From positions 49,190 to 113,189 of the forward strand of contig NZ_SOZE01000005.1 in NCBI RefSeq assembly GCF_004519315.1: a stretch of 64,000 nucleotides of DNA, written 5' to 3'. This document shows, one piece after another, positions 1 to 64,000 of the stretch. Positions within the stretch are counted from its first letter, which is position 1. Each line of letters begins with the position of its first letter. This DNA comes from Mucilaginibacter psychrotolerans. GTDB taxonomy: Bacteria; Bacteroidota; Bacteroidia; Sphingobacteriales; Sphingobacteriaceae. A model generated the notes under the pieces. It worked only from the letters and a program-made list of their open reading frames with translations, was not told the DNA's origin and did no database searches. A program made the translations under genes and the position numbers.

Positions 1-122
1 TTGCAACTTATCCGTTCCATAAATGAAACGGCAATGAAGGTGCATCAATTTATCACTATAGGATTTACGCCCATCACTGCAAACCAACCTTCATTGCCGT
101 CGACTTTAGTCGACGGAATACA
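1..122. repeat. 122-bp intergenic direct repeat, copy 1
   Basis: Bases 1-122 recur without a visible mismatch at 195-316. Each copy ends in the perfect inverted repeat CCGTCGACTTTAGTCGACGG (97-116 here), an 8-bp stem with a TTTA loop, preceded by TTCATTG. The element may begin before the window. Variants of the short string GGCAATGAAGGT occur several times in the first 200 bases in both orientations. A related palindrome lies at 10166-10183, so this belongs to a dispersed family. No gene is supported here; short open frames through the copies are repeat translations. Confidence 0.85.
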
Positions 123-194
123 ATGGAACGGGAATGAAGGTGAATTGCTTTTTACTATACTTGATTTAAGCCTATCACCGCAAACCCAGCTTCA

Positions 195-316
195 TTGCAA
201 CTTATCCGTTCCATAAATGAAACGGCAATGAAGGTGCATCAATTTATCACTATAGGATTTACGCCCATCACTGCAAACCAACCTTCATTGCCGTCGACTT
301 TAGTCGACGGAATACA
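195..316. repeat. 122-bp intergenic direct repeat, copy 2
   Basis: Second copy of the element at 1-122, offset by 194 bases, with its palindrome at 291-310. The 72 bases between the copies contain a partial match to the same GGAATGAAGGT string, so the array may be an eroded multi-copy tract. It is not a CRISPR: two long units, no regular spacers and no cas genes. Confidence 0.85.
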
Positions 317-627
317 GCTGCATTCGGGGTTAGCTAGTTTCAAATCAATCGGTAACTGCTTGACCACTATGCGCCGAACATTCGAGGTTTAAAACCCATC
401 GGTATATTGCAAATTATTTCATAAGCGATTTGCCGCAGATGCATTTAGAGGCTTACCACTATTAAGAATGAGTATTTATAAGCTCCTGAGATAATAATTT
501 ACCTGCAGGGCGTTTATAAGTGTATCGCAGCACAGATATGAAAACAATCCCTGTAAATCGTTTCCTGGCAGCTTTGCTTAAATTATCGAGATTATCGGTA
601 GTGCTGAGGTGGTTTAATAAATAGGGA
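317..627. other. Non-coding stretch before the toxin gene
   Basis: About 310 bases with no recognisable gene. An ATG at 538 opens a 28-codon frame ending at 624 with a basic, leucine-rich product, but nothing supports expression. This stretch is the 3' side of the leftward toxin-antitoxin pair, and I see no strong terminator hairpin. Confidence 0.4.
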
Positions 628-1089
628 TTATAGCTCATTAGCGAGCGAAAGCATTTCTTGCAATACTTCTTCGGAATACCAAAAATTAGTTTTTCGTATT
701 TTTTCGATTATCGGTCCTATGGCGGCGATGATGCCAGTTCGTTTTGCTTTTAAAAGTACGCCTAACGTTCCGGTAACGTGTAAATTTAATTTGCGTGCAG
801 CTTTTCGCCCTTTGTTGTCGTCTAAAATAAGAAGAGACGCTTCTGATTCTATCGCAAGTGCGATAGCACTGGCTTCACCAGCATCGATATCGAGCGAGTT
901 TTGAAAATGGGTATCTTTTACATTGTGTATTATTACCCATTTAGGTAGCGGTGTGCCAAACTCCTGTGCAATTACCGCTGTAGTAATTACTTGCCCAAAA
1001 AGAGCTTTTAAAAGTGTTAACTCACCAATTTTGTCGAGCAGTATAAAACAAGTGGTATCAGCAATAACTATCTTATATTCCGTCGGCAT
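628..1089 (-). CDS. PIN-like toxin, DUF3368 family
   Basis: A 153-residue protein resembling the DUF3368 branch of PIN-domain RNases, which act as toxins of type II toxin-antitoxin systems. Acidic residues expected of a PIN active site are visible: D11 in IADTTC, E43 in the VIAQEF segment, the D69-x-G-E72 segment and the LDD at 89-91. I chose the ATG at 1089 over an upstream start at 1155 because it overlaps the antitoxin stop by 17 bases, the usual coupled arrangement, and because the extra 22 residues would be an out-of-frame reading of the antitoxin. The substrate RNA is unknown. Function is inferred from family and gene order. Confidence 0.8.
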   Translation of the reverse strand: MPTEYKIVIADTTCFILLDKIGELTLLKALFGQVITTAVIAQEFGTPLPKWVIIHNVKDTHFQNSLDIDAGEASAIALAIESEASLLILDDNKGRKAARKLNLHVTGTLGVLLKAKRTGIIAAIGPIIEKIRKTNFWYSEEVLQEMLSLANEL

Positions 1090-1300
1090 CGCTAAGCATC
1101 TCAGAAACAGGATAATTTTGCAAGGAAACGCCATAATCGCCCAACAATTCAGCAAAAGTACGTTTGGATAAACTTGCCATATCGGCAGCCTGGCCCAAAG
1201 AAAGTTTGCCCGACTCGTACAATTTTGCAGCGATAAACCTCACGGTATCATTCTGATACTCGCCAAGGCTATCGGGTACTTGCAGGGTTATCGTTGTCAT
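1073..1300 (-). CDS. UPF0175-family antitoxin
   Basis: A 75-residue protein beginning MTTITLQVPDSLG, with the UPF0175 pattern: a short N-terminal strand, then a helical region around residues 28-55 (KLYESGKLSLGQAADMASLS) that resembles a helix-turn-helix or ribbon-helix DNA-binding part. UPF0175 proteins usually lie just upstream of DUF3368 toxins, as here, and are thought to neutralise them and repress the operon. The stop codon lies inside the start of the toxin gene, so the two are translationally coupled. A TATATTTA string just upstream on the minus strand could be the -7 box. Confidence 0.8.
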   Translation of the reverse strand: MTTITLQVPDSLGEYQNDTVRFIAAKLYESGKLSLGQAADMASLSKRTFAELLGDYGVSLQNYPVSEMLSDADGI

Positions 1301-1351
1301 AATGGTAAATATACGGATAATAAAATATCAGGTAAAATTCCAAACCCAATT

Positions 1352-1512
1352 CTTCACCCCGCTCAACATTCCCCTCTCCCACCATTGCGCCCGAAACATG
1401 AGCTTGTAGCCACAATCGGCTATGATAATACCCAGCTTTACAATAAGAGTTTGGCCTAGCATCATACGCTTTCATCAGCAATACCTGCATAGTAGTGATA
1501 GACCCTGCCCGC
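1352..1512 (+). pseudogene. Decayed copy of the MBL/rhodanese gene 5' end
   Basis: This stretch aligns with 3322-3480, the upstream region and first about 31 codons of the metallo-beta-lactamase/rhodanese gene. The start region GGCTATGATAA matches CCGCTATGATAG, and the final 17 bases (GTGATAGACCCTGCCCGC) are identical. By eye identity in the coding part is roughly three quarters, with two single-base deletions that destroy the frame. The TATCTTTG promoter box of the functional copy is degraded to an unrelated string here. The leftover is sandwiched between the antitoxin promoter and the WYL regulator stop, so no product is expected. Confidence 0.75.
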
Positions 1513-1519
1513 AATGTGC

Positions 1520-2413
1520 CTACTGCTCCGCAGCTCTTTTAAGCCGCTGTTTTATACGCTTTGCAAAATGTTCGGGCGACAGCACTTTTACCTGGTCGCC
1601 ATAGCTTAGCAGTTCCATTTCCAGGTCGTAGTTGAGGCAGATGTTCAGCACGGTGAGTATCTCTCCATTCGGTCCTTTGATGTCGCGTTGGCTTTTGTGC
1701 AGCGGGTAGCTGGTAACGTACCGATGCTGCTGTTGCGAAAAGGCCAGTACCAATTCTTCGGGCTGCTGCCCATGGTACGGTGAGGTGATGCCGAAACAGT
1801 TTTCAAATAATTGCTGCGGGTTGTAGCTTTCGGGATAGTCGAACTTCTTTTTGGTAATCTCCAGCATGCTCATCCTATCCAGCCCGAATGTTTTGGTTTG
1901 CAAATCGGCCATATCCAGCGCCATCAGGTACCAGCGGCCTTTAAACTCCTTCATTGCATAAGGCTCGGCAAGGCGCTGGCTGTACGCTTCCTCATCAAAT
2001 TTTTGATACCTGAATTTCACCAACACGCACTTTTTAATGGCATTTAACAGGGGCTGAAAATGCGCCATACCCTGCGCCCGGCGATGATCGAACAATACCC
2101 TGCCGGCAAAATCTTCCGTTTGCAATACGGCATTCAGCAGCTCAAAGGCCTCCATGGCCTGCCGGCCAACTTCGGCAGGGGTGTTTACGATACGGTACAG
2201 CTTATCAGCAGGGTTATACGCAATATCAACCTTGTAATTATCCAATATTGCCTTTTTATCCCGTTGAAAAGTGCGATCCAAATATTTATCGCCATCGATA
2301 CACATCCTTGCCGCTATATACTCCCCTATTTGTTTCAAACTTGCACCAAGGCGCTTACTTTGAAGGAATTGGATAAGGGAAATGTGGCGGAGGATGGGGT
2401 GTAGGGCGGACAT
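1520..2413 (-). CDS. WYL-domain transcriptional regulator
   Basis: A 297-residue protein with an N-terminal helical, probably winged-helix DNA-binding segment (about residues 9-65) and a WYL domain around residues 125-205, recognisable by the GRWYLMALD core and a following LDRM segment. The C-terminal part (about 215-295) matches the WCX extension of these regulators. WYL proteins bind a ligand, often nucleic acid or a nucleotide, and act as repressors or activators. The gene lies 55 bases downstream of the FtsZ-like gene on the same strand, so the two may be co-transcribed and controlled from the palindrome at 3173-3191. The ligand is unknown. Confidence 0.85.
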   Translation of the reverse strand: MSALHPILRHISLIQFLQSKRLGASLKQIGEYIAARMCIDGDKYLDRTFQRDKKAILDNYKVDIAYNPADKLYRIVNTPAEVGRQAMEAFELLNAVLQTEDFAGRVLFDHRRAQGMAHFQPLLNAIKKCVLVKFRYQKFDEEAYSQRLAEPYAMKEFKGRWYLMALDMADLQTKTFGLDRMSMLEITKKKFDYPESYNPQQLFENCFGITSPYHGQQPEELVLAFSQQQHRYVTSYPLHKSQRDIKGPNGEILTVLNICLNYDLEMELLSYGDQVKVLSPEHFAKRIKQRLKRAAEQ

Positions 2414-2468
2414 GGGGGGGATTAGTTATTTAAGCTTATTTCAAAAATGGCGATTAAACTAATATATA

Positions 2469-3137
2469 CTATTCTCCCAGCATGGCGCTCATATTTTCAA
2501 TCAATATTTCATCCATTTTATGGTAGCATTCCTTTAAAAACAGGTTGGTATTTTTAAATATTTCGGGGAAGTACAAAACAGTTACCGGCACGCCCGCCTC
2601 CCTAATCACATTTACGCACTTTGCGGCTAAGTTGGTCCCGGTTGGGTGCCATGTAAACCCATAAGGCATGGATGCCACCACCCTTACCCGGTTACCAGGA
2701 ATTTTATCTAAATACTGCGCCAACATACAAGCCGCATGGCTACCTGTTTTACCGCCCATATTGGCCAGTAGGATAATATCACCAGTAATGTAGCTGGGCT
2801 GCGATTGAAAATATGGGCGGGCGATGTTGTGGTTCCAGTCGGCTGCTAATTGTTCTTCCAGCCTGCTTTGGTCCGGTAAAAAACGGCTGGTGATTTGCGA
2901 TTCGTACCAGCAGGTTATATTCCCCTCCGAATTAACATTATTTGTACTGTCGATGCCATGATAATTCACAGAAAAACGCAGATTTCCGCAGATTTTTGCG
3001 GCAATACGGCAGGCACTCGTGCCAACGCCGATGAGGCAAACTTTAGCCCCGGGTGGCTTGGGTTTTGTTGTGAATGGCCACACTAAACTGCCTGTTAGGG
3101 CGAGCGTGGTAGTGTTGAAAAAGTCTCGTCGTTTCAT
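2469..3137 (-). CDS. FtsZ/tubulin-like protein with Tat-type leader
   Basis: A 222-residue protein. After an N-terminal leader it shows the order of an FtsZ GTPase half: a glycine loop LIGVGTSACRIA at 35-46, a HGIDS strand at 60-64 that aligns with the FtsZ AVNTD region, the tubulin-signature-like NMGGKTGSHAA at 126-136, and RVRVVASMPYGF resembling the strand after the signature. The third glycine of the usual GGGTGS motif is lysine. The FtsZ C-terminal activation domain is absent. The leader MKRRDFFNTTTLALTG has the twin-arginine pattern and a hydrophobic stretch, suggesting export or membrane anchoring, which is odd for a GTP-binding fold. Not a cell-division FtsZ, which would be about 400 residues or more. 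Role unknown. Confidence 0.6.
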   Translation of the reverse strand: MKRRDFFNTTTLALTGSLVWPFTTKPKPPGAKVCLIGVGTSACRIAAKICGNLRFSVNYHGIDSTNNVNSEGNITCWYESQITSRFLPDQSRLEEQLAADWNHNIARPYFQSQPSYITGDIILLANMGGKTGSHAACMLAQYLDKIPGNRVRVVASMPYGFTWHPTGTNLAAKCVNVIREAGVPVTVLYFPEIFKNTNLFLKECYHKMDEILIENMSAMLGE

Positions 3138-3155
3138 TCTTTTGTTGTTTCAACA

Positions 3156-3191
3156 CAAAATTAGGGGCCATGTACGACAAACCGTGTCGTA
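3156..3191 (-). promoter_or_regulatory. Promoter and palindromic operator of the FtsZ-like gene
   Basis: On the minus strand TAATTTTG (3163-3156) is a perfect Bacteroidota -7 box, about 20 bases before the start codon at 3137. Just upstream lies the perfect inverted repeat TACGACA-N5-TGTCGTA (3173-3191), placed where a regulator would meet the -33 region. The adjacent WYL regulator is a natural candidate to bind it; that link is inference. Confidence 0.6.
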
Positions 3192-3364
3192 GTAAAAAAT
3201 AAAAATATAATCATAACTATTTTATTATAAGTAGCTTAAATTATAAAATTAGGTTTATCGCACTTTTGTTTCGCCTTGGTCAGGCAAATTAAGTGAAACA
3301 CTTTGCTGCAATAATCTTTACCTCCATCCAACATTCTCCTCCCCCATCATTTCGCGCTAAACAT

Positions 3365-3372
3365 TATCTTTG
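3365..3372 (+). promoter_or_regulatory. -7 promoter box TATCTTTG
   Basis: A perfect TAnnTTTG box, 15 bases before the ATG at 3388 of the MBL/rhodanese gene, which argues for that ATG over the upstream TTG at 3370. The same TATCTTTGCGG string precedes pruA at 10402. The box is missing from the decayed copy near 1400. Confidence 0.65.
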
Positions 3373-3387
3373 CGGCCACAATCCGCT

Positions 3388-4725
3388 ATGATAGTTAACC
3401 AGTTTTACGATAAGGGCCTGGCCCATGCATCATACGCCATCATCCGCAATGGTCGCATGGTGGTGATAGACCCTGCCCGCGACCCACAACCTTATTACGA
3501 TTTTGCAGAGATCCACAGCGCCGATATCTTGGGCGTGATAGAGACCCACCCCCATGCCGATTTTGTAAGCTCGCACCTGGAAATACACCAAACTACCGGC
3601 GCGGTTATCTACGTAAGCAAACTGGCCGGTGCAGAATACCCGCACCAAACGTTCGACGACGGTGACGTAATAAAGCTGGACGATGTAAAGCTGAAAGCCA
3701 TCAACACCCCCGGCCACTCGCCCGATTCTATCTGTATTTTGCTGGAAAACGAAAAAGGTAAAGACTGCGCCGTATTCACCGGCGATACCCTCTTTGCCGG
3801 CGACGTCGGCCGCCCGGACCTGCGCGAGAACGTCGGCAATATCACTGCCAAAAAAGAAGAACTTGCCCGCGATATGTACCACAGCACCCGCGAAAAACTG
3901 ATGGTGCTACATAAGGACGTTACCGTTTACCCGGCGCACGGCCCCGGCTCGCTCTGTGGCAAAAGCATGAGCCCGGATTTACAGACCACCATCGGCAAGG
4001 AGCTGCGCGAGAACTACGCCCTGCAATTGATGGACGAGCTGAAATTCGTGCAAACCCTCATGGCCGACCAGCCTTTTATGCCCAAATACTTTGGCTACGA
4101 TGTAGAACTGAATAAAACTGGCGCCCCCGGCTTTGAGGAAAGCATCAGCCACGTGGCAAGGGTCGACAGTAATTCCGATTTGGAAAAAGGGATTTTGATC
4201 ATAGATACCCGCCCTAACACATTGTTCCGTAAGGGCCACGTAAAAGGCAGTATCAACCTGCAGGATGGCGAAAAATTCGAGACCTGGCTGGGTTCGGTAG
4301 TTGCACCTAATGAGCCGTTTTACCTGATAGCTAACAGCGAAGTGGAATTGGATATCGTAATCCGCAAGGCGGCCAAGATAGGCTACGAAAGGAACATCAA
4401 AGCAGCCCTGCTTACGCCTGAAGATGCCACGGAGAAATCAGTAACTTTCCACGAAGAAGAATTTAAAGCGCATCCAAATAACTATACCATTATCGATGCC
4501 CGCAACCGTGGCGAGATAAACGCCGGCAAGCTATTTGCCAATGCGCTACCCATCCCTCTGCCCGAATTGCGCGAACGCTTGAACGAAATTCCGACGGACA
4601 AACCAATTGTGGTACATTGTGCAGCTGGCTACCGTTCTGCCGCCGCAGCCAGCATCATCGCCGCCAAAATAAAAACCGTACCGGTTTATGATTTAAGCGA
4701 GGCGGTGAAGGAGTTTAGTCTATAG
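3388..4725 (+). CDS. MBL-fold hydrolase with two rhodanese domains (persulfide dioxygenase-like)
   Basis: A 445-residue protein: metallo-beta-lactamase domain (about 1-245), then two rhodanese domains (about 265-350 and 365-445). Metal motifs seen are H54-x-H56-x-D58, the GDTLFAGDVGRPD segment near 140, and the YPAHGPGS segment near 190. The canonical final histidine of HxHxDH is phenylalanine (F59). In ETHE1-type enzymes that position belongs to the vacant second metal site, so a mono-iron persulfide dioxygenase remains plausible. The first rhodanese lacks the active cysteine (LIANSE where it should lie). The second has HCAAGYRS with the cysteine and looks active. Expected role is oxidation and transfer of sulfane sulfur in the cytoplasm. 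Its own -7 box lies at 3365. Confidence 0.85.
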   Translation: MIVNQFYDKGLAHASYAIIRNGRMVVIDPARDPQPYYDFAEIHSADILGVIETHPHADFVSSHLEIHQTTGAVIYVSKLAGAEYPHQTFDDGDVIKLDDVKLKAINTPGHSPDSICILLENEKGKDCAVFTGDTLFAGDVGRPDLRENVGNITAKKEELARDMYHSTREKLMVLHKDVTVYPAHGPGSLCGKSMSPDLQTTIGKELRENYALQLMDELKFVQTLMADQPFMPKYFGYDVELNKTGAPGFEESISHVARVDSNSDLEKGILIIDTRPNTLFRKGHVKGSINLQDGEKFETWLGSVVAPNEPFYLIANSEVELDIVIRKAAKIGYERNIKAALLTPEDATEKSVTFHEEEFKAHPNNYTIIDARNRGEINAGKLFANALPIPLPELRERLNEIPTDKPIVVHCAAGYRSAAAASIIAAKIKTVPVYDLSEAVKEFSL

Positions 4726-4866
4726 ACAATAGTCGATGGTCCATAGTCGATAGCCGAAAAGCATATTTTCCATGGACTATCGACCATAAACTATGGACTT
4801 CGCTATAGCCAAACGTCAATATATATTTTTCTATAGACTATTGACCATAGACTATGGACTATTCGC
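4726..4866. repeat. Heptamer-based palindromic repeat tract
   Basis: The intergenic region between the MBL gene and the XRE regulator is built from permutations of CTATGGA, CTATCGA and CTATAGA in both orientations, for example CCATGGACTATCGACC and AGACTATTGACCATAGAC. The units combine into inverted repeats and keep a seven-base period over about 140 bases. A transcript could fold into several hairpins and act as a terminator of the upstream gene. No coding sequence is seen. Confidence 0.6.
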
Positions 4867-4886
4867 TATAATTGCAGCGAAAGATT

Positions 4887-5246
4887 ATGTCGGACGACGC
4901 AGTTGTAAAACGGATTAAGGTTATTGTAAAGGAGCATGGCGGGCAGCTTGCCCTAGCCAACGCTATAGGTGTAGATCAGGGTTTCATTAGCAAGGTGATC
5001 AACAAAAAGCAGGACATCAGCTACTACCTCATCAGCAAGCTATGCTTTCAGCTTAAATACTCACCCGAGTGGCTCATCCTGGGCACCGGCGAAAAAAACA
5101 TCCACAAGCCCGAATCGGCCAAGCTTATTACAGAAATACAGATGCTACGTACCGAGGTAGATATCCTCCACGCCCGCATGCGCGCCTACGAGCTCGAACT
5201 ACAGGAAATTAAAGGCCTTGCTGAACAGCAAAAGGCCGCAGGGTAA
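4887..5246 (+). CDS. XRE-family helix-turn-helix regulator
   Basis: A 119-residue protein from the ATG at 4887 (a TTG at 4872 would add five residues). An HTH domain spans about residues 8-62: GGQLALANAIGVDQGFISKVIN reads as the two helices of a Cro/C1-type motif, and SPEWLILGTGE is the usual end of such domains. The rest (about 78-119, ITEIQMLRTEVDILHARMR) looks like a coiled coil that would dimerise. It stands alone between repeat tracts. Target genes are unknown, but four copies of AAGCGAAACA lie just downstream and could be its sites. Confidence 0.8.
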   Translation: MSDDAVVKRIKVIVKEHGGQLALANAIGVDQGFISKVINKKQDISYYLISKLCFQLKYSPEWLILGTGEKNIHKPESAKLITEIQMLRTEVDILHARMRAYELELQEIKGLAEQQKAAG

Positions 5247-5313
5247 GCGGGCGTAAAAAAAGCTAATCCGGGCTTTCAGGACGAGACAATCGTTGCGGGT
5301 GTTCCGCTTTTGT

Positions 5314-5488
5314 AAGCGAAACAACTCAAAATTCGTTTACTATTGATTATCAATACATTAAGCAAAAAAGCGAAACATTTCGAAACACCCCTGTCCTTTC
5401 ATTAAAACCCACAATATATTCATTATTAGTATATTATGAATGTCAAACATAAATAAGCGAAACACTTATTTATGCTAAAGCGAAACAC
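5314..5488 (+). promoter_or_regulatory. Cluster of AAGCGAAACA motifs
   Basis: The decamer AAGCGAAACA occurs at 5314, 5368, 5455 and 5478 (the last two extended by a C), with a further CGAAACAC at 5381. An inverted GCGAAACA (as TGTTTCGC, 3267-3274) and a near match AAGTGAAACA (3291-3300) lie upstream of the MBL gene. Repeated same-strand sites suggest a regulator-binding region, but they could also be an unrecognised short repeat. The 5247-5540 gap otherwise holds no gene. Confidence 0.4.
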
Positions 5489-5540
5489 TAATACCACGGC
5501 AGGTTTACACTGATGCCCCCTAAAACATCTGCAACTTTAT

Positions 5541-6110
5541 GGCGTTAAACAAGTCATTCAGCATATTTTGTTCTTCGGCGATAGCTTAACTGCGGGTTAC
5601 GGGCTTGCCGATGAGTCCTCGCAATCCTTCCCTGCACTGATAGGCGCAAAACTGAAAGCCGCGGGCACGCTATACCACATTACTAACGCCGGCCAAAGCG
5701 GCGATACCACCGCTGGTGGCCGTGCGCGGCTGGATTAATGGCTGAGCCAACCCGTAGCTATTTTTGTGCTGGAGCTGGGTATCAACGATATCCGTAGAGG
5801 CGTATCGCCAAACGTTATCGCACAAAACCTGCAAGCCATCATTAATAAAGTGAAGGCCAAATACCCACAGGCAAAACTGGTGATGCTGGGCATGGAGATA
5901 CCTGTGTTTCTGGGTGGCGACATGGCCGTGCAGTTCAGCACCATTTATCCCCGGCTGGCCAATGCCAAAAACATGGCGTCGGTGCCCTTGCTGCTAAAAG
6001 GCGTAGCGGGTAAAAAGCATTTGAATTTATGGGACAGGGTGCGCCCCTCTGCCGAAGGGTACAAAGTAGCGGCAGATTTAGTTTGGCCCGTGCTGAAGGG
6101 GATGTTGTAG
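5541..6110 (+). pseudogene. Broken SGNH/GDSL esterase (TesA-like)
   Basis: One frame encodes FFGDSLTAGYGL (block I with the nucleophile serine), then NAGQSGDTTAGGRARLD, and after an in-frame TAA at 5736-5738 continues with WLSQPVAIFVLELGINDIRRG (block III) to the end at 6110. A downstream ATG at 5766 keeps only the part without the nucleophile. The block V HxxxxG pattern is weak: the expected position reads VRPSAEG instead of HP. No good ATG precedes FFGDSL; only a TTG at 5568 fits. A GAA or CAA to TAA change would explain the stop. The family are secreted arylesterases/thioesterases of about 200-230 residues. Confidence 0.75.
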
Positions 6111-6128
6111 TTTTTTCTAAAGTTAACT

Positions 6129-6240
6129 ATATGCAACCTTATGAGAATTTCGATGGTGCGGTGATAACACCGACCATAGGCTGAATATGCAACCGTAAAA
6201 GCATTTCGATGGTGCGGTGATACCTCCCATCATGGGCTGA
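6129..6240. repeat. Two tandem 56-bp imperfect repeats
   Basis: Units at 6129-6184 and 6185-6240 share ATATGCAACC, ATTTCGATGGTGCGGTGATA and GGGCTGA/AGGCTGA blocks. The first holds a hairpin CGGTGATAACACCG. A diverged third copy lies at 7715-7753 near another gene end. These resemble dispersed extragenic palindromes of the genome; they sit between the esterase remnant and the convergent immunity gene. Confidence 0.65.
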
Positions 6241-6254
6241 TGTGTTATAATCAT

Positions 6255-6731
6255 CTAATCAACCAGTTTGATGGTAACTTTTGTTCCATTGGGCAAATCC
6301 TTTATCTGCTCTAAAATTTGCCCTGTAAAAGCAAAATGGACGCTTACATCAGTAGTTTTTAGATTAATTGCTCCGTATTCGCCACCTATTACCGGTGGCT
6401 TAATAAAACTGTAAACTTGGTTCTTAGCCAATATTTGGCCACTATCTTCAAGCGCCTCAATCAAGCGTGGAAGAAACCAATTATCAATATTGTCGTCATC
6501 TTGCAGTGCCAAATCAAATTCGTCGCTGTTACCGGCGACTTTCATTAGTTCGCCACTACTTGTATCCAGCCAATATATGGCGTCATCCTTTCCTTTCAGA
6601 AACATATCGCCCAATTTGGATATCATTAGAATTGCTGTCATATCGGCTATTAACCAGTCCCAACTTTTCCTTAAATCGGCTAAATTTATATTCGAGATAT
6701 TGATTGTCAGGTCATCTAAATGAAGGTCCAT
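6255..6731 (-). CDS. Tdi1-like immunity protein (DUF1851)
   Basis: A 158-residue protein whose central and C-terminal parts match the DUF1851 / type VI immunity Tdi1 C-terminal pattern: GDMFLKGKDDAIYWLDTSSGELMKVA (about 40-65), then GGEYGAINLKTTDVSVHFAFTG (about 116-137) and QIKDLPNGTKV near the end. Tdi1-type proteins protect against a cognate DNase effector. No effector or secretion gene is near, so it may be an orphan immunity gene or a protein of another function with the same fold. No signal peptide, so cytoplasmic. Confidence 0.6.
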   Translation of the reverse strand: MDLHLDDLTINISNINLADLRKSWDWLIADMTAILMISKLGDMFLKGKDDAIYWLDTSSGELMKVAGNSDEFDLALQDDDNIDNWFLPRLIEALEDSGQILAKNQVYSFIKPPVIGGEYGAINLKTTDVSVHFAFTGQILEQIKDLPNGTKVTIKLVD

Positions 6732-6916
6732 GTTTGTTTAATTAAAGGCATAAGTTACAAATAAGATTACATTGCTTTACTTATCCTTTTTGTTTACCAG
6801 GGCTTGGTGTAATCATCCTGCTTACAGACATTACAATAACGCCTTATCATCATCCCTCTTCCATGCATTTTAGCCAGGCAAAAACACTTAAACCTATACA
6901 ATTTGAAAACAGTTTT

Positions 6917-6924
6917 TATATTTG
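6917..6924 (+). promoter_or_regulatory. -7 promoter box TATATTTG
   Basis: Perfect TAnnTTTG box about 60 bases before the ATG of the DUF4369 gene at 6985. I did not see a convincing -33 element at normal spacing. Confidence 0.5.
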
Positions 6925-6984
6925 GGTAATGGTTAAACCTGATACCTTTTTTGCCTATTAACTACATCACAAAAACCCCAAATA

Positions 6985-7671
6985 ATGAAACTACACACTA
7001 CCATCTGCACAGCGCTTTTACTGGCATCTCATTTTTGCCTTGCACAAACGTATAAACTAAAAGGCAACGTAAAGGGCCTGAGTGTTGATAGTCTGTTGAT
7101 ACTGAAGTTTAAAGGCGATAAAGTGGAGGGTGCCAAAGTGAAAGTAAGCAAACAAAAGTTTTACTATGAAGATGCGATAACAGAGCCCTATTTTATCCAG
7201 ATACTGAAGCTAAAAAACGGCAGCACAGAAACCACTGGTAAACTGGCCGACATACTGGTTGAGCCCGGCACCATACAAATCACCGGCACTGCCGACCAGT
7301 ACGACAGCATAAAAGTAAAAGGCTCCACCGCCGATCTGGTATTGAAAAATTATCTACAGGAAGATAAAGCCCTGCTGGCGCGATGGGATAAACTAAAGGA
7401 AAGCTACGACGTTTACGTGGCCAACGGAGATACCGCCAGCCGCAAAAAAGTTGGTAAGGAATTAAACGCCATTACTTTAAAAGAAAGAGTACCCCTGCTG
7501 AAAGCGTATGTGGCCAAATACCGCAGGCAAATTGTTGGCGCGCTGATACCCAACTTTTGCACGCTTAAAGAGGTTTTGAAAAAGGAAGACTATTTAGAAA
7601 TGTACAACTCACTTAGTCCTAAAATGCAGCAGACGGGTTACGGGCAAAGTGTTTTTAATAATAGTAAGTAA
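6985..7671 (+). CDS. DUF4369 domain protein without thioredoxin domain
   Basis: A 228-residue exported protein. Signal peptide about 1-20 with AQ after the cleavage site (HFCLAQ). Residues about 22-120 match the DUF4369 strand-rich domain (YKLKGNVKGLSVDSLLIL, LVEPGTIQITG), which normally precedes an AhpC/TSA thioredoxin domain in Bacteroidota periplasmic thiol-disulfide proteins. Here the protein ends after a helical linker at about 125-228 with no CxxC thioredoxin domain, though the family is usually 350-480 residues. The bases after the stop do not obviously continue the gene, so it may be a short natural form or a truncation. Role: periplasmic, unknown. Confidence 0.7.
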   Translation: MKLHTTICTALLLASHFCLAQTYKLKGNVKGLSVDSLLILKFKGDKVEGAKVKVSKQKFYYEDAITEPYFIQILKLKNGSTETTGKLADILVEPGTIQITGTADQYDSIKVKGSTADLVLKNYLQEDKALLARWDKLKESYDVYVANGDTASRKKVGKELNAITLKERVPLLKAYVAKYRRQIVGALIPNFCTLKEVLKKEDYLEMYNSLSPKMQQTGYGQSVFNNSK

Positions 7672-7714
7672 AGATCGTTTAGCTATGGTTGGCGAAAGTT
7701 CCAGCCTCGTCGGC

Positions 7715-7753
7715 GTTGCGATTGTGCCGGCGATAACATCGGCCATGTACTGA
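7715..7753. repeat. Diverged copy of the 56-bp repeat
   Basis: GCGATTGTGCCGGCGATAAC followed by ATCGGCCATGTACTGA resembles the core of the units at 6129-6240, including a central GCCGG-CGATAACA-TCGGC hairpin. It sits between two convergent gene ends and may serve both as a terminator. Confidence 0.4.
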
Positions 7754-7755
7754 AA

Positions 7756-8400
7756 TCAATAACCCGTCTTAATTTTGTAATCGCCGTTCTTTTGTATAAT
7801 CACACCTACCGGAATACCCAAATCAGTCGCCGGGATGGAAAGGGAATAACTCACCTCAAAGCTATCTTCATCGTTACGATGCGACACACCCGGCCCCAAA
7901 AGGCTGCCATATTTTTTTAAGGCCCCAACAAATGGGTCTTTAAAAAACGGGTAAAAATCTTTGGCGGTAAATTGCTTGTTTAAAACGGTATCAGTGCCGT
8001 TTAGTAATATCACATTAGACACAAAAGGATGGGTTATAAAATCTGTTGGATTTTCGGCATCATAATACCTTTTTGGGATTACGATATTACTATCCTTTAA
8101 ACAGTAATATTTCACACGCAATCCAATGCGTTCTTTGCCGCTATCGAAAACGGTGTCTATAACCTCCACGTTATCGTAAGTGCCTTCCAGCCGTATCCGC
8201 TCTTCCGCCTGTGATGGGGTAATGTCGTCACTCGCCAGCCCTATGCTATCATCTTGTGCTATCGGGGGCTTAGTCGATTTAACCGTACCACTATCAGTTG
8301 CTTGGCCCCGTTCTTTTACATTGCTACTGCAACTTGCAAACAGCACAATTGATAAAAAGGTAATAATTTTACCGAATACAGGTTTAAGTTTAATACTCAT
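7756..8400 (-). CDS. Hypothetical lipoprotein
   Basis: A 214-residue protein with a lipoprotein signal: hydrophobic stretch then LFASC with the lipobox cysteine near residue 24, followed by a low-complexity polar linker to about residue 60. The remainder has alternating strands and a YYDAENPTDFITHPFVSN segment that I do not recognise. The C-terminus (LGIPVGVIIQKNGDYKIKTGY) is strand-like. Most likely anchored in a membrane facing the periplasm. Single gene, convergent with the DUF4369 gene. Function unknown. Confidence 0.65.
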   Translation of the reverse strand: MSIKLKPVFGKIITFLSIVLFASCSSNVKERGQATDSGTVKSTKPPIAQDDSIGLASDDITPSQAEERIRLEGTYDNVEVIDTVFDSGKERIGLRVKYYCLKDSNIVIPKRYYDAENPTDFITHPFVSNVILLNGTDTVLNKQFTAKDFYPFFKDPFVGALKKYGSLLGPGVSHRNDEDSFEVSYSLSIPATDLGIPVGVIIQKNGDYKIKTGY

Positions 8401-8619
8401 TGATTTGAATTTGTAATTGAGGCTTATGGGTACTAAAATACAAAATTAGGCTTTAAAATGCATTGTGGATTTGGAAGTGGAGAGAAAAGACGGTAGGGCA
8501 TTATGCATTTATTCGGGTTTCCGAAGGTCGATTTCGGATTTGGCATTTCAGCAATTCTTCCCTCTGCCACACGTGTCCCCACCGTATGCAAGGTTGTCGA
8601 TTGTAAGGCCGCTCTGCTT

Positions 8620-8772
8620 GCATAGAGATTGCTTCGTGCCTCGCAATGACGATGTGGTGATGAGGGGTGGCGATTAGATGCTTCATTTTAGCACATGCCC
8701 GCGTTAACTAAACCCGATAGCAGCGTAAAAGCGCTTCTATCAGTGGCTAGCAGCGAATAGCGGGGCTGGCGG
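8620..8772. repeat. Composite dispersed repeat, copy A
   Basis: It has two parts. At 8620-8652 lies AGATTGCTTCGTGCCTCGCA plus ATGACG, a widespread bacterial intergenic repeat that translates on the minus strand as VIARHEAIS. At 8691-8772 lies an 82-base core (GCACATGCCCGCGTTAACTA and onwards) that recurs at 10039-10120. The core contains GATAGCAGCG and a matching CGCTTCTATC, able to form a hairpin. The open frame on the minus strand at 8501-8686 is only repeat translation. Confidence 0.7.
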
Positions 8773-8782
8773 AACTAAGGTG

Positions 8783-9715
8783 CTACTCCCCTGCTAAAAA
8801 ACTCAGCATTGCTGTAAACTTGTCCGTTGGGTAAAATTGGATGGTATTATCTTCAATTTTATAGGGCAAATCCTCAAACCCTTGGTTTGTGTACCACAGC
8901 AAGGAGTTGCTGATAGAACCCGGACCTTCCTGGTTCATGCCGTTTATGAGCGGTATCAGTTTATTGATGGCATTTACTACATCAATATCGTTTATAGGGT
9001 AAATGATTGCGCCATGCCTGTGCGGTATGCCTATGAGCGAGCCATGCGCCCCTATCAGCTGAGGATAGTTCTCCAGATGGAAAACGATATTGCCGGTAAA
9101 AAAGTGGTCGCCTTCTGCAAGCCAGATAATAGTTCCGTCGAAATCTTCCTGAAAGGTGCTTATCGGGCAATTTGCCTTCACGTTGCTGATACCGGTAGCT
9201 ATTAGTTCCTCAAACCCCTGGTCCCATTCCTGCCCCTGCTCGGGTGTTATTGAGCTGATACCATCGGGCAAATCGAAGACTAGCGCCATGTAGATATTAG
9301 CCACAAAATGTTTGCCGATAGTGTTCTCCTTACCTACTGCGGAAAAGTAAACTTCATCATATAACCGTACTGCGAGGTATTGTTTCACCTCCTCATAATT
9401 GCCAATTACCTTTCGGAACTCTTTATCGAATTTATTCGCACGGATCATGGTTTCGAAGTGGTCGTTAACCACTTGGCTGTATGTCCTATCCTCATCAAAC
9501 TTGCACATCTGGGCAACATTCACCAAGCCCAGCCTGTCGAATTCGAAATCGTTAGGGCCTGCAACTATCTCGCCATCACCCATGATGTAGGTAATGTTTT
9601 TATCATAGAAGTATTTTTCTATTTCTTTTAAGAAACTGGTGTACTCATCAGGCTTGAAAAACGATGCCCAGTTGGGCACTTCAGGCTGTTTTTTTCGTTT
9701 CAGGAAGGAAAACAT
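8783..9715 (-). CDS. Conserved hypothetical protein, possibly DUF1444-like
   Basis: A 310-residue cytoplasmic-looking protein with a basic N-terminus (MFSFLKRKKQPEV), no signal peptide and mixed alpha/beta character. Distinctive segments are FVANIYMALVFDLPDGI (about 138-154) and HGSLIGIPHRHGAIIYPI (about 225-242). The latter recalls the DUF1444/YtpQ-type pattern of proteins that score a stored value against a measured one, but the match is weak. It stands alone between two copies of the same dispersed repeat. Function unknown. Confidence 0.6.
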   Translation of the reverse strand: MFSFLKRKKQPEVPNWASFFKPDEYTSFLKEIEKYFYDKNITYIMGDGEIVAGPNDFEFDRLGLVNVAQMCKFDEDRTYSQVVNDHFETMIRANKFDKEFRKVIGNYEEVKQYLAVRLYDEVYFSAVGKENTIGKHFVANIYMALVFDLPDGISSITPEQGQEWDQGFEELIATGISNVKANCPISTFQEDFDGTIIWLAEGDHFFTGNIVFHLENYPQLIGAHGSLIGIPHRHGAIIYPINDIDVVNAINKLIPLINGMNQEGPGSISNSLLWYTNQGFEDLPYKIEDNTIQFYPTDKFTAMLSFLAGE

Positions 9716-9944
9716 GGTCGATAGATTTAGGTTAGCAATATATGTATTAGGCAGATGAGTTGGAGTGGTGAGAGGTGGATAATTTGCAATAAAAACACGA
9801 CCATATCATTGCAGGCACTACGCAATCCCTTCGCAAATGTCCCCGAATTGTGGCCCGAATTTAAGATTGCCGATTTGCAAGTCGCCCTGCCTATCGAGGA
9901 TTATTGATATTTTTAATTTTTCTTTTTCAGGCATCAATGAGCTC

Positions 9945-10120
9945 CCTTCGGTCGGTTGTCTTTGCGCCCCGCAATGCCGTTGTGGTAAGGATGGGTGTGA
10001 ATAGATACTTCGTTCCTTAGCAAGACAAGGATTCCTGAGCACAAGCCCGCGTTAACTAAACCCGATAGCAGCGTAAAGCCCGCTTCTATCAGCGGCTTGG
10101 AGAGAATAGCGGGACTGGCG
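9945..10120. repeat. Composite dispersed repeat, copy B
   Basis: The 10039-10120 part matches 8691-8772 over 82 bases with few differences (GCACAAGCCCGCGTTAACTA and onwards), including the GATAGCAGCG / CGCTTCTATC hairpin arms. The left part (about 9945-10038) is a more degraded version of the GCTTCG...CGCAATG repeat. With copy A it brackets the hypothetical gene 8783-9715. The 9716-10428 gap otherwise shows only a 38-codon frame at 9818-9934 (minus) of doubtful value. Confidence 0.65.
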
Positions 10121-10165
10121 ATGCCGAAGCAACACTGCCTTTGCTTTTCAAATTACCCTATCTAT

Positions 10166-10183
10166 CGTCGGTTAAAACCGACG
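10166..10183. repeat. Palindrome related to the 122-bp repeat
   Basis: CGTCGGTTAAAACCGACG is a perfect 8-bp inverted repeat followed by GCAATGAAGGT. The combination (palindrome plus GGCAATGAAGG) is the same architecture, in reverse orientation, as at 97-116 and 291-310, with a compensated stem sequence. It supports a dispersed, structure-conserving repeat family. Confidence 0.6.
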
Positions 10184-10401
10184 GCAATGAAGGTGGCTGG
10201 CTAACTTATTTGGGCAATGTGGGAGGGATTAAGGATATGCATCAGGAAATCAAATAATCATGCGAATCAGGGTTCAGACATTAAGCGTAATAGCCCCCTA
10301 TCCTATTCCCGATGCCCGCGCTATCAGAAATACGACGTGTTGAACTGCCCACCGCAATCCGCCTACTGCAAACTGAATTCGCACATCTATATATTTCCCC
10401 T

Positions 10402-10409
10402 TATCTTTG
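10402..10409 (+). promoter_or_regulatory. -7 promoter box TATCTTTG of pruA
   Basis: Perfect TAnnTTTG box 20 bases before the ATG at 10429; it lies downstream of the alternative ATG at 10312, which supports the shorter pruA start. Confidence 0.65.
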
Positions 10410-10428
10410 CGGCTTTAAATCATTACCT

Positions 10429-12066
10429 ATGTTAAAAGGATTTTTTAATGTTCCGGCGCCGGTAAACGAGCCTGTTTTAAACTACGGTCCGCGCAGTGTG
10501 GAACGTGCAGCGCTTAAAGCGGCCCTTGCCGATGCCCGCGCACAGCAATTGGATATACCCATGTACATTGGCGCGGATGAAGTACGCACCGGGAAACTGG
10601 TAGAGCTTCGCCCCCCACATGATCATAAACACCTGTTGGGCTCATTCCACTACGGTGATAAAACACACGTTACTGCCGCTATTGATGCTGCCCTGGCCGC
10701 TAAAGCCGACTGGGAAAAACTGCCCTGGGAGCAGCGTGCAGCCATATTTTTAAAAGCCGCCGACCTGATTGCCGGCCCCTACCGCTACAAACTGAACGCG
10801 GCCACTATGCTTGGCCAAAGCAAAAATGCTTACCAGGCCGAGATAGATTCGGCTTGCGAACTGATCGATTTCCTGCGCTTCAACGTGCAGTACATGACGG
10901 AGATTTACGCCCAGCAGCCCCCAGTATCGGGCAAAGGCGTTTGGAACCGTTTAGAGCAACGCCCTCTGGAAGGCTTCGTTTTCGCGCTTACGCCATTCAA
11001 CTTTACGGCAATTGCGGGTAACCTGCCAGCCAGCGCAGCCATGATGGGCAACGTAGTGGTTTGGAAACCTGCCGATACACAGGTGTACGCCGCCAACGTA
11101 ATTATGCAAATATTTAAAGAGGCCGGTGTGCCGGATGGTGTGATCAATTTGATCTATGCCGATGGACCTGAAGTTGGCGATGTGGTATTTAACCACCCCG
11201 ATTTTGCGGGCATCCACTTCACCGGTTCTACCAAGGTTTTCCAGCACATTTGGCAAACTATTGGTACCAACATACACAAATACAAAACCTACCCGCGCAT
11301 TGTTGGCGAAACCGGCGGTAAAGATTTTGTACTGGCTCACCCCAGCGCCAATGCCGATGCGGTTGCCGTTGCCTTGTTACGCGGCGCGTTTGAATACCAG
11401 GGACAGAAATGTTCGGCAGCCAGCCGTGCTTACATCCCGGCAAGCCTTTGGCCTGCGGTTAAAGAGCACATGCAGCGCGAAATGGCCACCTTTAAAATGG
11501 GTCCGACGGAAGATTTCGAGAATTTCGTTAACGCGGTAATCAGCGAAGTAAGCTTTGATAAACTGGCTAAATACATTGATGCTGCTAAAACAGACGAAGG
11601 CGTAGAAATCATCTCCGGCGGCGGTTACGATAAAAGCCAGGGATGGTTTGTGCAGCCAACCGTACTGCAGGTGCAGGACCCGTACTACGTTACCATGTGC
11701 GAGGAACTCTTCGGCCCGGTACTCACCATTTACGTTTACGAGGATGATAAATGGGATGAGACGTTAAGCATCATCGATAAAACATCGATCTATGCCTTAA
11801 CAGGCGCGGTGTTGTCGCAAGACCGTTACGCCATTGCCGATGCTACCTACAAACTTCGCAATGCTGCCGGCAACTTCTACATCAACGATAAACCAACCGG
11901 TGCCGTAGTAGGCCAGCAGCCATTCGGCGGTGCCCGTGGAAGCGGTACTAATGACAAAGCAGGCTCCATGATAAACCTGCTGCGCTGGGTATCACCAAGG
12001 ACGATTAAGGAAACCTTCGATTCGCCAAAGGATTACAGGTATCCGTTTTTGGAGCCGGAGCGCTAA
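10429..12066 (+). CDS. pruA: 1-pyrroline-5-carboxylate dehydrogenase
   Basis: A 545-residue aldehyde dehydrogenase of the P5CDH type, the usual length for the stand-alone eukaryote/Bacteroidota form. It oxidises glutamate semialdehyde (from pyrroline-5-carboxylate) to glutamate with NAD+, the second step of proline use. Seen: NAD-binding segment FNFTAIAGNLPASAAMMGNVVVWKP, the ETGGKDF segment with the general-base glutamate, the EYQGQKCSAASR segment with the catalytic cysteine, and the EELFGPVLTIYVY and FGGARGSGTNDKAG signatures near the C-terminus. The start was chosen because a promoter box at 10402 would lie inside a longer protein. No proline dehydrogenase gene adjoins. A hairpin terminator follows at 12120. 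Confidence 0.95.
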   Translation: MLKGFFNVPAPVNEPVLNYGPRSVERAALKAALADARAQQLDIPMYIGADEVRTGKLVELRPPHDHKHLLGSFHYGDKTHVTAAIDAALAAKADWEKLPWEQRAAIFLKAADLIAGPYRYKLNAATMLGQSKNAYQAEIDSACELIDFLRFNVQYMTEIYAQQPPVSGKGVWNRLEQRPLEGFVFALTPFNFTAIAGNLPASAAMMGNVVVWKPADTQVYAANVIMQIFKEAGVPDGVINLIYADGPEVGDVVFNHPDFAGIHFTGSTKVFQHIWQTIGTNIHKYKTYPRIVGETGGKDFVLAHPSANADAVAVALLRGAFEYQGQKCSAASRAYIPASLWPAVKEHMQREMATFKMGPTEDFENFVNAVISEVSFDKLAKYIDAAKTDEGVEIISGGGYDKSQGWFVQPTVLQVQDPYYVTMCEELFGPVLTIYVYEDDKWDETLSIIDKTSIYALTGAVLSQDRYAIADATYKLRNAAGNFYINDKPTGAVVGQQPFGGARGSGTNDKAGSMINLLRWVSPRTIKETFDSPKDYRYPFLEPER

Positions 12067-12070
12067 GCTG

Positions 12071-12211
12071 AGCCCCCCACCCCCCTGAAGGGGGAGCTTT
12101 TGATTAGCATAGACAAAACAAAGCCCGAAATTTAGATATTTCGGGCTTTATATTTGGGCAATCATCAGGGACAGAGAAACTTCTGCTCCCCCTTCAGGGG
12201 GCCGGGGGGCT
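12071..12211. repeat. GC-rich inverted repeat pair bracketing a terminator
   Basis: The left arm at 12071-12098 (AGCCCCCCACCCCCCTGAAG and onwards) is nearly the reverse complement of the right arm at 12185-12211 (GCTCCCCCTTCAGGGGGCCG and onwards). The arms flank an internal hairpin. The right arm runs into the carbonic anhydrase gene and supplies its last codons. GCTCCCCCTTCAGGGGG strings are common intergenic elements in Bacteroidota. Confidence 0.7.
12120..12149. terminator. Bidirectional terminator between pruA and carbonic anhydrase
   Basis: AAAGCCCGAAA (12120-12130) pairs perfectly with TTTCGGGCTTT (12139-12149) across an 8-base loop, with A-rich and T-rich flanks. It lies between two convergent genes and can serve both. 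Confidence 0.8.
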
Positions 12212-12868
12212 AAACCTAAAAACCTCATCCAGTTTAGAGTTGTTGTCGGCACTCACGTTCATATCGGTAATAATGCCGGTAGCGAGGCTATACACCCAAC
12301 CGTGTACGTTCAATTCCTGGCCGGTTTCCCAGGCATTTTGCACGATGGATGTTTTACACAGATTGCTTACATTTTCAATCACGTTCAGTTCAACCAGGCG
12401 GTCGCCGCGCTTTGTTTCGTCTTCTATGGCATCTAATTCGCGGGCGTGCACACGGTAAACATCTTTAATGTGGCGCAACCAGTTGTCTATAAGTCCAAAT
12501 TGTTTATTGCTCATGCTGGCGATCACGCCACCGCAGCCGTAATGGCCGGTTACAATTACGTGGCGCACCTGTAGTACGTTCACCGCATAATCCAATACGC
12601 TAAGCATATTCATATCCGTGTGTATCACCATATTGGCAATATTGCGGTGCACAAATATCTCGCCCGGGTTGGTATTGGTTATCTGGTTGGCCGGTACGCG
12701 ACTGTCAGCACAGCCTATCCACAAAATCGGCGGTTTTTGCCCATTGGCCAGCGTAGTGAAATAATCAGGGTCTTCCTGCAGCGTTTCTTCAACAAAGCGG
12801 CGGTTACCCTCCAGCAGGCTCTCGTAGGTAATATGGCTGGTATCGTGTATGAGGTGTTTTGGGCACAT
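12194..12868 (-). CDS. Beta-carbonic anhydrase (first copy)
   Basis: A 224-residue beta-class carbonic anhydrase, which interconverts CO2 and bicarbonate in the cytoplasm. The zinc and active-site residues are all present: C53 and D55-S-R57 in GCADSR, and H109-x-x-C112 in GHYGCGG. The C-terminus (RFSPPAP) and stop codon are encoded by the intergenic GC-rich repeat arm at 12185-12211, so the natural end has been replaced or extended by the repeat. It lies 222 bases downstream of the second carbonic anhydrase with a terminator between, so it is probably transcribed separately. Confidence 0.93.
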   Translation of the reverse strand: MCPKHLIHDTSHITYESLLEGNRRFVEETLQEDPDYFTTLANGQKPPILWIGCADSRVPANQITNTNPGEIFVHRNIANMVIHTDMNMLSVLDYAVNVLQVRHVIVTGHYGCGGVIASMSNKQFGLIDNWLRHIKDVYRVHARELDAIEDETKRGDRLVELNVIENVSNLCKTSIVQNAWETGQELNVHGWVYSLATGIITDMNVSADNNSKLDEVFRFSPPAP

Positions 12869-13027
12869 AGTGTTATTTGTTTCTTGTGGATGTTATCACG
12901 TCAACGGTACTTTGCTCTGCAAGGAAGCATCGTATTATAAAGCTGCTAAAAGTACTCTAAAAAGAATAATTTATAGCATAAATAGCCTAAGCCCATTATA
13001 ATACCGCTATAGCTGCATATCCAACAA

Positions 13028-13064
13028 AAAACCCCCGGGTTGCATCGCGCAAACCGGGGGTTAA
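13028..13064 (-). terminator. Terminator after the second carbonic anhydrase
   Basis: AACCCCCGG and CCGGGGGTT arms around a GTTGCATCGCGCAAA loop, ending on the minus strand in a run of T (read as AAAAA at 13026-13030). Placed 26 bases after the stop at 13091. Confidence 0.75.
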
Positions 13065-13090
13065 ACTTAAACCTCTCACAATGAGAATCG

Positions 13091-13825
13091 TTAGTGCACG
13101 GCTAATGCCTCTGTGCTGTCAAGCTCGTAAAAATAGCCCAGGTTATCCGGGCTGCTGCTGCTTAGGCCCAGGTCTTTAACCTTGCCGCTGCCTAAATCTA
13201 TCACCCAACCGTGCACTTCCAAGTCCTGGCGTTCCATCCAGGCGTTTTGTATGATAGATGTTTTGCACAAATTGTAAACCTGCTCAGTTACGTTCAACTC
13301 CACCAAGCGGTTTACCTTTTGGGTTTGATCGGTTATTCGGTCAAGCTCGTTGCTGTGCAGGCGGTAAACATCTTTAATGTGGCGCAGCCAGTTATCAATA
13401 ATACCGAACTGCTTGTGGGTAAGCGCGGCTGCAACGCCGCCGCATCCATAGTGGCCGGCAACAATTACATGCTTTACCTTCAATACGTTTACAGCATAAT
13501 CCAGCACGCTCAGCATGTTCATATCGGTATGGTTGCATACATTGGCAATGTTGCGGTGCACAAACACTTCGCCGGGCTTGGTGCCAGTAACTTCGTTGGC
13601 AGGTACGCGGCTGTCTGAGCAGCCTATCCATAACACCTCGGGGCTTTGGCCCTTCGCCAGCTTGGTAAAGTATTCAGGGTCCTCCTCCAGACGAGTACTT
13701 ACCCAATTTGCGTTGCCCTCTTTCAGTTTTTCGTAGCTATGTTTTTGTGCAAGCTTTATCTGGCTTACATCTAATGTTGGCTTCAGGCTAGGGCTGCTGC
13801 CGTTTTTGTTTTCTATGGTCGACAT
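13091..13825 (-). CDS. Beta-carbonic anhydrase (second copy)
   Basis: A 244-residue beta-carbonic anhydrase with C69, D71, R73 in GCSDSR and H125-x-x-C128 in GHYGCGG. It is clearly paralogous to the copy at 12194, sharing long segments such as the HRNIAN and HTDMNMLSVLDYAVNVL stretches, but has a 16-residue longer N-terminus and a different tail. The start lies 15 bases after the stop of the SulP transporter, so the two are almost surely one operon. That pairing suggests bicarbonate supply or pH balance. Confidence 0.93.
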   Translation of the reverse strand: MSTIENKNGSSPSLKPTLDVSQIKLAQKHSYEKLKEGNANWVSTRLEEDPEYFTKLAKGQSPEVLWIGCSDSRVPANEVTGTKPGEVFVHRNIANVCNHTDMNMLSVLDYAVNVLKVKHVIVAGHYGCGGVAAALTHKQFGIIDNWLRHIKDVYRLHSNELDRITDQTQKVNRLVELNVTEQVYNLCKTSIIQNAWMERQDLEVHGWVIDLGSGKVKDLGLSSSSPDNLGYFYELDSTEALAVH

Positions 13826-13840
13826 ATGGAATGTTTTTAA

Positions 13841-15451
13841 TTAAGCTTTGTAAATTAATTCTTCGAAGGGTGGCACATCGTACCTGTCTTTAATATCAAT
13901 CAGTTGAACGATGATCCCCTTAGTGTAAGCATTGTGTTTATAATTATGGATTGTTTCGAGCACATCGGGATCTATGTACCTGGAGTTGGAGCCATCTATA
14001 ATAACATCGCTACCCTTGGGCAAGCTGGTCAATGTTACCTGTATGGCGGCCTTGTTCAGGAAAGACACCTCTTCGGCAAGCCTTATGGTGATTGTTTTTT
14101 TATCGCCTTTGGTGCTTATCTGGTAAAAATATGGGTTGCGCAGGTTGGTGCGCAGTATATAAAATACGCCTACCAGCATACCTATACCCACGCCTATAAG
14201 CAAATCGGTAAAATACACGGCTATGATGGTTACCACAAAAGGTATGAACTGATTCAACCCCTTATGCCACATATGCTTGAACAAGCCAATGCGGGTTAAC
14301 TTATACCCAGTTAGCAGTAATATAGCCGCAAGCGACGAGTACGGGATTAAATTGATGAGCCTGGGTATAAAAAGCAACGATAACAATAACAATACGCCAT
14401 GCACAACGGCGCTCACCTTTGTACGCGCGCCTGCGTTAACGTTTGCTGAGGACCGCACGATAACGGCTGTCATAGGTAAACCACCAAGCAAACCGCTCAC
14501 TAAATTGCCAGCCCCCTGAGCAACCAGCTCGCGGTTTGTAGGTGATATTCTTTTAATAGGATCTATTTTGTCTACAGCCTCCAGGCTGAGTAAAGTTTCT
14601 AAACTTGCCACTACCGCTATTGTACCGGCCGTTATCAGCAACTGCACCAGGTCAACCTTGCTGAGGAGCGAAAAATCGGGCGTTTTGAACAAACCAAAAA
14701 AGTCGCTTCCGTTGGCCACTACCGGGATAGTTACTAATTGATCGGTATCCAGTGCAAGGCTCGTTCCTTTAAATAAAAGACTAAGCACCACCCCTGTTAT
14801 TACTACTAATAAGGGCGCGGGCACTATAGCTACCCTTTTTATTTTAGGCCAGTAAATAAGCAATAGTATGGATACCGAACTGATGATGATGGCACCGTAA
14901 TTTACCCTTGCAAGTGCCCTGTACACTCCCGAAAACGTGTTGTGTGTATCCATCTGAGCAAAACCCTCATCGCCCTCAAAGTCTTTGTCGTAACCAACGG
15001 CGTGCGGCAGCTGTTTCATGATGAGAATGATACCTATCGCAGCCAGCATACCTTCTATTACGGCGGATGGAAAATAATTAGCGATGGTACCCGCCTTAAT
15101 AATGCCTAACAGCATCTGCATCAAACCGGCTATTACCAGCGCCAACATAAACGCCTCGTACGAACCTAGTTTAGTAATTGAATTAAGTACAATAACGGTT
15201 AAGCCCGCTGCAGGCCCGGCTACGCTCAGTTGCGAGCCGCTTAGCATGCCAACAACAACGCCACCAATAATGCCTGCCAATAAGCCCGAGAAAAGTGGCG
15301 CGCCCGATGCCAGTGCTATGCCCAAGCATAAGGGCAATGCCACCAAGAATACCACGATACTTGCAGGCAGGTCTTTTTTGAGGTTTTTAGACAGGAAATA
15401 CTTTTTCAGGTTAAGATCGCCTCCGGCGATGCCTCCTTGATTAATTTGCAT
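13841..15451 (-). CDS. SulP-family anion (bicarbonate/sulfate) transporter
   Basis: A 536-residue inner-membrane transporter: about 11-14 membrane segments from residue 27 to 425 and a short STAS-like domain from about 440 to 536 (VIIDGSNSRYIDPDVLETI). Family marks include LPLCLGIALASGAPLFSGLLAG near the N-terminus and the SVAGPAAGLTVIV segment. SulP proteins carry sulfate, bicarbonate or other anions. The directly coupled carbonic anhydrase gene, 15 bases downstream, favours bicarbonate, as in BicA-like systems and SulP/CA operons; this is inference. Confidence 0.9.
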   Translation of the reverse strand: MQINQGGIAGGDLNLKKYFLSKNLKKDLPASIVVFLVALPLCLGIALASGAPLFSGLLAGIIGGVVVGMLSGSQLSVAGPAAGLTVIVLNSITKLGSYEAFMLALVIAGLMQMLLGIIKAGTIANYFPSAVIEGMLAAIGIILIMKQLPHAVGYDKDFEGDEGFAQMDTHNTFSGVYRALARVNYGAIIISSVSILLLIYWPKIKRVAIVPAPLLVVITGVVLSLLFKGTSLALDTDQLVTIPVVANGSDFFGLFKTPDFSLLSKVDLVQLLITAGTIAVVASLETLLSLEAVDKIDPIKRISPTNRELVAQGAGNLVSGLLGGLPMTAVIVRSSANVNAGARTKVSAVVHGVLLLLSLLFIPRLINLIPYSSLAAILLLTGYKLTRIGLFKHMWHKGLNQFIPFVVTIIAVYFTDLLIGVGIGMLVGVFYILRTNLRNPYFYQISTKGDKKTITIRLAEEVSFLNKAAIQVTLTSLPKGSDVIIDGSNSRYIDPDVLETIHNYKHNAYTKGIIVQLIDIKDRYDVPPFEELIYKA

Positions 15452-15592
15452 ATTAGAATTTTTAGAATGTGTTGGGGACTAAACAAACATCAGCCACGCC
15501 GAAGCAGAAGCATACAATGAATGCCATTTGAGCGTACGCATAAAAACGTACAGCGTTTTTGCCCGGTCAGCATCGCTAACCGGCAATTAGAA

Positions 15593-15925
15593 TTAAGCGT
15601 TTGGTGGAGGGGTGGGTACTATCGGGTGATAGACTTGCGCGTAAAGTGTATTTTCCTGGTTGTGCAGTACATTGGTTTCAACAACAAATGTTCTGTATGC
15701 AACAAAATGCATGAAGTTTTCGTCAAAAACCTTTTTTTCTTTAAAGGTATCCTTTTCGGGATCTTCTTTTTCGGTTTTGGATTCGTGCTCCAGTTGCATA
15801 ATAACCGCATTCACTGCTTTATTATCCAGGCACAAAAAAGCAGGCGCTATGGATATGGCCATCTTTGCAACAAAGATGCTCATAAACAAAATAACTACCG
15901 AAAGTTTAAACTCTCTTGCTTTCAT
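15593..15925 (-). CDS. Small hypothetical exported or membrane protein
   Basis: A 110-residue protein from the ATG at 15925 (a start three codons earlier is possible). A hydrophobic segment at about 8-29 (LSVVILFMSIFVAKMAISIAPAF) is a signal or anchor, followed by a charged middle (about 45-70, rich in K, E and D) and a proline-rich end (PIVPTPPPNA). No family recognised. It lies upstream of the SulP/carbonic anhydrase operon on the same strand, 141 bases away. Confidence 0.5.
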   Translation of the reverse strand: MKAREFKLSVVILFMSIFVAKMAISIAPAFLCLDNKAVNAVIMQLEHESKTEKEDPEKDTFKEKKVFDENFMHFVAYRTFVVETNVLHNQENTLYAQVYHPIVPTPPPNA

Positions 15926-16024
15926 GCGTGGCAAATATAGTAAAATATGGATACAGAAAACAACGCAATTACAATCTTACATTTTAATTACTAATTTTAA
16001 CGCCACAGCTAAAAAACCGTCGTA

Positions 16025-17566
16025 GTGAATAAAAAGTTAGAAATCTTAGCAGAAAAACGTCAAAAAGCTATGGAAGGCGGAGGCCTTGCCCGTATAGAAA
16101 GCCAGCATAAAAAAGGGAAACTAACTGCACGCGAGCGGCTTCACTTCCTGCTTGATGAGGGGAGCTTTCAGGAAATAGGCATGCTGGTGTCGCACCGCTC
16201 TACCGATTTTGGGATGGAAAAAGAAAAGTACCCCGGTGATGGCGTGGTTACCGGCTACGGCACGGTAAACGGTAGGCTGGTGTATGTTTTCTCGCAGGAT
16301 TTTACCGTTTTCGGCGGCTCCTTATCAGAAACCCATGCCGAAAAGATATGCAGAATAATGGATTTGGCGCTTAAGAACGGTGCGCCTGTAATAGGCCTTA
16401 ACGATTCGGGCGGTGCGCGCATACAGGAAGGCGTGGTATCGCTTGGTGGTTATGCCGATATCTTTTACCGCAACACTATGGCCAGCGGAGTGGTGCCGCA
16501 ATTATCGGCCATTATGGGGCCATGCGCGGGCGGCGCGGTTTATTCGCCCGCCATTACTGATTTTATATTGATGGTGGAGCATACCAGCTACATGTTTGTA
16601 ACCGGCCCTAGCGTAGTGAAGACCGTAACGCACGAAGTGGTAAGTTCAGAGGAGTTGGGTGGAGCAAATACCCATGCCACCAAAAGCGGCGTAACGCACT
16701 TTGCCTGCAGCAACGAGATAGATGCCCTACAGCACCTAAAAAAGCTACTGAGCTATATGCCGCAGAACTGCGAGGAAAGGGCTCCGACTTTGCCATATGA
16801 ACCAGGCAACGAAAGCCGGCCAGCGCTTACCGATATCATGCCTCTAATTGCATCGCAACCTTACGATATCCGCGAGGTGATAGAAGAAGTGCTAGACGAG
16901 AACTCGTTCCTTGAAGTGCATAAAGAGTTTGCCGCCAACATTGTAGTGGGCTTTGCGCGCCTGGCCGGCCGTAGTATTGGCATGGTGGCCAACCAGCCCG
17001 CATTTTTGGCCGGGGTGCTGGATATCCACTCCTCGCAAAAAGCCGCCCGTTTCGTGCGCTTTTGCGATAGCTTCAATATCCCCCTACTGGTGTTCGAAGA
17101 TGTGCCGGGCTTTTTACCGGGTACTGATCAGGAATGGAACGCCATTATTACCAACGGCGCCAAGCTGCTGTACGCATTTTGCGAGGCCACCGTGCCGCGT
17201 ATTACCGTTATTACCCGCAAAGCCTATGGCGGCGCTTACGATGTAATGAACTCCAAGCACATCGGCGCGGATATGAACTTTGCCTGGCCAACAGCCGAAA
17301 TTGCGGTAATGGGTGCTAAAGGCGCTGCCGAAATTATCTTTAAACGCGAAATAAGCACTGCAGAGGACCCTGAAGCCAAATGGCGCGAAAAGGAACAACA
17401 GTACGCCGATATTTTCACAAATCCCTACCGCGCTGCCGAGCGTGGTTTCATTGACGAGGTGATAGAACCTGCCGAAACCAGAGCAAAGCTTATCCAGGCC
17501 TTTAAGATGCTGGAGAACAAAGTTGTGAACAATCCGAGGAAGAAACATGGGAACATACCGCTGTAG
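16025..17566 (+). CDS. Acyl-CoA carboxylase carboxyltransferase (beta) subunit
   Basis: A 513-residue carboxyltransferase of the propionyl-/methylcrotonyl-CoA carboxylase type, starting at GTG 16025. It moves CO2 from carboxybiotin to an acyl-CoA. Seen: [17 protein letters not shown] at the N-terminus, the oxyanion segment [10 protein letters not shown] near 130, [12 protein letters not shown] near 165, and the C-terminal domain signatures [17 protein letters not shown] and [11 protein letters not shown]. Length is typical. No biotin carboxylase or carrier gene adjoins, so it must work with subunits encoded elsewhere. Substrate specificity cannot be told from sequence alone; propionyl-CoA is most likely. 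Confidence 0.92.
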
Positions 17567-17770
17567 GATTTGAGAAGTTGGAATATGATGACAAACAAAA
17601 ACCAGTGCCTTTTACGAAGTATATAAACAAATATGCCGCTGAAGCTTTGCATACCGTACTCATCACAGCCTAAGTGATGAGGTTGTTTATCAGATACTGA
17701 ACATCAAACCAAGGATAGGCGTGGAAATGGCATAAATTTAATTTATCAAGGATAGGTTTATGAAGAGGCA

Positions 17771-19132
17771 TTATTTTGCCCAAATACCGGTTGCTTTATT
17801 AGCAATTATGAGTTTACATTGCCAGGTGATGAATACGTTGGTTACCAGCATCACGATAATGTTAGCCAGAACGGTGCCCGGTAAACCTATCTGTTTGATG
17901 AGGAATATAGACAAGGGTACGTTAATAATGCCGGTTGCAATTACTAATATCAGCTGCACGCGCAGTTTACCTACGCCATTGAGCAGGTAGGCGTGTATCA
18001 CCATCCAGGTTTGCAATATGGCATACACCGCCATACTTAACGATAACATGTTGGGTACAACTATTCCGTTGCCTATCCAAAGCCTATAAACGATGCCCGA
18101 AAACAGGTACAGCACAAAAGCAAATACGGCAGCGGCTGCCCAAAGCTTGCGCATCTTGCGAATGGAGCCGCGTATCCACCCAAAATCTTCACGGGCGTAC
18201 GCATCCGTAAACGCACTCCAGTAAGGGGTTATAATAATGTAGAATACAATATTGATAATGGAGAAATATTTGAACGGTATATTAAATGTAGTAACCTCGT
18301 GCGGGCCAAGTATACGGCTGATGACTATATTATCAGTCTCGTACAATATAAGCGCGCCTATCTGTATAAAGAAGAATGCTGCACTTACGCTCATGAGGCT
18401 CTTGGCATTCAGCAGCAATACGTTCCTAAGCCGGGGTATAAATGCTTTAAGACTGGTAGCAAACAGGTAAATATTTGCCAACAGCAGCACCAGAACCGGC
18501 GAGCCGGAAGCGACCAGCACCAACAAGTACAAGTTGCCCTTGGTAAAAATGGAGAGTACCCATATCAGTACGTAAGTTAGCACCTGCCCCAGCAGTAATA
18601 TCAACGAAGCTTTAAATGGCTGGTGCATAGCAATAAGGATGCTGTTTACCGGCTGCAGTATAAATTGTATGCAGAAAGATGCCAGGGTGATAACCAGCAC
18701 GGGCCAAATATCGAATTGCATGGTAGCGGGTACCCGCAGTAGCCAGTTCCAGTTGAAAAACAGGCCAACGCTATAAAACACCACAAATACCGCTACAGCT
18801 ATTCCGCAAAGCAACGCATAAGTGGTACTAATGTCGCGCTGAACGGCATCATGCTCTCCAAGAGCCAGAGAGTGCGCTAGCTTATTGCGCAACCCGTTAC
18901 TAAGTCCTATATCGAAAGTGTTTATCCACGCCACTAATGATGCTATGGTTACCCAAATGCCGTACTGCGTGGCGTTGAGGTAATTGATGGTTAAAGGTAA
19001 AAGCAAAAAACCGATAAGCACGCTTAGACCCCGTATTAAAAAAGTATATACGATATTCCTTTTTACCTTCAGGCTGCGCTCGCTGCCCGCGCTCCAGAAT
19101 GCCTGCGCCTTATTTTTGATGAAGGAGCGCAT
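17771..19132 (-). CDS. Oligosaccharide flippase (Wzx/MATE superfamily)
   Basis: A 453-residue polytopic inner-membrane protein with about 12-14 predicted helices between residues 25 and 445. The N-terminal pattern GLSVLIGFLLLPLTINYLNATQYGIWVTIASLVAWINTFDIGLSNGLRNKLA is typical of polysaccharide flippases. It would move lipid-linked oligosaccharides across the inner membrane. It ends the leftward block at 17.8-22.3 kb. A second flippase at 27435 is clearly different in sequence, suggesting a second substrate. Confidence 0.85.
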   Translation of the reverse strand: MRSFIKNKAQAFWSAGSERSLKVKRNIVYTFLIRGLSVLIGFLLLPLTINYLNATQYGIWVTIASLVAWINTFDIGLSNGLRNKLAHSLALGEHDAVQRDISTTYALLCGIAVAVFVVFYSVGLFFNWNWLLRVPATMQFDIWPVLVITLASFCIQFILQPVNSILIAMHQPFKASLILLLGQVLTYVLIWVLSIFTKGNLYLLVLVASGSPVLVLLLANIYLFATSLKAFIPRLRNVLLLNAKSLMSVSAAFFFIQIGALILYETDNIVISRILGPHEVTTFNIPFKYFSIINIVFYIIITPYWSAFTDAYAREDFGWIRGSIRKMRKLWAAAAVFAFVLYLFSGIVYRLWIGNGIVVPNMLSLSMAVYAILQTWMVIHAYLLNGVGKLRVQLILVIATGIINVPLSIFLIKQIGLPGTVLANIIVMLVTNVFITWQCKLIIANKATGIWAK

Positions 19133-19281
19133 TTTATAGGGGATAATTTATACGGATACTTTTTTTTGATTGCATAGCTATTTGACGCTCCCGCAAATTT
19201 ATATAAACCAATAACATTATCGCTTTAAAGCGTTTGTTATTTAGTACCGCTTTTGTAAGTACATCATCCAGTGGCTGCAAT

Positions 19282-20244
19282 TCATTGCGTTTGCGCCGGA
19301 ATAATTTCTCCCGGCAATATCGAAGCATCTATTTTGGCATTGAAGATATTGGTATCCCAACCGGCAACTTTGCCGCAGTTACCCTGGTTCCAGCCTGCAT
19401 TTGGCTTACCATTAGCTTTAGTAAAATTAACATGGTTACTGGCCATAGTATTTAATGAGCAGCCAGAGGTATGCTGTTTCCAGATATAAAGCCCCACATT
19501 GGTAAACTTTTGCTGTTTGCCGTATATCGTATTATTGATGATGCTGATATGGTTGCCCCCCGCTATGGCCATGCCATACTGTCCGGGATTTACGAGGATG
19601 TTGTTTTTGGCAACTATGTACGCGCCACCGTTGTCGCCCAACATAATCCCACCGCCTATGGTACTAGGGCCGCCGCCCCTTATGCGGTTGCCTATAACCT
19701 GTATAGGGCTGGCAGGCGTGCCAGCGCTTTTGAATACGTTTATAGCATCTTCAGGGGCGCTTTGGCCGGGTACGTTTTCGCCGTTGTTGTAGTTTATTTT
19801 ACTGCCGGGGCCAATTACCTCGTCAAACTGTACCATCTGGCCGCGCGGAAAGGGGCCTTGTATATTTCTGAAATTATTGTAGCTAACATCTATCTGCCGG
19901 CACTCTACCGCGTACACGCCCGAGGCCAGCTTCTCAAAGTAACAATTCACCACCTTTATATTACATGAGCTTAGCAATATGATGCCATTTTTTTTGGAAA
20001 AACGGAAGCGGCAATTTTTTACGGTGATGTTATAACAATTGTTAAGCTCCAGGCAATCCAACGTGTCGCCTTGTATATCCAACCCGCTTATCACCCTGTC
20101 ATGTGCGCCGTTCAGCTTAACAGGTTTTGATGACCGATAGCTTACAATCCGGGTAGTAGCACCGTTGCACGCAAGCAATAAGGATATCATCAACAAAGCT
20201 GCGGTAAAAATATAAGCCGCTTTCAACCTGCAAACAACATACAT
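19282..20244 (-). CDS. Parallel beta-helix repeat lipoprotein
   Basis: A 320-residue protein with a lipoprotein signal (LLMISLLLACNG, cysteine near residue 26) followed by repeated asparagine-rich turns such as NNCYNITVKNC, SSCNIKVVNC and NHISIINNTIYG. These are the rungs of a right-handed parallel beta-helix (pectate-lyase/NosD-like fold) over about residues 45-270. Such proteins bind, cleave or epimerise acidic polysaccharides outside the cell. Catalytic residues are not evident, so a lyase, epimerase or purely binding role is open. Position next to the export genes suggests it handles the polymer made here. Confidence 0.75.
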   Translation of the reverse strand: MYVVCRLKAAYIFTAALLMISLLLACNGATTRIVSYRSSKPVKLNGAHDRVISGLDIQGDTLDCLELNNCYNITVKNCRFRFSKKNGIILLSSCNIKVVNCYFEKLASGVYAVECRQIDVSYNNFRNIQGPFPRGQMVQFDEVIGPGSKINYNNGENVPGQSAPEDAINVFKSAGTPASPIQVIGNRIRGGGPSTIGGGIMLGDNGGAYIVAKNNILVNPGQYGMAIAGGNHISIINNTIYGKQQKFTNVGLYIWKQHTSGCSLNTMASNHVNFTKANGKPNAGWNQGNCGKVAGWDTNIFNAKIDASILPGEIIPAQTQ

Positions 20245-20377
20245 AATAAGTGATATATCAAATTCCGAAGGTACAACAACGAGTAGAGATTAACCTAACA
20301 ACCCGGGCTTTTAGGCTAAAGGCCGAGGGGGACGGCCTGCCTGTTTAAACACATGATCCAACCAGCGCCAGAATCAG

Positions 20378-21145
20378 TCATTTGTCATATAAATACTTCT
20401 GCCCTTTGTTTCTCATGCCTATTTTTTCTTTAAATACCAGGTAAATAAACACCGGACCATAAACCAAATACCTGCGCCACAGGTGGTTTGGCTCGTGCAA
20501 TAAACGGATAAACCATTCCAGTCCAAGGTTTATCCAGAATTTCCCCGGCCGCTTAACCGTTTCTGAATAGAAATCGAAAACAGCCCCAATAGAGCAAATT
20601 ATATCAACATTAAGTTTGTCTTTATGCTTATAAACCCATTTTTCCTGCTTAGGCGCAGTCATGCCCACAAAGAGCACATCGGGCTTAAACTCATTGATAT
20701 GCTTTACCATATCTTCATTATCAGCATTGCTAAACGTTTCCTTGAAAGGGGGTGAGTAAACACCAACCTTAATAGCTGGATACTCTATAGATAACCGCTC
20801 GCGTATGCCGGCAAGCGTTTCATGGGAAGAACCAAGATAAAAGCAACTGCCGCCAACTTGCTGCAACGATTTAAGAAGGTGGTTGTGCAAATCTGCCCCG
20901 GCTATTTTCTTAATCCTTTCGCCAACTAATATTTTTACCGCACCAACTATACCAACGCCATCAGGAAGCAGTAGCGTTGAATTAGTAAGTACCGTTTTAA
21001 ACTCAGAATCTTTCTCTGCAATTACGTAAGAATATTGGTTTAGCGTATTTATAACACACTGCGACTCTTGTTTAAGGCCAATGTTGCTTAAGCTCGAGTT
21101 AAAAATATCGTAGTCGAATAATTTCAAAGTGCGGTATTTATCCAT
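20378..21145 (-). CDS. WecG/TagA/CpsF-family glycosyltransferase (GT26)
   Basis: A 255-residue GT26 transferase. Family marks: LLLPDGVGIVGAVKIL (about 53-68), RIKKIAGADL near 75-84, FYLGSSHETLAGIRERL and VLFVGMTAPKQEKWVYKHK near 154-172, and SIGAVFDFYSETVKRPGKFW. These enzymes add ManNAc-type or glucose residues to undecaprenyl-linked acceptors early in repeat-unit assembly, at the inner face of the membrane. Its stop is 133 bases before the beta-helix gene; a small hairpin (20320-20338) lies in the gap. Confidence 0.9.
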   Translation of the reverse strand: MDKYRTLKLFDYDIFNSSLSNIGLKQESQCVINTLNQYSYVIAEKDSEFKTVLTNSTLLLPDGVGIVGAVKILVGERIKKIAGADLHNHLLKSLQQVGGSCFYLGSSHETLAGIRERLSIEYPAIKVGVYSPPFKETFSNADNEDMVKHINEFKPDVLFVGMTAPKQEKWVYKHKDKLNVDIICSIGAVFDFYSETVKRPGKFWINLGLEWFIRLLHEPNHLWRRYLVYGPVFIYLVFKEKIGMRNKGQKYLYDK

Positions 21146-21562
21146 TGTTTCATTAAAAAGTAAATAAATCTGCGGCGCCCTGGAGTTTAATACCTTTCAT
21201 ATAAAAACACATCCGATAAACATATGAAAAATGCTTTGAATATCTCTAAAAAACTTCACTTAACACCTGGCTTACTGCCTACGGTTATCAACTATTCGAT
21301 TTTTTATCTATCGCCCGTGTTTTATTAATTAAAATTAACGACCTACACGGCGCTAAAATTATAAATTTTATAACAAAACTGAATTTTCATTTTTAACTTA
21401 ATATTATTTATTTTTAATAGATTACTAATCAATACGTTACTAACGCATAGCTTTACCGATCGGTTGAGTTAATAACTCAATATAAATTTAATAAACCATC
21501 AAATAATAAGTAAAAACGCGTTTTTTTATACAATAGAACGGCCTTCGAACAGACATACGAAA
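21146..21562. other. AT-rich regulatory gap
   Basis: About 417 bases without a gene between two leftward genes. It is very AT-rich and contains the perfect inverted repeat TTGAGTTAATAACTCAA (21464-21480) and AAAATTATAAATTTT, either of which could be a regulator site or only chance in AT-rich DNA. The promoter of the GT26 gene should lie in its left part. Confidence 0.4.
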
Positions 21563-22300
21563 TTAAACGTTTTGCAGTTGCCTAATATAATTTATCCAAT
21601 TTTGCATAGTTGGCTTATCAAAATGATCGGTAAGGTCACCGGCAGCGTCAAAAGTAGGGTGCAGCATCACCTCTACCTTTTCACCGGCGGGGCGGGCTTG
21701 TACGTTAGCTAAAAAAAGGGCCACAGTTTCGAATTTATGGGTATAATTTAATCCATTATCTATAAGCTTTTGATTGATATACTTTCGATACCAGTATTTA
21801 AGATAGCTCCCTTCGCGGTAGGTTTGTGCCAGCCTTAGCTTCAGCTGGTAGTGGCGGGCGGCCTGCAAAAACAATCCGTTGAGCGAAGGCAAGGTGTGCA
21901 GGTGATAATGTGAATCGATGTGGCTTACGGGCACGCCATGCTGCAGTGCATTATTTATTTGCGCGTGTATCTCCTGTAACAGCGCTTTTTGTTCTTGCCT
22001 GCTAAATCGCGCAAATATATTGTTAGTTTGCTCCAGGCTCCAGGTTCCATCGGCATTCAACAGGCGCGCGGGTACATTGGTTAGTGGCCGGCAGTCGGCC
22101 AGGTTAACGTGCACGCCAACATTAATGATGCAGGAATTATCCTCAATTATCTGCACAGCTTCTTCAAAACCCGGGGTATTCGTTAACAAAGTGGCACTAT
22201 TAATATATTCTTTTTCGAAGCAAAATAATATAGCTTTGTTTACCGAGGCGTTGAGGCCAAAATCGTCAGCGTTGGCAATGATATTTGAATTTAATGGCAT
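21563..22300 (-). CDS. YdjC/ChbG-family carbohydrate deacetylase
   Basis: A 245-residue protein of the YdjC-like family, metal-dependent deacetylases of N-acetylated sugars. Metal ligands seen: the N-terminal ANADDFGLN (aspartate pair at about 11-12), VGVHVNL near 82-88, and SHIDSHYHLHTLP near 122-135 with the paired histidines. A late MLHPTFD segment supplies another histidine. No signal peptide, so cytoplasmic. In this locus it may deacetylate a lipid-linked or nucleotide sugar intermediate; the substrate is not known. Confidence 0.85.
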   Translation of the reverse strand: MPLNSNIIANADDFGLNASVNKAILFCFEKEYINSATLLTNTPGFEEAVQIIEDNSCIINVGVHVNLADCRPLTNVPARLLNADGTWSLEQTNNIFARFSRQEQKALLQEIHAQINNALQHGVPVSHIDSHYHLHTLPSLNGLFLQAARHYQLKLRLAQTYREGSYLKYWYRKYINQKLIDNGLNYTHKFETVALFLANVQARPAGEKVEVMLHPTFDAAGDLTDHFDKPTMQNWINYIRQLQNV

Positions 22301-22677
22301 AAAAATTATAAATTTACTAAAGAAAAGCAGAAGTGGAAAAAATAGCTAAAATTAAAAATTCGTAAACATATAGGTACTTAAACTATAATTTAAGCAAAAA
22401 AAATCTTTTAAAATTCACCTTTTCATATTTTTTGTTATTTTCGCATGAATTATATCGACGACATAGGAAATTTATAATCAACAAGAATGACTGGCTGTTT
22501 TAAAGAGATTTACCCCTCCCCTATCTTTAAATTAGCCCAATTATATTTAGTTTCATTAAAAATCATATCTTTCATCGCCCTTACTTTTAATATATTTAGC
22601 GCAAAAACCACCAATTATACCACCTTCCTTATGCAAACAGATCATTACCGTTTAAATCTATTGTTAAATTACTAAAT
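22301..22677 (+). promoter_or_regulatory. Divergent promoter region of the export operon
   Basis: A 377-base AT-rich gap between the leftward deacetylase and the rightward export lipoprotein. TATTTTCG at 22436-22443 resembles the TAnnTTTG box and would give an untranslated leader of about 230 bases. A 62-codon frame at 22487-22675 is not convincing because of its composition. The long leader could hold regulation of the whole rightward block. Confidence 0.4.
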
Positions 22678-23457
22678 ATGAAATTGAAACACTTATTTGC
22701 CATTTTTATTGCTGCTTTAGTTCTTTTCAATCTGGCTTGTACTCCTTATAAAAACATCCCATATTTTCAGGATTTAAGAAGAGACAGTATCACCACGGAA
22801 GACATTACAAATTATAGCCCGGTTACCATCCAGCCGGGCGACCAACTGGGGTTACATTTCACAAGCTTAAACGTTGAGGCATCGGCGTTATTCAACTACA
22901 ACCTGGAGCGGCCATCTGGTGGCAGTGGCAATTTAGACAGGAGTGAGCAAAACGCCGTTGTTGGCTATTATGTAGATACGGATGGCAACATAGTGCTTCC
23001 TCTTGTTGGCAAGGTGAAAGCAACAGGATTCACCACAACAGAGTTCGCAAAGGTAGTTGAAGAAAAAGTGTTGCCCTATTTAACTAAACCAACAGTTAGT
23101 GTACGCTACCAGAATTTCAAGGTATCGGTTTTAGGCGATGTTAGATCACCTAATCTTTTCAATATTTATAACGAGCGGACAACCGTATCCGAGGTTTTGA
23201 GTATGGCCGGCGATTTAAATATTACCGGTATCAGGCGGGTTGTACTTATAAGAGAACTTGAGGGAAAAAGGCAGTATATCCCATTGGACCTCACTTCTAA
23301 AAACATATTCAGTTCTCCTTATTACTATGTTAAAAAGAATGACGTTATATATGTACAGCCTAACGAACAACGGGCTGCTAACGATGGGTCTACATTCCAA
23401 AGAGCAAGTTTAGTCATTTCAGTTTTATCAGTTGTTGCTGTCCTTTTAACCAGATAA
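22678..23457 (+). CDS. Polysaccharide export outer-membrane lipoprotein (Wza-like)
   Basis: A 259-residue lipoprotein with lipobox cysteine C21 (FNLAC). It contains the poly-export domain (about 45-135, IQPGDQLGLHF and TDGNIVLPLVGKVKATG) and one SLBB domain (about 140-225, VSVLGDVRSPNLFNIYNERTTVSEVLSMAGD), and ends in a hydrophobic helix (ASLVISVLSVVAVLLTR) that may span the outer membrane as in Wza. It forms the outer-membrane channel for capsule or exopolysaccharide. Nine bases before the Wzc-like kinase, with which it works. Confidence 0.9.
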   Translation: MKLKHLFAIFIAALVLFNLACTPYKNIPYFQDLRRDSITTEDITNYSPVTIQPGDQLGLHFTSLNVEASALFNYNLERPSGGSGNLDRSEQNAVVGYYVDTDGNIVLPLVGKVKATGFTTTEFAKVVEEKVLPYLTKPTVSVRYQNFKVSVLGDVRSPNLFNIYNERTTVSEVLSMAGDLNITGIRRVVLIRELEGKRQYIPLDLTSKNIFSSPYYYVKKNDVIYVQPNEQRAANDGSTFQRASLVISVLSVVAVLLTR

Positions 23458-23466
23458 TTATTTAGT

Positions 23467-25866
23467 ATGAGCAAGCAAAAATCTCAATTAACAACGTTTA
23501 CTTTACCTGCAGGAGATACCGAATCATCTGCATCAGGAGATGTTATAAAGAAATACCTTTTCCATTGGCCCCTGTTCGTATTGGGGGTAATTCTATTTAT
23601 TATTCTGGCTTTTTTTTATCTACAAGTAACAAAACCCACCTACCCAATATTAGCTACCCTTGAATTTAAGGGGCCAACAAGCTCTGAAGGTACCGTAATC
23701 AATAAAAATGGCGACAATCAACAATTAGACCCTATAAGCACCCCTGTTATTGTGGAAAACGAAATAGAGGTAATGCAATCTAAGAAGTTAATGTACAAAG
23801 TCGTAAACGACCTTCAGCTTTGGGCTACTTATAAAGCAAAGGACGGCGGGGTAGACCTTTATAAGGAAACCCCCGTAAAATTTTCATTTGTAAAAGCCGT
23901 AGGTACTATTGACGGAAAAGGCGAGAAAATAGAGGTAATCTTAAAAGACGCAAACTCATTTACCCTTCTTGACAACGAAAGCGGCAATAAGGACTATGCT
24001 TATGGTAGCGCTATCAAAAGCTCTTTTGGGACATGGAAGCTAACTCCAACAACTAATTTTAATTCGTTTAAGGGCAAAACAATAGATATAACCGTTAGCG
24101 ATCCAGATCAGGTTGCCGATGATTACCAAACCAGAGTAAAAGTTGAACTTGAAAATAAAGACGCACCGTTCGTGAATATTTCTACTTCCGATCAGGTACC
24201 TAGCCGTGGAAAAGACATCCTTAACGAGTTGATGGCGCAATACAAAGAAGACGCAATGTCATCCAAAAACAGGGACGCGCAAAAAGCCATTGATTTTATA
24301 ACCCTGAGGCTTGATTCGCTTGACCGGGATTTAAATATAGATGAAAGGCAAATAGAACAATTCAAAAGTGCTCAAAGCATGACTGACATCAACTCGCAAA
24401 GCCAAGGATTCAGAGATATTAGCCAAGCCAATATTAAAGCGAATAATGAGGCCGATGTGCAGCTAAAAATCCTAAACGACATAGAAAAAACGATGAACAA
24501 TCCGAAGAATTTCGGAGCCCTACCGCCTACAAGCGCGCATTTAGAAGACCCGAGTTTAATGGCTTTGTATGAAAAACTTACTGCCGTTCAGTTGCAAAAA
24601 GCGCAATTGCTTGCCACTACTCCGGAAACTAACCCTTTGTTCGACCCTATCAACCAACAGTTAGCTGCATTGCAAAAGGCATTCAAAGATAAAATTACGG
24701 CTATGAAGGCTTCGCAGGTAGCCATTAAAGAGCAGATAGCGAAATTTCAATCAGGAATTCAAACAGGCCTGAAAAAGATACCTGAGCAAGACCGCTTGTA
24801 CACTTCGATGAAACGTAAACAGGAAAGTAAAGAAAAAATATATACTTTTTTACTTGAAAAACGCGAGCAAATATCACTAAGGTATGCATCTACCGTTTCA
24901 GATTCTGAAATAGTAGATGATGCCCATGCGGGCAAAGCAAAATGGCCAAAGCCAGCTATAGTTTATGCTATAGCATTACTGCTAGGTTTAGCATCGCCAA
25001 TAGGATTGCTTTATGCACGTGAAAGCTTAAATGAGCGTATAAGCAACCGTAAACAAATTGAGGACGCTGTTAACGTACCAATTTTAGGAGAGCTTTCTTA
25101 CCAGGAAGACACCACCCCTATCGTGGTTACGCAGGGTCGGGGAAAATTCGCCATCGGCGAGCAGTTCAGGGTATTGCGTACCAACTTATCGCATTTACAC
25201 GGCAATAACGAAAAGGGCCGCGTAACACTGTTTACGTCAAGTATTGGCAGCGAAGGCAAAAGCTTTGTAAGCTCTAACCTTTCCGTTACACTTGCTTATG
25301 CATCCAGAAAAACCATCATTTTAGAAATGGATCTTCGCAAGCCGAAAATATCCGGAATATTCAATTTATCGCCGGAGCACCCCGGCATCAGCGATTACCT
25401 GGTAGAAACTCATAAAGATATTTCGAAACTCATACAGCCATCGGGCATACCCGGGCTTGATGTATTAGGCTGCGGCCCAATACAACCCAACCCGTCGGAG
25501 TTGCTTGAGAAAAATAAACTGGACGAGTTAATCAACACGCTAAAAGAAACCTATGATGATATCCTAATCGATTCGCCGCCAATACACCTGGTAACCGATT
25601 CTTATATTATTGCACGAACCGCCGGTGCCGTTGTTTACATGATAAGGCAGGGCCATACGCTTAAAGATGAGCTTGAATTTATCAACGGCGTTGACGAAGC
25701 TAAACGGTTCCCGAAATTCACTTTGGTGTTTAACGGTATAAAGCGCGATTCCTTTAACTACGGCTACGGGTACACTAACAGTTATTACAGTTCGTACAAC
25801 ACTAATGCAGTGGAAGAGAAAGACACCTTTGGATCTAAAATACGAACGTTTTTAAGAAGATTTTAA
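23467..25866 (+). CDS. Wzc-like polysaccharide co-polymerase with BY-kinase
   Basis: A 799-residue inner-membrane protein. Wzz domain with first membrane helix about 31-53, a long periplasmic coiled-coil part with a GNVR-like segment ending near 460, second helix near 497-518, then a cytoplasmic tyrosine kinase: Walker A SSIGSEGKSFVSSN, Walker A' ILEMDLRKPK, Walker B DDILIDSPP. The C-terminus has six tyrosines between 765 and 777, the autophosphorylation cluster. It controls chain length and export with the Wza-like protein. The fused form is typical of Gram-negative bacteria. No Wzb-type phosphatase is seen in the window. Confidence 0.92.
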   Translation: MSKQKSQLTTFTLPAGDTESSASGDVIKKYLFHWPLFVLGVILFIILAFFYLQVTKPTYPILATLEFKGPTSSEGTVINKNGDNQQLDPISTPVIVENEIEVMQSKKLMYKVVNDLQLWATYKAKDGGVDLYKETPVKFSFVKAVGTIDGKGEKIEVILKDANSFTLLDNESGNKDYAYGSAIKSSFGTWKLTPTTNFNSFKGKTIDITVSDPDQVADDYQTRVKVELENKDAPFVNISTSDQVPSRGKDILNELMAQYKEDAMSSKNRDAQKAIDFITLRLDSLDRDLNIDERQIEQFKSAQSMTDINSQSQGFRDISQANIKANNEADVQLKILNDIEKTMNNPKNFGALPPTSAHLEDPSLMALYEKLTAVQLQKAQLLATTPETNPLFDPINQQLAALQKAFKDKITAMKASQVAIKEQIAKFQSGIQTGLKKIPEQDRLYTSMKRKQESKEKIYTFLLEKREQISLRYASTVSDSEIVDDAHAGKAKWPKPAIVYAIALLLGLASPIGLLYARESLNERISNRKQIEDAVNVPILGELSYQEDTTPIVVTQGRGKFAIGEQFRVLRTNLSHLHGNNEKGRVTLFTSSIGSEGKSFVSSNLSVTLAYASRKTIILEMDLRKPKISGIFNLSPEHPGISDYLVETHKDISKLIQPSGIPGLDVLGCGPIQPNPSELLEKNKLDELINTLKETYDDILIDSPPIHLVTDSYIIARTAGAVVYMIRQGHTLKDELEFINGVDEAKRFPKFTLVFNGIKRDSFNYGYGYTNSYYSSYNTNAVEEKDTFGSKIRTFLRRF

Positions 25867-26003
25867 ATTAACTTGATACCTGCTACTCCAATTTCAGCGT
25901 TTGCAGGCAACTTTAACATTAAGCTGATATGTCGATTATTTCGGCATTTAGTTTAAACTTAAAAAATTAAAATCCGTACAATACACTACCTCAAAAAATA
26001 AAT

Positions 26004-27401
26004 ATGGCTAAGAAGATAACTAAAATTTGCTGCATTGGTGCAGGATATGTGGGCGGGCCCACAATGGCTGTAATTGCACAAAAATGCCCCGGTATAAAGG
26101 TTACCGTGGTTGATTTGAACCAGGCGAGGATAGAAGCCTGGAACGATCCTGACACTAATAATATTCCTGTATACGAGCCTGGCTTAGCAGAAGTGGTAGC
26201 CGAGGCCCGTGGGCGCAACCTATTCTTCTCCACTGCCGTTGACGAAGCAATAGCCGAAGCAGAAATGATATTCATCTCGGTAAACACCCCTACTAAAACC
26301 TATGGCACTGGCAAAGGCATGGCAGCAGACCTTAAATATATCGAGCTTTGCGCACGCCAAATAGCACGGGTTTCAAAAACTGATAAAATAATTGTAGAAA
26401 AATCCACCTTGCCTGTAAGGACTGCCGAAGCTGTAAAAAGCATATTGCAGAATACCGGCAACGACGTACAGTTCCAAATTTTATCAAATCCCGAATTTTT
26501 GGCCGAAGGTACCGCAGTAGAAGATTTGCACGCTCCCGATCGTATTTTAATTGGCGGAGACACCACCCCCGAAGGCCAGGACGCTATACAATCTCTCGTT
26601 GATGTATATAGCAACTGGGTCCCTCGCGAAAGGATTCTTACAACTAACCTTTGGTCGTCTGAGCTGTCTAAACTTACGGCTAATGCATTTTTGGCCCAGC
26701 GCGTTTCGTCTATAAACGCCTTGTCCGAGCTGTGCGAGCACACCGGTGCAGATATTTCTGAAGTATCGCGCTCCATTGGTACCGATAGCCGCATTGGCCC
26801 CAAGTTTTTAAATGCCTCGGTAGGTTTCGGCGGCTCGTGCTTTCAAAAAGATATATTGAATTTAGTTTACATAGCGCGGTCTTATGGCTTACAACAAGTT
26901 GCCGACTATTGGGAACAAGTGATTATCATGAACGACCATCAAAAAAGGCGTTTCGGTAACAAAATTGTAAAAACACTTTACAATACCGTATCGGGCAAGA
27001 AGATTGCGTTTTTAGGTTGGGCTTTTAAAAAAGACACTAACGATACGCGCGAGTCCCCAGCCATATTTGTTGCGGATAATTTGCTAAACGAAGAAGCTAA
27101 AGTTGCAGTATACGATCCGAAAGTATCTGAACAACAAATCCTGGGCGATCTGAATTACCTGCAAAGCCGCAACGAAGCCAAAAATGCAGAACTGGTAACC
27201 ACCTTTGATAATGCTTACGAGTGCTGCAAAGGCGCACACGCAATAGCCATTTTAACCGAGTGGGACGAATTTAAAACTTACGACTGGGAGCAGATTTACC
27301 AAAACATGACCAAGCCGGCCTTCTTGTTCGACGGGCGAAATGTAGTGGATAAGAAAAAGCTTACTGAGATTGGTTTTAAGGTATATACGATTGGCAAGTG
27401 A
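26004..27401 (+). CDS. ugd: UDP-glucose 6-dehydrogenase
   Basis: A 465-residue enzyme that oxidises UDP-glucose to UDP-glucuronate with 2 NAD+. NAD loop [12 protein letters not shown] at about 9-20, [10 protein letters not shown] near 92-101, catalytic cysteine in [10 protein letters not shown] near 275-284, and [15 protein letters not shown] near 337-351. The sequence is of the animal-type subfamily ([18 protein letters not shown]), longer than the usual 390-440-residue bacterial Ugd. The product feeds the epimerase at 29012 and any uronic acid in the polymer. Confidence 0.95.
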
Positions 27402-27434
27402 ACACCCTTGTCAATCAATTAACCTACTTACTAA

Positions 27435-28877
27435 ATGAATATAAAAAAGAACTTTCTATATAATAGCATTTTACTGGTCTCGCAATACATTTTTCCAATG
27501 CTTGTTTTTCCGTACACATCACGTGTATTAGGAGTAGATAAGATTGGTTTGGTAAATTTCGCCGATGGGATTGTTAATAACTTCATACTTTTTAGCACAA
27601 TGGGTCTCACCATAACCGGTATTAGAGAGGTTGCTAGATATAAGAACGACCGGCTTCAAATAAATAGAGTTTTTTCTGAACTTCTTGTCATTCATTTAAT
27701 AATGACTGCAATCGTATCGGTTATTTACGTTATAGCGATTTATAATTACGCAAAATTCAGTGATCATAAAGCATTGTATTTGATAGGGTTATCTAAGTTA
27801 ATATGTAATGTATTTTTAATTGAATGGTTCTTTAGAGGAATTGAAAACTTTAAGTTTATTACCTTAAGAACTGTCATAATAAAAACGGTATATGTGGCGC
27901 TCGTCTTTTTGACAGTTAAACAAAAGGATGACTATAATATCTTCTTTATTTTAACATGTGGCATGACGGTTATTAACGGACTTGTTAACTGTTGGTACGC
28001 AAGAAATTACGTGTCGGTAGCGTTCAAAAATTTGGATTTAAACCGTCACTTTAAATTCTTTTTCACGATGGGCTTGTACCTGATTTTGACAAACATGTAC
28101 ACAACATTTAATGTAGCTTATCTAGGATTCGTTGCCAACGATACTTCGGTAGGACTATATTCAACATCGCTAAAAATCTTCACCATTATATTGGGATTGT
28201 TTACCGCATTAAATACTGTTTTAGTTCCGAGATTATCCTCGTTAATTGCCGAAGACAGGCATGAGGAATTTATCAGTTTGATAAATAAATCAACTATTTT
28301 GATATCTGCGATTTGCTTCCCTATTATAATGCTTAGCGAAGTTTTAGCGCCTCAAATTATTCATATCATAGCCGGAGAAGGTTATGATGGCGCAATTATT
28401 TGTTTCAGAATAATTATCCCTCAAATATTTTTAGTGGGTATTTCTCAGATTTTATCTAATCAAATATTAATGTCGCTTAAGTTAGACAACAAGTTGGCAA
28501 TAACATCCTTCTACGGAGCAGTAGTCGGAGTTTTACTAACAATTATCTATGTACCCCGATACAGAGAAGTAGGAACTTCCATCGTTGTTTTGATTTCAGA
28601 GCTTGTTGTTACTTTCGTCCTCTATTACTTCTGCACCGTAACGGCCCGCGTAAAGTTGCCTTTACTTAACATATTAAAGAATTTGGTACTATCAGTTCCT
28701 TATTTATTGATTGCCTATTTGTGCGCAATATCCATTTCCAACGGATTGGTAACCTTGCTACTTGCAGGCACTATTTCTCTGATATACTTCGCTTTAAGTC
28801 AAATTTATTTAATGAAAAATGAAATCTTGTTGGCGTTTGTAGCAAAAGGACGATTAAAATTAGCCACGCTTAAATGA
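27435..28877 (+). CDS. Wzx-type O-antigen flippase
   Basis: A 480-residue protein with about 12-14 membrane helices. The N-terminus (SQYIFPMLVFPYTSRVLGVDKIGLVNFADGIVNNFILFSTMGLTITGIREVA) is the classic Wzx/RfbX signature. It would translocate undecaprenyl-PP-linked repeat units to the periplasmic side. It starts 33 bases after ugd and is more AT-rich than it. Probably the flippase for the main polymer of this block. Confidence 0.9.
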   Translation: MNIKKNFLYNSILLVSQYIFPMLVFPYTSRVLGVDKIGLVNFADGIVNNFILFSTMGLTITGIREVARYKNDRLQINRVFSELLVIHLIMTAIVSVIYVIAIYNYAKFSDHKALYLIGLSKLICNVFLIEWFFRGIENFKFITLRTVIIKTVYVALVFLTVKQKDDYNIFFILTCGMTVINGLVNCWYARNYVSVAFKNLDLNRHFKFFFTMGLYLILTNMYTTFNVAYLGFVANDTSVGLYSTSLKIFTIILGLFTALNTVLVPRLSSLIAEDRHEEFISLINKSTILISAICFPIIMLSEVLAPQIIHIIAGEGYDGAIICFRIIIPQIFLVGISQILSNQILMSLKLDNKLAITSFYGAVVGVLLTIIYVPRYREVGTSIVVLISELVVTFVLYYFCTVTARVKLPLLNILKNLVLSVPYLLIAYLCAISISNGLVTLLLAGTISLIYFALSQIYLMKNEILLAFVAKGRLKLATLK

Positions 28878-29011
28878 TAATTTATCGTCATAAGCTTAAA
28901 ACCTTGCGGTGTAGGTAACTCACCATAGTAATATTCTCAAGGCAAAATTTTACCAAAGCGAGCTAGACAAATTTCTCGCTGGTGATATTAAATTACACAA
29001 TAAAAAATATT

Positions 29012-30073
29012 ATGAAAATATTAGTTACAGGTAGTGCTGGTTTTATAGGGTATCATTTGGTAAAAAGTCTGGTAGCATTAGGCCATGAAATAGTTGGAAT
29101 CGACAACATAAATGATTACTATGATCCGGAACTAAAATTCGGAAGACTTGCAGATTGTGGAATAGGCAAACCCACTATACATTGGCATCGGGAAGTCACC
29201 AGTACCACGTATCCTAACTACCGCTTTATCCGAATGAACCTCGAAAGTAAAGGCGAACTAATGTCGCTTTGTGATCGTGAACAATTTGACTATATCGTTC
29301 ACTTAGCAGCACAAGCGGGTGTAAGGTATTCGATTTTAAATCCCGACGCTTACGCCCAATCTAATTTGGTTAGCTTTTTAAATGTATTGGAAGTTAGCAG
29401 GCATACCAACATAAAACATCTTGTTTACGCAAGTTCATCAAGTGTTTATGGTTTAAATGCAAATATGCCATTTTCAGTTCAGGACAATGTTGACCACCCT
29501 GTATCACTGTACGCTGCCAGTAAAAAAGCGAACGAATTAATGGCGCACACCTACAGCCATTTGTATAGAATACCGACTTCGGGCCTGCGCTTTTTCACTG
29601 TATATGGTCCTTGGGGGCGGCCCGATATGGCTTATTACTCATTCACCAAAGCGATAACAGATGGAACACCCATACAGGTTTTTAACAATGGGCAAATGAA
29701 AAGAGATTTTACATATGTAGACGATATTGTAGATGGGATAATAAAGATTACAAACCATATAGCAGAACCTGATACAGACTGGGATGCCAAAAACCCTGAC
29801 CCTTCTAGGTCGACGGCACCATACAGGTTATATAATATTGGTAACAACAGCCCTGTTGAACTCATGGATTTTATCAGCGAGTTAGAAAATAACATTGGTA
29901 TAAAAGCGAGAATAGAGTATAAGGAAATGCAAGCAGGAGACGTGACCTCCACCTGGGCTAACGTTGATGATTTAATCAATAACTTTAATTACAAACCCAA
30001 TACCTCAATCCAAAAAGGTATCGCAGAATTCATCAACTGGTATAAAGATTTCTACAAAACTGCATGGCAATAA
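29012..30073 (+). CDS. UDP-glucuronate 4-epimerase-like SDR
   Basis: A 353-residue extended short-chain dehydrogenase. NAD loop TGSAGFIGYH near the N-terminus, GIDNINDYYDPELKFGRL (a signature shared with UDP-glucuronate epimerases), HLAAQAGVRYSILNP, and the catalytic YAASKKANE with Y and K. It would interconvert UDP-glucuronate and UDP-galacturonate, fitting the ugd gene upstream. The ATG at 29012 is preferred because it puts MKILVTG at the start as in the family; an upstream start at 28982 is less likely. Confidence 0.88.
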   Translation: MKILVTGSAGFIGYHLVKSLVALGHEIVGIDNINDYYDPELKFGRLADCGIGKPTIHWHREVTSTTYPNYRFIRMNLESKGELMSLCDREQFDYIVHLAAQAGVRYSILNPDAYAQSNLVSFLNVLEVSRHTNIKHLVYASSSSVYGLNANMPFSVQDNVDHPVSLYAASKKANELMAHTYSHLYRIPTSGLRFFTVYGPWGRPDMAYYSFTKAITDGTPIQVFNNGQMKRDFTYVDDIVDGIIKITNHIAEPDTDWDAKNPDPSRSTAPYRLYNIGNNSPVELMDFISELENNIGIKARIEYKEMQAGDVTSTWANVDDLINNFNYKPNTSIQKGIAEFINWYKDFYKTAWQ

Positions 30074-30333
30074 TTATGCAAATAACGCCAAAAATGAATC
30101 CTTTTTTGGGGCTGATCCTGATAAAAAGTCGGCAAATTCGTTTATAATCATTTGCTCTGCTTATACCTGGAGTACTCTTGATGCAATAATTACCTGCCGC
30201 AAAACAATGTAAAATGGTCATCATGATAAGTTCATTACATACAAGTGTATTTTTATTTTAATTATGTTATTTGCACTTACAATAAATAATATAGCCAAAT
30301 TAAAGAAAAGGTATTTCTAATTAATCGGTTACA

Positions 30334-31758
30334 ATGGGCAAAATTATTTTCATACTTATCGCTGCAATCTTTGCAATCCAGTTAATAAGGTTACCTGGGG
30401 TGAAAAAACTCCCGTGGTTTTTTACGGGCATACTGCTATTCCCGCCATCGTTAGTTATCATCCCTTCGCCCAGTATGCCTTTCCCCAGGCTGATGTTATA
30501 CATTTTACTATTTGTTACGCTTTTTAAGGAGAAAAACTGGATAAAACAATTTAAACAATTCCCATTTAAAGTACCGCTTATTATTCTGTTTTTTTTGTTG
30601 CTTTGCGTAGGTTTATTTGACGAACGCCTCACTTTATTCCTACAATTATATCGCCCGGTAACCTACTTTCTCGAGAACTTCTTCATCGTTTTTTTAACTT
30701 TCTATTATGTTAAAAACATCAATGACGGCTTATATGTGTTTGATTTTATAGTTAAATTATTTTTGCTGTTTGCTATATATGGGATGCTAAATTATGTTAC
30801 TCGCAACAACGAGTACTCCGCTTATATTGCTAGTTTATATGGTACCCACGATTTTGCAAACGATAACATGATTACGGGTATTAAACGGTTTAGGGTATCG
30901 TCTTTCGCATGGCATGCTATCTACTATGGCTATTTGGTTATCACCGTTCTTTTATTGGAAACATTTATGTTTACTTCATTAAGACTGCCAAAAGCTAAAA
31001 AAGTATTTTACATCATTATAGGTGTAGCGCTGCTGATTAATCTATTTCTTTTAAATTCCCGAACACCAATATTATCCCTGGTTGTAGGCGCTTTTATTTA
31101 TATAACATTTGCTATCAAATTCACCAAAAAAATTGCCATTGTGTTTTTCACAATTGTAATAGGTGCAGGTGCCATTTTCTTTATTCCGAAGGCGCAGGAC
31201 GTTATGATGAATACCATAAACATCTTTACAGGGCGGGGTAATGTTAAAGAAGATGGGAGTTCAATGAGCATGCGTCAGGCACAACTGCGGGCATCTGAAA
31301 GGGAATTTATGAAAAACCCTATTTCAGGGAACGGTTTTGAATACATCACTGAAGGGTTGGGCTACTCCAGTGAAGAAAAGGACCGAAAAAGCAATAAAGA
31401 TTTACAGGGCTTTGAAAGCTACTATTTTAAATTGCTGATAGAGCAAGGCATTTTAGGCATGGTGGGCAACCTGATTTTATTTGTCGCCCTAATTGTGTGG
31501 CTTGTAAAGCAATACTTAAAAGTAAGTACCTTCGGGCGTAAAGTTATCGTATTTACCTCGGCGGCAACAGCCGCATTCCTGGTGTTCATTTTTGGTACCG
31601 GCGATATGGGCACTTTCAATGTCTTTATGGCGCTGCTGGGCATTTGCATAAGGCTCGTTATGCTGAACGACCAACGTAAAGTTATATATTATTCTACAGT
31701 AACAAGGGAAGTTTTAGAACCAGCCGATAGCATCGGCCTTAGTAGTCAAAGTATTTAA
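30334..31758 (+). CDS. O-antigen polymerase/ligase (Wzy-like)
   Basis: A 474-residue protein with about 11-13 hydrophobic segments and a larger periplasmic loop (about 295-365, with the RQAQLRASEREFMKNPISGNGFEYI segment) before the last helices, the layout of Wzy/WaaL O-antigen polymerases. These link repeat units in the periplasm. The hydrophilic loop with NPISGNGF fits the family signature (P-x-x-G-x-G). Preceded by a 260-base gap without a recognisable gene; followed after 18 bases by a GT2. Confidence 0.8.
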   Translation: MGKIIFILIAAIFAIQLIRLPGVKKLPWFFTGILLFPPSLVIIPSPSMPFPRLMLYILLFVTLFKEKNWIKQFKQFPFKVPLIILFFLLLCVGLFDERLTLFLQLYRPVTYFLENFFIVFLTFYYVKNINDGLYVFDFIVKLFLLFAIYGMLNYVTRNNEYSAYIASLYGTHDFANDNMITGIKRFRVSSFAWHAIYYGYLVITVLLLETFMFTSLRLPKAKKVFYIIIGVALLINLFLLNSRTPILSLVVGAFIYITFAIKFTKKIAIVFFTIVIGAGAIFFIPKAQDVMMNTINIFTGRGNVKEDGSSMSMRQAQLRASEREFMKNPISGNGFEYITEGLGYSSEEKDRKSNKDLQGFESYYFKLLIEQGILGMVGNLILFVALIVWLVKQYLKVSTFGRKVIVFTSAATAAFLVFIFGTGDMGTFNVFMALLGICIRLVMLNDQRKVIYYSTVTREVLEPADSIGLSSQSI

Positions 31759-31776
31759 AATAACTGTCAGCACTTT

Positions 31777-32727
31777 ATGTTTTCAATAGCAATTCCCGCA
31801 TATAAGAGTGATTACCTTTATGATTGCATCCAGAGTATACTTAATCAAAGTTATGCAGATTTTGAATTAATCATTGTTAATGATTGTTCACCCGAGCCAG
31901 TTGATGAAATAGTTGCCAAATTCACTGATAGCAGAATCAGGTATTTTAAAAACGAAACCAATATTGGTGGCAAAAACCTGGTTGATAACTGGAATAATTG
32001 CCTCAATATGGCCACAAGGGAATTTTTTGTGATGATGGGAGATGATGATAAACTCGATCCGGATTTTTTTACCGAGTTTGCCGCTTTAATTGCCAAATAC
32101 CCGAATTTAGATGTTTACCATTGCCGATCGCGGATAATAAACAGCCAAGGAGAATTTATAGGCCTATCTCCATCCTGCCCGGAATTTGAATCAGTTTACG
32201 ACAATATCTGGCACCGTTTAAACGGACACAGGTTACAGTTTATTTCTGATTTTGTATACCGAACAGCATCACTTAAACAAACCGGCGGTTATTTCAAGCT
32301 ACCTTATGCCTGGGGATCAGATGAGATCAGCGCCTTTATTGCCTGCGGGCAAAAAGGCATAGCGCATACCAATAAACCGGTCTTTCAGTATCGTAAACAT
32401 GCCACCAGTATATCAAGTTCTGGCAGCCAATTGATAAAAATGGATGCGGTGATGGCGCAATCTGCCTGGTACGATGCTTTTTTAAAACTACAACCTATTA
32501 ATATTGATGATCAAATACAATATCAGGTTTTAAAAAAAACCATTAAAAAGTTAATGCAAAAAAAGAAAACTGTAGTGCTTACGAATGCATTGGAAGGCGG
32601 CATTACAAAAAATTTCTTCAGATGGTTTACTAAAAGAAATCAATACGGCTATTCGGTGTTTGAATTAGGCTATGCTGCTATAGAAAGTATTAAAAGAAAT
32701 ATTGCGAAATCCAGGTTTAAAAATTAA
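31777..32727 (+). CDS. Family 2 glycosyltransferase
   Basis: A 316-residue GT-A transferase: N-terminal FSIAIPAYKSDYLYDCIQSI, nucleotide site DFELIIVNDCSPEP, DxD motif in MMGDDDKLDPDF near 87-98, then the variable acceptor half. Cytoplasmic side of the inner membrane. Donor and linkage cannot be assigned. Part of the rightward operon, 18 bases after the polymerase. Confidence 0.87.
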   Translation: MFSIAIPAYKSDYLYDCIQSILNQSYADFELIIVNDCSPEPVDEIVAKFTDSRIRYFKNETNIGGKNLVDNWNNCLNMATREFFVMMGDDDKLDPDFFTEFAALIAKYPNLDVYHCRSRIINSQGEFIGLSPSCPEFESVYDNIWHRLNGHRLQFISDFVYRTASLKQTGGYFKLPYAWGSDEISAFIACGQKGIAHTNKPVFQYRKHATSISSSGSQLIKMDAVMAQSAWYDAFLKLQPINIDDQIQYQVLKKTIKKLMQKKKTVVLTNALEGGITKNFFRWFTKRNQYGYSVFELGYAAIESIKRNIAKSRFKN

Positions 32728-32781
32728 ATACCACTGAAGTTTTTGGAGCCGTTTAGGCTCAATTTGATTTACGAACTCACA

Positions 32782-33918
32782 ATGAAAAAAAAAATTGCCT
32801 ATATATCACCAGACTATTTTGCTGATGTTGATATCCCCGTTATCAAATCGTTATGTGATATATATCAGATTCATTGGATAATCGCTTTCGACGTTCCTAC
32901 GAAAGGTTATTCTAAGTTTGCCACCGATGAGCTTAAGCAATTTGCGGCCGATCACAACATCACTTGCGATATAATGGTGAAAAAATTCAGGCGACGCAAC
33001 CCTTTGAACATATTTTACAATATTTCGCTTATTTACAAGGCTTTAAAATTTAAACCAGATCTTTTTTATATTGAGACGTTAACAGATATATATTTTTCGT
33101 TGATGTGTTTTTGCTTTAATAGAAAACGATCTGTATTGGCAATCCACAACGTCACAGAGCATACTACCGCAAAAAGAACAGTGTCGGATATTGTTATCGA
33201 TGTATCTAACTATATCGAACGGCAATATTTTACAAATGTGCAGTTATTCAGTAAGTCTCAGGCCGAAATTTACAAAATTAAATACCACGGTAAGCAAATT
33301 TTTGTAGTTCCCCTATTCCTAAAAAAGTTTTATAATATTGAGCAACTACCTAACATTGAAACACAATATTTCTATTTTCTAAATTGGGGAACATTGCGTT
33401 ATAATAAAGGCATCGATTTTTTAATACTCGCTGCGGAGAAATTGTATAAAGACGGATTCAAAAACTTCAAAGTTACCATAGCGGGCAGAGCAACAGAGGA
33501 ATGGGAACAATGGAAGTCCCTCATTGTGCATCCGGAAATTTTTGATTTGCACATTGGTAGTACACTACTACCCATAGAACAAATTCCTGCATTGTTTTCC
33601 ACCGCTAAATTCATGGTACTGCCTTACCGGGACGTTACGCAAAGCGGACCGCTTTTATATGCGTTAAATTATAGTCTCCCAGTAATTGCATCTGCCTTAC
33701 CTGGTTTTGAAGAATATATAAAGGATGGCAAAAATGGTTATTTGTTTGAGAGTGAAAATGTAGAATCGTTATTTAAAGCAATGAAGCAAGCCATCACCCT
33801 GTCTCCACCATCACTAGTAGTGATGAAAGATAATTTAAGGGGTTTTGTTGCGGACAACGTATCTGACAAAAGTATCGCAAATAAGTATCAGCAAATGTTT
33901 CTTGAAATATTGTCTTAA
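32782..33918 (+). CDS. Family 4 glycosyltransferase
   Basis: A 378-residue GT-B enzyme from the ATG at 32782. N-terminal half MKKKIAYISPDYFADVDIPVIKSL, C-terminal donor half with NWGTLRYNKGIDFLI (about 206-220), FMVLPYRDVTQSGPLLYALNYSLPVIAS and GKNGYLFESENVESL. The usual E-x7-E is reduced here (Q-S-G-P-L-L-Y-A), so the match is to the more divergent GT4/GT1 group. Donor sugar unknown. It is followed by a 411-base gap that breaks the operon. Confidence 0.82.
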   Translation: MKKKIAYISPDYFADVDIPVIKSLCDIYQIHWIIAFDVPTKGYSKFATDELKQFAADHNITCDIMVKKFRRRNPLNIFYNISLIYKALKFKPDLFYIETLTDIYFSLMCFCFNRKRSVLAIHNVTEHTTAKRTVSDIVIDVSNYIERQYFTNVQLFSKSQAEIYKIKYHGKQIFVVPLFLKKFYNIEQLPNIETQYFYFLNWGTLRYNKGIDFLILAAEKLYKDGFKNFKVTIAGRATEEWEQWKSLIVHPEIFDLHIGSTLLPIEQIPALFSTAKFMVLPYRDVTQSGPLLYALNYSLPVIASALPGFEEYIKDGKNGYLFESENVESLFKAMKQAITLSPPSLVVMKDNLRGFVADNVSDKSIANKYQQMFLEILS

Positions 33919-34048
33919 CTACAATTATTGCAACTTCAAAAATTCGATTATTTTTTACTAATATTGCAATAAAAATAACCCCATGTTAAAAATAAATAAT
34001 CAAAAACTTTAAAAACTTATTAATTTTCTATTTTTAATGTAATTTTGG

Positions 34049-34092
34049 AGGTATAGCTTTACAAATATATTTATATTTGTAAAGCTATACCT
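34049..34092. repeat. 44-bp near-perfect palindrome
   Basis: The left half 34049-34070 (AGGTATAGCTTTACAAATAT and onwards) and right half 34071-34092 are reverse complements except at the central two bases, giving 21 paired bases. No U tract follows on either side, so it is not a standard terminator. It lies in the 411-base gap between a GT4 gene and an acetyltransferase gene. It may be a protein-binding or recombination site, or the fused ends of a lost element. Confidence 0.75.
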
Positions 34093-34126
34093 TAGGTAGA
34101 CAATACCGTCAACACATTGTAGTTAG

Positions 34127-34267
34127 ATGTATATCGTGGAATTTAGTATTAAAGAGCGAATCTTATCGTCACTACTTATTGTTTTCAGTCTATTGGATGG
34201 CATGCTGAAAATTAGACTTTCCTTTTATAATAATTCCGTATTATCTATTTCAACAGGATTCGATTAA
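34127..34267 (+). other. 46-codon frame resembling a polymerase N-terminus
   Basis: An ATG frame of 46 residues (SSLLIVFSLLDGMLKIRLSF in the middle), hydrophobic and followed by TAA at 34265. Its pattern (LLIVFSLLDGMLKI) recalls the first membrane segment of O-antigen polymerases, as in the gene at 58864 (LLIFEGSLRKW). It could be the leftover of a polymerase gene truncated near the palindrome at 34049, or a chance frame. The other bases of the 33919-34329 gap show nothing recognisable. Confidence 0.25.
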
Positions 34268-34329
34268 AGTAGAACGATAAGTAAAGTATAAATGACAGTT
34301 CTATATATAATATTAAAACCTAATTACCT

Positions 34330-34857
34330 ATGATCAAAAAGCTACAACGGCTAATTTTTGAATTAAGAGTGCTTTTAGCCGGAGAGTATACACGGGCAAA
34401 AGTGTATGAAAAATATTTAGGCGTAAAATTTGGTAAAAACGTAAGAATGACCGGTGTACCTTTTTTTTCGAGTGAACCTTACTTAATTTCTATTGGCGAT
34501 AATGTGACTATTACCCAACATGTTACATTTCATACCCACGATGGCGGAGTTGGTTTATTGCGACAAAAACATCCGGGCATAGAACTTATTGCGCCAATAA
34601 CTATTGGAAATAACGTTTTTATAGGCAGCCATACCATTATTTTACCTGGTATTACCGTGGGCAACAATGTCATTATTGGCTCGTCAAGTGTAATCACTAA
34701 AAATATTCCAGATAATGTAGTCGTGGCCGGGGTACCCGCCCGAATAATAAAAACCATGGATGAATATGAAGAAAAATCTCTTGCAAACTGTGATTATACG
34801 AATAAACTTTCTCCCGAAGAAAAAAAGAATTTCTATCTGAAAAAATTCCGGTCTTAA
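34330..34857 (+). CDS. Hexapeptide-repeat acetyltransferase (serine O-acetyltransferase-like)
   Basis: A 175-residue left-handed beta-helix acyltransferase. Hexapeptide turns are seen from about residue 52 to 140: YLISIGDNVTITQHVTFHTHDGG, then APITIGNNVFIGSHTIILPGITVGNNVIIGSSSVIT and the closing VVAGVPARIIK. The HTHDGG histidine is the probable catalytic base. It would acetylate a sugar of the repeat unit or precursor using acetyl-CoA. Starts a new transcription segment after the 411-base gap. Confidence 0.87.
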   Translation: MIKKLQRLIFELRVLLAGEYTRAKVYEKYLGVKFGKNVRMTGVPFFSSEPYLISIGDNVTITQHVTFHTHDGGVGLLRQKHPGIELIAPITIGNNVFIGSHTIILPGITVGNNVIIGSSSVITKNIPDNVVVAGVPARIIKTMDEYEEKSLANCDYTNKLSPEEKKNFYLKKFRS

Positions 34858-35005
34858 TATTCAAAATAGCTATACGGATCAAGATGCAAACCATTGGCCA
34901 TTACTTTCAACATTAGGGCGACGAAGATTAAATTATCGAGCCACAATAGTGAATAGATTATAATAATTTTATAAACAGGCAGATTTTCTGCTGTAACAAC
35001 TTTCT

Positions 35006-36106
35006 ATGAAGGTAGTCATTCTATGTGCTAATTATGAACCCGGCGGAGCCCAACGCGCAGTATTAAGGCTTCATAATCAGCTAAACAATAACAACATAAA
35101 ATGCATCTGCATTTTTATGCATCGCAAAAGCATGGATTTTTCTGACAGCCCTACCCTGCTGCTCGAAAAAAAGATCAGCTCAGCAGGCGATGTTTGGACG
35201 GTATGTAAAAACTGGTCCCGGGTTTTGAAGGCAGAAAAACCGGATGCCGTAATTTCTTTTCTGCCTTATGCAAATATCCTCGGGCAGCTTATCAGCTATT
35301 TCAGCGGTGTTAAGGTTCGTATCAGTTCGCACCGTAACCTAAGTGAAAAAGAACTAAGCAAGCCGATAAAAACACTTGATTATTTGTGGGCCAAACTGGG
35401 TATTTATACAGGCATTACAGCCGTGTCAAAATCCACAAAGAACTCATTTAGCTATTATGGCAAAGCTATTTTCAGCAAATTAAAAGTAATTAATAACGGC
35501 ATATCATTCGCCCCCTCTGCCCTCTCCAAAGATGAGTGCCGCAAAAATCTTGGCATTGATCAAACCGCTTTTATTATAGGCAATGTTGGGCGGCTGGTTG
35601 AACAGAAGAACCAAATACTCCTGATCAATATCCTACCTAAGCTAAAAGATATTTTGTTGGTAATTGTTGGCAAGGGCCCGTTGCGCGCCGAGTTGGATAA
35701 CAGGGCTGCCGAGTTGGGCGTTAAAAACCAGTTGCTCTTTATAGATGAACTCACTACCCATCAGATCCCGCTTTTCCTGAAAGCGATAGACATATTTGTA
35801 ATGCCGTCTAATTTTGAAGGAATGAGCAACGCCCTGGCCGAAGCGCTTTACGCAGGCCTGCCGATTGTATCTAGCGATGTTGAATCGCAAAGCGACGTAT
35901 TATTGCGTGATACCGACGGGTTAGAATCTGGTATAATGGTTTCTAACGATGATCCGGAAGGCTGGATAATACAGATAAATGCCATTAAAAACGACGAGGC
36001 ACTACGGACCAGCTTGTCAGAGCGTGCTATTTTAAGATCAAAGGACTTTACTGTACAGCACATGGCAAATGGCTTTATAACCATGCTGCACCAAACGAAA
36101 TCATAA
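35006..36106 (+). CDS. Family 4 glycosyltransferase
   Basis: A 366-residue GT-B enzyme: N-terminal MKVVILCANYEPGGAQRAVLRL, donor domain with IGNVGRLVEQKNQILLINIL near 190-209 and IDIFVMPSNFEGMSNALAEALYAGLPIVSSDV near 265-296 carrying E-x7-E. It resembles GT4 enzymes of O-antigen clusters (WbnE/PimB group). Cytoplasmic; sugar and linkage unknown. It lies 33 bases before another GT4 gene. Confidence 0.88.
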   Translation: MKVVILCANYEPGGAQRAVLRLHNQLNNNNIKCICIFMHRKSMDFSDSPTLLLEKKISSAGDVWTVCKNWSRVLKAEKPDAVISFLPYANILGQLISYFSGVKVRISSHRNLSEKELSKPIKTLDYLWAKLGIYTGITAVSKSTKNSFSYYGKAIFSKLKVINNGISFAPSALSKDECRKNLGIDQTAFIIGNVGRLVEQKNQILLINILPKLKDILLVIVGKGPLRAELDNRAAELGVKNQLLFIDELTTHQIPLFLKAIDIFVMPSNFEGMSNALAEALYAGLPIVSSDVESQSDVLLRDTDGLESGIMVSNDDPEGWIIQINAIKNDEALRTSLSERAILRSKDFTVQHMANGFITMLHQTKS

Positions 36107-36139
36107 TTAGTAACTAAACAGGCCAAACACACAAATACA

Positions 36140-37156
36140 ATGCTGAAAGTTTTACATGTTGGAGCAAAAAACTACCCACCAGCCCATGGCGGCACCGAGC
36201 GCGTTGTTTATAATATCGTAAAATCCATTGACAAGGTTGACTTTTATATTTTAGTAGAGTGGGACCAGGAGCAAACCGACCGCATCTTTATTTTGCCAAA
36301 AAACCTGGGTTACCTGGGCAAAATGAAGTATATCTCTGCATTTGCAAAACAGCACGGTATAGATATTATACATTTTCATAATGAAAAGTATATCCCTATG
36401 GCTCTTTGGTTATCAATTACGTTTAAAAAAATTGTATTAACCATACATGGCGTCCATTTTAGAAGCCCAAAATTCAGCATGCTTAGTCGTGTAGTATTTT
36501 GGTGCGTAGATGTTATTGGCACCATCTTTTTGCCGAGACAAGTTTACTGCTCTGAATACGATGAAAAAGCCTTTGCAAAATATATTTTTTTCAGGAAAAC
36601 CTATTTTATAAACAACGGAACCAACATAAGCGAAACTGCACAAACTAAAGACGATATTTTGTATGATGATACCTACATTTATTTAGGTAGGGTAACTCCG
36701 GCAAAAAACGTGGTACGGCTGGTAGAAGCGGCAACCGAGCGCAACATAAAACTGCATATATATGGCGTGTTGGATAAACAAACTCCCGAATATTGCGACT
36801 TGGTGTTATCTAAAATAAACGAGAGCAACTGTGTAGAGTATAAAGGTGTTGTGCAATATGACCAGGTTTTTGAAACCATGAAGCAATATAAAGCTTTTTT
36901 GTATATTACCATTATGGAGGGGCTTCCGCTTGCCGTTTTAGAGGCGGCTTCTTGTGGTATGTATCTTATCCTTTCGAATATCCCACACCACACGTTTTTA
37001 AAAATGCCTAAAGTTACCTACGTTGACGTGAAAGATCCGCAGATACCTTACCCCAATGAAATAACATCGGGCTTAGAAAACCGTCAGCACGTTTTTGACC
37101 ATTTTTCCAATAAACAGATGGGCGACGAATATCTTAAAATTTATAACTCTTTATAA
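36140..37156 (+). CDS. Family 4 glycosyltransferase
   Basis: A 338-residue GT-B enzyme: GAKNYPPAHGGTERVVYNIV at the N-terminus (GGxE acceptor loop), IDIIHFHNEKYI, and donor half TYIYLGRVTPAKNVVRLVEAA and FLYITIMEGLPLAVLEAASCGMYLI with the E-x7-E. It is shorter than most GT4 enzymes but complete. Ends four bases before the MITE-like element at 37161. Confidence 0.87.
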   Translation: MLKVLHVGAKNYPPAHGGTERVVYNIVKSIDKVDFYILVEWDQEQTDRIFILPKNLGYLGKMKYISAFAKQHGIDIIHFHNEKYIPMALWLSITFKKIVLTIHGVHFRSPKFSMLSRVVFWCVDVIGTIFLPRQVYCSEYDEKAFAKYIFFRKTYFINNGTNISETAQTKDDILYDDTYIYLGRVTPAKNVVRLVEAATERNIKLHIYGVLDKQTPEYCDLVLSKINESNCVEYKGVVQYDQVFETMKQYKAFLYITIMEGLPLAVLEAASCGMYLILSNIPHHTFLKMPKVTYVDVKDPQIPYPNEITSGLENRQHVFDHFSNKQMGDEYLKIYNSL

Positions 37157-37160
37157 ATGA

Positions 37161-37396
37161 TAATGTGGTCAAAAATGGTTGGTGAAATCCATGTAATCCC
37201 ATTGATTATCAGTTAAATACAACAAGTCGATTGAGATCTATTTCAATGAGCTTTATTAAGATGAGTTTTTTAGCCATTGAAAGGAACAGCCAAAAAGAAA
37301 TGTGCCTAAAAAGGCTTAACAAGCGTTTTGATTGGCTTTTAAATAAAACTATAGAAAATTATTCCAAAGCCGTACCAACCATTTTTGACCACATTA
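37161..37396. mobile_element. MITE-like element with 23-bp terminal inverted repeats
   Basis: Bases 37161-37183 (TAATGTGGTCAAAAATGGTT and onwards) are the exact reverse complement of 37374-37396. The 236-base unit between two genes has no transposase; a 71-codon frame at 37231-37446 runs through the right end and looks like chance or a remnant. The right end lies 49 bases before the next gene, which may therefore use a promoter inside the element. A clear target-site duplication is not visible. Confidence 0.65.
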
Positions 37397-37445
37397 CCTT
37401 ATACACTTTTAATAACGTTTGTCGTTTAAGTCTGAAAAAACACTA

Positions 37446-38828
37446 ATGAAAACGATCATTTATTGTATAATTTTATTTTTAGCACCTAGTTTTATTGCAA
37501 ATGCTCAACTAGTCAAATCTATAGACTATCGTAATTTTTATGGAATAAGCTGGCGCGGATCGCCTCATGATAATTTGGTTTATGCTAAACAAATGGGATA
37601 CCAATGCGTATTTTATCAAAAGGGAATGGAGTATGACTCACTTTCTAACGGAATGTATTTCTACTTAGAAACGCCAGAATATTTTGCTTATGAAAGGATT
37701 ATAGATGCAAACAAAATATACACCGATCAACAAAAAGCATTTTACCAAACCTACTGTTGCCTTAAAGACACAGTAGCACAATTTCCTTATAACCTGGCAA
37801 CTGGCTGGGAATGGAAACCTGGGTCTGGCGTTTTTACTGCAATTTTAGATTTCCAGCAGCAAAAAGTTATTTCTTACGCGGTAAGCGGCATTCTAAACAT
37901 GGTTGCAAAGATAGAAGCGACGAATAATAAATTTCATTTCGCAGGATATGCATGGGACGAACCAAGGGCAAGTGGTGACTTTTGGGAATCGAGCGATGGA
38001 AAACGGAAATCAGTTAAATTAGACCATTGGAGAAAAAGTAAAAAATTAAACTATCTGCAAACTAAAGAAGACTTTTCTGACTATTCGGAAGGGCACTTTG
38101 CCTTTTATAAACAATTGTTTAGCACCACAAGAAAAATTTATCCCCACGCTCATTTTATGAGCGAACCCTATAGAATATATGAAGATTGGATTTCTTCTGT
38201 GGAAAACAGGTTGGACGCAAAGGACTTAATGCCCGATTTTATAAGCCAAGAAGGCCCCGGCACTCAATTTGTAGACGACGACAGGATTTTCAGACATAAT
38301 TTGATAGAAAAATCAAATGTTTTTTGTACATCACCCGATGTATTTGGCGAGGAGAATAATAGAATATTGGCCGCTAAAGCGGCAATTAATGGTGCAGGAT
38401 TCGCCTGGTTTGGACGATTTGGAGGAACCGGTAACATGCCAGATTATAAAAACATCACCGAAGTTCCCGCAAGGTTAAAACTCGTCAGAATGCTTACAAC
38501 TTGGGAGAACGGCAATAATATCCCATTAACAAAAAGGCTATGGGATGGGAATGTGTATCAAAGTCCAACATCATTTGTTAGTTCCGATTTGATTGCTATT
38601 ACGCAACCTGGTACCGGGAAAGTCTTTGCGGTGTTTTTAACAACTAATAAATCCTACCTACTTCCAGCCAAGAAAGAAATTAAAGCGATTTTCTCTACGG
38701 ACGATTTTTCAAAAGAGAACCTACATGCAGAAAACAATTTCCGGATAGGTAATGAAATGATCAAACTCAAATCCTCCGAAAACATCAATAAACAGTATAT
38801 TATACTTCTAAAAAACAATCTGAGATAA
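37446..38828 (+). CDS. Exported glycosidase-like protein of unknown family
   Basis: A 460-residue protein with a signal peptide (about 1-20, LAPSFIANAQ). The ATG at 37446 is chosen over one 9 codons upstream because it begins the signal peptide. Segments HFAGYAWDEPRASGDFW (about 162-178), HAHFMSEPYRIYEDW (about 232-246) and DFISQEGPGTQF have the acidic D/E-P and E-G pattern of TIM-barrel glycoside hydrolases, and tryptophans are frequent. I do not recognise the family. Its place inside the export locus suggests it acts on the polymer in the periplasm or outside. Function inferred. Confidence 0.6.
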   Translation: MKTIIYCIILFLAPSFIANAQLVKSIDYRNFYGISWRGSPHDNLVYAKQMGYQCVFYQKGMEYDSLSNGMYFYLETPEYFAYERIIDANKIYTDQQKAFYQTYCCLKDTVAQFPYNLATGWEWKPGSGVFTAILDFQQQKVISYAVSGILNMVAKIEATNNKFHFAGYAWDEPRASGDFWESSDGKRKSVKLDHWRKSKKLNYLQTKEDFSDYSEGHFAFYKQLFSTTRKIYPHAHFMSEPYRIYEDWISSVENRLDAKDLMPDFISQEGPGTQFVDDDRIFRHNLIEKSNVFCTSPDVFGEENNRILAAKAAINGAGFAWFGRFGGTGNMPDYKNITEVPARLKLVRMLTTWENGNNIPLTKRLWDGNVYQSPTSFVSSDLIAITQPGTGKVFAVFLTTNKSYLLPAKKEIKAIFSTDDFSKENLHAENNFRIGNEMIKLKSSENINKQYIILLKNNLR

Positions 38829-39079
38829 CATTATTTCAATCAGGTCAAAATAAAATAGTCCAAGTAAGCTCGCTATATTTTGGATTTAAATCGAACATTT
38901 GTAAATAATTTGTCAATAATATCCGTTAATTGTTATTAAAATGCTATTTTTACCTATCAATTTTCAATACTACTTTGGTTATAAATTAAAGTAAATTTTT
39001 TTAATTGATACGATTGCTGCACATACAATCTTTGATTACAATATTGAACAATAATCTAATCTTTTAATATAATATAAGA

Positions 39080-40087
39080 ATGCTTAAAGTTGCAATTATA
39101 GGTGCCGGTAAAATGGGGATATCTCATTTATCCATTTTGGGAGCTCACCCGGACGTGGATGTTGTAGGTGTTTGTGACACCTCCAAAATGGTGAATGATT
39201 TTTTATCGCGCTACGGAAAATTCAATTGTTTCACCGATTACAAGAAAATGATGAGTGAAACCAAGCCCGATGCGGTTGTGGTTGCGGTACCTACCAAGTT
39301 TCACTATAGCATGATCAAGGATTTGCTTTTGAGCAAGGTGCACATTTTTGCAGAGAAACCATTCTGCCTTACGTCTGCACAAGGCGAAGAATTAGTAAAA
39401 CTTGCCAAACAACAGGGTATTGTAAACCAAATTGGTTATCACAACAAGTTCATCGGCACTTTCAGCGAAGTGAAACGACTGGTTAACAGTGGGGTTCTTG
39501 GAAAAATATACCACTTTGTGGCAGAATCATACGGGCCGGTTGTGATACGGGCGAAACAGGACACTTGGCGGTCTGATCCATCTGAGGGCGGCGGTTGCTT
39601 AATGGATTACGCTTCGCACGTGATCGATCTGGTAAACGATATCCTCGCGCCCGTTGCTTCGGCTAAATCAAGTTTATTGAAGAAAATTTATTCTACTAAT
39701 GTTGAAGATGCCGTTTACTCAACCCTCGAACTTGAAAATAAACTAACAGGTTTACTTTCTGTTAACTGGAGCGATGAAACTCACCGTAAAATGACCACCT
39801 CAATTACCATTGTTGGCACAAACGGAAAAATAGAGTCTGATGCTAATGAACTGAAGGTCTATTTAAAGGAAAATCCTCCAGAAGGCTACACCAAAGGCTG
39901 GACGGTTAAGTATATTACCGATTTAACGGAAGAAGTTGACTTTTATCTACGTGGCGAAGAGTATTCTGCACAGCTTGATTACTTTGTGAAGGCTGCCATG
40001 GGCAAAGTACCTAATACCATAAACACATTCGAATCGGCCTGGAAAACCGACAGAGCAATAGAAATGATTAAAACAAGCGCTATTTAA
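39080..40087 (+). CDS. Gfo/Idh/MocA-family oxidoreductase
   Basis: A 335-residue NAD(P)-dependent sugar oxidoreductase. Rossmann loop AIIGAGKMGISHLSIL at 5-20, substrate/NAD motif HIFAEKPFCLT near 91-101 with E-K-P, and the C-terminal beta-sheet domain with DYASHVIDLVND. In polysaccharide loci such enzymes make 3-keto or amino-sugar nucleotide precursors. It starts after a 251-base AT-rich gap and ends 3 bases before the next gene, so the pair is surely co-translated. Confidence 0.88.
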   Translation: MLKVAIIGAGKMGISHLSILGAHPDVDVVGVCDTSKMVNDFLSRYGKFNCFTDYKKMMSETKPDAVVVAVPTKFHYSMIKDLLLSKVHIFAEKPFCLTSAQGEELVKLAKQQGIVNQIGYHNKFIGTFSEVKRLVNSGVLGKIYHFVAESYGPVVIRAKQDTWRSDPSEGGGCLMDYASHVIDLVNDILAPVASAKSSLLKKIYSTNVEDAVYSTLELENKLTGLLSVNWSDETHRKMTTSITIVGTNGKIESDANELKVYLKENPPEGYTKGWTVKYITDLTEEVDFYLRGEEYSAQLDYFVKAAMGKVPNTINTFESAWKTDRAIEMIKTSAI

Positions 40088-40090
40088 TAT

Positions 40091-40954
40091 ATGGAACGAA
40101 TTTTATTTGGAGATAATCAGTTTTTCGCGGTTAATCATATATCAGATGAAAAGTCACGCGCGCAATCTATCAAATTCAGAGAAGATGCCGCTATCATCAA
40201 AACGTTGGATGATGCACGCTCTTTAGGCATCAATACCTTTATGTGTACAACACACGAAAGGATTGGTAACATTTGCGACGTAATCCGTAGCCAGCCTGAA
40301 AAATACAAGGATTTCAAAATATTTCCTTGCATGCCTTACGCTCATAAGTATGCCAATGCCGTAACCGAACTTGGTATTGCGGGTACACTGAAACAGTATG
40401 TACCAGGCAATTTTTTTGGCTCCATGTTCAAAGGAGGTATGGCTTACCTGTCAAAAGACTATCTATCGATTATGGAACTTTTGGTCGACTCTGAAATGAA
40501 AATGTTTAAGGGCATCAGTACACCGGTAGTTTTCTTACAAAATGTAATTACCGATCTGTTCCTGGGTTTACGGGCGTATGAAGTGCTGGCCGCATTTCAG
40601 CATTATGTAAAAAAGAAATACGATGCGGAGGCCGGATTTATTACGATGAACATGCCTAAGCTGTTGGATGCATTAGAGGGCGAAGGCATTAAGAATCCGA
40701 TTATCTGTTCATCTATCAACAAAGTTGGGTTTAGAATGTCTGGCGGGAAAGAAATTTATGAGGAAACGCTAAGAACGCGCCAGGTTAGGGCAATAGCGAT
40801 GCAGGTGCTGGGCGGCGGAGCGATCGCCCCTAAAGAAGCCATTGAATACGTATGTGGCCTTCCGAATATCGAATCCATATTGTTTGGTGCGTCATCAAAA
40901 GCCAATATCCAAAACACGGTTGAAAACATTCATTTGTTCGATTCGAAAAAATAG
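40091..40954 (+). CDS. Unknown protein coupled to the Gfo/Idh oxidoreductase
   Basis: A 287-residue soluble protein, no signal peptide. The N-terminus reads MERILFGDNQFFAVNHISDE, and the C-terminus AMQVLGGGAIAPKEAIEYVCGLPNIESILFGASSKANIQNTV recalls the last strands and the ASS-x-x-NI motif of aldo/keto reductase-like TIM barrels. The catalytic tetrad of those reductases is not evident. Tight coupling (3-base gap) to the oxidoreductase points to a shared step in making a rare sugar. It may be an aldolase- or reductase-like barrel; a firm function cannot be given. A terminator follows at 41015. Confidence 0.6.
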   Translation: MERILFGDNQFFAVNHISDEKSRAQSIKFREDAAIIKTLDDARSLGINTFMCTTHERIGNICDVIRSQPEKYKDFKIFPCMPYAHKYANAVTELGIAGTLKQYVPGNFFGSMFKGGMAYLSKDYLSIMELLVDSEMKMFKGISTPVVFLQNVITDLFLGLRAYEVLAAFQHYVKKKYDAEAGFITMNMPKLLDALEGEGIKNPIICSSINKVGFRMSGGKEIYEETLRTRQVRAIAMQVLGGGAIAPKEAIEYVCGLPNIESILFGASSKANIQNTVENIHLFDSKK

Positions 40955-41014
40955 AGCCTGTATCGTATTGTCCAATCGGCTATACCAACAGTTGTTTTAA
41001 ATAGATATTGATAA

Positions 41015-41061
41015 TAAAAAAGGCAATAACCGTTATACATGTAATGGTTATTGCTTTTTTT
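41015..41061 (+). terminator. Rho-independent terminator
   Basis: AAAAAAGGCAATAACC pairs with GGTTATTGCTTTTTTT (one bulged base) around the loop near GTTATACATGTAAT, ending in a T run at 41054-41061. It ends the transcript of the oxidoreductase pair, 60 bases after the stop at 40954. Confidence 0.85.
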
Positions 41062-41096
41062 ATTTAACACAGCGCCAACAAACCATTTTACTGCTT

Positions 41097-42599
41097 ATGT
41101 GCATCAAAAACTACGCCCTATTTTTTACAGCTTGTCTAGTGTTACTGATTTCTTCACAAGCTTTTATGATCAGCGCCAAACATCAGGTTCCGGTCATAAA
41201 CAGCCATTTGCTGATTGATAATAATCAGGTTATTCAAAATGATTTTTTGGGTGTCAATGCGGTGTATCACGGCTTTACTTACATGCCTGATAATATTATG
41301 GCGCCTTTAAGCGCAACTGAAAAGAACCGTGAGTTTGCGCGTGTGCGCGCTATGGAACTCAAAATAGCGCGGACCTGGTATAGACCAAATTGGGCATGTG
41401 CAACAAATTTGTTTAGCGATTTTGATTGGAACAGTATGCGAATGCAAGCGTTTTATCAGTGGCTCGATAAAATGAAAAAGTTAAATGTGAAAGTTGCATT
41501 ACAAGCAGGCTGGTTTTTTCCACAAGACACCTATTTTGGTCATATAACACCAGATAGCACTAAAAATGTCGAAAGATATGCCGAATGGGTGTCGGAGTCG
41601 CTAAATCAAATGATTAATGTTAGAGGGTATAGCAATATTAAATATCTCATGCTTTTTACAAAACCTCTTAACAGTCATTCCCAAAAAGGGCCAGAAGGGG
41701 GCTTTTCTGAACCGAATTTTTACGCAAAAGTTTGTACAGAAATAAACGAAAAACTCATTAAAACAAACCTACGCTCGGCGGTAAAACTGGTTGGCCCTAA
41801 TAGTGGCAGTACAGACACAGCCGCTTATGTTGGATGGAGCGTAAATAAACTAAATAACGTGATAGATATATTTAGTTGGCATACCTATAACGGGCAAAAA
41901 TACAATACAAACCCGCCTTCGGAATATGATGGCTGGAAGCAGATAGTAGACGCAGGAAAAAGAAAGGTGATCAAAACAAATAAGCCGTATTGGATAGATG
42001 AATACGGAGCTAATCAACCCAACGAAAATGTTAGGCGTACAGCCGATTATGGTAATTATATTGCACAAGCCGTAGCAGCCTTCACCAACAGCGGTGCTCA
42101 AACTTCCTTATTGTGGATTCTGTTCGACCAAAAATATGAAGGCCACACAACCAACCACGATAGCTTTTATAAAGGAATACAGAGATGGGGACTAACGCAA
42201 TCTCCTCAGGATAGTCTATCAGGCCCACCAAAAGTTTACCCGGCCTGGTATTCGTTTGCGATCATGAGTAAATATTTGGGGAACTATGCGCCTACAAAAG
42301 TTTATAAGACTACTAGTGCGGATAGTTTGTACGTCGTGTCAACAAGTGCTGGATCAGACTTAACCGTTATGGTGGTTAATGCCGCTCATTCTGCCAAACG
42401 ATTTGACGTTAAATTTGCGCGCCCCGTTTACCGCCCCGTTTACCGCACCTTTAACAGACACGTTTACGACCCGGAGAAAATCCGGCAATATATAGGTATC
42501 GACATAATACCCTCGGATAAAAAATTCGCTGCGATTGCTACTGTTTTTTCCGATCAAATACCCGCCAGGGGTGTAAGTATTTATACAACAAAAAAATAA
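41097..42599 (+). CDS. Exported glycoside hydrolase-like protein, acid/base residue missing
   Basis: A 500-residue protein with a hydrophobic leader (about 7-27). Barrel strands are suggested by VKVALQAGWFF, NIKYLMLFTKPLNSH, SAVKLVGPNSG, NVIDIFSWHTYNG and KPYWIDEYGAN, with a late beta-sandwich domain (about 410-500). The order resembles clan GH-A enzymes such as GH39. WIDEYGA carries the expected nucleophile glutamate. At the acid/base position FTKPLN has lysine where NEP is usual. The protein may be a binding or structural relative, or may use another residue. A 12-base tandem duplication at 42420-42443 duplicates RPVY. Confidence 0.65.
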   Translation: MCIKNYALFFTACLVLLISSQAFMISAKHQVPVINSHLLIDNNQVIQNDFLGVNAVYHGFTYMPDNIMAPLSATEKNREFARVRAMELKIARTWYRPNWACATNLFSDFDWNSMRMQAFYQWLDKMKKLNVKVALQAGWFFPQDTYFGHITPDSTKNVERYAEWVSESLNQMINVRGYSNIKYLMLFTKPLNSHSQKGPEGGFSEPNFYAKVCTEINEKLIKTNLRSAVKLVGPNSGSTDTAAYVGWSVNKLNNVIDIFSWHTYNGQKYNTNPPSEYDGWKQIVDAGKRKVIKTNKPYWIDEYGANQPNENVRRTADYGNYIAQAVAAFTNSGAQTSLLWILFDQKYEGHTTNHDSFYKGIQRWGLTQSPQDSLSGPPKVYPAWYSFAIMSKYLGNYAPTKVYKTTSADSLYVVSTSAGSDLTVMVVNAAHSAKRFDVKFARPVYRPVYRTFNRHVYDPEKIRQYIGIDIIPSDKKFAAIATVFSDQIPARGVSIYTTKK

Positions 42600-42923
42600 C
42601 AACCAGATGGAACAAAAACTTCAATTATCGGCTGCCTACGGTACTATTGATCTTTCACCTGTAATAAAAAAATAATATATTTGCAGGGTTATAATTAATA
42701 CGACCTTTATTTAATCATGACTACAAAATGATTTTCCTTTTTCACGCGGCTCTACAGCTTCCGAATACAACCAGGCTTCATTAAAGTTTCCCTTAGCGTA
42801 AAAATAATAGTGTATTATTGTTGTTTTTATATAATTTCGCCTATTATCATATCAAACTCAAAATAATTGCAATTATCGCCGATCAGGAAGACAATGCAAA
42901 ACGTTTATATTAATTTATATTAA
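42600..42923 (+). promoter_or_regulatory. Promoter region of the initiating transferase
   Basis: 324 bases without a gene. A perfect -7 box TATATTTG lies at 42676-42683, with a TTG 26 bases upstream (42648) that might serve as a -33 element. A second candidate, TAATTTCG near 42833, is closer to the start. The region gives the sugar transferase its own promoter separate from the preceding genes. Confidence 0.45.
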
Positions 42924-44324
42924 ATGGTTCATCGCTACGCTACTTTTATAAAAACTATTAATCTTACGTTCGATTATCTTGTGTTGAACGCCAGTATGGT
43001 AATAGCTTACTATATTGTAGATAAAGTACACATACTGTGGGCTACTAATAAAAATTACCTCCCTATTGTTTTAGTATTTAACCTTACATGGCTGTTATCC
43101 GCAAATTTAACCCGCCTGTACGATAAGGTACTGAATCGCGATGCCGTTAATACCTACCGCAACGTAATTAAAACATACCTCATCTTCATCGCCCTTATCT
43201 GCATGATCGTAACCATAATAGGCATAAAAGCCTATTACATAACACCGGGCTATCTGGTTTACTCGTGCACGTTGTTTGCAATAACCTTATGGATATGGAA
43301 GCTTATATTCCTGAGCATCCGCAAGAGCGACAGGGCTTCCCTTTATGATTCGCGCAAGGTTATCATCGTAGGGAGTGGGCGTATAAGCAACGATCTGCAT
43401 GATTTTTTTAGGGGCAACCCCGATAGGGGCTATAAACTGGTAGGTTTTTTTGACGATAATCCCAATTCGGTTGGCGATATAGACAAATACCTTGGCTCTA
43501 CAGATGATTGTATAGATTATGTGCTTAACAATAAAATAGACGAAATATTTTGCACGCTGCCGGTTGCCGAAAGCCAAAAGATAGAGAAGCTGTTATCAGA
43601 CGCAGAGAAGAACCTGATACGTTTCCGCATCATACCCGAATATTACGATTACGGCATAAAGCCCGTGCTTATCCAAAGCTTTGGCCATATACCTGTGATA
43701 TCCGTAAGGGCAGAACCGCTGGAGAATATGCTCAACCGTTTCGTAAAACGCTTGTTTGACATTTGCTTTTCCATATTCATCATCGTTTTCTTTTTTAGCT
43801 GGCTTTTCCCTATACTGGCCATATTGATAAAGTTAGAATCTAAAGGGCCGGTACTGTTCAAACAGTTACGTTCGGGCCGCGATAATAATCCTTTTTGGTG
43901 TTATAAATTCCGCAGTATGCGCGTAAACAACGATAGCGACAGCGTGCAAGCCGTACGCAACGATAGGCGCATAACCAGATTGGGTGCCATTATGCGCCGC
44001 ACCAGTATTGACGAGCTGCCGCAATTCTTCAATGTGCTAAAAGGCAATATGAGCGTGGTTGGCCCCCGCCCCCACATGCTAAGCCACACTATACAATACT
44101 CACAGTTGATAGATCGCTTTATGGTGAGACATTTCTTAAAACCCGGCATTACCGGCTGGGCGCAGGTGAAAGGCTTGCGCGGCGAAACCCGTACTACCGA
44201 AGCTATGCTACAACGTGTAGAAGCCGATGTATGGTACCTTGAAAATTGGTCCTTTCTTTTTGATATGAAGATTATCTTCCTTACAGTTTGGAATGCCCTA
44301 AAAGGCGAAGAAAACGCCTTTTAA
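42924..44324 (+). CDS. Undecaprenyl-phosphate sugar phosphotransferase (WcaJ-like)
   Basis: A 466-residue polyisoprenyl-phosphate hexose-1-phosphate transferase. About four to five N-terminal helices (15-135), a Rossmann-like middle domain (about 145-250), a fifth helix near 275-300, and the conserved catalytic end: FRSMRVNNDSD, RRTSIDELPQFFNVLKGNMSVVGPRPH and FLKPGITGWAQVKGLRGET. It starts repeat-unit synthesis by moving glucose-1-phosphate or a similar sugar-phosphate from a nucleotide sugar to undecaprenyl phosphate. Its stop is only 2 bases from the stop of the converging GT4 gene. Confidence 0.93.
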   Translation: MVHRYATFIKTINLTFDYLVLNASMVIAYYIVDKVHILWATNKNYLPIVLVFNLTWLLSANLTRLYDKVLNRDAVNTYRNVIKTYLIFIALICMIVTIIGIKAYYITPGYLVYSCTLFAITLWIWKLIFLSIRKSDRASLYDSRKVIIVGSGRISNDLHDFFRGNPDRGYKLVGFFDDNPNSVGDIDKYLGSTDDCIDYVLNNKIDEIFCTLPVAESQKIEKLLSDAEKNLIRFRIIPEYYDYGIKPVLIQSFGHIPVISVRAEPLENMLNRFVKRLFDICFSIFIIVFFFSWLFPILAILIKLESKGPVLFKQLRSGRDNNPFWCYKFRSMRVNNDSDSVQAVRNDRRITRLGAIMRRTSIDELPQFFNVLKGNMSVVGPRPHMLSHTIQYSQLIDRFMVRHFLKPGITGWAQVKGLRGETRTTEAMLQRVEADVWYLENWSFLFDMKIIFLTVWNALKGEENAF

Positions 44325-44326
44325 GC

Positions 44327-45514
44327 CTACAGTTTATCCCAACCAGCCGTATTATATCGGCCATGCCAGCGCCCTATAATAACCGCTGCCACCAAGTCCG
44401 GTTTTCTGTACGGCTTAACGGCAACGTGCTGCAAAGCATCCTTAAGCTGAAAGCCCATCTTTTGATAGCTCATGTTATCTATCATTTCAAGCGATTTTTC
44501 GCTCATCAACCTTTTTTCCTCACCCGGAAGCTCGGTATATCGTAAGATCGCTTTAGCTATATCCTGCGTGTTGAAGGCATCGAACCCAAAGCCGTTTACC
44601 CCCTCTACCAACAAATCGTTAGCTGCATTTACCGTGCGGCTAAGCAACACGGGCAAGCCAGAAGCCATAGCTTCATTAACCACCAAGCCCCAGGTTTCAG
44701 AAAAGCTGGGCAGTATGAATGCTTCTGCCCCGCCAAAATACGCCGGCAACTCATCATTGCTTACCGCATCTATAAACAAAACGCTCGTGAGACCCATCCT
44801 CTGCACATCGTCCTTCAGTAACTCTTCTTCGGGGCCGTTGCCAATAATCATCAGGCGATAGCCAGTGTCCTGCTGTTCTATATCATACCAGGCTTGCAAT
44901 AACCCATGCAGGTTTTTTATAGGTACCAGACGGGCCACGCAGACAATTATCTTATCTACAATATGGGCCTCCCTATCTGTTTTAAAAAGGTCGTTATCTA
45001 TACAAGCAAAACCATAGAAAAAATGTACGCCTTGAGCCCTAAACATGGCATAATCGGTATCATAGCTTTTTGTTGGCAACCAAAGGGCATCGGCACTGAT
45101 GGTGATGAGGTTTTTTACCCATTGTACCACCGCGTTGCGTTTTACTTGAGCAGGGCGGGCATCATCAAACATGATGAATTTTTTCTTATTCTTTTTTGCC
45201 CAGGCTATACCCAGCGCGCCCGCAAAAAAAACGATCGATGGGCCTATAATCACATCGGGCACAAGTTTATCCAATTGGGCAAACAAATCCTTTTTAAGCT
45301 CCTGTTTTTGGATATCGACCGCGCTTTTATCAGGATAGAGGCAGCCCCACCAATTATGCGCGCTGTTCACCGTATCGAAAGCGTATGGCGAACCCTTTCC
45401 AAATAGCTCTAAAGCATTCAGTTCTATGCCCTGCGTTGCAAGGTAGCCACGTAAATACACCAGCCGGCCTTTCCAATAAACCCTGAAATCATTATTTAAT
45501 ATCACTACTCTCAT
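44327..45514 (-). CDS. Family 4 glycosyltransferase
   Basis: A 395-residue GT-B enzyme. Donor half has CVARLVPIKNLHGLLQAW near 190-207 and EAFILPSFSETWGLVVNEAMASGLPVLLS near 285-313 with E-x7-E. The N-terminus (MRVVILNNDFRVYWKGRLVYLRGYLATQGIEL) is typical of the acceptor domain. It ends the leftward block at 44.3-48.4 kb, starting 4 bases after the GT2 stop. Confidence 0.88.
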   Translation of the reverse strand: MRVVILNNDFRVYWKGRLVYLRGYLATQGIELNALELFGKGSPYAFDTVNSAHNWWGCLYPDKSAVDIQKQELKKDLFAQLDKLVPDVIIGPSIVFFAGALGIAWAKKNKKKFIMFDDARPAQVKRNAVVQWVKNLITISADALWLPTKSYDTDYAMFRAQGVHFFYGFACIDNDLFKTDREAHIVDKIIVCVARLVPIKNLHGLLQAWYDIEQQDTGYRLMIIGNGPEEELLKDDVQRMGLTSVLFIDAVSNDELPAYFGGAEAFILPSFSETWGLVVNEAMASGLPVLLSRTVNAANDLLVEGVNGFGFDAFNTQDIAKAILRYTELPGEEKRLMSEKSLEMIDNMSYQKMGFQLKDALQHVAVKPYRKPDLVAAVIIGRWHGRYNTAGWDKL

Positions 45515-45518
45515 CAGG

Positions 45519-46379
45519 TCATTTTTTCAACTTATCCCATATAATAGGGAATAACGTTTTCATCCATAATTTAGCGAATGCGCCAAAATAATCGGCTGGG
45601 AAATGCTTTTTGATGTAAAAAAGGTATTCTTTATAAGCCAGTCCTTTGGGACTATATAAATAACTTATACGTTTTTTTAGGGAATGTTTGCCCGACAACC
45701 AATTAACTCCATGGTCGTCTTCGCAATAGCCGTAAAAACCCGGAGCAACTAAAACCTGCAAGCCGGCCTTGAATGCCGTAAGGGTGTAGTCGTAATCGGC
45801 CAGGTAGTGCGTGTAGTCATCGCAAAAGATGCCAATTTTCTCTACTACTGCAGCGTCTACCAAAAAAACGTTGGCGTTGCCCAGTTGGCATGGCAGCGTA
45901 CTGCTATCGAGCGGTTGAATGGCGTAATAGGCCGCATGGTTAAGCTGATATAGCGAATGCCCACCATAGCTCATTTTCTTGCTGTTTGGGCTCAGCGTTG
46001 AACCTACCAGCACCGTGCCCGTAGCTGGCTGCGCCCTATAGCAATCAATCAACCTAGCCAAGGAACCCTCCAGCAAAACAACATCGTCGTTGTAAAGCAA
46101 AAAAACATCGTATTTTTTTTGCGTTATGGCATGCTGCCATAGGGTACGCATGCCTCCTGCCCAAAATAGGCTACCTGTTCCGGCAATTAATTTCACCTTG
46201 GGAAAAGCCGCCGCCACCGCTTGCGCGGTACCATCGGTAGAGGCGTCGTCCATCAAATAAATATCCGGATCAAGACTATCGAAACCCAGTTGGCTGATTA
46301 AACTCTTGAGGAAACAAAGTGTTTTTTGTTTACGGTTATAGCAGGCAATTAATACTGCACAATTAATATTTTGTTGCAT
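45519..46379 (-). CDS. Family 2 glycosyltransferase (rhamnosyltransferase-like)
   Basis: A 286-residue GT-A enzyme with CAVLIACYNRKQKTLCFLKSL at its start, DIYLMDDASTDGTAQAV, and a DDV motif in YDVFLLYNDDVVLLEG near 92-107. GT2 enzymes of this length with WWxGG-like FWAGGMRTLW segments are often rhamnosyltransferases, which would fit the dTDP-rhamnose genes nearby; this is inference. I chose the ATG at 46379; one six codons upstream (46397) is possible. Either overlaps the end of the polymerase gene (46363). Confidence 0.83.
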   Translation of the reverse strand: MQQNINCAVLIACYNRKQKTLCFLKSLISQLGFDSLDPDIYLMDDASTDGTAQAVAAAFPKVKLIAGTGSLFWAGGMRTLWQHAITQKKYDVFLLYNDDVVLLEGSLARLIDCYRAQPATGTVLVGSTLSPNSKKMSYGGHSLYQLNHAAYYAIQPLDSSTLPCQLGNANVFLVDAAVVEKIGIFCDDYTHYLADYDYTLTAFKAGLQVLVAPGFYGYCEDDHGVNWLSGKHSLKKRISYLYSPKGLAYKEYLFYIKKHFPADYFGAFAKLWMKTLFPIIWDKLKK

Positions 46380-47640
46380 AACGGTTCGGGGCTTCATCTT
46401 CTTCGTCGCGGCCGTATCTGTTAAACGCCTTTTGCTTGTCCTTTAAAAATAAGAATATCATTACGATAGGCAAAAACAATATCGGTTCTCCAAAGCTCAG
46501 TATCAGCAAAATAAGCACACAGTACACAACGTTTTCTGTAGTAAGCACATATTGCCGACAAAACTTGCCGTATTTATACAATAAGAATATTAAGCCCACA
46601 AGGCCAAATTTGGCAATAAAATCGCCCACGCCGTTTGAGATGTTTATCGGGTATTGCTTGTTAAGCACATCGTTATACCTGTTGCTTACACCTAATATAA
46701 GTTTATCGCCAAAACTATTTATGATGTGCCACAAGCTGGAGAAGCGGTTTAGAGGGATATCCATGTGGATGCGGTGATAATATGTTTTGAGCACCCCAAG
46801 GCGGTTAAGGTCGCGCATATCTTCGTTGTAAGTTTCGATAATCTTATCGCCCAAAAAGGGTATAAAAATAAGTGCTAAAATAATTGCGGGAACCAAGATC
46901 AAAACATAAATATTAATTTTGGGCACCTTGTACCTGTATGAAAGGAATATCAGCACCAGCAAACCCAGGTAGTTTGTTGTAGAAAATGTGGTGATGTTAG
47001 CTATGATGAGCAATATGGTTATATTATCGTACTTGAATTTATTTAAGTAGAAATGGAACATCAAAGTAATTACCAGGAAGCAGCCAAATGCGCCGGGTTC
47101 CCAAACAAAGCCAGAGTTGGTGAGCTCGTGAAAGCCTTGCGTGTATGTAAAAAACAAAGCATTGGTATAGCCCGGTATGTTATTGCCTGTTGGGAAATTA
47201 AGTGTGGCAAACAATTTATACATAGTGGCCGGTGATAGCAGTTGCAGCGCGTAGAATACAAGTGAGAGTATAGTGAGATGCACCATCACCTTAACAAAGT
47301 AAGCCAGCAATTTCTCTTTCAATACAACGCATATCAAGAAACTAACCAGTAAATATTTAAAAAGGAACAGGTAATCGCTATAGAGGTAATCGGTCTCCAA
47401 ATCGTTAAAAAGAAAAAACCGTACAGTTACTAACAACACGTACACGCCCGAGAATATGCCGAAACTGTTAACGTCATTGCGGCTTATCATTTTGTTAATT
47501 ATTGCGTAAAACAACAACGACGATATGAAGGCCGCCCATGCTATAGCTGTGGAAGATATAATATTGGCATTTGCAGATAACAGCAAAAAAACCAGCATTA
47601 TGAAATAATTGATGTCAATTTTCTTTTGTTTACGCGCCAT
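46363..47640 (-). CDS. Polysaccharide polymerase-like membrane protein (Wzy/EpsG type)
   Basis: A 425-residue protein with about 11-12 hydrophobic segments, and a hydrophilic periplasmic part (about 258-325, DKIIETYNEDMRDLNRLGVLKTYYHRI) before the last helices. A VWEPGAFGCFL segment near 175-185 is shared with several O-antigen polymerases, where the E-x-x-F region is conserved. It has an acidic C-terminal tail. Second of three polymerase-like proteins in the window. Confidence 0.75.
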   Translation of the reverse strand: MARKQKKIDINYFIMLVFLLLSANANIISSTAIAWAAFISSLLFYAIINKMISRNDVNSFGIFSGVYVLLVTVRFFLFNDLETDYLYSDYLFLFKYLLVSFLICVVLKEKLLAYFVKVMVHLTILSLVFYALQLLSPATMYKLFATLNFPTGNNIPGYTNALFFTYTQGFHELTNSGFVWEPGAFGCFLVITLMFHFYLNKFKYDNITILLIIANITTFSTTNYLGLLVLIFLSYRYKVPKINIYVLILVPAIILALIFIPFLGDKIIETYNEDMRDLNRLGVLKTYYHRIHMDIPLNRFSSLWHIINSFGDKLILGVSNRYNDVLNKQYPINISNGVGDFIAKFGLVGLIFLLYKYGKFCRQYVLTTENVVYCVLILLILSFGEPILFLPIVMIFLFLKDKQKAFNRYGRDEEDEAPNRYATKY

Positions 47641-47688
47641 GTAGATGAGCTTTTTTATACAGATTAAAAATGCAGCCTAAAAAGGCAA

Positions 47689-48414
47689 TTAAATTATGTT
47701 TTGGGTAGTGTTGACAAACTGATCCATATTTTTGAAAACGGCACTATTCTGCTTGAGTTTCTGCATATCCCAGTCCCACCATTTTATAAGTAGAAGCTGT
47801 TCTATTTCGGCAGGTTGGAAACGGTATCTCAGAATTTTTGCGGGTACGCCTGCAACTATAGCGTAAGGCGGCACATCTTTAGTAACCACAGCACCTGCGG
47901 CTACTATTGCCCCATCGCCTATTCTAATGCCATCGGTGATAATGACGTTATTGCCAATCCATACATCATTTCCTATTATCGCTATCAGCTTTTTTTCGGT
48001 ATCGGCATACACAAACTCTTCAAAGCAGTTCTCATCCACAAAAGTAAAACCTGCCTGCTTTTCAACCGAAAAAAAGGCCGGATGAGTGGATACAAATACT
48101 CTTGAAGGATGCGTTCCCATACCCGTTTGTATGTTGCTGCCTATTGAACAAAACCTGCCAATCAACGTGTTTTTGATAACAGAGCCATTAGCTACGTAAG
48201 TACCTCGCCCAATATGCGATGTACCCACAACCGCCTGGTTGCCTATAACATTAAACCCCTCGAAAAAGTTACGCATGTTAAACACCACGCCGCTGCCAAT
48301 TTTTACACTATTGTTGAAGTTAAGCAACCTGTAATAATTCCGCTTGAGCCAATTCCTCATTTTGTACGGTAAACATAAATATTTTAGTGCATTAAAGGTT
48401 GCTAAAGATAGCAA
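47689..48414 (-). CDS. Hexapeptide-repeat acyltransferase
   Basis: A 241-residue left-handed beta-helix acetyltransferase (VatD/CatB-like). Hexapeptide turns run from about residue 37 to 195: IGRGTYVANGSVIKNTLIGRFCSIGSNIQ, then AIIGNDVWIGNNVIITDGIRIGDGAIVAAGAVVTKDVPPYAIVAGVPAK. The probable catalytic histidine is in GTHPSRVFVSTHPAF. A start at 48360 (MRNWLKRNYYRLLN) would remove 18 residues and is also reasonable. It opens the leftward block, divergent from rfbB. Confidence 0.83.
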   Translation of the reverse strand: MLSLATFNALKYLCLPYKMRNWLKRNYYRLLNFNNSVKIGSGVVFNMRNFFEGFNVIGNQAVVGTSHIGRGTYVANGSVIKNTLIGRFCSIGSNIQTGMGTHPSRVFVSTHPAFFSVEKQAGFTFVDENCFEEFVYADTEKKLIAIIGNDVWIGNNVIITDGIRIGDGAIVAAGAVVTKDVPPYAIVAGVPAKILRYRFQPAEIEQLLLIKWWDWDMQKLKQNSAVFKNMDQFVNTTQNII

Positions 48415-48621
48415 GTAGTCGCTTTTTTTTGCTATATTAATTATTCATCAAATATTTATTAATTAATATAATAAACGCTTGCTACCTATTTGCTTTTAAA
48501 CCAACACGCACATAGTTAATTATAAAAACTTACCCTGTTAAGGGCGGACACCAAACACTCTAAAATATTATTGTCCACTCCATATTATACGTTAATTTTA
48601 TAAAATTAAATAAAAATTAGA

Positions 48622-48679
48622 TATACTTGCATCGCAAGATGCATTTCATTGCGATGTTAGTAAATTTAAACATCGCAAT
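48622..48679 (+). promoter_or_regulatory. Leader/promoter of the dTDP-rhamnose operon with CATCGCAA motifs
   Basis: TATACTTG (48622-48629) is a one-mismatch -7 box. The octamer CATCGCAA occurs at 48630 and 48671 and inverted (TTGCGATG) at 48649. The pair ATTGCGATGTT (48648-48658) and AACATCGCAAT (48669-48679) forms an 11-bp hairpin 17 bases before the rfbB start, and TGCATC-GCAA-GATGCA (48628-48643) forms another. This could be an operator set or a leader RNA structure. The divergent gap 48415-48696 has no gene. Confidence 0.5.
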
Positions 48680-48696
48680 TTATATAATAGTGATCT

Positions 48697-49749
48697 ATGA
48701 AAAAAATATTAATTACCGGAGGCGCGGGTTTCATCGGCTCGTGCGTGGTGCGCAGATTCGTAAACAATTACCCCGATTACTTAATAGTTAATCTGGATTC
48801 TTTGACCTATGCAGGGAATTTGCAAAACCTGATCGATATTGAAGACTTTCCGAACTATCGGTTTGAGAAAGCCGATATTAGAAATAAGGAAGAAATAAAT
48901 AGAATTTTTGATAAGTATGACATTACCGATGTTGTTCACCTGGCGGCAGAATCGCATGTCGACAGGTCTATAACCAACCCGCTCGACTTTGTACTTACCA
49001 ACGTTATTGGTACGGTAACCCTTTTAGAAGCGGCAAAAACAAAATGGAAAGAAAACTACGGCGAGCATTTATTTTACCACGTTTCTACCGATGAAGTTTA
49101 TGGCGCGTTAGGCTCCGAGGGATTGTTTACCGAAGAAACGCGTTACGATCCGCATTCTCCTTATAGCGCAAGCAAAGCCGCTTCTGATCACTTCGTCCGC
49201 GCTTATCACGATACCTATGGTATCAAAGCAGTAGTATCAAACTGCTCTAATAATTACGGTCCCTACCACTTTCCCGAAAAGCTGATTCCCCTGATGATAA
49301 ATAACATCATCAACCATAAACCTTTACCTGTTTATGGCGACGGCAACTACACCCGCGATTGGCTGTATGTAAAAGATCATGCAGTAGCCATTGACCTGGT
49401 TTTCCATGAAGGCAAATCCGGCGATACCTATAACATTGGCGGCTTCAACGAATGGAAAAACATCGACTTAGTTTTGTTACTCTGCAAACAAATGGATGAA
49501 AAATTGGGCCGTGAACCGGGTACCAGTAACAAATTAATTACCTACGTAAAAGATCGCCCCGGGCACGACAGACGGTACGCCATAGATGCCAGTAAAATAA
49601 ACCGAGAGCTTGGTTGGAAGCCATCTGTAACTTTTGAGCAGGGACTTTCTGAAACCATAGATTGGTTCCTGGCTAATGAAAAATGGCTCAATGATGTAAC
49701 AAGCGGCAACTACGCCACTTATTACGATAAGCAATACGCGAACATTTAA
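48697..49749 (+). CDS. rfbB: dTDP-glucose 4,6-dehydratase
   Basis: A 350-residue extended SDR that converts dTDP-glucose to dTDP-4-keto-6-deoxyglucose. NAD loop TGGAGFIGSCVVRRF near 6-20, HLAAESHVDRSI near 81-92, the catalytic STDEVYG, YSASKAASDH with Y and K, and NCSNNYGPYHFPEKLIP, all typical. First gene of a tight rfbBCDA operon in the order B-C-D-A, 9 bases before rfbC. Confidence 0.97.
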   Translation: MKKILITGGAGFIGSCVVRRFVNNYPDYLIVNLDSLTYAGNLQNLIDIEDFPNYRFEKADIRNKEEINRIFDKYDITDVVHLAAESHVDRSITNPLDFVLTNVIGTVTLLEAAKTKWKENYGEHLFYHVSTDEVYGALGSEGLFTEETRYDPHSPYSASKAASDHFVRAYHDTYGIKAVVSNCSNNYGPYHFPEKLIPLMINNIINHKPLPVYGDGNYTRDWLYVKDHAVAIDLVFHEGKSGDTYNIGGFNEWKNIDLVLLLCKQMDEKLGREPGTSNKLITYVKDRPGHDRRYAIDASKINRELGWKPSVTFEQGLSETIDWFLANEKWLNDVTSGNYATYYDKQYANI

Positions 49750-49758
49750 AAAAAATAT

Positions 49759-50313
49759 ATGACCATTACGCCTACGCCGCTCCAAGGATGCCTTGTTATA
49801 ACTCCACGGGTATTTACAGATGACCGAGGGTACTTCTTCGAATCATTCAGCGCCAAAAATTTTAATGATGCTGTAGGTTACGAGGTAAATTTTGTTCAAG
49901 ACAATCAATCGTTCTCTACAAAGGGCGTTTGCAGAGGCCTACATTTCCAAAAAGGCCAGCATGCACAATCAAAATTGGTACGGGTTACTCAAGGCGAAGT
50001 ACTGGACGTGGCTGTAGATATAAGGGAATCTTCGCCTACATTCGGCCAACACTTTGGCGTAAGATTATCCGGCGAAAATCATCAGCAATTTTTTATCCCA
50101 CGAGGCTTTGCTCACGGCTTTGTAGTATTAAGCGAAACAGCCGTTTTTCAGTATAAATGCGATAATTATTACAATAAAGCTTCTGAAGGTGGCTTGCTAT
50201 ATTCAGATCCTGAATTAAATATTAATTGGGAGATGCCTACGGCAAACCTGTTGGTATCAGAAAAAGACCTTGAGCTTCCCTTGTTAAAAAACGTCGGCGT
50301 TATGGGCCTTTAG
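49759..50313 (+). CDS. rfbC: dTDP-4-dehydrorhamnose 3,5-epimerase
   Basis: A 184-residue cupin epimerase acting on dTDP-4-keto-6-deoxyglucose at C3 and C5. Seen: GYFFESFSAKNF, QDNQSFSTKGVCRGLHFQKGQHAQSKLVRV with the active-site histidine, and FFIPRGFAHGFVVLSETAVFQYKCDNYYNK with the usual tyrosine. Full length. 48 bases before rfbD. Confidence 0.96.
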   Translation: MTITPTPLQGCLVITPRVFTDDRGYFFESFSAKNFNDAVGYEVNFVQDNQSFSTKGVCRGLHFQKGQHAQSKLVRVTQGEVLDVAVDIRESSPTFGQHFGVRLSGENHQQFFIPRGFAHGFVVLSETAVFQYKCDNYYNKASEGGLLYSDPELNINWEMPTANLLVSEKDLELPLLKNVGVMGL

Positions 50314-50361
50314 GCTTCCTTAAGTTATTAAAACCTAAACTGAAGCATTTAACTACACCGC

Positions 50362-51237
50362 ATGGAAAACATCATTGTATTCGGCGCATCTGGGCAGTTA
50401 GGCCAGTGCTTAGAAAAAGCCGCCTGGCAAAAAAAAATAACATCAGTGGTATTCCCTTCCAAAAAGGAAGCTAATATACTTGATAATGAAGCACTGGCCA
50501 GGTTATTCCAACAATACAAACCTGCCTTCGCTATAAATTGCGCAGCCTATACTGCGGTTGACAAAGCCGAAGACGATGCAGAACTTGCCCGTAAAATAAA
50601 CAAGACAGGTGTACAGAACCTGGCGTTACAGTGCAAAGCCCACGGCGCAACGCTGGTGCACGTATCAACAGATTTTGTTTTTGAAGGCAACAATCCCCTA
50701 CCGTTGGGCGAAGATGCCGCTACCAACCCAACAAGTATTTATGGCCTTACCAAGCTGGAGGGCGAGCAGGATATCATTGCCATACTGCCCAAGCACTATA
50801 TACTGCGCACCAGCTGGCTATATTCTGAATATGGCAACAATTTCGTAAAAACAATGCTGAAGCTGGGCTCTGAGCGCGATGAGCTGAAGATAATTGCCGA
50901 TCAAGTAGGTACCCCTACTTACGCAATAGACTTAGCCAACGCAATATTAGATATCATATCATCAGGCAAAGAAAATTACGGCGTATACCATTACAGCAAC
51001 GAGGGCGTAACTTCCTGGTACGATTTTGCCAAGGGCATCTTCGATGTGGCCGGTACCAATGTCAAACTATATCCTATTCGGACTGCAGAATACCCTACCA
51101 AGGCCACAAGGCCGGCATTTTCTGTGATGGACAAGGCTAAATTTAAGAAAACCTTTGGTTTAGAGGTACCTTATTGGCGCGATAGCTTAATTACCTGCAT
51201 AAAAGCTTTAGAGATAAACACAATAAACAAACCATAA
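50362..51237 (+). CDS. rfbD: dTDP-4-dehydrorhamnose reductase
   Basis: A 291-residue SDR that reduces dTDP-4-keto-rhamnose to dTDP-L-rhamnose with NAD(P)H. NAD(P) loop FGASGQLGQCL near 7-17, NCAAYTAVDKAEDD near 60-73, the STDFVFEG segment, and catalytic YGLTKLEGE. Ends 9 bases before rfbA. Confidence 0.96.
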   Translation: MENIIVFGASGQLGQCLEKAAWQKKITSVVFPSKKEANILDNEALARLFQQYKPAFAINCAAYTAVDKAEDDAELARKINKTGVQNLALQCKAHGATLVHVSTDFVFEGNNPLPLGEDAATNPTSIYGLTKLEGEQDIIAILPKHYILRTSWLYSEYGNNFVKTMLKLGSERDELKIIADQVGTPTYAIDLANAILDIISSGKENYGVYHYSNEGVTSWYDFAKGIFDVAGTNVKLYPIRTAEYPTKATRPAFSVMDKAKFKKTFGLEVPYWRDSLITCIKALEINTINKP

Positions 51238-51246
51238 ACAAGTACT

Positions 51247-52107
51247 ATGAAAGGAATTATCCTCGCCGGCGGTTCGGGCACACGTTTGTATCCTATCACC
51301 AAAGCCATAAGCAAACAGTTAATGCCTATATATGATAAGCCGATGATATACTATCCGCTATCAGTATTGATGTTGGCGGGAATAAACGAAATTTTGATTA
51401 TCACGACTCCTGATGATCAGGCAGGCTTTGTGAGGCTGTTAGGCGACGGAAGTGAGTTAGGCTGCCGCTTTGAGTTTGCTGTACAGGAAATCCCTAATGG
51501 CTTGGCGCAAGCTTTTGTAATTGGTGCCGATTTTATAGGCAAAGATAAGGTAGCTTTAATCTTAGGCGACAATATTTTTTACGGATCTGGCTTTAGCACG
51601 TTAATTCAAAGCTTTAGCAACGTTAGTGGCGCTGCCATATTTGCATATCCCGTTGCCGATCCAGAACGGTACGGCGTAGTAGCTTTCGATAAAGACTTCA
51701 AGGCCCTGTCTATAGAAGAAAAGCCTTTAAAACCCAAATCTAATTACGCGGTACCGGGTTTATACTTTTATGATAACCAGGTTGTAGAAATTGCTAAAAA
51801 CATACCGGCATCGCCCCGTGGCGAGTACGAAATAACAGACGTAAACAGGGTTTACCTGGAAATGCAAGAGCTACACGTAGGCGTAATAGATCGGGGCACA
51901 GCTTGGCTTGACACCGGCACTTTCGACTCTTTGAGCGACGCAACCGAATTTGTACGCGTTATAGAAAAACGCCAGGATACGAAAATTGGCTGCATAGAAG
52001 AAGTTGCTTACCGGATGGGATTTATTAGTTACGAAGCCCTGCAGCAACTGGCAATAAAATATATAAAAAGCGGTTACGGCAAATATTTGCAAAATATTGA
52101 GAAATAA
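51247..52107 (+). CDS. rfbA: Glucose-1-phosphate thymidylyltransferase
   Basis: A 286-residue nucleotidyltransferase that makes dTDP-glucose from dTTP and glucose-1-phosphate, the first step of dTDP-rhamnose synthesis. Signature [20 protein letters not shown] near 8-27, [10 protein letters not shown] near 105-114 with the metal aspartate, and [10 protein letters not shown]. Feedback by dTDP-rhamnose is usual for the family. Last of the four rhamnose genes; a 129-base AT-rich gap separates it from the next gene. Confidence 0.97.
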
Positions 52108-52236
52108 AGGCTTGCTTTACTCTACACCATCGCATAATAATGATCATACGATAGTAATGCGTTAAACGAATTTTTTAATTTTTATTTCTTATAATCATTA
52201 CAAGCAATTAGTTTTAGGCAACTTTACGGGTTACCC

Positions 52237-53337
52237 ATGAAACCAAAAAAAAGCAAACGAAAATTTCACCTTATTGATAAGATTGCTCTGGGGCTAAACA
52301 TAGTAACAGCAATATGCCTTCTGTTGAGTTACCTGGCTCCTGGCACAGATCCGCGCGACTCTGTTATTATTGCCACACTGGGTTTTGGGTATTTGTTTTT
52401 AGTAGGTGCCAATCTGATTTTTGTAATTTACTGGGTTTTTAGAAAACCGCTATTAATGTTGATATCCTTGGTATGCGTGTTATTTGGATTTCAAATGATG
52501 AGCGCGCAATACGGTTTTCGCAAGCAGGTTATTGCTAATGAAAAAATCGATTCGAACAGCGTAAGGGTGATGCAATATAATGTACATGGCCTAAAAGGTA
52601 TAGATAGGTTTGAAGACATGCCTATTCAAAATGAGGTTTTAGATATTATCGGTAATAAACAACCTGATCTTCTTAATTTAGAGGAATTTGTAAAATACAA
52701 AGTAAACCGCGATTCGATTAGCAATCAAATAAAAACCACCTATAACCTCAAGTACGCCTATTTTAATATAGATAAAGTATTTAGAGGGGATTCAACTGGT
52801 AATATCATGTTTTCCAGGTATCCAATTATTAATGCCGGGGAGGTAGATCCTCGTAATTTAGTAAATACTAAAGCCATATTTATTGATATAAAATACAAGG
52901 GTAAAATTGTGCGGGTTTATTGTATTCATTTAATAGCCGTTCAAATTAAGGCTCGATCAAAGAAAAAGATTTTAAGCGGTAGCGCAGGTATAGATAATAC
53001 AACATTTATCTTTAATAAGCTAACCGGGGCTTTTGTCACACGCAGCTATCAGGTTGATCAGATAAAAAGAAGTTTCGACTCGTGCCCGTATCCTTTTATC
53101 GTTACGGGAGACTTTAATGATACGCCGATTTCCTATGCCGTTAATGAGTTAGGCGACGGGCTAAAAAATGCATTTATTGAAAAAGGCAGCGGGCTACAAA
53201 CAACTTATTATTCCACTTTACCCTTGCAAATTGACTACATTTTTGCAAGCAAGCAGTTTGATATATTAAACTATCAAGCAGTTAATAAAAAAATATCTGA
53301 CCACAAAGCGATTATTAGTGATCTAAAACTTAAGTAA
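52237..53337 (+). CDS. Membrane-anchored endonuclease/exonuclease/phosphatase-family protein
   Basis: A 366-residue protein: three N-terminal hydrophobic segments (about 12-32, 45-68, 72-92), then a periplasmic-side EEP domain (about 108-366) with MQYNVHG, a DLLNLEEF metal-binding glutamate, GDFNDTP near 290-296, IDYIFAS and SDHKAI at the end. The active-site set is complete. In such loci these proteins may cleave a phosphate bond or nucleic acid; the family also includes phosphodiesterases. The substrate is unknown. It follows the rfb genes on the same strand and may belong to that transcript. Confidence 0.8.
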   Translation: MKPKKSKRKFHLIDKIALGLNIVTAICLLLSYLAPGTDPRDSVIIATLGFGYLFLVGANLIFVIYWVFRKPLLMLISLVCVLFGFQMMSAQYGFRKQVIANEKIDSNSVRVMQYNVHGLKGIDRFEDMPIQNEVLDIIGNKQPDLLNLEEFVKYKVNRDSISNQIKTTYNLKYAYFNIDKVFRGDSTGNIMFSRYPIINAGEVDPRNLVNTKAIFIDIKYKGKIVRVYCIHLIAVQIKARSKKKILSGSAGIDNTTFIFNKLTGAFVTRSYQVDQIKRSFDSCPYPFIVTGDFNDTPISYAVNELGDGLKNAFIEKGSGLQTTYYSTLPLQIDYIFASKQFDILNYQAVNKKISDHKAIISDLKLK

Positions 53338-53369
53338 GAATATTCTAATAATAAGCAGTATTTGGGAAT

Positions 53370-54626
53370 TTATCCTAAAAAATCCTCAACAAATTTATTC
53401 ATCACCTTATCAACGTTAAGGTATTGCACAGCATATTTGCGGGCATTTTCTCTTTTCTCTTCCAGTTCCCCGTCAAGCTTTATTTGCAATATTTGGTTGG
53501 TAAGCAAATCTTGGTTGTCCCTATCCTGAGGTTCCACAACGTAGCCAAAATCATAATCGTGCACCATATCGTACAAGGACGTACCCGGCGAAGCGGTAAT
53601 TATACTGGCACCGCCTACGGCCAATATGGTGGTAAGCTTAGATGGCATCACCAAATCGCCCGCATCTGCTATTTGCAGCACAAGGTGTATATCGGCCATG
53701 TTCAAAAACTCGTTGAATACATCTTTCTCCTGCACCTGCAGGAAAGAGATATTGGTAAGACCTTTCCGCATGGCTTGCTCATGTAGCTGATCTTTATAAG
53801 GGCCGGATGAGCATATGATAAATTTGATATGTTCCATGTGCAGCAATTCCTCGGCTGTTACCAATATACGTTCCAGCCGTTGCTTTACCCCTACCGCGCC
53901 CGAGTACAGGTACACTATATCGTCGGGCTTGTAGCCCCATTTGATTTTAAGCTTGTCGCGATTAGGCAACGGAAAAAAGTAATCTGTATCTACCCAATTT
54001 GGAAAAAAAACGATATCCCGGCTAAACTTCGCTTTTATCTTTTTTATCATCCCATCAGATATACTGCTCACAAAATCGGCCCTCTTCAGTATCTTATGCT
54101 CTACTTTAAACAAGCCTGCCAACACCATCTTTTTAGAAAACAGCTTAAGGTCGCGTGCTGCCTCTATCTGCATATCCTGAATATGATAAAGCAGCTTACC
54201 ACCGTTGAATCGCTTCAGCATAAGGCCCAGGTACGCTAAATGGAAAGGCGGGGCAATGGTTATGATGAGGTCGAACTTTTGTTTAAATAAAATAAGCTTA
54301 AAAACCATGAAAAATTTGGTAACCCAAAACGAGAAATCCTGTAAGGCGCGCTGCTTGCCGGTAGGATCACTGGGAATATAAGATGGGCACCTGTAAATAG
54401 TTAAGGTAGCGCCACTTTTTTCGTTATATATTACCTCTTTTTTATACCAATGGTTAGTGTAAGGCTCTTGCACCTTCCAAAATGGGTAATACGGAAAAGT
54501 AGTAATTACTGTACAGTCATAGCCACGGTTTACCAACCAACTCAACATCTCACCATTATATTTTCCAATACCAATTGGTTCAGGAGAGAAATTATGACTA
54601 ATTAACAGTATTTTTTTCTTATCCAT
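53370..54626 (-). CDS. Family 4 glycosyltransferase (WcaI-like)
   Basis: A 418-residue GT-B enzyme with the colanic acid WcaI-like start SHNFSPEPIGIGKYNGEML and VITTFPYYPFWKV. Donor half: DDIVYLYSGAVGVKQRLERIL, then IHLVLQIADAGDLVMPSKLTTILAVGGASII, where the usual E-x7-E is replaced by a MPSKL segment, as in WcaI-type proteins. It converges on the EEP gene with a 32-base gap. Donor (fucose in colanic acid) is not implied here. Confidence 0.87.
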   Translation of the reverse strand: MDKKKILLISHNFSPEPIGIGKYNGEMLSWLVNRGYDCTVITTFPYYPFWKVQEPYTNHWYKKEVIYNEKSGATLTIYRCPSYIPSDPTGKQRALQDFSFWVTKFFMVFKLILFKQKFDLIITIAPPFHLAYLGLMLKRFNGGKLLYHIQDMQIEAARDLKLFSKKMVLAGLFKVEHKILKRADFVSSISDGMIKKIKAKFSRDIVFFPNWVDTDYFFPLPNRDKLKIKWGYKPDDIVYLYSGAVGVKQRLERILVTAEELLHMEHIKFIICSSGPYKDQLHEQAMRKGLTNISFLQVQEKDVFNEFLNMADIHLVLQIADAGDLVMPSKLTTILAVGGASIITASPGTSLYDMVHDYDFGYVVEPQDRDNQDLLTNQILQIKLDGELEEKRENARKYAVQYLNVDKVMNKFVEDFLG

Positions 54627-54831
54627 TTATAAACTAAGCCTTTGGCCTGTAACACGTGTGGGCCGGTAAACCCGGCAAATAAATATTTAAATATAACGGA
54701 ATTAACTGAAGGCCACGTCCTAAAACACATATTAAGTTAAATCAACCGTTAAATGGGAAGTGATTTTCAAAAACATACTGCTAACCATAACGTTGCCAAT
54801 GATATGATTACGTTGTTTTTAGGATGCCACT

Positions 54832-55644
54832 TCATTTCCTCAACATTTCCTTCGTTTTCAGCACTATAAAATATTCGTAGATGGCTTGCATAGTGGCGTA
54901 CGTAACACCGGCTGCGCCATCTAAAAAAGCCCGCCTTACCACCACCATGTAAATCCATTTAATAACAGGCCGACCAGGCAATTTGTAAAAAAGGCCTTTT
55001 TGGTGATAACGGCGCTGTGTAAAATCGGCACTAAACAATGCTTTACGTACCGAGAATCTCTCATTTGTGTTAATTTGCTGCAACCGCATAGCAGCTTCCA
55101 TATCCGCATACCCCAAGTGCCGGCTAAACCAATACTTAAAACCCTTGCTAAAGGGATAATGGTCAAGGTAGCCATCCAGCCTGCCTACTGCGCCATCAGG
55201 TATCGATAACGGGTTTACCAGCCTTTCGTACCGCATTTTGCCAGGGCGGAAAAGCCGCAAGTAAAATGGCGATACCTGAGCATGTTTTAGCCATTTGCCA
55301 TTCCAGGCAAAATCGCGCCGGCGTATTTCGTACGCTACGTTTATATTCTCTGTATCAAAACCTTGAAGCGCGCCAACTAATTCTTTAGAGACACGTTCAT
55401 CGGCATCTATATATAATACCCATTTATACTTAAAAACAATATTGGCAAGGCCCCAATTTTGATGGGCCGACCAGTTATCAAACTTGCGGCTGGTTATTTT
55501 TGCTCCGGCCGCCTTTGCTATTTCAACCGTTTTATCATCACTCAGCGAATCATACACGTGTATATCATCGCACCATGCAACAGATTCAAGGCAACCCGGC
55601 AAATCCTGCTCCTCGTTTTTGGTAAGTATCAATACAGATATCAT
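54832..55644 (-). CDS. Family 2 glycosyltransferase (WaaE/KdtX-like)
   Basis: A 270-residue GT-A enzyme: MISVLILTKNEEQDLPGCLESV, HVYDSLSDDKTVEIA and the metal motif WVLYIDADERVS near 95-106, then FYLRLFRPGKMRYERLV. These marks fit the WaaE/KdtX group, which add glucose to lipid A-core heptose, though similar enzymes act in exopolysaccharide synthesis. Its start overlaps the stop of the acetyltransferase upstream by 4 bases, so the two are coupled. Downstream, 205 bases separate it from the WcaI-like gene. Confidence 0.87.
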   Translation of the reverse strand: MISVLILTKNEEQDLPGCLESVAWCDDIHVYDSLSDDKTVEIAKAAGAKITSRKFDNWSAHQNWGLANIVFKYKWVLYIDADERVSKELVGALQGFDTENINVAYEIRRRDFAWNGKWLKHAQVSPFYLRLFRPGKMRYERLVNPLSIPDGAVGRLDGYLDHYPFSKGFKYWFSRHLGYADMEAAMRLQQINTNERFSVRKALFSADFTQRRYHQKGLFYKLPGRPVIKWIYMVVVRRAFLDGAAGVTYATMQAIYEYFIVLKTKEMLRK

Positions 55645-56198
55645 CGATCAATATCATTAACCATTACCCTTGCCTTAAGAGGCTTGCAAGGATGCCCGGC
55701 GCATACCGTCCATTCTGGCATATCATTTATCACTACCGACCGGGCTCCAATTACACAGCCGCTTGCAATAACTACACCGGGATGAACAAATGCTTCGGCT
55801 GCTATCCACGCATTGTCGCCCACATAAATGGGCCTAGTAACCAAGGGGGAGCCTGCCTTTGTATAGTCATGCGTACCGGTACACAAGTAAACCCCCTGTG
55901 AAATTACCGCCCTGCGCCCTATAGTAATTTTACCCTGCGAGTATAGTGTGGCACCACTGCCAACTCCGCATTCATCGTGCAGTTCTAAATTCCAGGGTGC
56001 CCAAATTTTCACGCCCGGATACACATGCACCCCCTTGCCAACTTTTGCCCCAAAGCAACGGAGCAAAAACGAGCGCCACACATGAAAAGGCCTAGGCGAA
56101 GGCCTAAAAAAAAACAGCGACGTAATTTGCCATATAACCCTGGCCGCACGATTGGCTAACGAAAAAGATGGACCGGTGTATGTATCCTGATTAATCAT
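55641..56198 (-). CDS. WcaF-like colanic acid acetyltransferase
   Basis: A 185-residue left-handed beta-helix acetyltransferase. Seen: SLANRAARVIWQITSLFFFRPSPRPFHVWRSFLLRCFGAKVGKGVHVYPGVKIWAPWNLEL (the WcaF-type N-terminus with FRPSPRP), hexapeptide turns SQGKITIGRRAVISQGVYLCTGTHDY with the catalytic histidine, and VVINDMPEWTVCAGHPCKPLK. It would acetylate a sugar in the polymer. Preceded upstream by a 326-base AT-rich gap that should hold the promoter of the pair. Confidence 0.9.
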   Translation of the reverse strand: MINQDTYTGPSFSLANRAARVIWQITSLFFFRPSPRPFHVWRSFLLRCFGAKVGKGVHVYPGVKIWAPWNLELHDECGVGSGATLYSQGKITIGRRAVISQGVYLCTGTHDYTKAGSPLVTRPIYVGDNAWIAAEAFVHPGVVIASGCVIGARSVVINDMPEWTVCAGHPCKPLKARVMVNDIDR

Positions 56199-56524
56199 TC
56201 AATAAAAAAGAAATACTCAAATTGGATACGCCACTATAACATTTATTTAATTCGAGATGTGGGTTCAATAAAAAAATGTTAGCTTATTTTACACAAAAGC
56301 ATCCTGATACAGCAGTTACTATTTTAAGCAATAATACTAAACTTATACAATTTTTACCAATACTATTTATTTATAGCAACAGATTGCCGAAATAATTAAA
56401 TTTTCAATATATCATAGCACTACATTAGTATTTACAGGCGAGCCTGGGTATAAGCAACAACAGGCAAAACGATTACAAAAAAAGAAAAACGTAAATTAAC
56501 AGAAATTGACCCATTGTAAACCCG
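56199..56524. other. AT-rich gap without a gene
   Basis: 326 bases between two leftward genes with no recognisable coding sequence. The left part should carry the promoter of the WcaF-like/GT2 pair. I see no strong hairpin or repeat. Confidence 0.4.
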
Positions 56525-57742
56525 CTAGTGCCCCTCAAAAATTGCTTTTATAAAGTGCTTGGCAACACGTTCTATATCAAAGTGTTCTTTAAATACAAAA
56601 AGGGATTTTTGTGCCATGCTTGCTTTTTGGGCAGGAGGCAAACTTACCCAGGTGTTTAGCAGTTGCCGGGTGCCATCAAACGAATCGGGAGCCGTTATGC
56701 CTCCGCCACCACTTTCTATCTCTTTCCAAATATTTACCTGCTGCGACACCAGCACAGGCTTTCCGCAGGCAAGTGCTTCAACAACGGCTATCCCAAAATT
56801 TTCCTGATGGCTGGGAAGTACAAACGCATCACAATTGTAAATAGCGCCCCATTTTACATCTCCGCTAAGCATGCCCGTAAAATGTATGTTATCTTTTATA
56901 TCTGGGTAATGAGCTAGCAGCCGCTGTAATTCCTTACCGTAAGATGTATTTAGGCCAGGCCCCGCAACAATTAATTTGTAGCAAGCGTCTGTGCCGTTTA
57001 TTTTTCGATTCACTATTTCGGCATAGGCCTTTATCAATAGGTCTACCCCCTTCTTTTTATGTATGCGGCTAAAAAAAAGCAAAAAGGGCTTACCTATTGC
57101 ATCGGGGCACTTATTATAAAAGGCTTCGTCCATTTGAGCGGAATGCAGTGGCGGCGCAATTATGCCGTATCCCACATTCATCTCTTTCTTCGGGTGATAT
57201 GGCGAAAACGCCATTCGCGCAAGTTCCAACTCAGTTTGGCAGGTAAAAAACAGGCCATCTGCATCGTTTACTACTTTGCTTTCTATAAACTTCCAATAAA
57301 ACCAGTTGCGTATGGCTTTTAGCCTGCGATCTGCGGCGCGCTGAAAGTACGGATCGAGCATGCCATGCGGCATTACGTATAACTTGGGTGGCGCCACCAG
57401 TTGCGCATTTTTATGGATTTTTTTTTCCAGTTCCCGCTTTACACTCCAGCCCGCATAACTCGAATATAACCACAAACCGTTGATGATAACTACATCAAAC
57501 CGCGCCATATTAGCCAACAGCCAAGGGCGTAATTTATCAGAATATTGCCACTTACCCCGGGCTGGGCCTAAAGCATGTATAGTAAAATTGTCCATACCTA
57601 AAAATGGACTATCGGGCGCATCCAGACTCACCACTTCTCTGCTGATGCCATTATGCATTAGCTGAGGATTGGTATTGCGTATGCCCTGGCAGGGGCCGCC
57701 ACTGGCCGGATCCATACTTGCAATAATGTGCAACAGCTTCAT
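56525..57742 (-). CDS. Family 4 glycosyltransferase
   Basis: A 405-residue GT-B enzyme with MKLLHIIASMDPASGGPCQGIRNTNPQL at the start, LFFSRIHKKKGVDLLIKAYAE near 222-242 and CDAFVLPSHQENFGIAVVEALACGKPVLVSQQVN with E-x7-E. This N-terminus (SMDPASGGP) marks the XrtY/WbaZ-like branch found in exopolysaccharide loci. Its start overlaps the end of the GT9 gene by 4 bases, so it is translationally coupled. Confidence 0.9.
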   Translation of the reverse strand: MKLLHIIASMDPASGGPCQGIRNTNPQLMHNGISREVVSLDAPDSPFLGMDNFTIHALGPARGKWQYSDKLRPWLLANMARFDVVIINGLWLYSSYAGWSVKRELEKKIHKNAQLVAPPKLYVMPHGMLDPYFQRAADRRLKAIRNWFYWKFIESKVVNDADGLFFTCQTELELARMAFSPYHPKKEMNVGYGIIAPPLHSAQMDEAFYNKCPDAIGKPFLLFFSRIHKKKGVDLLIKAYAEIVNRKINGTDACYKLIVAGPGLNTSYGKELQRLLAHYPDIKDNIHFTGMLSGDVKWGAIYNCDAFVLPSHQENFGIAVVEALACGKPVLVSQQVNIWKEIESGGGGITAPDSFDGTRQLLNTWVSLPPAQKASMAQKSLFVFKEHFDIERVAKHFIKAIFEGH

Positions 57743-58854
57743 TTAAATGATATATTAGTTTTGTTATGCCCCTTTGCTTTAAGTATATCTATGACAGCAC
57801 CTATCACTTCATCGGGCGTTATCGATAGGATACATTTCTTATGCTGTATAACGCACACATCCAGGCAGCATCCGGCGCAATCTGTTTTATGGTATATGAT
57901 TTTATTGCCATTGCCACGCGGGTACCATTGCCTCGGGTGGTGCCTTGCCGAAAAAACTGCTGCGCAAGGCGTACCTACTGCTGCGGCCATATGCATAGGC
58001 CCGCTATCGTGACCAATAAATACCTCTGCTTGCTTCATTACCGCTCCGGAGACTCTCGGCGTGGTTTGCCCACATAAATTGATGGCGTTGCCGCCCCATG
58101 CGGCAATACATCCATCTGCCCTTGCGGCTTCATCTGGCCCGCCAAGCATTACCAGCTGCCAACCGGGTAGCAGCATCCCCAATTGCTTAAGCATACTTTG
58201 CCAATTAGCTTCCTCCCAATCGTTCACCTGGTTTTTAGTACCCGTGCTTGCCGCTATTATGGGTTGCCCCGCCTCAAGAATACTAAGCTTTTTGTGGGCA
58301 GTTGCCAATTCCTGCTCTGTAAAACGCAAGTCCCAGTATTTATTATCATCCAACGGTACAGGCCCAAGCGCTCCTATCCTCCGGGTCAGTCTTTTAGCTT
58401 CCCATTCCAAATCACCAGTCAACTCATCTACCGACAATAGAAAATCAGGTAAAACCCGCGGGAAACCTACAGTATTTTTGATGCGGGCAGCTTTAAAAAA
58501 ACACCGGTCTCTAAAAACAGTGAGCTTGGTTTTAAAAAGCGTATTCAGTGCCCGCACGCCGGCAAGGTATACTACGGTATCTATTTGGAGAGCCCTTATC
58601 TGCTTTAATAACTCAAATAAAACCTTTACATTACGGGTGCCCACCGGGTAAGCCAATACCCTGTCAAAGAAATAGCCACGTCCTAAAATACTCTCTAGTG
58701 GGGCTGCCTTTGCAGCTACGGGAGTATTTGTTAATAGCGTTATATCTGCATCGGGATAAGCCTCTCTTATTTTATGAAAAGCGGGCAAGGCAATAACGGT
58801 GTCGCCAAGACTGCCTAACCTGTATATTAATATTCTTTTTGCAGGGTTACCCAT
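57739..58854 (-). CDS. Family 9 glycosyltransferase (heptosyltransferase-like)
   Basis: A 371-residue GT-B enzyme: ILIYRLGSLGDTVIALPAFHKIREAYPDADITLLT at the N-terminus with the catalytic aspartate in GDT, and EVFIGHDSGPMHMAAAVGTPCAAVF near 284-308. A cysteine cluster near 330-346 (DCAGCCLDVCVIQHKKC) matches the C-rich tail often seen in GT9. GT9 enzymes add heptose or other sugars using ADP-heptose-like donors. Here it sits in an exopolysaccharide block, so the acceptor may be the repeat unit or the lipid core. Confidence 0.88.
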   Translation of the reverse strand: MGNPAKRILIYRLGSLGDTVIALPAFHKIREAYPDADITLLTNTPVAAKAAPLESILGRGYFFDRVLAYPVGTRNVKVLFELLKQIRALQIDTVVYLAGVRALNTLFKTKLTVFRDRCFFKAARIKNTVGFPRVLPDFLLSVDELTGDLEWEAKRLTRRIGALGPVPLDDNKYWDLRFTEQELATAHKKLSILEAGQPIIAASTGTKNQVNDWEEANWQSMLKQLGMLLPGWQLVMLGGPDEAARADGCIAAWGGNAINLCGQTTPRVSGAVMKQAEVFIGHDSGPMHMAAAVGTPCAAVFSARHHPRQWYPRGNGNKIIYHKTDCAGCCLDVCVIQHKKCILSITPDEVIGAVIDILKAKGHNKTNISFK

Positions 58855-58863
58855 TAATGTAGC

Positions 58864-60225
58864 CTATTGAACCTGCCGTGGAGCAGGGACTTTCATTGCT
58901 GCAATAGTTAAGCCTGCCATTATGACACCAAACCCTAGCGCTGTTGGCTGCGCCCACTGCCCTTGCGCTACTGCCTGGAAGCTAACGCTAACCATAAGCC
59001 ATGGCAATATATTAGTGAATCGCAAGCGTTTATAAGCCTGCAACAATATCTTCATACTCAACATCATGCGCGCTACAATCGCTGCAATGCCAAAAATGGC
59101 ACCCATCTCGCCTATCATTCGGCCCCATTCGCCTTCAGAAATCAAAAAACCGTCAGATCGGCCAGTAAGCAACTTGGCACCGGCGTTGGTACCCATCCCT
59201 ATGCCGAAGCCAAAAAAGGGCAGGTCTGAGTTGACGAAAGGCTCCAGTACACTGGCACCCATGCGATTAATGATGGTGTTGTTTATAGTACCTTCGCTTT
59301 CTTTTGCTGTATCAAAGCGTGCAGACAACACGTTGATTGCGTTATTGAAAAATTGCAGATTACTTAGTAAAGCCAAAATGATGGCCAACCCAATTATTGT
59401 AGCTAACATCCTACCAAGAATTTTCGGGGTGCCTGATACAGAGGCCAGGGCGAACAACCCAGTTAAAACAACTTGTATAAGCAAGCCACGACTTAGAGAA
59501 ATGGGGATTGCGGATATGAGCGCAGCAGTAGCAGATATCAGCAATATCCGATTGATATTTTCCCCAATACTCAGCCAAAAATAAATGATAAAAACTGCAA
59601 CGAATGAGAAGAACTGCGTATTACCCGTAGTGAAAGAAAAGGTACCGGGCGGCCTGAAATAACCAAGGGCACCGCTAAACCCCCCGCCTTGGGAATCTGC
59701 GCCTATACCTTTATTTACAAATGCCGATTGCGGGCTGTAAAACTGGATGAGTATAAGAAAAAACATCGGGATAGCCATCCACAGCACAATTTTTCCAATC
59801 TTAACAACGTCGTCTTTATCAAAAATCTTCCCGATTAAAAATATAAGTGGAAAGTGAAAAAGCAAGATCCGCGTGCCGTAAACAGCTACCACCAGGCTGT
59901 GATGCCCAACCAGGATAGCTGTAAAAAAGGCGAAGATGCCTATAAAACCAATCATATTAAGATAGTTGCTTGATGGCATGTACCCGTTGCGCCAGGCGGT
60001 AAAAAGCAGCCAGATAGCAACCGGATCACGCACTACCAGTAGCGGGGTAGCCAGTTGCGGAAGTACCCATTTACGCAGACTACCTTCAAAAATCAATAAG
60101 ATGAAATATACCCATATCCCCTTCTTCAGCGATGCTACGATGGCTTCGTGATCGACCCGGCTCTGAAATTTCTGTGCCGAATCCAGGGTTACTACAGCTA
60201 TATTGTTATCGGGGCTAGTACTCAT
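58864..60225 (-). CDS. O-antigen polymerase/ligase-like membrane protein
   Basis: A 453-residue protein with about 12 membrane segments (from about residue 35). The N-terminal FEGSLRKWVLPQLATPLLVVRDP is shared by a group of Bacteroidota and cyanobacterial O-antigen ligase-type proteins. A long loop at about 300-370 precedes the last helices, with FFGFGIGMGTNAG, the G-x-G pattern of the family. Third polymerase-like protein of the locus. It ends 9 bases before the GT9 start. Confidence 0.82.
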   Translation of the reverse strand: MSTSPDNNIAVVTLDSAQKFQSRVDHEAIVASLKKGIWVYFILLIFEGSLRKWVLPQLATPLLVVRDPVAIWLLFTAWRNGYMPSSNYLNMIGFIGIFAFFTAILVGHHSLVVAVYGTRILLFHFPLIFLIGKIFDKDDVVKIGKIVLWMAIPMFFLILIQFYSPQSAFVNKGIGADSQGGGFSGALGYFRPPGTFSFTTGNTQFFSFVAVFIIYFWLSIGENINRILLISATAALISAIPISLSRGLLIQVVLTGLFALASVSGTPKILGRMLATIIGLAIILALLSNLQFFNNAINVLSARFDTAKESEGTINNTIINRMGASVLEPFVNSDLPFFGFGIGMGTNAGAKLLTGRSDGFLISEGEWGRMIGEMGAIFGIAAIVARMMLSMKILLQAYKRLRFTNILPWLMVSVSFQAVAQGQWAQPTALGFGVIMAGLTIAAMKVPAPRQVQ

Positions 60226-60258
60226 TAATATCGATAGATTATGAAACCCTAAAAATAA

Positions 60259-61500
60259 TCAATTATTGCGGATAATAGCACCAACTAATTGCTGCCCATA
60301 CGCCGCCCAGGGCCTTTTTTGCGCCGTTGCCATTGCCGACCTACCAACGGCCTCAATAAGTTGGGGCTTCATCAATATATTTTCTATTGCGGCACGAAGG
60401 CTTTCGGTAGAGCCCGCTTCTATCAACCAACCATTCTCGTTATGGGTTATAATATCTGGTCCGGCGGTCCTATCGGTAGTTATTACCGGGGTACCTTGTG
60501 CCATGGCTTCTGTTATCACCAGCCCAAAACCCTCAAACAATGATGGGAAAAGCAACACATCGTTCTCTCTCATCAATTTTAAAACGGCTGCATGCGGCAA
60601 GCTTGGGATCCATAAGTGCTGCGCCAGGGCTTCGTTCAAAACAGCGCAATCATCAACCATTTTACTGCCTACCACTGTAAGCTGCACCCTGCTGCCAAAT
60701 ATTTTAACCGCTGCAAACAAATCGGCAATGCCTTTGCGCTGCGATAACCCTCCCACAAAAAGTAGTTTCAATGGCCTTGCAGCAGTAACGGTTTCATAGC
60801 TGCGTTCACCCAAAACCGGCGGGAAAGCATAAGGTATTACCTGTACTTTTGGCAAATTACCAGGGAAATACCCAAGCGTTTTTGCCGTGAAGCTGCTAGC
60901 TACGAAAATACTTTCGGCTAGTCGTAACTCCTCATCCTTACATTCGAGTTTGAGTTGCGAATCTCTCAAACCAGTTAGAGTTTCCGCCCAATCGGGCCAG
61001 CGTTCGCGTTCTGCTCCCAGCATTTCGCGTGCTGCGCGCCAATAGCCAATGGGCAAATCGTAAATGCATTTGATGCCTAGCTGTTTTGCCCTGGTAAAAG
61101 AATGCAGTGCACCATCTTCATAAGCATAAATGGCATCGGGTTTACTGCCATTTTTCAATGCGGACAATCTATCGGCCACTTTGTGATCAAGGCTACGGTA
61201 CACAGCATCTACGCTGGCCCATCCGGTTTCGTGCTTTACAGCACTTTTCAGCCCCAGCCGTGGCAGTATCATCCGCCCCAGTTCGCGTAAGGGATGTGAT
61301 ACTATTTCATTTTGGGGAATGGGGTAAGTGCGCCGCAGCCACTCCTTCCTTACGCTGCCCGGCAGCACCTTTATCCAGGGCGAAGCAGGATCTGCAGCAA
61401 CCGTGGTATCAAACTCGGCCAGCATGCCTTGTTGCGACAATGCATTTATCAATGCCCGTACAAATTCATTACCCGTTGGATGCGACAGTAATAACTTCAT
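60259..61500 (-). CDS. Family 4 glycosyltransferase
   Basis: A 413-residue GT-B enzyme with MKLLLSHPTGNEFVRALINAL at the start, KLLFVGGLSQRKGIADLFAAV near 229-249 and NDVLLFPSLFEGFGLVITEAMAQGTPVITTDRTAGPDII with E-x7-E near 310-318. Sugar unknown. It is 33 bases upstream of the polymerase, with which it is probably co-transcribed. Confidence 0.9.
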   Translation of the reverse strand: MKLLLSHPTGNEFVRALINALSQQGMLAEFDTTVAADPASPWIKVLPGSVRKEWLRRTYPIPQNEIVSHPLRELGRMILPRLGLKSAVKHETGWASVDAVYRSLDHKVADRLSALKNGSKPDAIYAYEDGALHSFTRAKQLGIKCIYDLPIGYWRAAREMLGAERERWPDWAETLTGLRDSQLKLECKDEELRLAESIFVASSFTAKTLGYFPGNLPKVQVIPYAFPPVLGERSYETVTAARPLKLLFVGGLSQRKGIADLFAAVKIFGSRVQLTVVGSKMVDDCAVLNEALAQHLWIPSLPHAAVLKLMRENDVLLFPSLFEGFGLVITEAMAQGTPVITTDRTAGPDIITHNENGWLIEAGSTESLRAAIENILMKPQLIEAVGRSAMATAQKRPWAAYGQQLVGAIIRNN

Positions 61501-61621
61501 AAATACTAATCCAAACTACATTGGCTAAAATCCTTTATATACAACATCTTAATTTATCATAATGTCAATAGAATACAATTATAATCATTGAAGTTTTAAT
61601 TACGAGCTTAATTAATATTTA

Positions 61622-62743
61622 TTATAGCTTTTCGTGGGCGTTATAAAACGCGACTTCGGCCGCTTCGGGTTCCTTTTTAATAACCAGAAGCCTTTTAAAA
61701 AACCTTGTCCAAATATGGCGCTGCATTTCCATCACCCAACCCAGAAGCGATGCCATTATCAGCACTGTAATAAGCACCAGCGATAGTTGCACCAAATCAT
61801 AACTTTTATAGCCGAACAGTGCACGCCATAACACAAGCAACGGAAAATGGAGCACATAAAGTGGGAAGGTGAGGTCTGCCGCCTTACGGAATACTGTAGC
61901 AAATTTAAAATCGGCAATGAGTTGGTTGCCAGTAGGTAAAATCCACAAGGCAGCTCCGATAAACAACCCAACTATCCAATCGGTTACAAACTGGTTTGCA
62001 TAAAATAAAGGTTTGTAGCCTATCTTATAAGGTATAAAAGGCACGTAAACAACAGCCAGCCATGCACTAAAACAACCTATAAATACCAAACACCATGCGA
62101 TAGCTACTTTTAGAGTAGGCCGGGGTATTATATAGGCCGCATAGCCCAAAAGCCACACAGGCATCATTGCTAAAATTTTTGGACCAGCAATTAAAACTGC
62201 TGCAACTGGCAACAAAAGTGTTTTCAGCCCTCCCTTACGAAAAAACCAAAGCCCAAAAATGGCATAATACCAAAACTCGAAACTTAATGACCAAAGTGAA
62301 ATGTTTATCGGCGGCGCACCCGAGAAAAACCAAAGCTCGTTCATAAAAAGCCCGGAGACCAGGTAGCGCACCCATTCATGCCCACGCGAGTAGGTTGCAA
62401 AGAGTGCCGGGTTAACTTCCTTAACAATTACCGCCATAATTGCAGTAATTACGAGTGCCGGTATAACGATGGAGCATAGCCTACTCAAACGCGCCTGGGC
62501 ATAAAGGATAGCACCACGATTCCTGCTGATTGTGGTATGCGCTATTACGTAACCCGATAATACAAAAAAGATAACCACGGCGGCATGCGATGGTTCCCCA
62601 GGCTCATATTGCGGATGGGCTAGCTTTGGGAACCACATATCAAACGCGTGAATGTATAAAACCGTTAAGGCAGCACCGATGCGCAATGCATCTAAAAAGA
62701 TGCTTGAATTACCTATGATAACGCGTGGTTTTATATTTATCAT
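61622..62743 (-). CDS. Acyltransferase family 3 (OafA-like)
   Basis: A 373-residue integral membrane acyltransferase with about 10 helices. The N-terminal FLDALRIGAALTVLYIHAFDMWF carries the family's D/R and histidine (YIHAF), and VVIFFVLSGYVIAHTTISR is the second signature. It transfers acetyl or succinyl groups to sugars on the periplasmic side. Sits between two GT genes with gaps of 54 and 121 bases. Confidence 0.9.
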   Translation of the reverse strand: MINIKPRVIIGNSSIFLDALRIGAALTVLYIHAFDMWFPKLAHPQYEPGEPSHAAVVIFFVLSGYVIAHTTISRNRGAILYAQARLSRLCSIVIPALVITAIMAVIVKEVNPALFATYSRGHEWVRYLVSGLFMNELWFFSGAPPINISLWSLSFEFWYYAIFGLWFFRKGGLKTLLLPVAAVLIAGPKILAMMPVWLLGYAAYIIPRPTLKVAIAWCLVFIGCFSAWLAVVYVPFIPYKIGYKPLFYANQFVTDWIVGLFIGAALWILPTGNQLIADFKFATVFRKAADLTFPLYVLHFPLLVLWRALFGYKSYDLVQLSLVLITVLIMASLLGWVMEMQRHIWTRFFKRLLVIKKEPEAAEVAFYNAHEKL

Positions 62744-62797
62744 TTTGTTTGTTTGGCGGTTTGATGCTGTAAGTTATTAAATCTGCTTTATTTAAGT

Positions 62798-63955
62798 TCA
62801 ATCCATTGACCCATGTTGGTTCAACGCCTTGTTCATCACCTCCAAATTCTTCTCGCCGAAGTATCGCTTACGGGCCTCCTGCCAATCGGCATGCGAAGGT
62901 TGTAAGGCACTTATGGCTTCAAGCAATTCGAAGCCCTTTTGCTTATCAGCAGCGCTCCAAATAGCACCTAGTTTTGTGGTGCCCAGGAACTCGGCCAAGG
63001 TACTGTCAGAAGGCCCGTGACCAAATATGGGGCGAGCCGCTTGCAAATAGCTGCTTAGTTTGGTTGGAAGGCTGGTTTTAGAAAAAGTATGCAGTGCCTT
63101 GCTTAGGGGGTACATGCAATATACAAAATGGCATTTAGCCAATTGGGGTATTACCTTTTCCTCGGGCAAAGTATCGTAAAATTTAATATTGGCCTGCAAT
63201 GCAGCAGGCACATCTGCAGGCTTTAAATGGCAGCCCCACATTTGCAGTATTACCGTTTTGTGTTGTTGCTGATAAAACGCCTTTGCCAAGGCCAGAAAGG
63301 CAAACAAATCTTTCTTATCGTAGATGGAGCCGATATGGCCTATCAAAATACTATCCCCGGTTTCTGGTTCAGGGGTAAACAATATGGTGCTCTCAAGCAG
63401 ATAGCGGTGGCAGACCTCGCCACGGCGGGCGCTTAAGCCCCGGTAATAATTACGCATGCCCCCACTGATCAAATCGAAAGAGGGTACTGTTTTTAAGGCC
63501 TTAACTGTCAGTTTTTTTGCGGCGCCGCCCATCAGCCGGTAACGTACCGAACGGGCGCAAAGGGCACCAGCCCAATCATCGTGAACGGTCATATGCACTG
63601 GCCGCTTATGCTGGCGCACAGCAAGTTCAATCGCAATGCGCAGCCCCTCGTTGTGCGATACTATCCAGTAACTATCGCAAGGTATATTCAGCAGCTTTTG
63701 GTACAGCTCATCAATAAAAGGCAATTTGCCACCGTTGAGCATCTTGCGCGTTTGAGTAATATCTTTTAGCATAGCCCCCCCCATCAAAGCCGGGCCTAGG
63801 TACCCGCTTTCGTAACCTACCACCGGGCCGCTGCCAATATAATACCAGCGCACATCAAGGCCGGGCAGGTTGGCCAACAAGCTACGCAATATGGCACCGC
63901 CGCCCCCCACGTTTGGGGCATGCGCTGTAAAAAGGCATATTTTGGGTTTTCTCAT
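62798..63955 (-). CDS. Glycosyltransferase-like protein (GT4-type fold)
   Basis: A 385-residue protein, start at the ATG 63955 (a TTG one codon earlier is possible). KICLFTAHAPNVGGGGAILRSLLANLPG is a GT-B acceptor-domain start. SILIGHIGSIYDKKDLFAFLALAKAF (about 206-231) and KTSLPTKLSSYLQAARPIFGHGPSDSTLAEFL (about 295-326) fit the donor domain, but the usual E-x7-E is absent. It resembles divergent GT4 proteins of this kind. Only its first 45 upstream bases are inside the window, so its operon may continue to the right. Confidence 0.75.
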   Translation of the reverse strand: MRKPKICLFTAHAPNVGGGGAILRSLLANLPGLDVRWYYIGSGPVVGYESGYLGPALMGGAMLKDITQTRKMLNGGKLPFIDELYQKLLNIPCDSYWIVSHNEGLRIAIELAVRQHKRPVHMTVHDDWAGALCARSVRYRLMGGAAKKLTVKALKTVPSFDLISGGMRNYYRGLSARRGEVCHRYLLESTILFTPEPETGDSILIGHIGSIYDKKDLFAFLALAKAFYQQQHKTVILQMWGCHLKPADVPAALQANIKFYDTLPEEKVIPQLAKCHFVYCMYPLSKALHTFSKTSLPTKLSSYLQAARPIFGHGPSDSTLAEFLGTTKLGAIWSAADKQKGFELLEAISALQPSHADWQEARKRYFGEKNLEVMNKALNQHGSMD

Positions 63956-64000
63956 CAAGTGTCTAGTCCGCTTTATAGTTATCTAATGCCATGGCAAATT

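Follow-up and report, generated by a model that had tools for sequence, protein, structure and literature searches.

The window analysed here, a stretch of 64,000 nucleotides from the genome of Mucilaginibacter psychrotolerans, carries a real gene for one half of the division protein FtsZ, and 13 further genes of this type were found in Bacteroidota, giving a total of 14 genes in 13 genomes. Sequence comparisons and structural models together demonstrate the FtsZ fold, the truncation, an export-type leader and a linkage to WYL regulator genes. The best reading of these comparisons is that the half would be an FtsZ-derived accessory protein of defence islands, linked to WYL regulators and unable to polymerise like FtsZ. 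In its full form, which we put forward tentatively, an FtsZ N-terminal domain now standing on its own parted from the division machinery and serves as an accessory gene in Bacteroidota, often within defence islands, with a proposed WYL-regulated, Tat-delivered action at the envelope. This suggests that bacteria reused a piece of the division machinery for another job. Tubulins and FtsZ are familiar as polymers of the cytoplasm; a family reduced to the nucleotide-binding domain, with the T7 side lost, partly equipped with an export-type leader and often located amid defence genes, would widen the roles of this fold and tie division proteins to bacterial immunity in a concrete way. A search of the open-access literature found no description of FtsZ with a Tat leader or of N-domain-only FtsZ in defence islands; PMC10799925 contains neither FtsZ nor tubulin, and the available part of PMC9871819 makes no mention of such a half-FtsZ family.

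The half-FtsZ open reading frame runs from ATG to stop and encodes 222 aa. Its features and those of its surroundings, in window coordinates, are as follows.

628-1155, minus strand: PIN/DUF3368 gene, likely toxin, beside the UPF0175 gene (domain match).
1073-1300, minus strand: UPF0175 gene, a likely antitoxin, part of the small accessory stretch that also holds half-FtsZ (domain match).
1520-2413, minus strand: WYL-WCX transcriptional regulator gene, codirectional with half-FtsZ and 55 bp downstream of it (open reading frame; WYL domain E 2.5e-14, WCX domain E 1.3e-10).
2469-3137, minus strand: half-FtsZ gene, leader plus FtsZ N-terminal nucleotide-binding domain ending inside helix H7 (sequence, models, profiles).
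2475-2537, minus strand: truncated helix H7, residues 201-221, at the protein end (window model, structural and sequence alignments).
2655-2669, minus strand: T5 region MPYGF, residues 157-161, corresponding to FtsZ PFxFEG (alignment).
2739-2762, minus strand: T4 signature NMGGKTGS, residues 126-133, with lysine for the third glycine of GGGTG (alignments).
3000-3029, minus strand: T1 glycine loop GVGTSACRIA, residues 37-46, degenerate relative to FtsZ GVGGGGxNAV (alignment).
3057-3137, minus strand: twin-arginine type leader MKRRDFFNTTTLALTGSLVWPFTTKPK, about residues 1-27 (sequence, RR-plus-uncharged-stretch test).
3156-3163, minus strand: TAATTTTG, promoter-box candidate 19-26 nt before the half-FtsZ ATG (sequence).
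3173-3191, plus strand: perfect palindrome TACGACA-N5-TGTCGTA, candidate operator 35 bp before the half-FtsZ start codon.

The N-terminus of the window protein carries MKRRDFFNTTTLALTG, and NMGGKTGSHAA is present from residue 126. The sequence TAATTTTG matches the pattern of the Bacteroidota -7 promoter box, TAnnTTTG. At the left end of the window (1-392), two overlapping open reading frames have an identical 41-aa start, which suggests a tandem DNA repeat of about 194 bp.

Direct comparison of the window protein with FtsZ is weak and, when alone, is a hint only. The Pfam Tubulin model matches residues 121-181 at 20.2 bits (cutoff 33; E 7.7e-4), the top match of phmmer against PDB is FtsZ, with E 0.062, and the protein reaches E 0.017 with a profile built from 12 FtsZ N-domains. 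With a profile of 12 halves from which the window protein was left out, it reaches E 9.9e-12 (Z 4000), whereas none of 1000 shuffles did better than E 2.1, and the same profile scores 12 Bacteroidota FtsZ N-domains, 11 from half-bearing genomes and one from G453, at 2e-27 to 3e-23. In the reverse test, the FtsZ N-domain profile detected 11 of the 13 halves with E values no higher than 2.3e-4; the window protein (0.017) and L072 (0.18) are not clearly set off from chance, because the best shuffle reached 0.28 (1300 made, 808 reported). When eight halves, including the window protein, were combined into a profile and compared with PDB, 53 matches were obtained at E 0.01, 49 of them labelled FtsZ (5.7e-16 to 9e-7), followed by CetZ (4b46), RepX, one unrelated potassium-uptake protein (1.2e-3) and TubZ. 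TubZ/RepX and CetZ belong to the same tubulin superfamily and are distant profile and fold matches to the halves, but they are full-length and their profile matches are weaker than those of FtsZ (E 5e-4 to 2e-3 versus 6e-16).

AlphaFold2 models, built with eight sequences, were compared with known structures for the window protein and for L066, a relative from a Flavobacteriales MAG. The L066 model (pLDDT 81.2, pTM 0.78) retrieved FtsZ in Foldseek at E 1.1e-9 and aligned with FtsZ 1w5f_A at Z 21.2 and rmsd 2.6 over 178 residues. For the window model (pLDDT 61.6, pTM 0.63), the best Foldseek match was FtsZ at 2.3e-3, with none under 0.001 and other folds close behind; a second structural comparison gave Z 11.6, rmsd 3.6 and 154 aligned residues, and all 50 listed matches were FtsZ or CetZ. 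Both structural alignments stop within H7, short of the T7 loop, at residue 199-200 of FtsZ as numbered in E. coli and B. subtilis. The original prediction had claimed an FtsZ/tubulin GTPase fold lacking its C-terminal half; with these Z scores and the half-family profiles in agreement, an N-terminal nucleotide-binding domain with the FtsZ fold was found in both proteins, and the loss is common to the family.

None of the 14 halves has the T7 loop or the C-terminal domain; 12 of them end in or just after H7, and L155 and L178 add short tails. Measurement of C-terminal amphipathic tails revealed no clear common tether, and the basic, tryptophan-containing tail of L178 is only suggestive of one. 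The T3 loop is missing in 12 of the 13 members where it is readable; L178 has it. Alignments show a variable T1 with the GxG turn kept. The T4 loop keeps LGGxTG with its third glycine replaced in 13 of 14 members (tyrosine six times, lysine three times, and histidine, glutamate, arginine and a degenerate loop once each), glycine being kept only in L178; in L152 and L153 much of this signature is lost. The lysine that had been read as replacing a signature glycine in the window protein is indeed there (GGKTGS, so that GGGTG(S/T)G is not intact) and is part of this family-wide replacement. Most halves keep the T5 stretch PFxFEG and the GN(L)xxAFxKA run into H7. These two stretches, together with the fold and the T1/T4/T5 positions, constitute the likeness to FtsZ (TIGR00065; PF00091), from which the halves differ by the losses described and by a twin-arginine leader in some members. 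The eight members scanned, including the window protein (L178 was among those left out), are far below the TIGR00065 cutoff of 295 bits: the window protein gave no match and the best of the seven relatives reached 68.5 bits.

Divergent FtsZ-like proteins with a scattered distribution, FtsZl1 (Tubulin_2, PF13809) and FtsZl2, were described previously (Makarova and Koonin 2010, PMC2875224). According to the accessible part of that paper, FtsZl1 resembles the halves in having no clear T6-H7, as well as in its distribution, but it carries a coiled coil and a helical C-terminal domain and occurs in a vWA/kinase/OmpA context, neither of which the halves have; FtsZl2 has a C-terminal region of about 300 aa that is likewise missing from them. 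PF13809 gave no match to the window protein up to E 10, and this protein, ending at 222 aa, has no room for the FtsZl1 C-terminal part. L156 matches PF13809 weakly, at 18.6 bits (cutoff 27).

The family was assembled from genome-contig, class and order searches, rechecks of genomes with two or more matches, and the stretches around matches. At E 1e-3, the window protein has no relative in the 148 further genomes of its genus that were searched, and a single one in 300 other genomes drawn from the family, which gives a prevalence, window included, of 1/149 and 2/301, respectively. The relative is the 169-aa protein P0002 of Sphingobacterium, which matches FtsZ in its own right; starting from it, additional short frames were found in the class. 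The members besides the window gene are L066 (P0003); L067 and L153, both in Marinilabiliaceae ANBcel2 (G835); L068 (P0004), from the Bacteroidetes MAG SZAS-5; L069, from Perlabentimonas gracilis; L070, from a Salinivirgaceae MAG, with the gene cut by the contig end; L071 (P0002) and L072, from Sphingobacterium; and L152, L154, L155, L156 and L178, from genomes G473, G894, G962, G1004 and G919, respectively. Short types occur in at least 3 of 395 class genomes and at least 5 of 228 order genomes, both lower bounds (the P0003 query at E 1e-6 missed the window protein itself). Most class and order matches were ordinary FtsZ by frame length and were left out of the count, as were possible contig-edge short frames (e.g., G896, G922, G975, G995, G1055, G657 and G431) and a 40-residue match in G453. 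A short frame in G590 (L007) was, on inspection, a cut canonical FtsZ.

A pattern scan of genome contigs with the window protein alone found no relatives, and neither did pattern scans of viral contigs with P0002, A6, A5 and A10. Searched with tblastn, phages and plasmids gave no match to the window protein at E 1, and plasmids none to P0002 (E 1) or to L067 and L069 (E 0.01). As these viral-contig, phage and plasmid searches were empty, there is no sign of phage carriage of the halves. Scanning five halves against PHROGs gave one weak match only (P0002, unknown function, E 0.009), and a PADLOC scan of two halves, those of the window and L066, gave no match to a model.

The relationships among members are difficult to read. 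A tree of the halves, made before L178 was found, has eight very long branches, with joins of long branches flagged, and is unusable for history. In none of its 200 bootstrap trees (0%) did the leader-bearing genes come out as one group, although, given the starred branches, they may still share an origin. L156 grouped with FtsZ in the tree and exceeds the Pfam cutoff at 49.4 bits, as does L066 at 43.7 bits. The nearest member to FtsZ is L178, with 173 bits versus 60 for the half profile and 106 bits in Pfam; it may be a separate truncation of FtsZ. Halves as fast-evolving cargo without a defence role, namely ftsZ fragments produced by truncation time and again, spread on mobile islands and briefly kept or decaying, while the islands collect defence and WYL neighbours, would be a rather unlikely yet serious account of such a family. 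It draws on the scattered distribution, the very long branches, the absence, by eye, of any gene order common to two loci, the eroded T4 signature of L152 and L153, and the position of L178. On the other hand, all 14 frames are open and stop without T7, nearly all of them at the same helix; the T3 loss, LGG[YK]TG and GN...AFxKA are common to most members, which also have a common profile; and the twin-arginine leader recurs. Random decay is disfavoured because these common features and the recurring leader would not survive it.

Of the two filament faces, the domain as bounded here retains the nucleotide face and lacks the T7 face. SulA and MciZ, inhibitors of FtsZ polymerisation, are not known to be FtsZ-like; the halves differ in being FtsZ-derived, and could work alike by blocking one filament face. 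A half would then be a cytoplasmic FtsZ poison, which would dock on the terminal FtsZ subunit at its T7 side, cap the filament and stop division during phage infection or DNA damage, the leader being only a membrane tether. The FtsZ GTPase site needs the T7 loop of the next subunit, as stated in the consulted section of PMC7327170; therefore, a half without T7 cannot complete a neighbour's site or serve as a filament subunit with two faces, and, judged from sequence, it should not form a normal filament. The same section describes the FtsZ N-domain as independently folding (PMC7327170), and an excerpt of PMC13423816 offers a precedent, since T7 Gp0.4 is predicted there to block the T7 side (synergy loop) of FtsZ similarly to SulA and MciZ. 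Potential partners for capping exist, with a long-frame FtsZ of 431-593 aa in 13 of 13 half-bearing genomes, and the leaderless members look cytoplasmic. In the window host G000, the FtsZ match lies at C24:358266-358796. Nevertheless, the absence of T3 and the degenerate T1/T4 of most members should weaken the very face meant to bind, and the twin-arginine leader would put the members that carry it outside the cytoplasm, away from FtsZ. We therefore regard capping as doubtful, and return to a WYL-linked accessory protein of defence islands.

WYL genes lie within 3 kb of the half in 5 of 14 loci: beside the window gene, at 24 bp and codirectional in L067, at 1.4 kb in L070, at 1.1 kb and divergent from the likely operon holding the half in L152, and at 1.7 kb on the same strand in L178. 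In L069, a WYL gene is found about 10 kb away on the same contig. Across 12 of the 13 half-bearing genomes (G919 left out), 23 WYL matches were counted, 0-4 in each. A WYL gene within 3 kb occurred at 4 of the 13 loci known then versus 0.04 expected (p 6e-8), a statistic for which the distance was chosen after the loci had been seen and which ignores a possible gathering of both gene kinds in islands; the fifth case, L178, was found later. In a tree of WYL proteins, the four linked ones tested form no clade and are scattered (row L176, the longest open reading frame of its stretch and not a WYL protein, was disregarded), so a dedicated, co-evolving WYL partner is not supported. The original prediction was largely right, with the fold, the leader, the missing half and the WYL neighbour borne out; the recurrence of this neighbour favours the proposed module.

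The palindrome at 3173-3191 is the only match of its kind in the window, where 0.09 are expected with up to 2 mismatches, and one appeared in 8 of 100 shuffles. Imperfect repeats of similar length occur in most control regions compared, and no motif common to these regions was seen; the palindrome is a candidate operator, not more. CapW, a WYL protein, represses CBASS operons and binds palindromes overlapping the -10 site of promoters, according to the part of PMC9122588 available, and BrxR, also a WYL protein, represses defence operons and binds inverted repeats, according to that of PMC9122601. The likeness to BrxR/BREX and CapW/CBASS consists of a WYL-WCX regulator beside the gene and a palindrome before its start, as well as BREX genes upstream in L152. 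The window differs in having no known effector or signal enzyme, and the linked WYL proteins are not one clade.

The surroundings of many relatives contain defence genes, a context beyond what could be seen from the window alone. Restriction, BREX, abortive-infection, toxin-antitoxin, PrrC-like or TIR genes are located within about 8 kb at 9 of 14 loci, a raw count without a control rate. These comprise PrrC-like AAA_13 (PADLOC candidate PDC-S06) and Fic in L066, AbiEi/AbiEii in L067, McrBC in L069, Mrr in L070, BREX PglZ and BrxL upstream and PDDEXK_4 downstream in L152, type I HsdM/S/R upstream and a PDDEXK_4 gene overlapping the start of the half in L153, CAP12-TIR in L156, and two GmrSD genes in L178. 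The window neighbourhood has, besides WYL, only the toxin-antitoxin pair (UPF0175/PIN). No defence gene was recognised at L068, L071, L072 and L154 in a partial neighbour scan, with several contigs short, and the neighbours of L155 lie outside the scan. L068 is neighboured by DUF932 and a TonB receptor, and L071 by a relaxase, a mobile element.

Two of these loci are worth describing in their own right. In L178 (3330-10847), GmrSD, GmrSD, half-FtsZ (with intact T3), a gene of 370 aa and unknown function, and WYL follow each other on one strand, an order that makes this stretch a compact candidate defence operon. In L152, a 319-aa gene without a Pfam or PADLOC match (8042-9001) lies directly upstream of the leader-bearing half, which is followed by PDDEXK_4; this row is divergent from WYL.

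Since some of the defence genes are directly adjacent to the half (PDDEXK_4 in L152 and L153, CAP12-TIR in L156, GmrSD in L178), a half could also be imagined as a decoy for phage proteins attacking FtsZ, guarded by neighbouring nucleases or TIR effectors. The excerpt of PMC13423816 reports that FtsZ bound by a phage protein can trigger an immune protein. However, Gp0.4 is predicted there to bind the synergy-loop (T7) side (PMC13423816), which the halves do not have, and exported forms could not meet cytoplasmic phage proteins; a decoy is thus very unlikely.

A twin-arginine leader is present in 5 of the 13 complete genes (window, L066, L067, L068 and L152), so four relatives bear out the one seen in the window; the other eight genes are without it, and Tat export is therefore not essential to the half-FtsZ family. 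Leaders were scored by RR in the first 16 residues followed by 13 uncharged residues with a mean hydropathy of 1.0 or more, a threshold set after leaders had been seen. Four of the 13 halves pass this test, in comparison with 1 of 197 other open reading frames (Fisher p 4e-5), the controls being the frames of 100 aa or more found in the window and 14 stretches, with overlaps counted once. The window leader passes, like three relatives; it has no AxA site and a modest hydropathy of 1.11. The L067 leader fails, as it contains only 12 uncharged residues. Alone, the window leader matches the Tat-signal profile PF10399 weakly and below the cutoff (E 0.011, 15.5 bits, cutoff 24), and among the five leaders only that of L068 passes the Pfam Tat model PF10518, and this only when the leader is taken by itself (23.8 bits, as against 20.1 in the whole protein). 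On the same contig, left of the window, a glycosidase-like protein (L158:4271-5344) has a Tat-like leader with KR for RR, MNKREFLKVGILTAAAAQLPLGSFA, and is a possible export comparison; because this leader scores just 12.7 bits, the Pfam Tat model may be insensitive here. TatC was detected in 11 of the 12 hosts searched (G919 left out), including all five with leaders, among them the window host G000 (E 3.6e-69), and was absent only in the MAG of L070.

The start sites of the leaderless L072 and L155 were chosen by us, the longer frames beginning with a hydrophobic stretch without RR that was cut off; if the longer starts are used, these two proteins could also have an N-terminal membrane segment. 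A WYL gene within 3 kb accompanies three of the five halves with a leader and one of the eight without (hand-calculated p about 0.12), and no claim is made on this basis. It is highly improbable that the leader is an artefact of a misplaced start, with a true start downstream at the GTG codon at residue 19 and a cytoplasmic protein resembling the leaderless relatives, as four divergent relatives also have an RR leader, spaced much alike from the first strand, the leader test is passed by a larger share of the halves than of other frames, and a TAnnTTTG box lies 19-26 nt before the ATG.

Leader-bearing forms of the half, as an accessory protein of defence islands, would thus probably go to the envelope by Tat. 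In the proposed mechanism, the WYL regulator would bind the upstream palindrome and keep the half-FtsZ gene off until a phage- or DNA-damage-linked cue, and the half would fold in the cytoplasm. Already folded, the leader-bearing half would then be delivered to the inner membrane on its periplasmic side, as suits the Tat pathway, which handles folded, cofactor-loaded proteins. There, at the envelope or the division site, it might act in a stress or anti-phage response. The boldest version, to which we give a rather low probability, is that of a tubulin-superfamily domain exported folded via Tat as a WYL-controlled anti-phage or stress effector outside the cytoplasm; it would be the first periplasmic tubulin-fold protein, a division piece turned into an immune component.

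Full-length FtsZ proteins were also encountered in these searches. A Marinomonas plasmid protein (NZ_CP061942) was rejected as a half, having GGGTGTG intact and running past H7; this full FtsZ-like protein (L064:7983-8945, NZ_CP061942.1) overlaps a PcfJ-domain gene near a type I restriction system. P0003 matched seven phage records, two of them annotated ftsZ; the one inspected, an unannotated fecal record, encodes a 437-aa canonical FtsZ beside an FtsA-like open reading frame. In the class search, four genomes gave two matches, among them G546 with two long frames. Within the set of rechecked genomes with two or more matches, 11 of 16 have neighbouring long-frame ftsZ genes, two or three in number, on a single contig, an arrangement unusual for bacteria; examples are G869:C11:30597-33839, G907:C83:7563-11015 and G983:C114:87281-90613, with eight more genomes.
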